In this document: piece by piece, positions 1-33,090 of the stretch
How positions within the stretch are numbered: the stretch's first letter is position 1
Layout: every line of letters starts with the position of its first letter
DNA from: a virus
DNA: 33,090 nt
IMG/VR virus record: IMGVR_UViG_3300042389_000631
Location: 1 to 33,090 of that record
Reading direction: 5' to 3' (one strand)
Notes under the pieces: generated by a model
What the model saw: only the letters and a program-made list of their open reading frames with translations
Databases searched by the model: none
Told to the model about the DNA's origin: nothing
Translations under genes and position numbers: made by a program

Positions 1-136
1 GTACACATTCACGAACAGCGCAAACGGCGCATTCGCCGTCGCGCTCGACCGTCTGTTTGGGATGTACGATCTCGGCCTCTGCCTGCCTGACGCGAGTGGC
101 GGCGCCGAGACGATCGCCGACTCGCTTATCGCTTGA
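1..136 (+). CDS. Tail protein, C-terminal fragment (start lies before the window)
   Basis: An open frame enters from the left edge and stops at 134-136. It encodes the same last 44 residues as the 457-residue tail protein ending at 32816, with 11 base differences, 7 of them silent and 4 conservative (for example S/T and A/G). It is best read as a strain variant of that gene seen again because the genome is circular, not as a second gene. It overlaps the end of a convergent minus-strand gene by 11 bases. Confidence 0.8.
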   Translation, partial: YTFTNSANGAFAVALDRLFGMYDLGLCLPDASGGAETIADSLIA

Positions 137-410
137 GGTACTCGAGCAGGGAGTGCCGCGCCTGCGAGACGAGGACGCGCAGCTCGTCGTCGTCGCATAG
201 GTCGAGCGTCAGCGTCAGCAGGTCGTAGGATTCCCACGAAAGCGCCGCAAGGCCGAACGATCGCGCGGCGTCGCGTCGGATCATCCCTGCCTGAATATTC
301 ACGGCTCTGATGGATACCAGAGCCTCGCGCGCTGCGACCTGTACGCGTACTGCGAGGAGTTTCTCCGGCAGATTCAGGGGAATTTTGTGTGGAATATCTG
401 GTCTCCGGTC
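1..410. repeat. Left copy of imperfect terminal direct repeat
   Basis: Positions 1-410 match 32681-33090 without gaps. I count 22 substitutions, all within 1-288; positions 289-410 (122 bases) are identical. The substitutions follow codon logic in both overlapping genes, so they look like natural strain variation and not sequencing error. The simplest reading is a circular or circularly permuted genome whose assembly ran past its own start. Confidence 0.85.
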
Positions 411-428
411 GATATGGTAGACCCCCAT
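126..428 (-). CDS. Conserved hypothetical protein, the only minus-strand gene
   Basis: This encodes 100 residues, convergent with the tail gene. I do not recognise the family. Part of this locus is present again at the right end of the window. Between the two copies 12 bases differ inside this frame: 9 fall at third codon positions and are silent, one exchanges stop TAA for TGA, and only two change a residue (Y/H near the end and A/S). That pattern is strong evidence that the frame is translated. The sequence is charged and probably helical, with Arg-rich patches and an acidic DDDE stretch. The ATG at 428 has no clear Shine-Dalgarno site and lies just beside the palindrome of the divergent bet leader, so an internal ATG at 284 remains possible. 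The two neighbouring leaders may be controlled together. Confidence 0.75.
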
Positions 429-431
429 ATC

Positions 432-446
432 GCCGCACGATGCGGC
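432..446 (+). promoter_or_regulatory. Palindrome A in the bet leader
   Basis: A 6-bp perfect inverted repeat around a CGA centre (arms 432-437 and 441-446) ends just before the Shine-Dalgarno site AAGGAGA (449-455), 14 bases before the bet ATG. The same arrangement precedes the genes at 2443 and 3262. A -10-like TATGGT lies at 413-418. It may be a repressor operator or an RNA hairpin controlling translation. Confidence 0.6.
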
Positions 447-460
447 AGAAGGAGACAGCC

Positions 461-1432
461 ATGCAAGAGATCCAGAGATTCAGGGAAAATCCCGAGCGGC
501 TCGACCTGCTCACTCGCACCATCTGCAAGGGCGCGACGGCCGACGAGCTCGCGCTCTTCTCCGCGATCTGCGACCGGACGGGCCTTGATCCGTTCGCGCG
601 CCAAATTTTCGCCGTGCGCCGCTGGGATTCGCGCGAGCGTCGCGAGGTCATGCAGACGCAGGTCTCGATCGACGGCCTGCGGCTCGTCGCGCAGCGGAGC
701 GGCGAGTACCAGGGTCAGACGGAGGTCAGGTGGGCCGACGCCTCAGGCGCTTGGCACGACCTCTGGACGCGCTCGGAGCCGCCGTTTGCGGCGCGCGTCG
801 GAGTCTGGCGCGCTGGCTTCCGCGAGTCGCTTGTCGCGACGGCGCTCTGGTCGGAATACTGCCCGAAGACGAAGGACGGCTCTCCGAGCGGGATGTGGAG
901 CCGGATGCCGGCGCTGATGCTCGCGAAGTGCGCGGAAGCCTTGGCCTTGCGCAAGGCTTTCCCGGCCGAGCTCTCCGGCCTGTACACGCAGGACGAGATG
1001 GCGCAGGCCTCGAGCGCCGCGCCGGAGGCCGGAGAATCGCCCGTAGAGCCGTCCGAGCCGCAGAAGGCCCGGAAGGCGCTCCCTGCGCCGAAGCGCGTCA
1101 GCGGGGCCGAGCGCGCCGCAGACGCGGTCGCCCTGATGGATCCGACGCCCGTCGCCAAACGCGTCGAGGCCGTCGTGACCGTGCCAGAGGTCGAGGAGGT
1201 CGCGACGGCGGTCATCCTGCCAAGCGCGACGCTCGCTCACGCGTCCGGCACATGGTGGAAACTCGAGCAGCATGGAGAGGTCTACCGCGTTTCCGAGGCG
1301 CTCGCCGGCGCGCTCGAGGCGCAGCAGGCCTTCGGCGCTGCTGTCGTCTGCCGCATCCGCCGGATCCCCGGTCGCGCGAGCGTCATCGAGGAAATCCTCC
1401 GCGACGCTCGTCCCGAGGAGGTGCGAGCGTGA
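461..1432 (+). CDS. bet: Phage recombination protein Bet (lambda Beta/RecT-family annealase)
   Basis: 323 residues. Beta-family proteins anneal complementary single strands during phage recombination and replication. Recognition rests on the conserved N-terminal half: an ICKGAT segment near residue 21, a [17 protein letters not shown]-like block at about 40-56, and [15 protein letters not shown] at about 70-84, all typical of the Bet family. The C-terminal third, rich in Ala, Glu and Pro, is family-specific. The start at 461 is chosen over an in-frame ATG at 389 because AAGGAGA lies just upstream. It overlaps the next gene by GTGA. No lambda Exo-type partner was recognised nearby. Confidence 0.9.
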
Positions 1433-1794
1433 CGCGGCTCGAGCTCCCCGGCTCCGAGTCGATCCGTAGCCAGATCGGGATCGTGCAGGAGGATCCGGAG
1501 GTCTTCCGGCCCTACCTGCTGACCGAGGCGCGCCGCGCGGCCGAGGTGCTCGCGGGAGACCGGGAGATCCCGGCTCCCGTGCGCCGGCTCCTCACGGTCG
1601 GCCTGGCGCTCGACCTGCGGCCCGGTCACCTGACGCCGTCGAAGAGTCATCTCGCCCAGTTCCTGCGGCACGACCGGAAGACGATCGCCTCGCGCGAGCT
1701 CCGCTGGGAGTCGGTCGATCCCGTGCTCCGCGCGCAGATCGTCGAGCGCGCAGTCCGGATGATCCTCCTTTGGCGCGCGACGGCGCGCAGATAG
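1429..1794 (+). CDS. Hypothetical protein downstream of bet
   Basis: 121 residues from a GTG start that overlaps the bet stop (GTGA), preceded by GAGGAGG at 1415-1421. I do not recognise the family. The sequence is mostly predicted helix, Arg/Leu-rich and basic near the C terminus, with no transmembrane segment or Cys motif. Translational coupling to bet suggests a role in recombination or replication, but this is inference only. Confidence 0.75.
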
Positions 1795-1807
1795 CACATC
1801 AGGGAGC

Positions 1808-1828
1808 GCTCCTGCACGGTGCAGGAGC
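1808..1828. promoter_or_regulatory. Perfect palindrome downstream of the bet operon
   Basis: Ten-base arms (1808-1817 and 1819-1828) surround a single central G. It is followed by the larger terminator hairpin. It lacks a T-run, so it is more likely a protein-binding dyad than a terminator, although it could add to transcript folding. Confidence 0.4.
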
Positions 1829-1852
1829 AGGAGAAACCGCCTCCGATCCCGA

Positions 1853-1910
1853 CCGCCGCCTCGCGCAAACGACAGGAGATCCCTGAACGACGCGAGGCGG
1901 CGGTGTTTTT
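1853..1910 (+). terminator. Rho-independent terminator after the bet operon
   Basis: A 13-bp perfect GC-rich stem (1853-1865 with 1891-1903) closes a 25-base loop and is followed by TGTTTTT. The long perfect stem and the T-run fit an intrinsic terminator ending the transcript of bet and the following gene. Confidence 0.8.
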
Positions 1911-1941
1911 GCGATCTTCCGAAATCCCAAGTTTTTTCCTC

Positions 1942-1970
1942 TTGACGAATAGAAAAATCCCCCCTAAAAC
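1942..1970 (+). promoter_or_regulatory. Sigma70-like promoter in the early control region
   Basis: TTGACG at 1942-1947 and TAAAAC at 1965-1970 are separated by 17 bases, close to the bacterial housekeeping consensus. The surrounding sequence is AT-richer than the genome and contains two C6 tracts (about 1959-1964 and 1971-1976). No gene begins within 300 bases downstream, so the transcript would carry a long leader across the palindromes and terminators to the gene at 2443. Confidence 0.45.
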
Positions 1971-2105
1971 CCCCCTAGCACTCAGAGCTCTACAAGTCTC
2001 CCCGGACTCATAGCGCTGCCTGACTGCTTCGGCTGATCTCTCCTCCTCCGATCGAGTTCAGCCGTATCTCTCTTCTCTGTTGCTTTCCGCGTGGCTCCAG
2101 AGAAA

Positions 2106-2120
2106 ACCGATGACATCGGT
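2106..2120. promoter_or_regulatory. Short perfect palindrome
   Basis: Seven-base arms ACCGATG/CATCGGT surround a central A, 23 bases before the first terminator of the duplicated unit. The geometry resembles an operator for a small dimeric repressor. No repressor gene was recognised in this window. Confidence 0.35.
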
Positions 2121-2142
2121 AGAGAGTGTGGGGGAAGGATCG

Positions 2143-2183
2143 AAAGCGCCGCGAGATGCACCGCGGCGCTTTCGCTTTTTTTT
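2143..2183 (+). terminator. Intrinsic terminator, first copy of duplicated unit
   Basis: An 11-bp perfect stem (2143-2153 with 2162-2172) with an 8-base loop is followed by CGC and eight T residues. It sits in the control region with no gene immediately upstream, so it may act as an attenuator for read-through from the promoter at 1942-1970. Confidence 0.75.
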
Positions 2184-2216
2184 GCGGCGCGGCTGGACGC
2201 GAGACGATATGCTGCG
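2143..2216 (+). repeat. Terminator-promoter unit, copy 1
   Basis: The stem, T-run and the following segment with GCGGCGCGGCT and CGATATGCTGCG recur at 2335-2409 with few differences. The shared GATATGCT resembles an extended -10 element (TATGCT at 2208-2213). The pair looks like a tandem duplication of a regulatory unit. Confidence 0.6.
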
Positions 2217-2268
2217 AGTTGCCGAGAGGTAACATGGTGCCACCTTGACCGCTGAATACGGTCGAGGG

Positions 2269-2285
2269 TCGCGCATGATGCGCGA
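2269..2285. promoter_or_regulatory. Palindrome D (same core as the gene-leader palindromes)
   Basis: Eight-base arms around a G centre with the core GCATGATGC, identical in its core to palindrome B at 2415-2427. AAGGAA follows at 2285-2290, but no start codon is suitably placed. A site of this type without a gene argues that the dyad is a protein-binding operator and not only a translational hairpin. Confidence 0.45.
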
Positions 2286-2334
2286 AGGAACTCGCAGAGC
2301 CGAGACAACTACGCGAGTCCGTTCGCAAACCGCG

Positions 2335-2376
2335 AAGCGCCGCCGCGACCCCATCGCGCGGCGCTTTCGCTTTTTT
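2335..2376 (+). terminator. Intrinsic terminator, second copy of duplicated unit
   Basis: A 9-bp perfect stem (2335-2343 with 2358-2366) followed by TCGC and six T residues. It lies just upstream of the promoter-like GATATGCT that precedes the gene at 2443, so it would insulate that promoter from upstream transcription. Confidence 0.65.
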
Positions 2377-2409
2377 CGCGGCGCGGCTCAACGCGAGCCG
2401 ATATGCTGC
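2335..2409 (+). repeat. Terminator-promoter unit, copy 2
   Basis: Second copy of the unit at 2143-2216, about 193 bases downstream. It ends in a TATGCT element (2402-2407), 7 bases before palindrome B. I could not identify a good -35 box in either copy, so the promoter would be extended -10 or phage-specific. Confidence 0.55.
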
Positions 2410-2414
2410 GTCTA

Positions 2415-2427
2415 GCGCATGATGCGC
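2415..2427 (+). promoter_or_regulatory. Palindrome B in the leader of the gene at 2443
   Basis: Perfect inverted repeat with arms GCGCAT and ATGCGC around a G. It precedes the purine-rich ribosome site (AAGAGAG, 2431-2437) and ends 15 bases before the ATG. Spacing and layout match palindromes A and C. Confidence 0.55.
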
Positions 2428-2442
2428 AGAAAGAGAGACAGC

Positions 2443-3141
2443 ATGACAGATACAGAGTTGGTGAGATGGGCCGAGCGCGTCCGCGTTCTGTTCCGCGGCG
2501 ACATGGACGAACTCCTGTTCAGCCTCGCGAAAAACCGCATCGCGGAGATGTCGTTTACGGGCGCCTGGGCAGCGCTCGACGACTACGCGATCGCGCACGG
2601 CGGAGCGCGCTCGAGGTTCATCCCCGGCAAGTTCCTCGAGTTCGTCGCGGCTCGCAAGCAGCTCGACGCCGGGAAGATCGCCGCGATCCGCCGACAGACC
2701 GACGCGGATCAGAGAGCAGCGGATCGCATCAACGCAGAGGGCCAGGTCGCGCGCGAGACCCGCGAGCAGATCGAGGTCATCCGGCGCGGCCCTCGCTCGC
2801 GCGTGGACGCCGCGATCGAGTCGCTCGGCTGGGGGATGCCTCCGCGCGAAGTGGAGCGCTGGCCGCGGTCATTCTTGATCGCGGTCTCCGATCTGCTGCT
2901 CGGCGCGGAACTGTTCGTGCGCGATCCGGCGTCCGGCCTCTGGGATCGGCGCGTCTCGGCGGCGGAGTTCTATCGGCTCGCGCTGAGGCCGCCAGAATCG
3001 CCCGAGAGCGCCTCGGAGCCGCGATGGGTCTACGGCGCTCCGCAGGCCTCGAGCGCCCCAGAGGCGACGGGCGAGGCCTACGCGGCCTCCCTGCGCGCGT
3101 TGCTTGTCGAGGCGCGCGAGGCCGAGGATGTGCCGTTCTGA
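2443..3141 (+). CDS. Early hypothetical protein with SSB-like acidic C-terminal tip
   Basis: 232 residues; family not recognised. The start at 2443 is preferred over ATG 2419, which lies inside palindrome B, because AAGAGAG is well spaced from it. The middle is helical and charged (about residues 70-115, many Arg, Glu and Gln), followed by a more hydrophobic block near 135-175. The last residues are EAREAEDVPF: acidic residues followed by a terminal Pro-Phe, the hallmark by which bacterial SSB recruits RecO, PriA, RecQ and exonuclease I. I see no OB-fold signature, so I do not call it SSB. A DNA replication or recombination role is inferred from this tip and from its place in the early region. 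Confidence 0.8.
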   Translation: MTDTELVRWAERVRVLFRGDMDELLFSLAKNRIAEMSFTGAWAALDDYAIAHGGARSRFIPGKFLEFVAARKQLDAGKIAAIRRQTDADQRAADRINAEGQVARETREQIEVIRRGPRSRVDAAIESLGWGMPPREVERWPRSFLIAVSDLLLGAELFVRDPASGLWDRRVSAAEFYRLALRPPESPESASEPRWVYGAPQASSAPEATGEAYAASLRALLVEAREAEDVPF

Positions 3142-3214
3142 GTCCCTATAACGCGATTCCGAGGCAATTTTGGAAATTCGCGGCAAAGTCTGCAACGGGC
3201 GAGCGGATTCGCCG

Positions 3215-3220
3215 TATACT
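3215..3220 (+). promoter_or_regulatory. -10 promoter element (TATACT)
   Basis: TATACT lies 13 bases upstream of palindrome C, a near-consensus -10 hexamer in an otherwise GC-rich 120-base intergenic gap. The best -35 candidate (TGCAAC at 3191-3196, 18-base spacer) is weak. Confidence 0.45.
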
Positions 3221-3233
3221 GAGCAGACCAACC

Positions 3234-3248
3234 GCGGCACGATGCCGC
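3234..3248 (+). promoter_or_regulatory. Palindrome C in the leader of the gene at 3262
   Basis: Arms GCGGCA (3234-3239) and TGCCGC (3243-3248) surround CGA. AAAGGAGACAGCC follows and the ATG is 13 bases beyond the palindrome. The stretch GGAGACAGCC plus ATG is identical to that before bet. Confidence 0.6.
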
Positions 3249-3261
3249 AAAGGAGACAGCC

Positions 3262-3696
3262 ATGTACGAGATCTTTGCCAGCGACGAGAACCATCAGCCG
3301 CACGGCCTCGAGCCGCTCGCGACCGCACGCACTATCGGCCAAGCGAAGCATCTCGCCTGGACGCACGCCGCCGGCCGGATGTACGGCACCGTGATCGTCG
3401 CGCCGACCGGAGCGATCATCAGCGGAGATGAGACCGAGGACGAGCTCGAGGCGATCCTCGAGGCCGTCCGCGTCGCGAACGAGATCACCGACGAGGAGGC
3501 CGACGCGCTCGACCGCGCCGTCGCCGAGCAGCTCGCGCCTCGGTACGAGGGCTGGCAGGTGCACGCGATTCTCCCGAACGCGTACTTCGACTTGGAGGAG
3601 CGCGGCTATGTGGAGATCCCCGGCCGCTATACGCGCAGCGGCGCGCCCGTCGTGATCGAGCGCAAGCACCTCCGCGCGACCGGAGGTGCAGCGTGA
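3262..3696 (+). CDS. Hypothetical early protein
   Basis: 144 residues; no family recognised. The N-terminal 50 residues alternate hydrophobic and polar residues like a small beta-rich fold and contain HQPHGLEPLATARTIGQAKH. Residues about 57-95 are very acidic (DETEDELEAILEAV) and the C-terminal part is basic. It has its own promoter-like element and an AAAGGAG ribosome site, so it is probably strongly expressed early. Its stop overlaps the GTG of the lysozyme-like gene. Confidence 0.75.
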   Translation: MYEIFASDENHQPHGLEPLATARTIGQAKHLAWTHAAGRMYGTVIVAPTGAIISGDETEDELEAILEAVRVANEITDEEADALDRAVAEQLAPRYEGWQVHAILPNAYFDLEERGYVEIPGRYTRSGAPVVIERKHLRATGGAA

Positions 3697-4085
3697 CGAG
3701 CCTCCTCCTCTCTCTCCTGCTCGTCCCTCCGCCGGCCAGCCTCGACACGCGCCCGATGCTCGACGCGATTCGCACCGTCGAGACCGGCGGACACGCCGAC
3801 CCGGCGAACGCGGTCGGCGACGGCGGCAAGGCGCTCGGCCCGTACCAGATCCACTACGGCTACTGGCTCGACGCGACCGAGCGCGATCCGGCGCTCCGCG
3901 CGCTCGGATACCAGAGCGTGCGCGACCAGGCGACCGCCGAGCGCATCGTCCTCGCGTACCTCACCCGATACGCGCCGTCGTGGGATCTCCGCACCTGCGC
4001 GCGCATCCACAACGGAGGGCCGAAGGGTCACCGCAAGCCGGCGACGCTCGGCTACGCCAAGCGCGTCGAGGAGGTGACCAAGTGA
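3693..4085 (+). CDS. i-type (destabilase-like) lysozyme, putative endolysin
   Basis: 130 residues from GTG with GGAGG at 3682-3686. Enzymes of this family cleave peptidoglycan glycan strands. Recognised features: E30 in VETGGH as the likely catalytic acid, D43 in the following AVGDGG loop as a possible second acid, GPYQIHYGYW at 49-58, and ARIHNGGP near residue 106, which is characteristic of i-type lysozymes and their bacterial relatives. The first 16 residues (MTSLLLSLLLVPPPAS) are hydrophobic and may be a signal or a signal-arrest-release segment, although positive charge is missing. It lies in the early region, about 5.3 kb before the holin-like gene. It could also be grouped with transglycosylase-like lysozyme-fold proteins. 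Confidence 0.7.
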   Translation: MTSLLLSLLLVPPPASLDTRPMLDAIRTVETGGHADPANAVGDGGKALGPYQIHYGYWLDATERDPALRALGYQSVRDQATAERIVLAYLTRYAPSWDLRTCARIHNGGPKGHRKPATLGYAKRVEEVTK

Positions 4086-4300
4086 ACGAGTACGCCAAGC
4101 ATCAGAAGAGGATCGAGATCCTCTGCCGCTGGATCCTCGACGCCAAGACTCCGCAGGCCGCAGTCGGCCGCTACGAGTCCGCGCGCGAAAGCGCGGCAGC
4201 GACGCCGGGAGACCTGCGCCGTCTCCGCATCGCCAAGCAGCTGGCGCTCACCGCAATCGCACACGAGGCGATCTTCGTCGCCGGATCGCACAAGGACTGA
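4082..4300 (+). CDS. Small hypothetical protein
   Basis: 72 residues from a GTG that overlaps the lysozyme stop (GTGA), with GAGGAGG upstream. Predicted all-helical, with HQKRIEILCRWIL near the start and a basic middle. No family recognised. It is translationally coupled to its neighbours. Confidence 0.65.
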   Translation: MNEYAKHQKRIEILCRWILDAKTPQAAVGRYESARESAAATPGDLRRLRIAKQLALTAIAHEAIFVAGSHKD

Positions 4301-4303
4301 CCC

Positions 4304-4816
4304 ATGCCGACCATCTACGAAATCTCCGACGACCTGCGCGCGCTGCACGACCTCCTTTCGGAGTCCGGCGGCGAGCTCACGCCGCAGACCGAGGCCGCGT
4401 TCGCGGCGTTCGAGACCGAACTCTCGAGCGACCTGCACGGAAAACTTGACCGATACTGCTCCCTGATCGCTGAACTCGAAGCGCTCGCGACCGCGCGCAA
4501 GGCCGAGGCCAAGCGCCTGGCAGACCTTGCGCGCACGAACGAACGCTCGGCCGAGGCGCTGCGCGAGCGGCTCCGCTGGGTCTTCGAGGCGAGAGCCCTC
4601 GGCACGCAGCAGACCGAGCGCTTCCGCGTCTCGCTCACGGCGAACGGCGGGAAGCTCCCGCTCGTCGTCCTCTGCGCCGAGGACGAACTCCCGGCCTGGG
4701 CGACGAAGTCGCGCGTCAGCGCCGACACCGAGGCGATCCGCGAGCGGCTCGAGGCCGGCGAGTCGCTCCCCTTCGCGCGCCTCGGCGACCGGGGACGGAG
4801 GATCAGCATCCGATGA
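4304..4816 (+). CDS. Siphovirus Gp157-family protein
   Basis: 170 residues, a usual length for the Sipho_Gp157 family, whose founding member was linked to phage resistance in Streptococcus thermophilus phage work and whose molecular role is unclear. Recognised by the family plan: IYEISDDLRALHDLL at the N terminus, a long coiled coil (about 45-100) with the LDRYCSLIAELEALATARKAEAKRL-type pattern, then a short beta region, and a C terminus of the form FARL...RRISIR. It usually sits beside recombination genes, as here. The stop overlaps the next ATG (ATGA). Confidence 0.8.
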   Translation: MPTIYEISDDLRALHDLLSESGGELTPQTEAAFAAFETELSSDLHGKLDRYCSLIAELEALATARKAEAKRLADLARTNERSAEALRERLRWVFEARALGTQQTERFRVSLTANGGKLPLVVLCAEDELPAWATKSRVSADTEAIRERLEAGESLPFARLGDRGRRISIR

Positions 4817-5055
4817 GAAAGCGCCCGTACATCTCGCGATCCGTCCGCGTCGGCCTTGGCGACATCGCGCGCCGCATCGCGCCGGAAACACCTGAGGAGT
4901 TCCAAGCGATCCGCTGGATCTCCTCTTTCCTCACGCATCACGCGGCGCTAACCTCGCGACCGCTCGACGGCGCAGGACGCGCCCATCTGTCTCCCGAGCC
5001 GCCGGCGGTCGTGCAAGCGACCGCCGGCAGGGAGACGCAGGAGACCAAACCATGA
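4813..5055 (+). CDS. Small hypothetical protein
   Basis: 80 residues beginning within the stop of the Gp157 gene (ATGA). The N terminus is basic (RKRPYISRSVRVGLGDIARR), followed by a short helix and a Pro/Ala/Glu-rich tail that looks disordered. No family recognised. It is coupled at both ends by ATGA overlaps. Confidence 0.6.
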   Translation: MRKRPYISRSVRVGLGDIARRIAPETPEEFQAIRWISSFLTHHAALTSRPLDGAGRAHLSPEPPAVVQATAGRETQETKP

Positions 5056-5321
5056 GCCAGCAGCAGACGATGGGAGCGCTCGCGATCACGCGACGCGAGG
5101 GAGAGAAGATCTTCCTCGCGATCGACGGCCGATCGCTTGGATACATCGACATCTCGCGCATCAGCGGAGAGAAGGTCGTGCTCGCGTTCGTGCTTGACCG
5201 AACTGTCCGCATCCGGCGCGACTTCGATCAGGGAGCCTGCATCTACTGCGGTGCAGAGGAGCCGCTCGACGCGAAGGGAATCTGCACGCATTGCAACCGG
5301 GAGAGGCACGATGACGAGTGA
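5052..5321 (+). CDS. CsrA-like RNA-binding protein with C-terminal zinc ribbon
   Basis: 89 residues. Residues 10-58 follow the CsrA/RsmA plan: LAITRREGE aligns with the LILTRRVGE start of CsrA, an ISGEKVVLAF strand follows, and TVRIRRDF aligns with the VxVHREEI region that holds the RNA-contacting Arg. CsrA dimers bind GGA motifs in mRNA leaders and block or alter translation. Unlike cellular CsrA (about 60 residues), a C-terminal segment carries C63-x2-C66 and C78-x2-C81, a likely zinc ribbon. M7 would also give a CsrA-like N terminus. No search was run, so CsrA identity is by motif only. The AAGGAGA leaders of early genes are plausible targets. Confidence 0.6.
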   Translation: MSQQQTMGALAITRREGEKIFLAIDGRSLGYIDISRISGEKVVLAFVLDRTVRIRRDFDQGACIYCGAEEPLDAKGICTHCNRERHDDE

Positions 5322-5544
5322 CGAGATCCAGCGGCTCCGCGCCGAACTTGTAAGCAAGGCTGATGAGTTGGCGGCAACCGTTCGGGAACTCCGAAAGGTT
5401 CAGGACGAGCGCGACGAGGCGCGACGGCAGTTGTGCAACTATCAATATCGCGGCATCATTAAAAACTGCCCCGACGCATTGGTTGCGCCACAAACAATTG
5501 CAACGGCTCGCGGCTGGGACTGCTTCAAGGAGAACAAGCGATGA
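5311..5544 (+). CDS. Small coiled-coil protein at the edge of the AT-rich cassette
   Basis: 77 residues starting inside the preceding gene. Residues 3-43 form a heptad-rich coiled coil (EIQRLRAELVSKADELAATV). The C-terminal half (from about 5440) is AT-richer and ends in FKENKR, matching the KENKR end of the Mom-like protein. This shared end is part of the direct repeat that bounds the cassette, so the C terminus may have been reshaped by the insertion. Function unknown. Confidence 0.6.
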   Translation: MTSDEIQRLRAELVSKADELAATVRELRKVQDERDEARRQLCNYQYRGIIKNCPDALVAPQTIATARGWDCFKENKR

Positions 5545-5546
5545 GC
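5523..5546 (+). repeat. Direct repeat bounding the Mom-like cassette, left copy
   Basis: 24 bases that recur at 6139-6164 with one substitution and a two-base length difference; the last 14 bases are identical. Each copy encodes a KENKR gene end and the ATGAGC start of the following frame. Confidence 0.65.
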
Positions 5547-5582
5547 GCGGACATTCGTAGTTTTGCAAAGATTCATGTCTAA
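5541..5582 (+). pseudogene. 13-codon stub, displaced gene start
   Basis: The ATG overlapping the previous stop begins a frame that ends after 13 residues (MSADIRSFAKIHV). Its first bases equal those of the gene at 6159. It looks like a gene start left stranded when the Mom-like cassette was acquired; it may still serve to keep ribosomes coupled. Confidence 0.35.
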
Positions 5583-6162
5583 TCAAATGCTTTTCAATAT
5601 CTACGGATGGGCAGATATTGGATATGCAAAGCCAATACTCGCAAAGCATCACTATCTGAAATCCACAAGCCGAGGCACGGCCTGGATGCATGAGTTGGGT
5701 TGCATAGTCATTTCGTCGCCGACTTCACGAATGCTCCCAGCGACTTGGCTAGAGCTTTCAAGATGGTGCATTGTAAGCCGTGAAAAAAACGCAGGATCAA
5801 AAATGTGGCGAGAGTTTGTCAGGGATGTCAAGTCTAGATTTCCAGAATGCACGACCATCGTGAGTTACAGCGACCCGAGCGTTGGTCACGATGGAGCTCT
5901 CTACCGTGCTTGCAACTGGCTTTGGGCTCCGACCTGGCATCGTCTGCGACCTCCACCATCTCAAAACGGAAAATGGAAGACTGACAAAACTCAGTCTGTC
6001 AAAGATAGATGGGTGTTCCTGCTTAGACCAGATCACGAACGAGTTCAAATCCTCGACGCTGGAGATGAATCCATCTTGAGAAAAATGCCTTGGGCGAGGT
6101 ATGCAGAGCCAAAAGGAGCGGACTTCAAGATGTGGAAACTTCAAAAGGAAAACAAGCGATGA
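5575..6162 (+). CDS. Mom-like DNA modification protein (GNAT-type fold)
   Basis: 195 residues; phage Mu Mom, of similar size, modifies adenines in DNA to N6-methylcarbamoyl-adenine-type bases and protects phage DNA from restriction. Features resembling the Mom family: HHY at 25-27, an ELSRWCI segment at 60-66 and the block SYSDPSVGHDGALYRACNW at 97-115. Composition is foreign: 22 of 60 bases are G or C in 5581-5640. ATG 5575 is chosen because the TTG at 5563 would be unusual, but neither has a good ribosome site. The gene is bounded by 24-26 bp direct repeats. Assignment is by motif and could be another GNAT-like phage protein. Confidence 0.65.
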   Translation: MSNQMLFNIYGWADIGYAKPILAKHHYLKSTSRGTAWMHELGCIVISSPTSRMLPATWLELSRWCIVSREKNAGSKMWREFVRDVKSRFPECTTIVSYSDPSVGHDGALYRACNWLWAPTWHRLRPPPSQNGKWKTDKTQSVKDRWVFLLRPDHERVQILDAGDESILRKMPWARYAEPKGADFKMWKLQKENKR

Positions 6163-6164
6163 GC
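6139..6164 (+). repeat. Direct repeat bounding the Mom-like cassette, right copy
   Basis: Partner of 5523-5546, 616 bases apart. Base composition returns to the GC-rich phage norm immediately after it. Confidence 0.65.
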
Positions 6165-6419
6165 CGACCGCTCGACTACGCCAGAGACCATCAGCACGGA
6201 CGCACCGCGATCGCCGTCGACGAGGTCAACGGCACGCTTCGCGTATGCGCCATCGTCTCCGTCACACTCCAGATCGGAGACGCGCCGCTCGCCATCTGCG
6301 ACCAGGCCGCGATCATCATGCGCGACGAGCTCGAGAGCGCCGCGCGACATACTCCACCCATGCTCCGCGTTCTCGCGGACGAACTCGCCGAGAGTCGGCG
6401 GAAGGAAGCGACGCCATGA
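6159..6419 (+). CDS. Hypothetical protein
   Basis: 86 residues beginning within the Mom-like stop (ATGA). The N-terminal part (RDHQHGRTAIAVDEVNGTLRVCAIV) is predicted beta-rich and the C-terminal part helical. No family recognised. Probably the original downstream neighbour of the gene at 5311 before the cassette arrived. Confidence 0.65.
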   Translation: MSRPLDYARDHQHGRTAIAVDEVNGTLRVCAIVSVTLQIGDAPLAICDQAAIIMRDELESAARHTPPMLRVLADELAESRRKEATP

Positions 6420-6703
6420 GCGGACAGACGACCGTCCAAGTCAACCTCTCTGACGACTTCGACCCGCTGAACGAAGATCTCCGCGCCGATCTCCGCACGG
6501 TCTGCGGAGTAGACGGCGAAGATCACAAGTGGCGCATCGAGGTCGAGGTCGACATCGACCATGACTCGGGCGCGCTCTTCTCCCTGCGATCGAACCGATC
6601 AGACACGGGCGGCTACCGACGGCCGATCGGATCGTTCTATGTCACGAAGCAGGAGCTCGAGATCATCCTCGCGAACATGGAGGCGATGAGCGATGGGGAC
6701 TGA
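6416..6703 (+). CDS. Acidic hypothetical protein
   Basis: 95 residues, starting in the previous stop (ATGA). It is strongly acidic in its first 60 residues (SDDFDPLNEDLRADL, EVEVDIDHDSG), a composition seen in DNA-mimic and inhibitor proteins but not diagnostic. No family recognised. It overlaps the HNH gene by 11 bases. Confidence 0.65.
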   Translation: MSGQTTVQVNLSDDFDPLNEDLRADLRTVCGVDGEDHKWRIEVEVDIDHDSGALFSLRSNRSDTGGYRRPIGSFYVTKQELEIILANMEAMSDGD

Positions 6704-6983
6704 GGGTCGCACCGAGTGCTTCTACTGCGGCGCTCTCGTTTCTGGTCGCGTCGAGCGCGACCACTTCCCCATCCCAGAGGGATGCGGAGGTCTCAACACC
6801 GTGCCGGCCTGCGTGTCATGTCACGACATGAAGGATCGCTTCCTGCTCAACGACTGGCCTCTTGAGTGGGCCGCTAAGGTGATAAAAGACTTTCCGCTGA
6901 TGTCCAGAGAGACGAGGATCTTCCTCGCCAAGTCGATGCGCGTTTATTTCGAGCACAAGAAAGCGCAGGCAAGACATGGGTGA
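6693..6983 (+). CDS. HNH endonuclease-like protein
   Basis: 96 residues. Zinc ligands C9-x2-C12 and C40-x2-C43 bracket D23-H24 and N35, and H44 follows, giving the C..C/DH/N/C..CH arrangement of small HNH nucleases. These cut DNA using a single metal ion. In tailed phages small HNH proteins support packaging or act as homing enzymes. This one lies 6.3 kb from the terminase genes and near the AT-rich cassette, so a homing or mobility role is as likely as packaging. Confidence 0.8.
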   Translation: MGTEGRTECFYCGALVSGRVERDHFPIPEGCGGLNTVPACVSCHDMKDRFLLNDWPLEWAAKVIKDFPLMSRETRIFLAKSMRVYFEHKKAQARHG

Positions 6984-7146
6984 GCAGCAGCGCGACGCCT
7001 GGCACCGATCGACGGGACGCGCCGACGACGACGCGGCGCACATCATCCTCCGCTGGCTCCTATGGATTCTCGCGATCGGATTCGTCGCCCTCGCGCTCCT
7101 CTGCTCCGGAGGGTACGGAATCCTCTGGTCTGTCCTGTCGATCTGA
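6976..7146 (+). CDS. Small single-span membrane protein
   Basis: 56 residues, starting 8 bases before the HNH stop. The first 20 residues are polar (MGEQQRDAWHRSTGRADDDA), followed by a hydrophobic segment from about 23 to 43 (IILRWLLWILAIGFVALALL) and a short tail. It may be a small inner-membrane protein, for example for superinfection exclusion or as a lysis accessory. No family recognised. Confidence 0.55.
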   Translation: MGEQQRDAWHRSTGRADDDAAHIILRWLLWILAIGFVALALLCSGGYGILWSVLSI

Positions 7147-7157
7147 TGGCGTGACGC

Positions 7158-7448
7158 ATGACCTCGAAGGAATCGCCGACGCCGTCCGATGGCTCCTCGA
7201 ACTCTACGACGAGGATCCTCCGCTCCGTAGGCTTTCACCCTACGCGCGGCGTCATCCACGCGACCGCGTTCCTGCGGAAGAACGATCACGCGAAGGAGCG
7301 AGGTAAAGAGCTCCGTCAGTCGCTCGAGGCGCAGGGATGCAAGTACATCAGCGATATCATCGCGACGCGCGTCGAGGAGCACCAGGTCGCGGACATCATG
7401 CTGCGCATCGCGCGGCAGCGCGTGCGCGACCGAGCGCGCAACGGATAA
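7158..7448 (+). CDS. Hypothetical protein (N terminus uncertain)
   Basis: 96 residues. From about residue 24 the sequence looks like a normal helical protein (GVIHATAFLRKNDHAKERGKELRQ...IARQRVRDRARNG). The first 23 residues are Ser/Thr-rich and unlike a folded start, while the overlapping frame from GTG 7151 reads VTHDLEGIADAVRWLLELYD, which looks more protein-like. Either two genes overlap or a frameshift joins them. There is no good ribosome site for either start. Function unknown. Confidence 0.55.
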   Translation: MTSKESPTPSDGSSNSTTRILRSVGFHPTRGVIHATAFLRKNDHAKERGKELRQSLEAQGCKYISDIIATRVEEHQVADIMLRIARQRVRDRARNG

Positions 7449-7468
7449 CGAGCCATCTTCACCCTTGC

Positions 7469-7508
7469 GACCGCCGGCCCTCTCCAGAGTCGGCGGTCGT
7501 TTCTTTCC
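7469..7508 (+). terminator. Intrinsic terminator
   Basis: An 8-bp perfect stem GACCGCCG/CGGCGGTC (7469-7476 with 7491-7498), 14-base loop, then GTTTCTTT. It lies in the 115-base gap after the gene ending at 7448 and probably ends the early transcript. Confidence 0.65.
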
Positions 7509-7563
7509 TGTCCTGAAAAGAGCGCGCGGCAGGAAAGCGATCCATCAGCCGATCAAAGAAGCG

Positions 7564-7908
7564 ATGGGCTCGCTATCACGGCAGAAGGGCAAGCGCGCGG
7601 AACGGCAGGCGGCGAAGGCCGTCGCCAGCGCGCTCGGCGTGGAGGCTCGTAGGTCGGTGCAATACTGCGGAGACAATGGAGACGCCGACCTGACGACGAC
7701 GCTCGAAGGCGTGCACTTCGAGGTCAAGGCTCGCGCTTCGCACGGTTGCCTGCGCTTCATGGAGCAGGCCGAGGAGGACGCGAAGGAAGGCGAGATCCCG
7801 GTCGTGCTGCTGCGCGAGGACGGCGATACGCGCTTCTTCGCGCTCGTCGAGCTCACGCACATTCGCACGCTCGCGCTCAAGATCGCGCGGATCGGAGAAC
7901 TCCCGTGA
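7564..7908 (+). CDS. PDDEXK-type nuclease, Holliday-junction-resolvase-like
   Basis: 114 residues from ATG 7564, chosen because the upstream in-frame extension (from 7465) crosses the terminator. The start SRQKGKRAERQAAK is typical of phage resolvase-like nucleases. E13, D42 (in GDADL), E53-V-K55 and Q68 (MEQAEED) form the expected order of catalytic and support residues. Such enzymes cut branched DNA or act in recombination. It could be the nuclease partner of Bet, which otherwise has none, but that is inference. Ends in a GTGA overlap with the next gene. Confidence 0.75.
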   Translation: MGSLSRQKGKRAERQAAKAVASALGVEARRSVQYCGDNGDADLTTTLEGVHFEVKARASHGCLRFMEQAEEDAKEGEIPVVLLREDGDTRFFALVELTHIRTLALKIARIGELP

Positions 7909-8165
7909 GCGTTGAGGATGTACTGAAGATCGTCTCCGTCGTGCTCATCCCGTCGATCGGCGCGGTCGTCTGGCTGCTCTCGCAGGTCTACGGCCTGCGA
8001 TCCGACCTACGCGAAATCCAGCAGATCCTCAAGAGCGAGCGCGAGCAGAACGCGAACCGCATGACAAGCATCGAGGCGAGCGTGGCTCGTCTCGCCGAAG
8101 CGCTGCACGATCTCACGATGGATCTTGCACGGCACGGACTGAACGAACTACGCAAGAAGCAGTAG
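7905..8165 (+). CDS. Membrane-anchored coiled-coil protein
   Basis: 86 residues from GTG overlapping the previous stop, with GGAGA upstream. A hydrophobic segment at about 8-27 (KIVSVVLIPSIGAVVWLLSQ) is followed by a coiled coil to the end (LREIQQILKSEREQNANRM...). The topology resembles XhlA- or i-spanin-like phage membrane proteins and could belong to lysis, but it is 1.2 kb before the holin-like gene and no family is certain. Confidence 0.7.
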   Translation: MSVEDVLKIVSVVLIPSIGAVVWLLSQVYGLRSDLREIQQILKSEREQNANRMTSIEASVARLAEALHDLTMDLARHGLNELRKKQ

Positions 8166-8176
8166 AGGGAGACACC

Positions 8177-9043
8177 ATGCCGGAGACGAGGCGACCGTCT
8201 GCGAATGTGATCCAGATGGACATCGAGAAGACGGGAGCCTGGGCCGATCCGGTCTGGTTCCTGCTCCGCTCCGACGCGCACCACGACGCGGTCGGCGCAG
8301 ACCGGGAGCTCGAGGAGAAGCACCTCCGCGAAGCGCTCGACCGCAAGGCATACATCCTCGACATCGGCGACCTCTTCGACTGTATGCAAGGTCGCTACGA
8401 CAAGCGATCCGACCGCTCGGCGCTCCGCGAGGAGTACCAGCACGGCCCGTACCTCGATCGTCTCGTCGATGTCGCGGCCGAGCGCTACTGGCCGTTCCTC
8501 GAGCGCTGGGTGCTGATGTCGCCTGGAAATCACGAGACGAGCGTCGCGAAGCACAACGATACGAACCTGACGGAACGGCTCTACGCGCGCATGAAGCCGC
8601 ACGCGCCGCTCCTCCAGATGGGCACCTATCAGGGCTTCGTGCGCATCCGTCCAAAGATCGCGTCGGGCCGCTGCGGGAACCTGACGATCGCGTATCACCA
8701 CGGCTTCGGCGGCAGCGCGCCGGTCACGCGAGGAACGATCCAGACGAACCGAATGGCGATCGCGTACCCAGACGCCGACCTCGTCTGGAGCGGCCACACC
8801 CACACCGAGTTCTATCTCTCGATCGCTCGGCTCCGGCTGAACGCGGCCGACTCTGTCGAGCGCGACGAGCAGATCCACATCCGTTCGCCCGGCTACAAAG
8901 AAGACCTGAAGAAGGGCGAAGGCTGGGCGGTCGAGAAGGGCTTCATGCCGCAGTCGCTCGGAGCCTGGTGGATGAAGCTCTGGATCGAGAAGACCGCAAA
9001 GGGATCGCACGGCATCCGGTTCAGCGTGGAGGCCGCGAAATGA
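8177..9043 (+). CDS. Calcineurin-like metallophosphoesterase
   Basis: 288 residues with the full metal-binding set in order: SDAHHD at 32-37, GDLFD at 64-68, GNHE at 117-120, YHHG at 173-176 and GHTH at 206-209. The family hydrolyses phosphoesters using two metal ions; substrates include nucleic acids, cyclic nucleotides and phosphoproteins. Related phage-encoded proteins are common, mostly of unknown substrate. AGAGGGA precedes the start. Possible roles are DNA end processing or destroying host nucleotide signals, neither of which is shown by the sequence. Confidence 0.85.
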   Translation: MPETRRPSANVIQMDIEKTGAWADPVWFLLRSDAHHDAVGADRELEEKHLREALDRKAYILDIGDLFDCMQGRYDKRSDRSALREEYQHGPYLDRLVDVAAERYWPFLERWVLMSPGNHETSVAKHNDTNLTERLYARMKPHAPLLQMGTYQGFVRIRPKIASGRCGNLTIAYHHGFGGSAPVTRGTIQTNRMAIAYPDADLVWSGHTHTEFYLSIARLRLNAADSVERDEQIHIRSPGYKEDLKKGEGWAVEKGFMPQSLGAWWMKLWIEKTAKGSHGIRFSVEAAK

Positions 9044-9336
9044 GCGACGATCCGAAGAAGTCGAAGCCAAAGCCGACCGCACCGCAGGCGAAGGAAATCG
9101 AGGCCGGCGTCATGGCGCAGCTCGCGCGGGAGACCGTCGAGACGATCGGCGCGGACGCTGTGCTGATCGTCTGGACCAAGCAGCGACGGCGAAACACCGA
9201 AATCAACTCGACCGCGATCGGCAATATGCTCGCCGTGCACGGCCTGATGCGATATGTCCGCGCGCGAATCGACGAGATCGAAGATCCCGATGATGAGGAC
9301 GAGGACGAGGACGAGACCGAGGAAGACGACGAGTAA
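9040..9336 (+). CDS. Hypothetical protein with acidic tail
   Basis: 98 residues starting in the previous stop (ATGA). A Lys/Pro-rich N terminus (DPKKSKPKPTAPQAKEIEAG) is followed by a helical middle and a tail of almost only Asp and Glu from about residue 78. The bipolar charge resembles nucleic-acid or basic-protein binders. No family recognised. Confidence 0.65.
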   Translation: MSDDPKKSKPKPTAPQAKEIEAGVMAQLARETVETIGADAVLIVWTKQRRRNTEINSTAIGNMLAVHGLMRYVRARIDEIEDPDDEDEDEDETEEDDE

Positions 9337-9347
9337 AGGAGAACACC

Positions 9348-9548
9348 ATGAAGAAGAGCTGGAAGACTTCGGCGGCAGGCATCGGCGCGATTCTCGTCGC
9401 GCTCGGATCTGCGCTCTCTGCGACCTTCGACGCCGATCCCGTGACCGTGCCTGACTGGGGCGCGCTCGTCGCTGCGATCATCGCCGGCGTCGGCCTCCTC
9501 GCCGCGCGTGACAACGACAAGAGCAGCGAAGAGGTCGGAGCGCGGTGA
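9348..9548 (+). CDS. Holin-like two-span membrane protein
   Basis: 66 residues with AAAGGAG well placed upstream. Two hydrophobic segments, about 8-26 (SAAGIGAILVALGSALSAT) and about 37-52 (WGALVAAIIAGVGLLA), joined by a short acidic loop, and a charged C-terminal tail (RDNDKSSEEVGAR). This pattern recurs in small proteins next to spanin genes in phages. A holin would permeabilise the inner membrane to time lysis. The assignment rests on size, topology and its spanin neighbours. Confidence 0.65.
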   Translation: MKKSWKTSAAGIGAILVALGSALSATFDADPVTVPDWGALVAAIIAGVGLLAARDNDKSSEEVGAR

Positions 9549-9549
9549 A

Positions 9550-9744
9550 ATGCTCGACCGCATCGTCGCGGCCGTCGCGCTCGCGCTGCTCCAGTACCTC
9601 GAGCGCCGGATCGAGCGCGGCTCGACGGCCGTCGATGCGGCTCCCGATCGCGAGCGCCTGCGTCGCGGCGGCGCTCGCATCCGCGAGTGGTTGCGCCAGA
9701 ACGGTGCTCGTGACGGAGGCAAGCCCAGTACGCGCCGGCCCTGA
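9550..9744 (+). CDS. Possible i-spanin (Rz-like) small protein
   Basis: 64 residues just after the holin-like stop. A short hydrophobic N-terminal segment (IVAAVALALLQYL) is followed by a basic helical part rich in Arg. Its second half overlaps, in another frame, the lipoprotein gene at 9635, the classic Rz/Rz1 layout. The membrane segment is short for a spanin anchor, so the call is tentative. Confidence 0.5.
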   Translation: MLDRIVAAVALALLQYLERRIERGSTAVDAAPDRERLRRGGARIREWLRQNGARDGGKPSTRRP

Positions 9745-9865
9745 GTTCACGGGTCGCGTGTACGCTCTCGTCGACGGCGAGTGGCGGCTCTCGTCGGGAG
9801 CCGTGCAGATCCCGGAAGGCTGGTACATGGTGCCGCCGAGCTTCGTCGAGGGGCCGCACGAATGA
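9635..9865 (+). CDS. o-spanin-like lipoprotein (Rz1-like), nested start
   Basis: 76 residues beginning inside the gene at 9550, in a different frame. MRLPIASACVAAALASASGC is a lipoprotein signal peptide with lipobox ASGC (acylated C20). The mature part (TGRVYALVDGEWRLSSGAVQIPEGWYMVPPSFVE) is of a kind often found beside phage lysis genes. An outer-membrane lipoprotein implies a two-membrane host. An in-frame GTG at 9545 would extend the frame but would bury the signal peptide, so ATG 9635 is preferred. Confidence 0.65.
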   Translation: MRLPIASACVAAALASASGCARTVLVTEASPVRAGPEFTGRVYALVDGEWRLSSGAVQIPEGWYMVPPSFVEGPHE

Positions 9866-10092
9866 AGGCCCGGACTCTGCTCCGCGCGCCGAAGAGCACC
9901 GGCAGCGTCTGGCTGACGACCGGCGCGGTCGCGCAGGCGCTCGGATGCTCGGTGCGTCACGCGTGCAATCTCATCGACTCCGGTCGCCTGATCGGATGTC
10001 GGCTCCCCGGCTCGAGGCATCGGCGCGTGACCTCTGAGTCTCTGCTCTCGTACATGGAACACATGGGAATACGGAAGGCGCGCGGATGCTGA
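9862..10092 (+). CDS. Excisionase-like helix-turn-helix protein
   Basis: 76 residues beginning in the previous stop (ATGA). Residues about 18-60 (LTTGAVAQALGCSVRHACNL, then GRLIGCRLPGSRHRRVTSESLLSYM) match the MerR/excisionase type of winged helix-turn-helix. Such proteins bind DNA as regulators or recombination directionality factors. No integrase was recognised, so a transcriptional role is more likely, for example control of late genes or binding of the palindromic sites. Confidence 0.75.
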   Translation: MKARTLLRAPKSTGSVWLTTGAVAQALGCSVRHACNLIDSGRLIGCRLPGSRHRRVTSESLLSYMEHMGIRKARGC

Positions 10093-10919
10093 AGCACTTC
10101 CCACCAGAGGCAGGACTGCGGCTCGGCTCCGGCCTGTCGATCTCGAACGGCCAGATCGTTGCAAGCGGAGGCGGCGGCTCGGTCTCGGTCAATGTGCAGG
10201 AGTTCACGGCGTCCGGCACCTGGACAAAGCCGAGCGGCGCGCTCTGGGTTCGCGTACTCGTCATCGGCGGCGGCGGAGGAGGTCAGGCCGGCACGACGGC
10301 AGCAGGCGGCATCGGCGGATGCGCCGGCCTCACGCAGATCGTCGAGTTCCGCGCGGCCGACCTCGGGAGCACCGAGAGCGTCACCTGCGGAGCCGGAGGC
10401 CTCGACGCCTCGCTCGGGAGCGACACGACCTTCGGCACCTCGACGATCTGGGTGCGAGCGACTGGCGGTCGCGGCGCGAACGCGACCACAAGAACTCGAG
10501 ACGGGTCGACGCTCATCAACGGATTCGGCGCAGGAGGAGCGGCCGGAGCGCCCGGCCGTCACGGCTTCGTCGACGGTTCCGGCGGCGGAGGTGGCGGAGG
10601 CACCAGCACGACGAGCGTCGGTCAGGCCGGCGGAAAGGGCGGCTCCGGCGAATGGGCGTCGACGACTCCTCAGACGGCCAGCGGTGCGGCCGGAGGAACC
10701 TCCGTCAGCCGTGCAGGCGTCGCAGGCACGGTATCCGCAACCGGGTACGGGCACGGCGGAGGCGGCGGCGCTGGCAACAACGCAGGAGCCGGCGGCGCTG
10801 GCGGCAACGGCATTCGAGGATCCGGCGGCGGCGGCGGAGGCCGAGGATCGACGGCCGGCGGCGCGGCAGGAACCGGCGGCACGGGATACGCCATCATTCA
10901 CACCATCTGCTCCTCATGA
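10086..10919 (+). CDS. Glycine-rich tail adhesin/fibre protein
   Basis: 277 residues. The pattern FTASGTWTKPSGALWVRVLV followed by long Gly runs is typical of glycine-rich phage tail-fibre and adhesin domains, in which poly-Gly strands pack as sheets and loops between them contact the receptor. Gly/Ala/Ser/Thr dominate from about residue 60 to the end. It lies apart from the main tail operon, upstream of two small proteins. It likely determines host recognition. Confidence 0.75.
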   Translation: MLKHFPPEAGLRLGSGLSISNGQIVASGGGGSVSVNVQEFTASGTWTKPSGALWVRVLVIGGGGGGQAGTTAAGGIGGCAGLTQIVEFRAADLGSTESVTCGAGGLDASLGSDTTFGTSTIWVRATGGRGANATTRTRDGSTLINGFGAGGAAGAPGRHGFVDGSGGGGGGGTSTTSVGQAGGKGGSGEWASTTPQTASGAAGGTSVSRAGVAGTVSATGYGHGGGGGAGNNAGAGGAGGNGIRGSGGGGGGRGSTAGGAAGTGGTGYAIIHTICSS

Positions 10920-11095
10920 TCCGAGTCGCACTCATCCTCGACGGAGTCGTCGCGCAGATCGCAGTTTGGGACGGCGTTGCGCCGTGGGATCATCCGCTCG
11001 GCATGGAAGGCGTCGAGCTGACCGAAGGCGAATGGTGCGAGCCAGGCGCGATCTACGATGCCAATGGTTCGCCGCGATTTGGCCCGCTGCTCTGA
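10916..11095 (+). CDS. Small fibre-associated hypothetical protein
   Basis: 59 residues starting in the adhesin stop (ATGA). It begins MIRVALILDGVVAQI, a beta-strand pattern also found in the next 41-residue protein, and contains two Trp-containing segments. Proteins of this shape often follow phage fibre genes. Function unknown. Confidence 0.55.
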   Translation: MIRVALILDGVVAQIAVWDGVAPWDHPLGMEGVELTEGEWCEPGAIYDANGSPRFGPLL

Positions 11096-11112
11096 CCGAT
11101 CTACCCTGTCCG

Positions 11113-11238
11113 ATGATGTATGCTCTGATCCGAGACGGGCAGATCGTGGAAGTGCTGTCCTTCGTGCCGTGCGCTGCGCCTGGCGAGACGGTCATGCCGA
11201 TGAGAGAGGCGATCGCGCTAGGGATACCCTACGCGTAG
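11113..11238 (+). CDS. Small hypothetical protein related to its neighbour
   Basis: 41 residues. MMYALIRDGQIVEVLSFVPC resembles the N-terminal strand pattern of the preceding protein. There is no clear ribosome site and only 17 bases separate it from the previous stop. Possibly a short fibre-associated protein or a truncated paralogue. Confidence 0.45.
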   Translation: MMYALIRDGQIVEVLSFVPCAAPGETVMPMREAIALGIPYA

Positions 11239-11254
11239 CAGAGGAGAAGAGAGC

Positions 11255-11908
11255 ATGGGACTGAGCGATATCGCTTGGCGATCGCAGCTTCGGCAGGATC
11301 GCTTCGTCGCGGAATTGCTGCAAGGCAAGCGCGACGGAACCTTCGTCGACATCGGCGCAGGTGATCCGGAGCAGATCAGCAACACGGTCGTCCTCGAGCG
11401 CGATTTCGGATGGCGCGGTCTGCTCTGCGACCTCGCGCACTACGATGCGCTCCGCGCGCATCGTCCGACCGCGCTTGTCCTCAAGGACGCGCTCGTCCCG
11501 ACGACGCGCGACTGGGCCGACCATTTCCTGAGCGTCGAGCGCATTCTCGAGCACGAACAGCGCGCCGCGCATCCGTGGTCGTGGAGCAAAATGAAGCCGC
11601 TCACTGGCTGGATCGACTACCTCTCGCTCGACCTCGAGCCGCCGGAGCTGACGATCGAGGTGCTCCTGCGTCTGCCTGCGGACTACAAGTTTCGCGTGGC
11701 GACCGTCGAGCACGACGAGTACCGCGACGAGAACGGGCCGCTCCGCAAGGAACTCGTCCGGACGCTCATGGCATGGCGCGGCTACTTGCTCGTCGCGGAG
11801 ATCGGCGGCCAGGGCGTCGGCCCGATCGAGGACTGGTTCATCCATCAGGAAAGCGGAATCACGATCGAGCACGCGGCGAAGGTGCTGCGCGAGATGGAGA
11901 TCGGATGA
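11255..11908 (+). CDS. FkbM-family methyltransferase
   Basis: 217 residues after a strong AGAGGAGAAG ribosome site. SQLRQDRFVAELL at about 10-22 and GTFVDIGAGDPEQISNTVVL at about 28-47 are the N-terminal and SAM-binding motif I region of FkbM-type methyltransferases; IDYLSLDLEPP near 125 is the expected later motif. Members O-methylate sugars or natural products. In a phage it may modify glycans on the virion or in the host. It overlaps the next gene by ATGA. Confidence 0.8.
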   Translation: MGLSDIAWRSQLRQDRFVAELLQGKRDGTFVDIGAGDPEQISNTVVLERDFGWRGLLCDLAHYDALRAHRPTALVLKDALVPTTRDWADHFLSVERILEHEQRAAHPWSWSKMKPLTGWIDYLSLDLEPPELTIEVLLRLPADYKFRVATVEHDEYRDENGPLRKELVRTLMAWRGYLLVAEIGGQGVGPIEDWFIHQESGITIEHAAKVLREMEIG

Positions 11909-13026
11909 AGGCTGAAATCGTTCCCATCGAGTCGCTCTCGTTCGATCCGGCGAATGTCCGGAAGCATCCCGAGCGAAACCTAGCGACGATCAAGGCGAGC
12001 CTCCTGCGCTTCGGCCAGCAGAAGCCGATCGTCGTCGACGCGAGCGGAGTCGTCCGCGCCGGCAACGGCACGCTAGCGGCCGCGAAGGCGCTCGGCTGGA
12101 AGGAGATCGCGATCGTGCGCTCGAGCCTCAAGGGCAGCGACGCAACGGCCTACGCGATCGCGGACAACCGCACCGCGGAGCTCGCGGAGTGGGACGACGA
12201 CGCGCTGGCTCAGACGCTCGCGGCGTTGCAGATCGAGGACGAGGCGCTGCTCGAGGCCGCAGGCTTCGACGCTTCGGAACTTCAGGCGATGACCGATCCA
12301 GGTGAAGTCGTCGAGGACGAGGTGCCCGAGCCTCCGGCGGATCCGATCACGAAGTCGGGCGACCTTTGGATTCTCGGCGAGCATCGCCTGCTTTGCGGCG
12401 ACTCGACGAAGGCTGATGATGTAGCGCGGCTGATGCACAAGCAAACGGCAGATGCAACCATTTCCGATCCGCCATACGGTCTCGGCTATGAGTATGCAAC
12501 GCATGATGACTCAGACAAAGACGCAAACGAGATCCTAGTTGCATCGGCGTTCGCCCTAGGATCGAGTTTCATCGTTTGGACGCCAGGTCAGCAGAACCTC
12601 GCGAGAGATATCAATCGTTTCGGAAAGTCCAAGGTGCTCATCTGGTTCAAGAAGTTTGCAGCGATGGCAAACGGGCTCGGAGGCGCGTCCGTATGGGAGC
12701 CGATACTCGTCGTCGGGAAGCCGCCAAAACGAGAGCTAAAAACCGATGTGATCGAATGCATGACGGAGCGTCTAGAGGTCGACGGGAAGCCGCTTCGCAG
12801 CCTGCATACTTGTCCGAAACCCGTCGCTTTGTACGCGAGGCTCATCGAGTCTTTCACTGAGCTAGGACAACTCATCCATGAGCCGTTCTGTGGATCAGGC
12901 ACGACGCTCATCGCCGCCGAGCAACTTGGTCGCAAGTGCTACGGGATGGAGATCAGTCCCGCTTATTGCGATGTCATCGTGAAACGATGGGAGACTCTCA
13001 CCGGAAAGAAGGCCACTCGTGCCTAA
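11905..13026 (+). CDS. ParB-like domain fused to DNA methyltransferase
   Basis: 373 residues. Residues 1-110 form a ParB/Srx-type domain (NVRKHPERNLATIKASLLRF, then GNGTLAAAKALG). The rest is an amino-methyltransferase with DPPY at 188-191 and FCGSGT at 328-333, the motif IV before motif I order of beta-class enzymes that methylate adenine N6 or cytosine N4. Phage ParB-MTase fusions commonly protect phage DNA from restriction. Base composition shifts within the gene: 43 of 60 G+C at 12061-12120 but 28 of 60 at 12481-12540, suggesting exchange of the catalytic and target-recognition part. Confidence 0.9.
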   Translation: MKAEIVPIESLSFDPANVRKHPERNLATIKASLLRFGQQKPIVVDASGVVRAGNGTLAAAKALGWKEIAIVRSSLKGSDATAYAIADNRTAELAEWDDDALAQTLAALQIEDEALLEAAGFDASELQAMTDPGEVVEDEVPEPPADPITKSGDLWILGEHRLLCGDSTKADDVARLMHKQTADATISDPPYGLGYEYATHDDSDKDANEILVASAFALGSSFIVWTPGQQNLARDINRFGKSKVLIWFKKFAAMANGLGGASVWEPILVVGKPPKRELKTDVIECMTERLEVDGKPLRSLHTCPKPVALYARLIESFTELGQLIHEPFCGSGTTLIAAEQLGRKCYGMEISPAYCDVIVKRWETLTGKKATRA

Positions 13027-13354
13027 GTACAAGGCGCGCGATGTCGACCCCGAGCAGGTGCGGAAGCTCGCAGGAATCGGATGCACGCAGGACGAAATCG
13101 CGGTCATCGTCGGCCTCTCGAAGCCGACGCTGCGGAAGCACTTTGCGGAGCAGATGAGCATCGGCCTCGAGAACTTCCGAATGAGCCTCCGCAGGCTTCA
13201 GGCAAAAAAGGCAGCGGAAGGCAATGTCACGATGCTGATCTGGCTCGGCAAGCAGTACCTCGGCCAGAGCGACCGCCAGGAGCAGAAGATCACGGAAGAG
13301 GTTGTCACCATCGAGCGCATAGCGCCGAAGATCGCTCTATCGGAGTCGGCGTGA
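13019..13354 (+). CDS. terS: Terminase small subunit-like protein
   Basis: 111 residues from GTG overlapping the methyltransferase end by 8 bases. An HTH lies at about 20-45 (IGCTQDEIAVIVGLSKPTLR), followed by a helical segment with EGNVTMLIWLGKQYLGQSDR, a pattern recurring in small terminases. The small subunit binds the packaging site and feeds DNA to the large subunit, whose gene begins immediately after this stop. Confidence 0.75.
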   Translation: MPKYKARDVDPEQVRKLAGIGCTQDEIAVIVGLSKPTLRKHFAEQMSIGLENFRMSLRRLQAKKAAEGNVTMLIWLGKQYLGQSDRQEQKITEEVVTIERIAPKIALSESA

Positions 13355-14533
13355 TTGCGAGTCCGACTTCCGTCGCTCGCGTCCGTCCTGCATCCCTCGC
13401 AGCGTGAGGTGCACGCCGCGCTCGCGCGGTTCTCCGTGCTCGAGATCGGCCGTCGCTGGGGGAAGACGACCTTCGGCATCCAGCTCGCGATCGACGACGC
13501 GGTGTCAGGCCGAAAGGTCGGTTGGTTCGCGCCTTCGTACAAGTACCTGGCAGATCCCGTGCGCGAGTTCGAGCGCGCCTTGAAGCCTGTCGTGCGCCGC
13601 ATTGACCGCATCGAAAAGCGCATGGAGCTGAAGACGAACGGCAGCATCGACTTCTGGACGCTGGAGGACATCGACTCGGGCCGCGGCCGCTCGTACGATC
13701 GCATCGTCATCGACGAGGCCGGATTCGCGCCGCGTCTGCTAGAGGCATGGCGCGCGTCGATGCGCGCGACGCTCGCAGACCGCAAGGGCCGCGCGCTCTT
13801 CCTCGGCACACCAAAGGGAACGGGCGACTTCCATCGGCTCTATCTCGAGGCCGAGGGAGACACGACGGGCGAGTGGCGCGCGTTCCGCATTGGCTCTGTC
13901 TCGAATCCGCACCTAGACCCGAGCGAGATCGAGGCCGCGCGACGAATGCTCCCGGCCGAGGTCTTCGCGCAGGAGTTCGAGGGCGTGCCAGCCGAGGACG
14001 GCGGCAACCCATTCGGACTCGACGCAATCCGGGAGTGCATCGCGCCGATGCCGGATACGGCGGTCGAATGCTGGGGCGTCGACCTCGCAAAGAGCCAGGA
14101 CTGGACGGTCGCGGTCGGCCTCGACGGCGAGGGCCGCGTCTGTCGGCTCGACCGATGGCAAGGCCCGTGGAGCGTCACGCGCGAGCGTCTCGCGCGCATG
14201 ATCGGAGACAAGCCGGCGCAGATCGACTCGACGGGCGTCGGCGATCCCATCGTCGAGGATCTCCGCAAGGTCTGCCGTCGCGCCGAGGGCTTCAAGTTCA
14301 CCTCGCAGAGCAAGCAGCAGCTGATGGAAGGCCTGCAACTTGCGATCCAAACTCGCGAGATTCGCTTCCCTGACGGTTGGTTGCGGAGCGAACTAGAGGC
14401 CTTCGGCTTCCGATACTCGGGGAGAGCCGTCTCGTACGAGGCGACGGTCGGGCACGACGACGGCGTCTGCGCTCTTGCGCTTGCCGTCCTCGCGCGAAGG
14501 CAGCGGAAGCCCCTCCTCCTGAAAGTCATCTGA
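13355..14533 (+). CDS. terL: Terminase large subunit
   Basis: 392 residues. The ATPase half has GRRWGKTT at 32-39 (Walker A) and IVIDEAGF with D120-E121 (Walker B). The nuclease half has D243 (GVDLAKSQDW), D291 (IDSTGVGD) and D368/D369 (HDDG), the RNase H-like acidic cluster. It pumps DNA into the prohead and cuts it. The start is a TTG directly after the small-subunit stop, with GGAG upstream; no nearby ATG in frame gives a full Walker A region. Its stop overlaps the portal ATG. Confidence 0.92.
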   Translation: MRVRLPSLASVLHPSQREVHAALARFSVLEIGRRWGKTTFGIQLAIDDAVSGRKVGWFAPSYKYLADPVREFERALKPVVRRIDRIEKRMELKTNGSIDFWTLEDIDSGRGRSYDRIVIDEAGFAPRLLEAWRASMRATLADRKGRALFLGTPKGTGDFHRLYLEAEGDTTGEWRAFRIGSVSNPHLDPSEIEAARRMLPAEVFAQEFEGVPAEDGGNPFGLDAIRECIAPMPDTAVECWGVDLAKSQDWTVAVGLDGEGRVCRLDRWQGPWSVTRERLARMIGDKPAQIDSTGVGDPIVEDLRKVCRRAEGFKFTSQSKQQLMEGLQLAIQTREIRFPDGWLRSELEAFGFRYSGRAVSYEATVGHDDGVCALALAVLARRQRKPLLLKVI

Positions 14534-17500
14534 TGATCCTGAGCCGAATCAAGGCAGCACTCAACGCGAACCGCTGGCTCCAGTCCTCGATGCGGATTGT
14601 CTCCGGCGGTGGCGATGCCGTGCGCCAGCCGTTCTCGTATCAGGCCGCGGTGCTCGCGAATCGGTCGTGGATCTACGCGGCCGCGCACCTGAACGCGCAG
14701 GCCGTCGCGAGCCAGCCGCTGCGCCTCTATGTGCGCTCTCGCGGAACGGCCGTGAAGCTCTGGAAGACGGCGCGGCCGTCGCGTTCGACCTTCGCGCGCT
14801 TCGCCGGCGAGCGCGACGACCGTCCGTCGCCTTTCGTCATGCAGAAGGCCGCGGAGTTCGGCGATGACTACGAGGTCGTGACCGAGGCTCATCCCGTCCT
14901 GACGCTGCTCGACCAGCCGAACTCGTACACGAACGGCTACGAGGCGACCATGCTCCGCGTGCTCTTCCAAGAGCTCACAGGCAATGCGTACCTCCATCCA
15001 GTCATCGACGCGCAGACGGGCGTGCCCGTCGAGCTCTGGTCGATGCCGTCGCAGTATGTGGAGATCGTGCCAGGAAAGACGCAGTTCATCGACGCGTACC
15101 TCTACGGCGCGTCGCGCGACCAGCGCCGGATCTTCGCGGCCGACGAGGTGATCCACTTCAAGCGCCCGAATCCCGGAGACCTGTACTACGGCCTCGGCAA
15201 GCTCGAGGCCGCATGGGGCGCGGCGACGATGAACGCGGCCGTGAAGGACATGGATCTGTCCTTCTTCCAGAACAAGGCGCGGCCCGACTACCTGCTGACG
15301 ATCAAGTCGAACGCGTCGCAAGAGGAGATTGAGCGGCTCGAGGTGCAGATCGACGAGAAGCTTCGCGGCAAGGAGCGGACGGGACGCTTCCTGACCGCGA
15401 CGGCCGACATCGACCTCAAGCCCATGAACTTCCCGCCAAAGGATCTCGGCGGACGCGAGGACATCGTCGAGGAGATCGCGGCCGTCTTCGGCGTGCCGGT
15501 CTCGATGCTGAAGGCGAACGACCCGAACCTTGCGAGCGCGACGGTCGGCTTCCAGTCGTGGAAGGCGATCTCCGTGCTCCCTCTGCTTCGCCTGGACGAG
15601 CAGACGCTGAACTCGCAGCTCCTCCCGCTCTTCGGCATCGAGGACGACGCGTTCCTCGCATACGACTCGCCCGTCGTCGAGGACGAGAAGTTCGAGTTCG
15701 AGAAGCGTCGCTCGTCGGTCGCGGCCGGAATCATCACGGCGAACGAGGCGCGCAAGCTCGAAGGCCTCGAGCCTGTCTCCGACGAGATGGCCGATCGCCT
15801 GCTCATTAACGGACAGCCGCTCGGCGGCCCGGCTCCGGCCGCGCCGGCGCTTCCGTTTGGCGCTAGTATCCAGACGGATACGCCTGACCCCGCTCCGCAG
15901 CCCGAGCGCAAGGACGCGCTCGGAGACTGCGTTTCCGAGAAGATCCCGACGCTCATCGCCGAGGGATACGAGCAGGATCAGGCCGTCGCGATCGCGTACT
16001 CGATGTGCAGCGAGGGGAAAACGCTCGAGGACATCCTCGACGAGCGCGGCTCGGAGATGCGATCCAAGGCGCTGTCCGACATCGACACGAAGCCTCCGCA
16101 GACGGTCGCAGACAACGCGCGACGAGCGCTCGAGGTTCGCGCGCGGAAGCCGGAGTCTCAGCGCGGGATGACCGCGGTCGGCATCGCTCGGGCGCGCGAT
16201 CTTGCGAATCGCGTCGAGCTCTCGGAGGACACGATCCGCCGGATGCTTGCGTATTTCGAGCGGCACGAGGTCGACAAGCAGGGCGAGACTTGGGACGACC
16301 AGGGCAAGGGCTGGCAGGCTTGGAACGGCTGGGGCGGCGACGACGGCTTCGCGTGGGCGCGGCGCAAGGTCGAGCAGTTCGACCGCGAGCGCGAGCGCAA
16401 GGCCGCAGGCAAGTCGGCGAAGAACGGCGGAGGAGATCCGCCGGCGAAGCCGTCCGAGCGGATCAGCGGTAGCGATCGCAATCCCGAGGGATCCGCCAGC
16501 GGATCGCGCGGAGGTATCGAGATCAGCGAGGAGACCGAGGAAGCGCTCCGGAACAAGGTCGACGAACACAACGACAAGCACGGCGACGAGAACGGCAAGC
16601 GCGTAGACCTCGGGATGCTAAAGGCCGTTTACCGACGCGGAGCAGGCGCATTCTCGACGAGCCATCGTGCAGGAGTCGGCCGAGAGCAATGGGCTATGGC
16701 GCGCGTGAATGCGTTCCTGACGCTCGTCCGTCGCGGCAAGCCTGAAGACGCGGACTACACGACGGACTTTGACCTGCTGCCGAGTGGTCATCCGAAGAAG
16801 AGCGACGGGAAGAAGTCGTGCGGATGCTGCGGCGACAAGCCTGCGCGCGTCTCGACCAAGCGGCTCTGGTCTGATCTAATCACGAAGGCAAGCGAGCGCG
16901 ACGCCGAGCGCGAGTTTGACAAGATCACCGAGCAGGAGCAGGAGATCGGCAAGGCCGTCTCAAAGGTGCTCGAGAAGCAGGTCGCCGAGGTCATCGCCGC
17001 GATCCGCAAGGAAGGCCGGCCGACGCGCGCGACCGTGCAGAAGGTCGAGAAGATCCTCCGCGAGAGCCGATGGAACGCGGAGCTCGTGAACGCTCTCCGG
17101 CCGTACCTCGCGGACGCGATCGCCGGCGGCGTCGAGCTCGGCCTCGACACGGTCGGCAAGATGGTCACGGGAGCGCCCGACTTCACGCCGGCGCGCGACG
17201 ACCTCCGCGCATACGCGCAGTCCGAGTCCGTGCGCCTAGCTCGCACGGCCGCGGCCGGAGTGAACCGCTATACCTCCGTCCGCGTGGGCGAGATCCTAGG
17301 AGACGGCATCGCGGACGGCGAGACCATCGACCAGCTCGCGAGCCGCGTGCAGGACTGGGCAGGAGAGAAGGGCGACGCCGACCGCGCGACGCGTAACCGC
17401 GCCGTGACGATCGCTCGCACCGAGGCGCAGCGCGCGACGCGCAAGGCCGAGCTCGAGGCGTGGAAGTCGACGGGCATCGTCGAAGGAAAGACCTGGCTTC

Positions 17501-17784
17501 TCGCGCCGGATCCGTGCGAGTTCTGCGAGGCCGCTGCGAAGGCATTTGAGTCGAAGGCCGTCGGCCTTGACGACTCGTTCTACCAGAAGGGTGAGACGCT
17601 CGAAGGCGCAGACGGCGGCGCGCTCGTCCTCGACTACGAGGCGATCGACGCTCCCCCGCTGCACCCGAATTGCCGATGCTCGATGGAGCCGAAGCTTGCC
17701 GGCGAGTACGGCGCGATCCAAGACGAGATCAACGCCGAGGTGGACGAATACTTCGAGCAGCTCAAAAGGGAGCAGCAGGCATGA
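14533..17784 (+). CDS. Portal-MuF fusion protein
   Basis: 1083 residues in one open frame. Residues about 1-430 are an HK97-type portal (QAAVLANRSWIYAAAHLNAQ, DEVIHFKR, GVPVSMLK). Then comes a CVSEKIPTLIAEGYEQDQAVAIAY segment-type block (about 461-490), a block with WGGDDGFAWARRKVEQF (about 521-617), a block with GMLKAVYRRGAGAFSTSHR (about 667-755), and from about 777 an SPP1 gp7/MuF-like head-morphogenesis domain ending with DPCEFCEAA and HPNCRCSMEPKL. Portal and MuF are usually separate genes; the fusion would place the MuF part at the portal vertex. No frameshift or stop interrupts it. Downstream is the prohead protease, which could cleave the fusion. Confidence 0.85.
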   Translation: MILSRIKAALNANRWLQSSMRIVSGGGDAVRQPFSYQAAVLANRSWIYAAAHLNAQAVASQPLRLYVRSRGTAVKLWKTARPSRSTFARFAGERDDRPSPFVMQKAAEFGDDYEVVTEAHPVLTLLDQPNSYTNGYEATMLRVLFQELTGNAYLHPVIDAQTGVPVELWSMPSQYVEIVPGKTQFIDAYLYGASRDQRRIFAADEVIHFKRPNPGDLYYGLGKLEAAWGAATMNAAVKDMDLSFFQNKARPDYLLTIKSNASQEEIERLEVQIDEKLRGKERTGRFLTATADIDLKPMNFPPKDLGGREDIVEEIAAVFGVPVSMLKANDPNLASATVGFQSWKAISVLPLLRLDEQTLNSQLLPLFGIEDDAFLAYDSPVVEDEKFEFEKRRSSVAAGIITANEARKLEGLEPVSDEMADRLLINGQPLGGPAPAAPALPFGASIQTDTPDPAPQPERKDALGDCVSEKIPTLIAEGYEQDQAVAIAYSMCSEGKTLEDILDERGSEMRSKALSDIDTKPPQTVADNARRALEVRARKPESQRGMTAVGIARARDLANRVELSEDTIRRMLAYFERHEVDKQGETWDDQGKGWQAWNGWGGDDGFAWARRKVEQFDRERERKAAGKSAKNGGGDPPAKPSERISGSDRNPEGSASGSRGGIEISEETEEALRNKVDEHNDKHGDENGKRVDLGMLKAVYRRGAGAFSTSHRAGVGREQWAMARVNAFLTLVRRGKPEDADYTTDFDLLPSGHPKKSDGKKSCGCCGDKPARVSTKRLWSDLITKASERDAEREFDKITEQEQEIGKAVSKVLEKQVAEVIAAIRKEGRPTRATVQKVEKILRESRWNAELVNALRPYLADAIAGGVELGLDTVGKMVTGAPDFTPARDDLRAYAQSESVRLARTAAAGVNRYTSVRVGEILGDGIADGETIDQLASRVQDWAGEKGDADRATRNRAVTIARTEAQRATRKAELEAWKSTGIVEGKTWLLAPDPCEFCEAAAKAFESKAVGLDDSFYQKGETLEGADGGALVLDYEAIDAPPLHPNCRCSMEPKLAGEYGAIQDEINAEVDEYFEQLKREQQA

Positions 17785-18452
17785 ATAGCATGATCGTGAA
17801 GGCGCTTGCGGCCGAGGTCTCGGCGACGGCCAAGGGATTCACCGCGACGATCACCGCGGAGACCCTCGACCGCGACGGCGAGGTGCTGATCCCGCAGGGA
17901 ATGAACTCCCGCGAGTTCGACCAGAATCCTGTCCTCTTCTGGAATCACGACTACGCGAAGCCGGTCGGCAAGTGCATCGGCCTCAAGCGCGGCGAGCGCG
18001 CGATCGTCGGAGAGTTCACCTTCGCGAAGAAGCCGGACGGCTATGTCGGCGAGTTCTTCCCAGAGGTCGCCGCGGCGCTCGTCGGTCAGGGCATCGTCAA
18101 CGCGGTCTCGGTCGGCTATGTTCCAGAGTCGGGCGGCGTGCGCCGCGCGACGGACATCGACCGCAAGAAGTACGGCGACGAGGTGCAGACGATCTTCTCG
18201 CGCTGGAAGCTGCTTGAGGTCTCGCTCGCTCCGCTCCAAGCGAACCCCGATGCGCTCATCACGGCCGTGAAGAAGGGTCTTGTTTCGCCCGTCGCCGCGA
18301 AGCAGTTCTTCGGCGTTGAGGCTCCGAAGCGCACGGTCGTGACCATCGAGCTCCCGGCCGCGCGCTCAACCGTCGCGAAGCCCGCGCCGATCAGCGTTGC
18401 GGAGATTGCTCGTCGCGAGATCGCTCGCGCGCGCGGCTCTATCTACCTCTGA
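17781..18452 (+). CDS. Prohead protease (HK97/U35-type)
   Basis: 223 residues overlapping the portal fusion by ATGA. The family serine protease trims the scaffold part of the capsid protein during maturation. LDRDGEVLIPQGMNSREF, WNHDY with catalytic-type H56, NAVSVGY with S110, and a WKLLEVSLAPLQANPDAL block are all characteristic. The C-terminal 45 residues are Ala/Arg/Lys-rich and may enter the prohead with the scaffold. Confidence 0.9.
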   Translation: MNSMIVKALAAEVSATAKGFTATITAETLDRDGEVLIPQGMNSREFDQNPVLFWNHDYAKPVGKCIGLKRGERAIVGEFTFAKKPDGYVGEFFPEVAAALVGQGIVNAVSVGYVPESGGVRRATDIDRKKYGDEVQTIFSRWKLLEVSLAPLQANPDALITAVKKGLVSPVAAKQFFGVEAPKRTVVTIELPAARSTVAKPAPISVAEIARREIARARGSIYL

Positions 18453-18532
18453 TCCTGCGACGCGGCCTACGGCGAGTGCCTGCAAGCGCGTCTTGATGGT
18501 GCAAGAGGCGGATCCCAACGGAGGATCTGCTC

Positions 18533-19918
18533 ATGCAGACCATGAATCTCGACAAGTTCCGCGAGGCGCTCACCCTCGCGGCGCGCGTCAAGGGCGAGCC
18601 GGGCGTCGTTGCCCAGAAGAAGCTCATCCTCGACCGCTACATGATCGTGGACGCCGACGGCGTCGCGGTCGATCCCGAAACCCTCGATGTCACCATCGCT
18701 CCGGCCGCGCTCGCGGTCGAAGAGGACGCCGCCAAGCCGGCGGAGGAAGACCCCATGACCAACGAAGAGATCACCAAGAGCGTCCGCGCGGTCGTCGCTG
18801 CGGAGCTGAAGGCGTCGCCGCGCGCGAACGCCGTCGTCGCCGAGCCGAAGGCGTGGGAAAACGCCAAGGTCTACGGCAAGCTGAAGAACCTCACGAACAA
18901 GGAGCAGGCCTTCCGCTTCGGCACCTGGTGCCTTGGCGCGATGGGTCACAAGAAGTCGGCTGACTGGTGCGCGGCCAACGGCCTCGCGCTCCGCACGAAG
19001 GGCCACACCGAGGGCGTCAACAGCGCCGGCGGCTTCCTTGTGCCGGACGAGTTCGAGAACGAGCTCATCACCCTTCGCGAGCAGTACGGCGTCTTCCGCC
19101 GCAACGCGCGCATCTGGCCGATGTCGAGCGACACGCTCCGCATCCCGAAGCGCTCGTCGACCCTGACCGCGTACTTCGTCGGCGAGGCCGCTGCCGGCAC
19201 CGAGTCGCAGCAGGTCTTCGACAGCGTGCAGCTGGTCGCGAAGAAGCTGATGGCTCTCACCACGGTCTCGAGCGAGCTGCTCGAGGACGCGGTCGTGAAC
19301 ATCGGCGACGACATCGCCGGCGAGATCGCGTACGCGTTCGCGCTCAAGGAGGACGGCTGCGGCTTCCTCGGCGACGGCACCTCGACCTACGGTGGCATCG
19401 TCGGCCTTGAGAACGCGCTCACGAACGCGACCTACCAGATCAGCGACGGAGCTGCGACCGCTCCGAGCGGCGTCCTTCTCGCCGAGATCAACGCCGCCTT
19501 CGGCAAGCTCCCGGCGTGGGCTTACCAGCGCAACGGTGTGAAGATTTACTGCCACAAGTCGGTCTACCACACTGTCTTCGAGAAGCTCGCAATGGCGGCT
19601 GGCGGCGTGACCGCTGCCGAGATCGCGGCCGGAATGCAGCCGCGCTTCTTCGGCTACCCGGTCGAGTTCGCTCAGGTGATGAATACCTCGGCCAGCCTCG
19701 CCACCGCCGGTTCAGGCACTTTCGCGTTCATCGGCGACCTCTCGCAGGGTTGCTACCTCGGCGACCGTCGCTCGACCGCGGTCGCGTTCTCCGACTCGGC
19801 GCTCAACGCGTTCGAGCAGGACGAGCGCGTCGTCCGCGGAACCGAGCGGTTCGACATCGTCTGCGCCAATGTCGGCTCGTCCACCGAGTCGGGCGCGGTC
19901 ATCAAGCTCACCCTCTGA
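18533..19918 (+). CDS. Major capsid protein (HK97 fold)
   Basis: 461 residues after GGAGG. The first ~100 residues are helical, acidic and low in complexity, as expected for the delta/scaffold domain removed by the protease. The remainder follows the HK97 family plan: TEGVNSAGGFLVPDEFENEL at about 160-180, a GVFRRNARIWPMSSDTLRIP segment, then FLGDGTSTYGGIVGL, and a C-terminal GCYLGDRRSTAVAFSD. No separate scaffold gene is seen, consistent with a fused delta domain. Confidence 0.93.
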   Translation: MQTMNLDKFREALTLAARVKGEPGVVAQKKLILDRYMIVDADGVAVDPETLDVTIAPAALAVEEDAAKPAEEDPMTNEEITKSVRAVVAAELKASPRANAVVAEPKAWENAKVYGKLKNLTNKEQAFRFGTWCLGAMGHKKSADWCAANGLALRTKGHTEGVNSAGGFLVPDEFENELITLREQYGVFRRNARIWPMSSDTLRIPKRSSTLTAYFVGEAAAGTESQQVFDSVQLVAKKLMALTTVSSELLEDAVVNIGDDIAGEIAYAFALKEDGCGFLGDGTSTYGGIVGLENALTNATYQISDGAATAPSGVLLAEINAAFGKLPAWAYQRNGVKIYCHKSVYHTVFEKLAMAAGGVTAAEIAAGMQPRFFGYPVEFAQVMNTSASLATAGSGTFAFIGDLSQGCYLGDRRSTAVAFSDSALNAFEQDERVVRGTERFDIVCANVGSSTESGAVIKLTL

Positions 19919-19936
19919 TCGGAAGGACTTCCACAC

Positions 19937-20380
19937 ATGGTTCCCAGCAACAGCAAGACGGTCGTCCTCGCGGTCAACGCCGGCACGGCTACCGTCTCGA
20001 CTCTCACGGCGACGGTCGACACGAAGGGCTTCTCCTTCGCGAAGATCCTCTGCCTCTCCTCCTCGACGGGCACGGTCTCGACCGGCACGAACAACAAGAT
20101 CGAAGACGCGGACGCCTCGACCGGCACCTTCGCGACCTTCGCTGGTTTCGTGCAGGGCACCGACTGGACCGGCTCGACCTCGACCAACAGCACGCAGAAC
20201 GCGAAGGTCCTCTGGAACATCCCGCTCCAGGGCCGCAAGCGCTACCTGAAGGTCACCTTCACGCACGCGACCGGCGGCGGCGGCACGATCGTCGCCGAGC
20301 TCGAGCGTCCCTCGAACGGCATCTCGGCTTCGACCGAGGCGTTCGAGTCGACCGATGTCGGAAACATCATCGGCCTCTGA
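19937..20380 (+). CDS. Capsid decoration-type beta-sandwich protein
   Basis: 147 residues, Thr/Ser/Gly-rich, directly after the capsid gene, with GGAAGGA upstream. VVLAVNAGTATVSTLTATVD, KIEDADAS, GRKRYLKVTFTH and VAELERPSN are hallmarks of a small all-beta domain found after capsid genes in many phages. Both halves of this domain reappear at the two ends of the next protein. It probably binds the capsid lattice. I infer a decoration role from position and fold, not from a known homologue. Confidence 0.65.
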   Translation: MVPSNSKTVVLAVNAGTATVSTLTATVDTKGFSFAKILCLSSSTGTVSTGTNNKIEDADASTGTFATFAGFVQGTDWTGSTSTNSTQNAKVLWNIPLQGRKRYLKVTFTHATGGGGTIVAELERPSNGISASTEAFESTDVGNIIGL

Positions 20381-20399
20381 TCCCTCTCTCTCACGGGCT

Positions 20400-20417
20400 G
20401 CGCGCCGAAAGGCGCGC
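20400..20417 (+). terminator. Hairpin between decoration and esterase genes
   Basis: A 7-bp G/C stem (20400-20406 with 20411-20417) capped by a GAAA tetraloop is followed by GGCCTGTTT. The T-run is short, so it may be a partial terminator that keeps capsid and decoration mRNA more abundant than downstream genes. It ends only 11 bases before the esterase ATG, which has no clear ribosome site, so it may also limit translation. Confidence 0.5.
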
Positions 20418-20428
20418 GGCCTGTTTCC

Positions 20429-22186
20429 ATGAAGTCATCCAACGATCTGCGCCCTACGGGCATCGTCGTCGCGGAAAGCCTCACCTCGAGTCAGACCGCG
20501 TCGTTCCAGTTCGACACGCTCGGCTTCAATGCCGCGTCTGTCGTCGTTTCCTCGCGCAGCGTCTCGGAGTCGGTCTTCGGATCCGAGGTCGTCGGATCGT
20601 GGATCTCCGACGCGATCAACGGAACGGACTCCATCGACTTCCTGTTCATCGGAGACAGCAATGTCTTCTATCAGGTGAGCGGATCGAGATGCTACGGCTA
20701 CTTTGCAGGCTTCCACTACGCGATGCTCCAGCAGGGAGCGACGATGTACGGGACTGCGGTGACTCCGCTCTATCGCGGCGACAGCTCAAACGCGACGGTC
20801 GGATACCTTGGCAACGGAGCGAATGTCGTCGAGGACGACGCGAACTTCATCAACGCGACCGTCAAGCGCGGATCGACGCGCGGCCCCGAGGAGCTCTCCA
20901 AGTACATCTCTGGCGGCCCGTTCTCGTGGAATCCAGAGAGCACCGGAAGCGCCGACTTCCTGAGCATCCGAAACACGACCACCTACGGCGGCTCGACGCA
21001 GGCCTACCAGGGCGCGACCGGAATCTATCTTGACTCCGCGCAGACTGCCTTCAACACGCAGAGCGCGACTCGCTATCGCCTTGTCCGCGGCAAGGTGCCT
21101 GCGAGCCGCATCGGCTCGTATCAGGGATATGTGTACAAGGCCGGCGGAAATGTCGCCGGTTCTCGCGTCGTGACGACTTCGGCAGGTACGGAGACACTGA
21201 TCCGGGAAGGATCGTACGAGTGGGTCGCAGACGAGATGAACATCGCGGCCGCGACCTCGACTGCGGCCTACAGCGTCCACTACGCGCAGCAGTCTGTCGG
21301 CGACAATCTCGGCGTGCAGGGCGAGGTGAATCTCGCCTATCAGTCGGTGTACCGTCCGTCGACCAAGGGCTTCGCGGTCTCCGCGATGCACGCGCGAGGC
21401 GGAGCGAAGATGTCGGACATGGTCAACTCGCTGCTCGGCGCAACGGACGACGGGATCAAGCTGATCCTTGCCGAGATCCGGAAGCGTCAGGTTCGCGCCG
21501 GCGGCACGGGTCGCGTCTGCATGGTCGTCGAGGGAGGCTCCAACGCAGACACCGGAGTCCCGCAGTCGTGGGCGACGAACCTCGAGAAGCTGCTCGACAA
21601 GGTCTCGCGCGCATGGAGCCAGCTCGGTTTTCCGTCCGCTGATCTTGCGTTCCTTGCGTTCGTCTCGCAGCAGCGCGACTCGAACGACACGACCAATGTG
21701 AACCTCCGTCCGCTTGCGCGCAGCTGGGCGCTCGGCGATGGGCGCAGGGATAACCTGACCGTCGTCGAGACGAAGTCAATGTTCTTCTACAACGACCTTG
21801 CGGCATATGCGACCGGAGGCGATACGCTGCATCTGACCGCAGACGGCTACAACTTTGTCTCAGAAGCGATCATTTCTGCTCTCGTCGGTTCGGAGACTTC
21901 AACCGCGGCATTCTCGACCTTCCGGGCCTACGAGTCAGACGACCGGGCCAACTGGTCGGAGATGACAAACTTCTCGTCGATGACCGCCGGCGCGCAGTCG
22001 TTCGGAAATCAGCGGTATCCTCGCGCCGTGCTTTCGACCGACCGAGTCGGCCGTAAGCGCTTCCTTCGCGTCGATGTCACGCCGGGAGGAACAGCAGACA
22101 TCGCGGCCTTCGCGGTGATGAGCCAGCCAAGCAACCAGGTCACGACAGCGGCCGATGTGAAGGCTACGCTGCTCGTGCAGGGATAA
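20429..22186 (+). CDS. SGNH/GDSL esterase nested inside a decoration domain
   Basis: 585 residues. The ends (about 10-50 and 495-577) match the two halves of the preceding 147-residue protein: VVAESLTSSQTASFQFDTLG and, at the C terminus, YESDDRANW, GRKRFLRVDVTP and VMSQPSN. Between them lies an SGNH hydrolase: GDSN at 75-78 (nucleophile S77), GGSN with N372, and D465-x2-H468 (DTLH), the expected catalytic Asp/His pair. Such enzymes remove acetyl or acyl groups from glycans or lipids. The layout suggests an enzyme displayed on the head surface via a capsid-binding domain. A tail role cannot be excluded, but head-gene context favours the capsid. The substrate is unknown. Confidence 0.8.
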   Translation: MKSSNDLRPTGIVVAESLTSSQTASFQFDTLGFNAASVVVSSRSVSESVFGSEVVGSWISDAINGTDSIDFLFIGDSNVFYQVSGSRCYGYFAGFHYAMLQQGATMYGTAVTPLYRGDSSNATVGYLGNGANVVEDDANFINATVKRGSTRGPEELSKYISGGPFSWNPESTGSADFLSIRNTTTYGGSTQAYQGATGIYLDSAQTAFNTQSATRYRLVRGKVPASRIGSYQGYVYKAGGNVAGSRVVTTSAGTETLIREGSYEWVADEMNIAAATSTAAYSVHYAQQSVGDNLGVQGEVNLAYQSVYRPSTKGFAVSAMHARGGAKMSDMVNSLLGATDDGIKLILAEIRKRQVRAGGTGRVCMVVEGGSNADTGVPQSWATNLEKLLDKVSRAWSQLGFPSADLAFLAFVSQQRDSNDTTNVNLRPLARSWALGDGRRDNLTVVETKSMFFYNDLAAYATGGDTLHLTADGYNFVSEAIISALVGSETSTAAFSTFRAYESDDRANWSEMTNFSSMTAGAQSFGNQRYPRAVLSTDRVGRKRFLRVDVTPGGTADIAAFAVMSQPSNQVTTAADVKATLLVQG

Positions 22187-22198
22187 AGGAGAGAGAAC

Positions 22199-23302
22199 AT
22201 GAGAGAGAGAATCCTGACCGCGCTCGACGCGCGGCTCGATGGGGTCGAGGTCGGGAGCCTCGACCGGATCGTTGCGGACATCGTGCTCGACCAGTTCCCG
22301 TCCGAGGAGAGCGTCACGCTGCTCCGGCGCTGGAACGACGCGCTTTCCGGCGGCGGCACGCTCGAGCTCGCGGTGACCGACTTCGACAAGGTCTGCGACG
22401 ACTACAAGGCCGGCACCGCAGATCCCGAGCGCACGCTCACGCGCGGAGGACTTGCGAAGTCGATCTACAACCGCGACAAGGTCTTGAACCTGCTGAACAT
22501 CAGCGGCTTCGAGATCGACGGCGGCTCCGCCGGACTCGACTGGAAGCGCGACCCGCACACAATCGCCGTCCGTGCGACGAAGCGGCTCCGCAAGATGCCG
22601 AGCATCCCGATGAAGGACATCCATGCGATGATGTCGCTTCCGCGCGTCTCGTGGACGGAGACGATGGGGAATGTCTATCAGGCCGTGGCCGGCCTTGAGA
22701 TCCCGTTCACGAAGTCTACGGGCGTCTTCTGGTCGCAGTCGCTCCAGCGGATGATGCAAGGCATCCTCGAGAAGCCGGAGTGCCCGAAGTACATCCTGAC
22801 GATCGACTTCGACTCCATCTTCGACCAGCGCGACATCGTCCGGCTCTGGCAGATCATGGAGGACAACCCGGACATCTTCGCGCTCTGTCCGCTTCAGATC
22901 GGGCGCGACCGCGACGCGGTTCTGATGACCGTCCTCGACGAGAACCGCAAGCCGATGCGCGAGGCTCCGGTCGAGTGGTTCCGGCGCGAGGCGCTCGACA
23001 TCGGGCACGGCCACTTCGGCCTGACGCTCATCAGGACGGAGATGCTCCGCAAGATGTCTCTCCCGTGGTTCGTCGGCCAGCCGAACGCCAACGGCGAGTG
23101 GGGCGAGGGTCGGATCGACGACGACATCTATTTCTGGAAGAAGGCTGCGGCGCAAGGCCTGCGGATCTGCGCCTCTCCGAAGGTGCGAATCGGTCACCTC
23201 CAGCTCGTCATCTCGTGGCCGGATGATGCGCTTCGCACGGTTCACCAGTATGTCGGGAAGTTCTACGACGAGGGGAGGCCGCAAGAGTGCATGACCTACT
23301 GA
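22199..23302 (+). CDS. GT-A glycosyltransferase with degenerate methyltransferase-like N domain
   Basis: 367 residues after AAAGGAGAG. Residues about 1-125 resemble the C-terminal half of a class I methyltransferase (LDQFPSEESVTLLRRWNDAL, GGTLELAVTDFDKV) but lack the SAM-binding glycine motif, so it is probably not catalytic. From about 135 the protein looks like a GT-A glycosyltransferase: ILTIDFDS with a DxD at 203-205, and WGEGRIDDDIYFWKKAAAQG near 305. It sits in the head cluster after the esterase-decoration gene, suggesting glycosylation of capsid or decoration protein, or of host glycans. Inference only. Confidence 0.7.
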   Translation: MRERILTALDARLDGVEVGSLDRIVADIVLDQFPSEESVTLLRRWNDALSGGGTLELAVTDFDKVCDDYKAGTADPERTLTRGGLAKSIYNRDKVLNLLNISGFEIDGGSAGLDWKRDPHTIAVRATKRLRKMPSIPMKDIHAMMSLPRVSWTETMGNVYQAVAGLEIPFTKSTGVFWSQSLQRMMQGILEKPECPKYILTIDFDSIFDQRDIVRLWQIMEDNPDIFALCPLQIGRDRDAVLMTVLDENRKPMREAPVEWFRREALDIGHGHFGLTLIRTEMLRKMSLPWFVGQPNANGEWGEGRIDDDIYFWKKAAAQGLRICASPKVRIGHLQLVISWPDDALRTVHQYVGKFYDEGRPQECMTY

Positions 23303-23520
23303 TCGTGCTCCGCAACTGCTCGGTCTACCAGCCTGGCGTCGGCCGGCGCGATCTGCGGCCCGGAACGGTCGTCAACCTAGACCCGGTACTTGCCGATCGC
23401 ATGGTCGCGAAGGGGTACATGGAGCGCGTTGTTTCGGCCGCTCCTCTGTTCGCGCAAGCGACGGACGCGCCCCAGAAGCCGATGAGGAAGCGCAAGGAGC
23501 CGCGCACCGATGGCAGTTGA
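23287..23520 (+). CDS. Small head-region hypothetical protein
   Basis: 77 residues from GTG with GGGGAGG upstream, overlapping the genes on both sides. VLRNCSVYQPGVGRRDLRPGTVV looks like a small beta-domain; the C terminus is Lys/Arg-rich (MRKRKEPR). Small proteins of this kind often precede the connector gene in HK97-like operons. No family name is certain. Confidence 0.65.
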   Translation: MHDLLIVLRNCSVYQPGVGRRDLRPGTVVNLDPVLADRMVAKGYMERVVSAAPLFAQATDAPQKPMRKRKEPRTDGS

Positions 23521-24325
23521 CACCTACGCGCTGACCAGCCTCGCGAACCTGAAGAGCTATCTCGGGATAAGCTCGTCGACCGACGACACGATCCTCGAGA
23601 AGTCGATCGACCGCGCGTCGGATGTTGTCGAGAGCTACCTTGGTCGCAAGGTTCTGAGCCGCGCGTTTGTCGAGTGGCGCGATACCTTCGGCAAGGATCG
23701 GATCGCGCTGCGTCAGTATCCGGTCACGGGCGTGCGGTTCGTCGGCGTCGGCTACAACGCGGCGATCACGGTCGGCGCGAGCTCTCCGCTCGATCCGGCG
23801 GTCTCGATCACGGTCGGCGACTCGTCGGTCATCCTCTACCGCCAGGTCTCCGCAGGCACCGACACGACGACGACGCTGACCTTCGCGACCTATCCGACGA
23901 CGGCGCTCATGGCCGCGGCGATCGCCGCGACCGCAGGCTTCACGGCCTCGGTCGTGCTCGACCTGCCAAGCCGCTACATGAGGCGATTCGCCGGACGCAC
24001 GCTCCGCAACGCGACCGTGAACCTCGAGGCTCCGGATCAGGCGGTCGAGGACTACCTTGCGGACTTCGACCGCGGAGTCGTCTATGGGCGTCAGCTGACG
24101 GGATACCGCGCGGTGCTCATCGACTACACGGCCGGCTACGCGACCGTCCCTGACGACATCGAGCAGGCCTGCCTGATGGTTGCTGCTTCGATCTACCAGG
24201 GCCGCAAGCGCGATCCCAACCTGAACAGCGAGTCGCTCGGCGGCTACTCGTACAGCCTGCGCGCTCCCGGTCAGGCGACGGAGGAGGCTCGCACGATGCT
24301 CGAGGGATACAAGGCGATCCGATGA
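23510..24325 (+). CDS. Head-tail connector (HK97 gp6-like adaptor)
   Basis: 271 residues with AAGGAG upstream. The N-terminal SLANLKSYLGISSSTDDTILEKSIDRASDVVESYLGR is the signature of the gp6/gp15-type adaptor that docks below the portal. A central beta insertion (about 95-160) makes it longer than the usual ~100-200 residue adaptors. The C terminus (DDIEQACLMVAASIYQGRKRD) matches the expected final helix. It is followed in canonical order by the stopper, the tail completion protein and the terminator. Confidence 0.85.
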   Translation: MAVDTYALTSLANLKSYLGISSSTDDTILEKSIDRASDVVESYLGRKVLSRAFVEWRDTFGKDRIALRQYPVTGVRFVGVGYNAAITVGASSPLDPAVSITVGDSSVILYRQVSAGTDTTTTLTFATYPTTALMAAAIAATAGFTASVVLDLPSRYMRRFAGRTLRNATVNLEAPDQAVEDYLADFDRGVVYGRQLTGYRAVLIDYTAGYATVPDDIEQACLMVAASIYQGRKRDPNLNSESLGGYSYSLRAPGQATEEARTMLEGYKAIR

Positions 24326-24711
24326 GCATCGAGTCGATCATCCGCGAGTTCGGAGTCTCTCTCCACATCTGGAGGCCGACGATCGGCCGGGCTACAGATG
24401 GAGAGATCACCCGCACCTATGCGCTTGCATCGAGCGCGACGGGCTTTATCCAGCCGTCGTCGCAGGGTCAAGATGTGTTCGAGGGACGCATGAACTCTCG
24501 CACCGCTGGCACGATCTACTTCGCTGGCGATGTGGATGTCCGCATCGACGACGAGATCCGCGACCAGAGCGCGATCCCGACCGCAGCGACGCGCGTCTGG
24601 CGCGTGAGTGGCGCGGTCAATCCCGCAGACATTGCCGCACCTCTGCGGCTCTCCATGACGGCCGTGGAGGTCGTCGAGGTCGAGCCGGACATCCCGTACT
24701 CCCCGCCGTGA
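24322..24711 (+). CDS. Head closure (stopper) protein
   Basis: 129 residues starting in the previous stop. The position between connector and gp10-like genes, together with the small beta-rich sequence (YALASSATGFIQPSSQG, then IRDQSAIPTAATRVWRV), fits the head-closure protein. It would seal the portal channel after packaging. Assignment is mostly by gene order. Confidence 0.7.
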   Translation: MSIESIIREFGVSLHIWRPTIGRATDGEITRTYALASSATGFIQPSSQGQDVFEGRMNSRTAGTIYFAGDVDVRIDDEIRDQSAIPTAATRVWRVSGAVNPADIAAPLRLSMTAVEVVEVEPDIPYSPP

Positions 24712-25193
24712 CCTACATCCCGAATCCAGATATGCGGCGTCGGTTCAACGCAGCGGTGCGGGAGGGTCTCGTCGCTACGCAGATTTCGCTTTCGACGACC
24801 ATCGTCCGCAACCTGAGCAAGCCGGGCACGGGACGCCTGTACCGCGTCAACAAGGGCCGCGGCAAGCGAGCGCGCAACCTTCGCGAGTCCGGATTCCATC
24901 GCGCCAGCGCGCCGGGATTCCCGCCGGCGGTCAACACGAACCGACTGCGCGGATCTTGGACGATCGCGATCAAGCAGGGCAAGGAGCTTCTTCCCGGCTA
25001 CAACCTTCGCGTGATCCGCGGCAAGGGAATGCTCGGCTTCGAGCTTGGCTCAAATGTCCCGTACGCGCCGATGCTTGAGTTCGGCACGCGCCGGATGAAG
25101 GCTCGCCCGTACATCAAGCCGAGCATTCTTTCCGTGCAGAAGCGCATCCCACGATTCTTCGCAGAGGCCATGCGGCGCAACCTCGGAGGCTGA
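24708..25193 (+). CDS. HK97 gp10-like tail-completion protein
   Basis: 161 residues from GTG in a GTGA overlap. Basic, with an N-terminal helix, SAPGFPPAVNTNRLRGSW and the C-terminal signature APMLEFGTRRMKARPYIKPS, typical of gp10-type neck proteins. It connects head and tail during assembly. Confidence 0.85.
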   Translation: MTYIPNPDMRRRFNAAVREGLVATQISLSTTIVRNLSKPGTGRLYRVNKGRGKRARNLRESGFHRASAPGFPPAVNTNRLRGSWTIAIKQGKELLPGYNLRVIRGKGMLGFELGSNVPYAPMLEFGTRRMKARPYIKPSILSVQKRIPRFFAEAMRRNLGG

Positions 25194-25583
25194 ATGAAGG
25201 CGATCCTCGACGGCATCTGGACTCGGCTATCCGCTGCGACGGTCTACACGACGCTCGGAGGCCGCATCTACCTCAATCAAGGGCCGGCGGACGCTCTGCT
25301 CCCTCTGATGGTCTATCAGGCCGCGGAGGCGACGAGCGAGCGCCTGATGGGCGGCGTCGTGAAGTACACGCTTGAGGTCGAGTTCACGATCTTCTACGAC
25401 AACGCCGGAAGCACGGCGATTCACACCATCGCCGACCAGCTGCGGACGGCGCTCTCGACTTCCGCGTCGGCGACGGGCTTCGACCGGATCACCTTCGTGC
25501 AGCTTGCCGGCGGGGTGCCTTCATTCTCCGACGACTCGTGGTCGATGGTAGAGCGGTACCGGGTCACGGCCTTCGACATCTGA
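25194..25583 (+). CDS. Tail terminator (DUF3168-like)
   Basis: 129 residues starting right after the gp10-like stop, with GGAGG upstream. AILDGIWTRLSA, GRIYLNQGPADALLPLMVYQ and FTIFYDNAGSTAIHTIADQL follow the gpU/tail-terminator pattern. It forms a ring that ends tail polymerisation and binds the head. The next gene is the tail tube. Confidence 0.8.
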   Translation: MKAILDGIWTRLSAATVYTTLGGRIYLNQGPADALLPLMVYQAAEATSERLMGGVVKYTLEVEFTIFYDNAGSTAIHTIADQLRTALSTSASATGFDRITFVQLAGGVPSFSDDSWSMVERYRVTAFDI

Positions 25584-25590
25584 GGTAACT

Positions 25591-26013
25591 ATGGCTATCG
25601 ACACCTATGTAATCGGAAACGACGGGAATGTGACGCTTTCGGATGCGGCCGAGGAGTTCAAGGTGCGCTCGTTCGCGGCGACCCTGTCGCGTCCTTCGAG
25701 CGACCTGACGGCGTTCGGCGACACCGGAAAGCGCCGTCGCGTCGGCCTGCTCGACCTGACCGGATCGCTGAACGCGGTCATCGGTGTGAATACGGCAGGT
25801 GCGGCCAACACCTCCAGCTTCTTCAACGCGACCGCGACTGCGGCGCTCACGCTGACAGTCTACGACGGCACCGGAACGGCCGACGCGAAGATCGTCGCCA
25901 ACTGCGTCTTCAACTCGTTCGCCTTCAACAGCGACAAGAACGGCGACGCGACCCTGACGGCGAACTTCGAGAACGGCGACGGCGCAGCTCCGGTCGTGAC
26001 CTGGCTGATCTGA
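25591..26013 (+). CDS. Major tail tube protein
   Basis: 140 residues after GAGGTA. Beta-rich with LSDAAEEFKVRSFAATLSRP, then TAFGDTGKRRRVGLLDLTGS and an acidic FENGDGAAPVV end, as in small siphovirus tail tube proteins. No sheath gene follows, so the tail should be non-contractile. Confidence 0.8.
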   Translation: MAIDTYVIGNDGNVTLSDAAEEFKVRSFAATLSRPSSDLTAFGDTGKRRRVGLLDLTGSLNAVIGVNTAGAANTSSFFNATATAALTLTVYDGTGTADAKIVANCVFNSFAFNSDKNGDATLTANFENGDGAAPVVTWLI

Positions 26014-26014
26014 G

Positions 26015-26284
26015 ATGAGCCTTGAGAGGGTTCAGCAAGTTGCGACTCCGCAAGCGGACGACTGGATCGTCACGCTCAAGCTTCGTTCCGGCGGCATCGT
26101 TACGCGACGCGTGACGCCTGGTCGAATCGACGCGGAGTTCGCGCTCCGCTGCGCGCTGCGCGCTCAGGGAGTCAAGCCGCAAGAGGTTTTGGACGCAGAG
26201 ATCCGACGCGCCGGCGCGGCGCGCGTGGTCGTGCCGGTCGACGACGGCTTCGCTGATCTGATGAGGAGGGCAAGGAATGATTAG
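26015..26284 (+). CDS. Small tail-region protein
   Basis: 89 residues starting one base after the tail tube stop. The first half is beta-rich (DDWIVTLKLRSGGIVTRRVT), the second helical and basic. It overlaps the chaperone gene by 8 bases. No family recognised; its position suggests a role in tail assembly. Confidence 0.65.
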   Translation: MSLERVQQVATPQADDWIVTLKLRSGGIVTRRVTPGRIDAEFALRCALRAQGVKPQEVLDAEIRRAGAARVVVPVDDGFADLMRRARND

Positions 26285-26666
26285 GATCGCACCGTGGGCC
26301 GTCGACCTGCTCGACGGCTCGAAGGCAACGCTCCGACCGCTGACCGTCCGCGAGCGCATCGCCGTCGCCGACGACTACTCAGAGACTGAGGCGCGCCGCG
26401 CTGCGGCCGACGCGAAGGCGCTCGGGATGCCTTTCTCCGAAGCGCTCAAGCACATCAGCGAGAGCCGCAGGAAGGCGCGCGTCGCCTCGGCGCTCATCAT
26501 GGATTGCTTCACGCACGATGGAGCCATGCGCGTCCTGCGCGCCGCCAGCGATGACGCGGAGCGCATCGCCTCGATGATCGAGCCGAAAGACCTCTCGTAC
26601 CTGGCGCTCGAGTGCCTCGGCATCGACACCGAGGCCGCGACGCAGGGCCAGCCGGGAAACGGCTGA
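26277..26666 (+). CDS. Tail assembly chaperone (gpG-like)
   Basis: 129 residues, mostly helical and charged, directly before the tape measure, where tail chaperones are expected. Its last codons contain the in-frame slippery heptamer G GGA AAC (26654-26660), followed by a hairpin, so a fraction of ribosomes should shift -1 into the frame ending at 26863 and make a longer fusion. The chaperone coats the tape measure and recruits tube subunits. Confidence 0.8.
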   Translation: MIRIAPWAVDLLDGSKATLRPLTVRERIAVADDYSETEARRAAADAKALGMPFSEALKHISESRRKARVASALIMDCFTHDGAMRVLRAASDDAERIASMIEPKDLSYLALECLGIDTEAATQGQPGNG

Positions 26667-26863
26667 GTCCCTCGGTGCCTGAGGTGCCGAGGGACTGGAT
26701 CAAGGAGGCGCACATGATCGCTCGCGCAGCACCCGGACTCGGCAACCCGCTCGACCTGACGGTCGGCGAGTTCTCGCGTCATCTCGAGCTTGCGCTCCGC
26801 GGTGACGACGCGGAGTCCGGCGAGAACTGGATGCGCCGCTATGTCGAGGAGTCCGTGCGATGA
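26277..26863 (+). CDS. Frameshifted chaperone fusion (gpGT-like)
   Basis: Reading 26277-26660, stepping back one base, then continuing from 26660 to 26863 gives a 195-residue protein. The extension (RLSPSVPEVPRDWIKEAHMI, then LTVGEFSRHLELALRGDDAE) has no good start of its own in the overlap. A separate 49-residue product from ATG 26714, which has AAGGAGG upstream, is also possible. In lambda the G:GT ratio is essential for tail assembly. Confidence 0.75.
26654..26694 (+). promoter_or_regulatory. Programmed -1 ribosomal frameshift site
   Basis: G GGA AAC at 26654-26660 is in the zero frame of the chaperone gene, one codon before its stop. After a 7-base spacer comes a hairpin: 8 perfect pairs (26668-26675 with 26687-26694) extended by two G-U and two G-C pairs, loop TGA. 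This is the standard slippery-site plus stimulator layout, as in the lambda G-T system. Confidence 0.85.
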
Positions 26864-27909
26864 AGGCTGGCGATATTCACATCGCCGTGACCGCGCAGAT
26901 GGGAGCCTTTGAGGCTTCGATGAAGCGCGTCGAAGCGATCTCCGCGCAGACTGGCATGACGGCCGGGCAGAAGTTTGCGGAGCGATTCTCGGCAGACTCC
27001 GAGAAGATTGTCGGAAACCTGTTCAAGCGCTTTGCTGGGCCGATGATCTTCTCGACCATTGCAGACGCGGTGGCTCGAGGATTCAGGGAGGGCTTCAGTC
27101 CTGAGATCCTAAACGATGTGCTGAAGTCTCTGCCGCTCGCTGGATCGTTCGTCAATCTTGGAAACGCTATCGCAGAGCGTCTCCTCGATACGAGCGAGGC
27201 CGACATGATGACGCGCAACATCGCGCAGCTTGCAACAGAGCAGCAGCAGGCAGACGAGAAGGCCAAGGCTGATGAAACTGCTCGCGCAAAAAAGGCGCTC
27301 GAGGATCAGAAGGCAGAAAGCGAGCGCTTCGAGAAGTCCATCTTCGATCTCAAGAATCAGTACACCGTCGCGCACCTGAACTCGCGCATCGCTCTCTATC
27401 AGGAGAATCAGAACGAGGAAGCGGCCATCGGCGCGAAGGCCGCGATGGATCTTGCGCTTCTCATGCGGAACAGCATGAGAGAGACACAGGCCGCGAGGAC
27501 GAAGGAAGAGCAGGAACTGCTCGACAAGATCTATAACGCCGAGAGAGACGCGATCAACAGGACGGCCGAGACTCGCAAGAAGCAGATTCGCGAGCGCCTC
27601 GAGAACGAGAAGAAGGCCATCGAAGACCGCGAGAAGCGCGAGATGGAGGCGATCCAGAAGGAAGCGCGCGCAAGGGCTGAGGAGATGTCTCGGCAGATGG
27701 ACGCAATCGGAGAGCAAATGTCTGAGGTCGAGCAGGCGCGCGAGGAAGTCGGCAAGGCTCAGACGACCGAGCAGACCGCTCTTGGTTCGTTCACGGTCTC
27801 GAGCTACACCGATGCCGAGAAGAAGAAGATCGACGCCGAGAGCCTGAAGGAACTCAAGCGCCTGAGGCAGTCGATGGAGAATGTCGGCGCTAGCGGAGGG
27901 TTCCGCTGA
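26860..27909 (+). CDS. Short tape measure protein
   Basis: 349 residues starting in the chaperone-extension stop (ATGA). It begins IHIAVTAQMGAFEASMKRVE, as in many tape measures, has a hydrophobic region near 55-105, and a long coiled coil from about 120 to 310 rich in Glu, Lys, Arg and Ala. At about 0.15 nm per residue the tail would be near 50 nm, short for a siphovirus. No peptidase or lysozyme domain is seen. Confidence 0.8.
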   Translation: MKAGDIHIAVTAQMGAFEASMKRVEAISAQTGMTAGQKFAERFSADSEKIVGNLFKRFAGPMIFSTIADAVARGFREGFSPEILNDVLKSLPLAGSFVNLGNAIAERLLDTSEADMMTRNIAQLATEQQQADEKAKADETARAKKALEDQKAESERFEKSIFDLKNQYTVAHLNSRIALYQENQNEEAAIGAKAAMDLALLMRNSMRETQAARTKEEQELLDKIYNAERDAINRTAETRKKQIRERLENEKKAIEDREKREMEAIQKEARARAEEMSRQMDAIGEQMSEVEQAREEVGKAQTTEQTALGSFTVSSYTDAEKKKIDAESLKELKRLRQSMENVGASGGFR

Positions 27910-28721
27910 TGGCAGCAGATATCTACGAGCTTCAGGAGACGCGCACGCTCTCGCAGACGAGCGGCAAGGTCACCGGGTCGCGCAAGTTCGCGGTCTGGGA
28001 CGATGGATCTCCGATCACCCAGCCTGCGACGATCAAGGCGCTCTTCGGCGCTGGAACGCTCCCCGATGTCGGCGATGTGTTCCCAGGCGAGACGGATGTC
28101 TACGCGATCAGTTACGACATCCGGCACCTGCCGGACTCGCGCGGCGTCTGGGAGGTCTCGTTCAGTTACGAGAACACCGAGCCTGGCACGGTTCAGCCGC
28201 AGGAGCCAGGCTATGTAGACTTCTCGGTCGACTTCTCGAGCGAGTTCCGCGACACTTGGCGCGCGAACCCGAGCGTGGCAGCGGCCGGCACGGGATCTCC
28301 CAACAACGACGACATCGGCGGCGTGCCGATCGACTCCGGCGGCGAGCCTGTATCTGGTCTCGTCAACTTTGCGTCGGTTGTCATCGGCGAGACGGTGCTT
28401 TCCTCCAGCATTCAGGCGCGCCTCGTGACGATCGCGAACATGACTGGCAAGCGGAACAACAGCGTCTTCCAAGGCTTCGCGACCGGCACGCTCGTCTATC
28501 AGGGCGCGAGCGCGAACCGAATCGCGGTCGACAAGTACAGCCTGTCGCACAAGTTCGCATTTGACGCGCGCTTCCACATGATCCAGATGCCGGAGCGCGA
28601 CCAGAATCGCGAGGTCATCTGCGTGCGTGACAACGCGGACATCCTGCGCGCGAAGAAGGTGCGTTGGGTGCAACCGTTCCCGCTGACCGGCAACTTCGGC
28701 ACACTCTCGGAGAACTTCTGA
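27909..28721 (+). CDS. Tail tip protein (possible distal tail)
   Basis: 270 residues with a TGATG junction to the tape measure. Mixed beta content (GSRKFAVWDDGSPITQPATI, YAISYDIRHLPDSRGVWEVS). The position right after the tape measure is where the distal tail protein usually lies, but I do not recognise the sequence family. Confidence 0.65.
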   Translation: MAADIYELQETRTLSQTSGKVTGSRKFAVWDDGSPITQPATIKALFGAGTLPDVGDVFPGETDVYAISYDIRHLPDSRGVWEVSFSYENTEPGTVQPQEPGYVDFSVDFSSEFRDTWRANPSVAAAGTGSPNNDDIGGVPIDSGGEPVSGLVNFASVVIGETVLSSSIQARLVTIANMTGKRNNSVFQGFATGTLVYQGASANRIAVDKYSLSHKFAFDARFHMIQMPERDQNREVICVRDNADILRAKKVRWVQPFPLTGNFGTLSENF

Positions 28722-29086
28722 TGGCTGACGAGATCACCCTCACGCTCAAGATGGCAGTCCTCAAGGGATCGCTTGCGCATACCGAGAATCCCGGCGCGAT
28801 CAGCGTCACGCTTTCCGGCAGCACCGCAATCGGAGGCGTGCAGACGATCGGCACGACGGCGGAAGTGATCATCATGAACGATGTCACCTCGCCTGGCTAC
28901 GCTTACTTCCGCAACACCGGCACGACGAACTTCGTCGAGATCGGTACGGGCACGGGCGGATCGTTCGTGGGCTTTGCGAAGCTCAAGGCCGGAGAGGCCG
29001 CGCTCATCCGTCTCACGACGGCGACGCCGACCGCGCGCGCCGACACCGCGGCGGTCAACCTCCAGTACTACATCCTCGCAGACTGA
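28721..29086 (+). CDS. Small tail protein
   Basis: 121 residues, TGATG junction with the previous gene. Beta-rich and Thr/Gly-rich (AISVTLSGSTAIGGVQTIGT, FRNTGTTNFVEIGTGTGG). It looks like a single beta-sandwich or fibre-like domain. The family is common in tail operons but unnamed here. Confidence 0.65.
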   Translation: MADEITLTLKMAVLKGSLAHTENPGAISVTLSGSTAIGGVQTIGTTAEVIIMNDVTSPGYAYFRNTGTTNFVEIGTGTGGSFVGFAKLKAGEAALIRLTTATPTARADTAAVNLQYYILAD

Positions 29087-29829
29087 TGCAGCTCCCCCGC
29101 TTCACATCCGGCGAGGTCGGTCGCCTGACCTTCGCGCACCTGAACGACCTCTTTGCGCGTCTCGAGGCGCTCGAAGCGGCGGCAAGGAATCCGCTCGGCG
29201 GTGCCGGCATCCGAGGCCGATCCATCACCGCGAAGATCACGGGTCAGCCTGCTGGCGGCGTGTATACATGGGTCGAGGTACATCGCGACGGCGAAGCATG
29301 GGTCGACAAGCCGGACGGGCTTTCGTCGAAGGATCCGTCGCTCGATCCTCCGGACGACGACAAGGCGTTCCCGATCATCGGTGCGATCACCGAGCCGTAT
29401 CCGATCCCGGTCGCGATCACGCCGCAGTACCGGAAGGACGGCTCTCTGTTCTACTCTCCTGCCTCGCCTGGCGAGGGAGGCGCGGCGTTCTACAAGATCA
29501 TCCAATACTCGCCGATGGAGGAAAACAAGTCGTGGCAATACACGATGAAGAAGCAGATCGTCGAGCTTGAGAACAACACGCCTAAGTGGAAGAACGATCC
29601 AAACTCCGGAAATGTGGTCGGGCTGAACGGAGCAGAGAACAGAGCCGACACCGGATTCAACCAACAGACAAACGACCTCTTTGGAGTTGGTTGGGCTAGA
29701 CCTCCCGGCGGTGTCGTGATTGCACGAAATCCGATCCAGCCTGGAATCATCGTCCACGCTCAGCCGATCAGCGGAACGAGCTACTACGGATTCCACGCCG
29801 GCAACGGCTACACGACGGTCTGCCTCTAG
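29086..29829 (+). CDS. Tail protein
   Basis: 247 residues, overlapping the previous stop. The N terminus (FTSGEVGRLTFAHLNDLFAR) is a helix suited to trimerisation or attachment, followed by beta-rich sequence with many Pro and Gly residues. No enzyme motif is seen. Likely part of the tail tip or a fibre base. Confidence 0.6.
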   Translation: MQLPRFTSGEVGRLTFAHLNDLFARLEALEAAARNPLGGAGIRGRSITAKITGQPAGGVYTWVEVHRDGEAWVDKPDGLSSKDPSLDPPDDDKAFPIIGAITEPYPIPVAITPQYRKDGSLFYSPASPGEGGAAFYKIIQYSPMEENKSWQYTMKKQIVELENNTPKWKNDPNSGNVVGLNGAENRADTGFNQQTNDLFGVGWARPPGGVVIARNPIQPGIIVHAQPISGTSYYGFHAGNGYTTVCL

Positions 29830-29831
29830 CC

Positions 29832-30827
29832 ATGTTCATGCACTCATGCTGCTGCGAGCCGGGGAATCCCGCGATCTGCGATCCTTTCGAGGACGACTGC
29901 CCGAGCACCGTTCTCTGGGGGCCGCGAACGAAGTGCCAGGCGACGGTTGACTACACGGTTGTCTGTCCTCCTTGGTGCGCCAACGGAGTCGACATCGGGC
30001 CGATCGACCTCTACAAGCGCAGGAGCATAGAGATCGAGTTCGATCAATGCGTCCTCACTCGTGTCGTGCAGGGGAACACGCGATTCTTCCAAGGTCAAGG
30101 ACGCGCAAGCGTAAAGGTCGAAGAGGCAGCTCAGATCGCGCGCGAGAAGTTTGAGGACTGCTTTGGCGGACAGACGATTCTTTTCTGCTCGCCGTATCAG
30201 GCTTCGTACAACCACGAAGTCGACATGAAGATCTTTCTGTATTGCGACTTCTCGCAGATCTTTGGAACCTTCGAGCAGTTCATCCAGAACCCGTGCGTCG
30301 AGCAGCCTCGACCTGACGATATCGGATATGTGGTCGCGATCGCCTCAAGCTGCTTCAAGATCGACAATGCGAGTCGGTTCTACAAGTCAATCCCGACTCC
30401 GTCATCTCAGCCTGGCATCTACGAGTGCACGGAGGAAGACGCATATCTGAATGCGCCGCGCAGCGGATGGGCTTGGTACGCGTACTACCGAAAGGGAGAC
30501 TGCATCATTCGGCAGTCGACGCCGCTTGTCTGGAAGCGGTTCTATGGCGGATTCGCAAACTGGTCGGCGACCGGAACCTCAAATCCTGCGCCGTGCTTTG
30601 TGAATGGCGCGATCTTTAGCGCGACCGACAGCGACTTCGCCGTTCGCAAGACTGCAACCGGATGCGACTTCGACTGGGAGCGCAACCTGTCAGTTAGCGC
30701 GGTCATTCCCGGCACCTGTCAAAGAGCATCTGGCGCGACCTTCGGCGAGGTGCCGACCTGCGCGCAGGTTCTTTCAGGATCCTGCACGCAGATAAGCGTA
30801 CAGATGGACATCCCGACGATCACATGA
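29832..30827 (+). CDS. Cysteine-rich tail protein
   Basis: 331 residues with about 21 Cys, including C6-C7-C8 and regularly spaced pairs throughout, unusual for a phage tail protein made in the reducing cytoplasm. There is no signal peptide. It may bind zinc or form disulfides after release. Otherwise beta-rich with aromatic clusters (RSGWAWYAYYRKGDC). No family recognised. It overlaps the next, also Cys-rich, gene by ATGA. Confidence 0.65.
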   Translation: MFMHSCCCEPGNPAICDPFEDDCPSTVLWGPRTKCQATVDYTVVCPPWCANGVDIGPIDLYKRRSIEIEFDQCVLTRVVQGNTRFFQGQGRASVKVEEAAQIAREKFEDCFGGQTILFCSPYQASYNHEVDMKIFLYCDFSQIFGTFEQFIQNPCVEQPRPDDIGYVVAIASSCFKIDNASRFYKSIPTPSSQPGIYECTEEDAYLNAPRSGWAWYAYYRKGDCIIRQSTPLVWKRFYGGFANWSATGTSNPAPCFVNGAIFSATDSDFAVRKTATGCDFDWERNLSVSAVIPGTCQRASGATFGEVPTCAQVLSGSCTQISVQMDIPTIT

Positions 30828-31099
30828 GCTGCAAGCACCACAACGGCAACGGATGCTCGCTCGGCCTCTACGGCGGTCGGCCGTCGCCAGGCGTCTGCGG
30901 GATGTGCGAGAAGTACGACGGGCCGGCGCGCGGAGCCGGAGACATCGTGCATCGCGTCGCCCGTGCGACCGGGATCGCGACCGTCGCAAAGGCCGTCGAG
31001 CGCGCGACCGGCAAGCCGTGCGGATGCGCGCAGCGGCGCGCCGCGCTCAACGCCGCGCTCCCGCTGCCCGATGAGAACACCGATGAGCGCGCTTCCTAA
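30824..31099 (+). CDS. Small Cys-rich tail-associated protein
   Basis: 91 residues. C3, C11, C25-x2-C28 near the start and a CGC motif in GKPCGCAQRRAALN. The second half (IVHRVARATGIATVAKAVER) followed by a Cys pair and ERR/QRR is a pattern I associate with small proteins near phage fibre genes. Probably metal-binding; function unknown. Confidence 0.6.
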   Translation: MSCKHHNGNGCSLGLYGGRPSPGVCGMCEKYDGPARGAGDIVHRVARATGIATVAKAVERATGKPCGCAQRRAALNAALPLPDENTDERAS

Positions 31100-31439
31100 T
31101 CCCGTCTTCCGCTCAGACCTCCGAGCTCGGAAGCTCGTGTCGGAGATCCCGACGACGACGGCGCGGTCGCTCTACCAATGCCCGTCAACGAAGACTTGCG
31201 AAATCAAGTCGATCGTCATCACGAACATCCACTCGGGCAGCACGACGGTGACCCTCTATCACCTCCGGCCGGGCGAGACGGTCGCGACGCGGAACGCGCT
31301 GTACTACGAGGTCACGGTCTCGAAGAACGCCGTGCTCCAAGACACCGGCCCGTACTACCTCGGGCCAGGCGACTCGCTCTGGATCCTCTGCTCGACCGGA
31401 AACCATGTGACCGTGACGCTCTACGGGATCGAGGAATAA
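31083..31439 (+). CDS. Small beta-rich tail protein
   Basis: 118 residues overlapping the previous gene by 17 bases. EIKSIVITNIHSGSTTVTLY and YYLGPGDSLWILCSTGNHVT look like a jelly-roll-type beta domain, as in phage fibre accessory proteins. No family name is certain. Confidence 0.65.
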   Translation: MSALPNPVFRSDLRARKLVSEIPTTTARSLYQCPSTKTCEIKSIVITNIHSGSTTVTLYHLRPGETVATRNALYYEVTVSKNAVLQDTGPYYLGPGDSLWILCSTGNHVTVTLYGIEE

Positions 31440-31442
31440 CAG

Positions 31443-32816
31443 ATGGCACTTGTCTACGACGGATCGAACGGCCTCTTCACGCGCCTCGGGAAGATCATCT
31501 ATCTCCTCGACCTTGTGCGCGGCTACCAGTCGACGATCGTGACCGAGATCGCCGACATCAAGGCCGAGTATTCGAGCGCAGACTCCTACATGGTCGCGGC
31601 GCTCGGCGAGGCCGAGGCGCAGGCGAAGAGCCTCGACCCGCTGCTCGCGTCGCTCCAGTCTGCCGCGGCGACGACGCTCATAGAGATGTGCTACGCGGAG
31701 GCAACCGCCGGCAACGCGAACGCGATGCTCGCGAAGTCGACGCGCGACGCGATCATCTGGCTAATCAAGCAGATGAAGACAAACTCCGAGACGATCAAGC
31801 GCAACACGGTCGGCAAGGGCACGCTCACGGTCGACGCAGGGAACAACGGAAACGGCACGGTCGTGGCGCTCGTCGAGACGCCGAACATCCTGCTCGGCAA
31901 CTCGGCGAACTGGCCGAACATCCGCGCTGAGGTGCTCGACATCCGCTGCATCACGGACGCGCAGAACGGCGCGATCGCGCGCGGCGTCGAGATATTCCAG
32001 ATCCGCGGCCAGCCTGCGTTCTCGACGCTCGACCGCCGATACCCGGCCGGATCCGGCCGCGCGATTCAGGTGTCTGCGCTCTCCGCGAATGTCGACGCGG
32101 GGCCGCGATATCAGAACATCCTCACAAACTCCGACTTCGAGCAGATGACATCGAATGTGCCGGAGTTTTTCACGGTCTCGAGCGGCACGGCCGGCACGGA
32201 CTTCCTGACTGAGACGACAACCTTCTTCCGAAGCACGACCTGCATAAAGGCCGCGGCGACGGGCGTGACTTGGAAGCTTCGCCAAGCGCTCGGCACGGGC
32301 GCTGGAACGGTCGGCAAGCTCACGCCGGATCGGCCGTATGTCATCGCGTTCGCCGCGAAGAAGGATGTCGGCGCGACTGGCACATTCCGCGTCTCTGTGC
32401 AGGACGGCTCGGGCAATGTGATCGGCGGCGGCACCTTCGCGGCGACGGCGGCGCACGGCGCGCTCACGACTTCGTGGGCGCTTGTGACCGCGACGATCTT
32501 CGCGCCTCGCGTCATCCCGACCGAGACCTATCTCGTCGTCGAGACGACCGCCGGCGTCGCGACAGCCGCGATGTACATCGACGAGGTGATCGTCGCGGAG
32601 ATGGTGCAGCTCGCGCCAGGCTCGCAGTACCTCGCGATCCTCAGCGGCAGCACGGACTACAACGCCGACGACAACTTCTCGTATACATTCACGAACACCG
32701 GAAACGGCGCATTCGCTGTCGCGCTCGATCGCCTGTTCGGGATGTACGATCTCGGCCTCTGCCTGCCTGACGCGACTGCCGGCGCAGAGACGATCGCCGA
32801 CTCGCTCATCGCTTGA
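31443..32816 (+). CDS. Tail fibre/receptor-binding protein with carbohydrate-module-like domain
   Basis: 457 residues after GAGGAA. The N-terminal ~150 residues are helical, with an Ala-rich coiled-coil-like segment (about 40-110) suited to trimer formation. From about 220 the sequence (NILTNSDFEQMTSNVPEFFT through ETYLVVETTAGVATAAMYID) resembles the beta-sandwich carbohydrate-binding modules in fibre proteins. The C-terminal 44 residues recur, with small changes, at the left end of the window. Probably binds host surface glycan. Confidence 0.7.
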   Translation: MALVYDGSNGLFTRLGKIIYLLDLVRGYQSTIVTEIADIKAEYSSADSYMVAALGEAEAQAKSLDPLLASLQSAAATTLIEMCYAEATAGNANAMLAKSTRDAIIWLIKQMKTNSETIKRNTVGKGTLTVDAGNNGNGTVVALVETPNILLGNSANWPNIRAEVLDIRCITDAQNGAIARGVEIFQIRGQPAFSTLDRRYPAGSGRAIQVSALSANVDAGPRYQNILTNSDFEQMTSNVPEFFTVSSGTAGTDFLTETTTFFRSTTCIKAAATGVTWKLRQALGTGAGTVGKLTPDRPYVIAFAAKKDVGATGTFRVSVQDGSGNVIGGGTFAATAAHGALTTSWALVTATIFAPRVIPTETYLVVETTAGVATAAMYIDEVIVAEMVQLAPGSQYLAILSGSTDYNADDNFSYTFTNTGNGAFAVALDRLFGMYDLGLCLPDATAGAETIADSLIA

Positions 32817-33090
32817 GGTGCTCGAGCAGGGAGTGCCGCGCCTGGGAGACGAGGACGCGCAGTTCGTCGTCGTCGCATAGGTCGAGCGTCAGCGTCAGCA
32901 GGTCATAGGATTCCCACGAGAGCGATGCGAGGCCGAACGATCGCGCGGCGTCGCGCCGGATCATTCCCGCCTGAATATTCACGGCTCTGATGGATACCAG
33001 AGCCTCGCGCGCTGCGACCTGTACGCGTACTGCGAGGAGTTTCTCCGGCAGATTCAGGGGAATTTTGTGTGGAATATCTGGTCTCCGGTC
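32681..33090. repeat. Right copy of imperfect terminal direct repeat
   Basis: Partner of 1-410 (22 substitutions in 410 bases). The last 122 bases are identical to 289-410. Consistent with genome circularity and two coexisting strain variants. Confidence 0.85.
32806..33090 (-). CDS. Second copy of the minus-strand gene, N-terminus cut by window end
   Basis: The same frame as 126-428, here ending with TGA in place of TAA and lacking its first residues beyond the edge. The 95 residues shown differ from the left copy at two positions. Read as a strain variant of one locus. Confidence 0.7.
   Translation of the reverse strand, partial: DRRPDIPHKIPLNLPEKLLAVRVQVAAREALVSIRAVNIQAGMIRRDAARSFGLASLSWESYDLLTLTLDLCDDDELRVLVSQARHSLLEHLKR

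Follow-up and report, generated by a model that had tools for sequence, protein, structure and literature searches.

Why should an esterase be encoded among the head genes of a phage, between two pieces of a small β domain? The head decorations known so far serve to stabilise the capsid or attach to carbohydrates, and the enzymes of phage particles have been described mainly on tails. The question is raised by a viral sequence of 33,090 bases, the whole of IMG/VR record IMGVR_UViG_3300042389_000631, which is here called the window. The gene for its HK97-type major capsid protein (18533–19918, + strand; Pfam PF05065, E=5.6e-42; phrog_10, major head protein) is followed on the same strand by the genes for two proteins, P0001 (19937–20380, 147 aa) and P0002 (20429–22186, 585 aa). 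An earlier note had given these coordinates and lengths, which are correct, and had proposed that P0002 is a duplicate of P0001 with an SGNH esterase inserted in a loop. On the basis of the analysis presented here we favour, with a probability of about 0.6, the reading that P0001 is a decoration protein, and that P0002 is a nested copy of it, anchored on the head, which acts outwards as a glycan esterase and is kept scarce.

Position of the domain among the head genes

The order of genes on the + strand is a portal/Mu-F-like fusion, a prohead protease, the major capsid protein, P0001, P0002, a methyltransferase-like and glycosyltransferase-like gene (22199–23302; phrog_1574, E=1.7e-6) and a head-tail adaptor (23510–24325). 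The first of these is a single ORF of 1,135 aa (14377–17784), which combines a portal protein, a DUF5824 segment and a Mu-F-like domain. A search with the capsid protein gave 80 viral loci, and in nearly all of the MCP-matched loci examined a decoration-type domain follows the capsid gene and precedes the head-tail connector. Uninterrupted copies of the domain number one in 57 loci, two in 12 and three in 6, counts which leave out nested and fused copies and from which short contigs may hide some.

The fusion gene at 22199–23302, with its glycosyltransferase-2-like part, comes after the decoration slot in nearly every relative, with or without an esterase; its relatives match PF13489 above the cut-off and PF00535 weakly. 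The product could glycosylate a capsid or decoration protein, and is a possible partner.

P0001 is predicted to form a complete domain of eight strands (pLDDT 81). It matches phrog_5707 (E=1.4e-9), as does the C-terminal half of P0002 (E=2.6e-5); this is a PHROGs family of unknown function, whose profile does not contain the nested enzyme. When the predicted structure was searched against the PDB, the best matches, all of them weak, included YomS, which is a prophage protein, and two cement proteins, those of BPP-1 (Bbp16, 3j4u) and of cyanophage Pam1 (7eel), the latter two at ranks 2 and 7 with E values of 6e-3 and 3e-2 and TM-scores below 0.5. These jellyroll cement proteins are close to P0001 in length (140 aa), and like it have eight strands and an HK97-fold capsid neighbour (PMC3863775), but no sequence similarity was found, and they have no enzyme attached. 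Gene order and the weak similarity of the predicted fold to cement proteins make it plausible that P0001 is a capsid decoration protein, the first copy at this locus.

The fold search also found a weak resemblance of P0001 to lectin- and CBM-like β-sandwiches. This would suit a different reading, in which the flanking domain of P0002 is a generic β-sandwich for glycan binding or assembly, and the protein belongs to the adsorption apparatus of the tail or neck, or is a free enzyme. Stand-alone SGNH relatives of the insert adjoin tail-fibre or tail-spike genes in some loci, and head-assembly or terminase genes in others. In phage Peru-2, the closest report to the present case, a GDSL esterase is abundant in virions but was not seen on the capsid by cryo-EM, and was proposed to lie in the internal core (PMC13320782). 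Set against this are the place of the domain gene, which comes directly after the capsid gene and before the connector, the absence of a tail gene adjoining P0002, and the occurrence of one to three tandem copies, which suits decoration proteins. A tail, neck or free enzyme is therefore unlikely, though worth keeping in mind.

Compared with what has been described, a head-anchored P0002 would be unusual. T4 Hoc, T5 pb10 and phi29 gp8.5 are head decorations that have little role in stability and contact surface carbohydrates (PMC7602432). These proteins bind; there is no enzyme among the decorations in that review, from which the words ‘hydrolase’ and ‘catalytic’ are absent. Virion esterases tied to LPS O-antigen are found in the tailspikes of Moo19, B2 and G7C (PMC11654681), which, unlike P0002, are on the tail and have no decoration-domain base. 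No enzyme-bearing capsid decoration was found described in the literature searched, the coverage of which was incomplete, so that this absence is not proof of novelty.

A tblastn search of 50,697 phage records gave no match for P0001, P0002, four divergent copies of the domain, the glycosyltransferase-like gene or three stand-alone SGNHs. The capsid protein has distant matches only in these records, and in four of the distantly matched phages none of the genes tested downstream of the capsid gene encodes the domain. Among bacterial-genome contigs, a reasonably similar capsid gene accompanied by the domain was seen only in two Planctomycetes bins (L034 and L035), where a related capsid gene (37–38% identity) is followed by the same domain. 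They give a weak hint as to the host; the contigs are short and could be misbinned.

The SGNH-like insert and its predicted active site

The insert between the flanks of P0002 is about 440 residues long. From conservation and the structural model, it is predicted to comprise a first SGNH part at about residues 49–112 (20573–20764), with a GDSN motif containing the catalytic Ser77 (20657–20659), and a second SGNH part at residues 313–490 (21365–21898), with Gly325, Asn372 (21542–21544) and His468 (21830–21832). Between them the model and fold search place an inner, CBM-like β domain at about residues 178–308 (20960–21352).

The catalytic blocks that had been pointed out previously, namely GDSN, GGSN ending at N372, and D465-x2-H468, are all present in P0002, and most of them are well conserved. 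GDSN at residues 75–78, with Ser77, is invariant in 51 distinct (non-redundant) relatives, as are G370 and N372 (51/51); G325 is found in 50 of the 51, and His468 in 37 of 39 aligned rows. The part of the earlier assignment that is not supported is the catalytic role of Asp465: this residue, three before His468, is mostly replaced in relatives. That the insert is an SGNH is nevertheless probable from the conservation of Ser, Gly, Asn and His across 42–51 members, from a tentative fold match, and from Pfam hits in a few relatives. P0002 itself has no Pfam match, but the GDSL model PF13472 is matched by 4 of 42 relatives (best E=1.2e-4). Foldseek searches with P0002 returned the CE2 esterases 2wao, 4dev and 4xvh together with GDSL lipases, at E values of 8e-5 and weaker and TMt up to 0.54, for a query model with pLDDT 60. 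No relatives of the insert were found in bacterial genome contigs, and no solved structure that could be used through sequence profiles was found in the PDB. There is a broad stand-alone family of phage SGNH proteins (L116–L186), mostly about 450–560 aa long and barely recognised by Pfam.

The lack of conservation of Asp465, and the predicted CBM-like inner domain, could be taken to mean that the SGNH insert has little or no catalytic activity, and that its main role on the head is adhesion to carbohydrates. Indeed the CE2 esterase CtCE2 also binds cellooligosaccharides via its active centre (PMC2661963). However, CE2 enzymes that lack the Asp are active, with a Ser-His dyad backed by a main-chain carbonyl (PMC2661963), and direct contact with an Asp is also missing in CE20 enzymes (PMC12313940). 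Because of these precedents, and because Asp465 is not conserved, a catalytic Asp is neither required nor supported. Ser77, Asn372 and His468 are essentially invariant, and we consider a mainly adhesive insert to be quite improbable.

The CE2 esterases, such as CtCE2 (2wao) and Est2A (4dev), resemble P0002, as modelled, in combining SGNH with a β jelly roll and, in some cases, in having a Ser-His dyad without Asp. They differ in that they are not virion proteins, P0002 has no sequence match in the PDB, and their layout is an N-terminal jelly roll followed by a C-terminal SGNH, whereas the β domain of P0002 is predicted to lie inside the SGNH. For this inner domain the model shows at least eight strands, predicted with modest confidence, and the fold search of the whole of P0002 gave matches of the CBM6/CBM27 type. 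Its position between SGNH blocks I and II would probably make P0002 a threefold nest of domains, each enclosing the next.

The split domain and its relatives

The proposal that the two ends of P0002 represent the domain of P0001 cited shared motifs. These are found in the pair (GRKRYLKV and GRKRFLRV, ERPSN and SQPSN), and a pairwise BLASTP comparison of the two proteins is marginal (E=0.003). Against a first profile of uninterrupted domains the joined flanks of P0002 score 44.9 bits, whereas none of 2,000 shuffles exceeds 9.3. A broader profile was also built only from uninterrupted copies of the domain. The N-terminal half of P0002 (residues 1–46, 20429–20566) matches positions 9–41 of this broader profile with 19.5 bits, and the C-terminal half (residues 494–585, 21908–22183) matches positions 50–139 with 43.9 bits; when joined they score 69.3 bits, and neither half scores above 7.0 when shuffled. 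In L126, a nested relative at a greater distance, the split is cleaner, into positions 1–36 and 40–138, and across the window, L040, L043 and L126 the N-terminal flank maps to 1/9–36/41 and the C-terminal flank to 40/50–139. All ORFs of at least 200 aa in the loci and the window (1,869 distinct ORFs) were scanned, and two ordered pieces of the domain more than 150 residues apart occur in the P0002 family only. In sequence the flanks are thus complementary halves of the P0001 domain, as the earlier note had it.

The predicted structures agree with this in strand order. The model of P0002 is moderate (mean pLDDT 60), with its SGNH core best predicted and its flanks at about 40–77. It has three strands ahead of the insert and the remaining recognised strands behind it, which would place the insertion in the loop between strands 3 and 4.

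A comparison with CE20 enzymes is useful here. Like P0002 as modelled, they have an SGNH interrupted by an ancillary β-sandwich, with further β-sandwiches on either side and an atypical triad (PMC12313940), and it could be supposed that P0002 is a linear multidomain esterase of this type, whose flanks are not halves of one domain. In CE20 enzymes, which are bacterial and degrade polysaccharides, the flanks are separate domains. In P0002 the N-terminal flank has only three strands and the two flanks map to complementary positions of one profile, while in relatives this locus has the domain in one piece. A linear arrangement is for these reasons very unlikely.

Duplication followed by loop insertion is well supported by the break between strands 3 and 4 and by the group L018–L025, which has two plain tandem copies exactly where the window has one plain and one nested copy (L025 is a contig fragment, in which the second copy alone is visible). 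The nested architecture, which the earlier note had suggested looking for in other phages, is present in eight contigs besides the window, from several metagenomes, and has no match in the phage records. Three of these contigs encode proteins 96–99% identical to that of the window and three are at about 42–43%; the others are L126, which begins at a contig edge, and L047, which shows the N-terminal part only, at a contig end. Identity of the insert among nested contigs falls to about 40% or less. Comparison of relatives gives a dN/dS of about 0.1 for the insert and a low value for the flanks. The nesting seen in the sequence is thus genuine, and it is conserved and maintained by selection. A chimera of the assembly, or a gene in decay, might be suspected, the sequences coming from metagenomic contigs only and having no match in phage records, but is refuted by the eight independent nested contigs and the dN/dS of about 0.1.

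Between the window and L040, the protease, capsid, glycosyltransferase-like and connector proteins are about 95–96% identical and P0001 is 90% identical, compared with only 43% for P0002. It would therefore appear that the whole nested gene has been replaced between near relatives. Crossovers inside the flanks, as suggested by BLASTN break points against L040, were considered and rejected, since codon windows show that the whole gene has diverged.

A second arrangement is seen in L068–L070, where a complete domain is followed by a related SGNH in an end-to-end fusion. In the tree of the domain the nested copies cluster together (90/96), and the fused copies cluster with copy 1 of their own lineage, which indicates a separate duplication and capture; an AU test holding nested and fused copies together gave p=0.109, so this grouping is not formally rejected. 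Probably, to judge from these sequences, the enzyme and the decoration domain were joined at least twice. In the tree of the enzyme, three sets (window/L040/L043; L126; L068/L070) adjoin different stand-alone SGNHs. The test of whether the enzyme of every nested protein had a single origin is borderline (AU p=0.047), and the nested chassis may accordingly have made one enzyme capture or two. In three further loci (L120:1473–3278, L131:78–1955 and L179:4650–6479) SGNH relatives are fused behind a domain that matches phrog_673 (‘head scaffolding protein’); this may be a further, third route by which the same enzyme is mounted on a head protein.

Expression and proposed role of P0002

Between P0001 and P0002 there is an RNA hairpin of 14 bp with a GAAA loop (20393–20424, + strand; MFE -31 kcal/mol, z -5.3), which ends 4 nt ahead of the P0002 start codon. 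When nested and fused loci were aligned (six distinct rows), 11 of the 14 pairs of this hairpin were seen to vary in both partners, a value reached in 0 of 500 shuffles. Similar hairpins, some of them with T-runs, are found downstream of the decoration genes in most relatives, and the window hairpin therefore probably began as a terminator; it now has a short T-run only, and is absent from the list produced by a terminator scan. Strong hairpins lie 12–25 nt 3' of decoration genes across divergent loci (for example L048:3482 onward), some with a clear T-run, and the capsid and decoration genes may be transcribed together as a unit of their own.

The Shine-Dalgarno interaction is poor at all six distinct esterase starts examined (median -2.6 kcal/mol), compared with medians of -6.4 for copy 1 genes and -9.0 for plain later copies, the latter with two clear exceptions, and with -9.5 for the capsid gene of the window. 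It is the weak start, and not the hairpin, that distinguishes esterase genes from plain copies. The covarying hairpin and these poor starts suggest that the esterase is sub-stoichiometric, and the hairpin is probably an expression throttle.

On this basis we propose the following for P0002 as a head-anchored enzyme. A second copy of the decoration gene would have arisen by duplication, and the loop between its strands 3 and 4 would have received a whole SGNH esterase together with its inner β domain. The two halves would come together again as a decoration domain, by which P0002 is held on the head with the enzyme projecting outwards. There it could remove ester groups, probably acetyl, from the glycans that the phage meets, such as host surface polysaccharide, capsule or exopolysaccharide. 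The trimming of host or mucus glycans, as raised in the earlier note, is conjecture. The hairpin and the weak ribosome-binding site would keep P0002 scarcer than the capsid protein and P0001. We infer, besides outward display, activity, substrate and low copy number, a location on the head, this last because of gene order and domain identity.

A wider and more tentative view, to which we give slightly less than an even chance, is that a group of uncultured phages uses its decoration domain as a platform for mounting and exchanging esterases. These would have been gained through loop insertion in one lineage and through end-to-end fusion in another, and swapped between near-identical phages, and their expression would be throttled by the hairpin and the weak ribosome-binding site, leaving part of the decoration sites without an enzyme.

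If the proposed role of P0002 is correct, the head of the phage, and not the tail alone, would be an enzymatic surface. Heads could then modify glycans, and so affect how the phage moves in biofilm or capsule ahead of any engagement by the tail. The nested gene would also be a naturally occurring design for presenting a complete enzyme on a loop of a domain that binds capsids.
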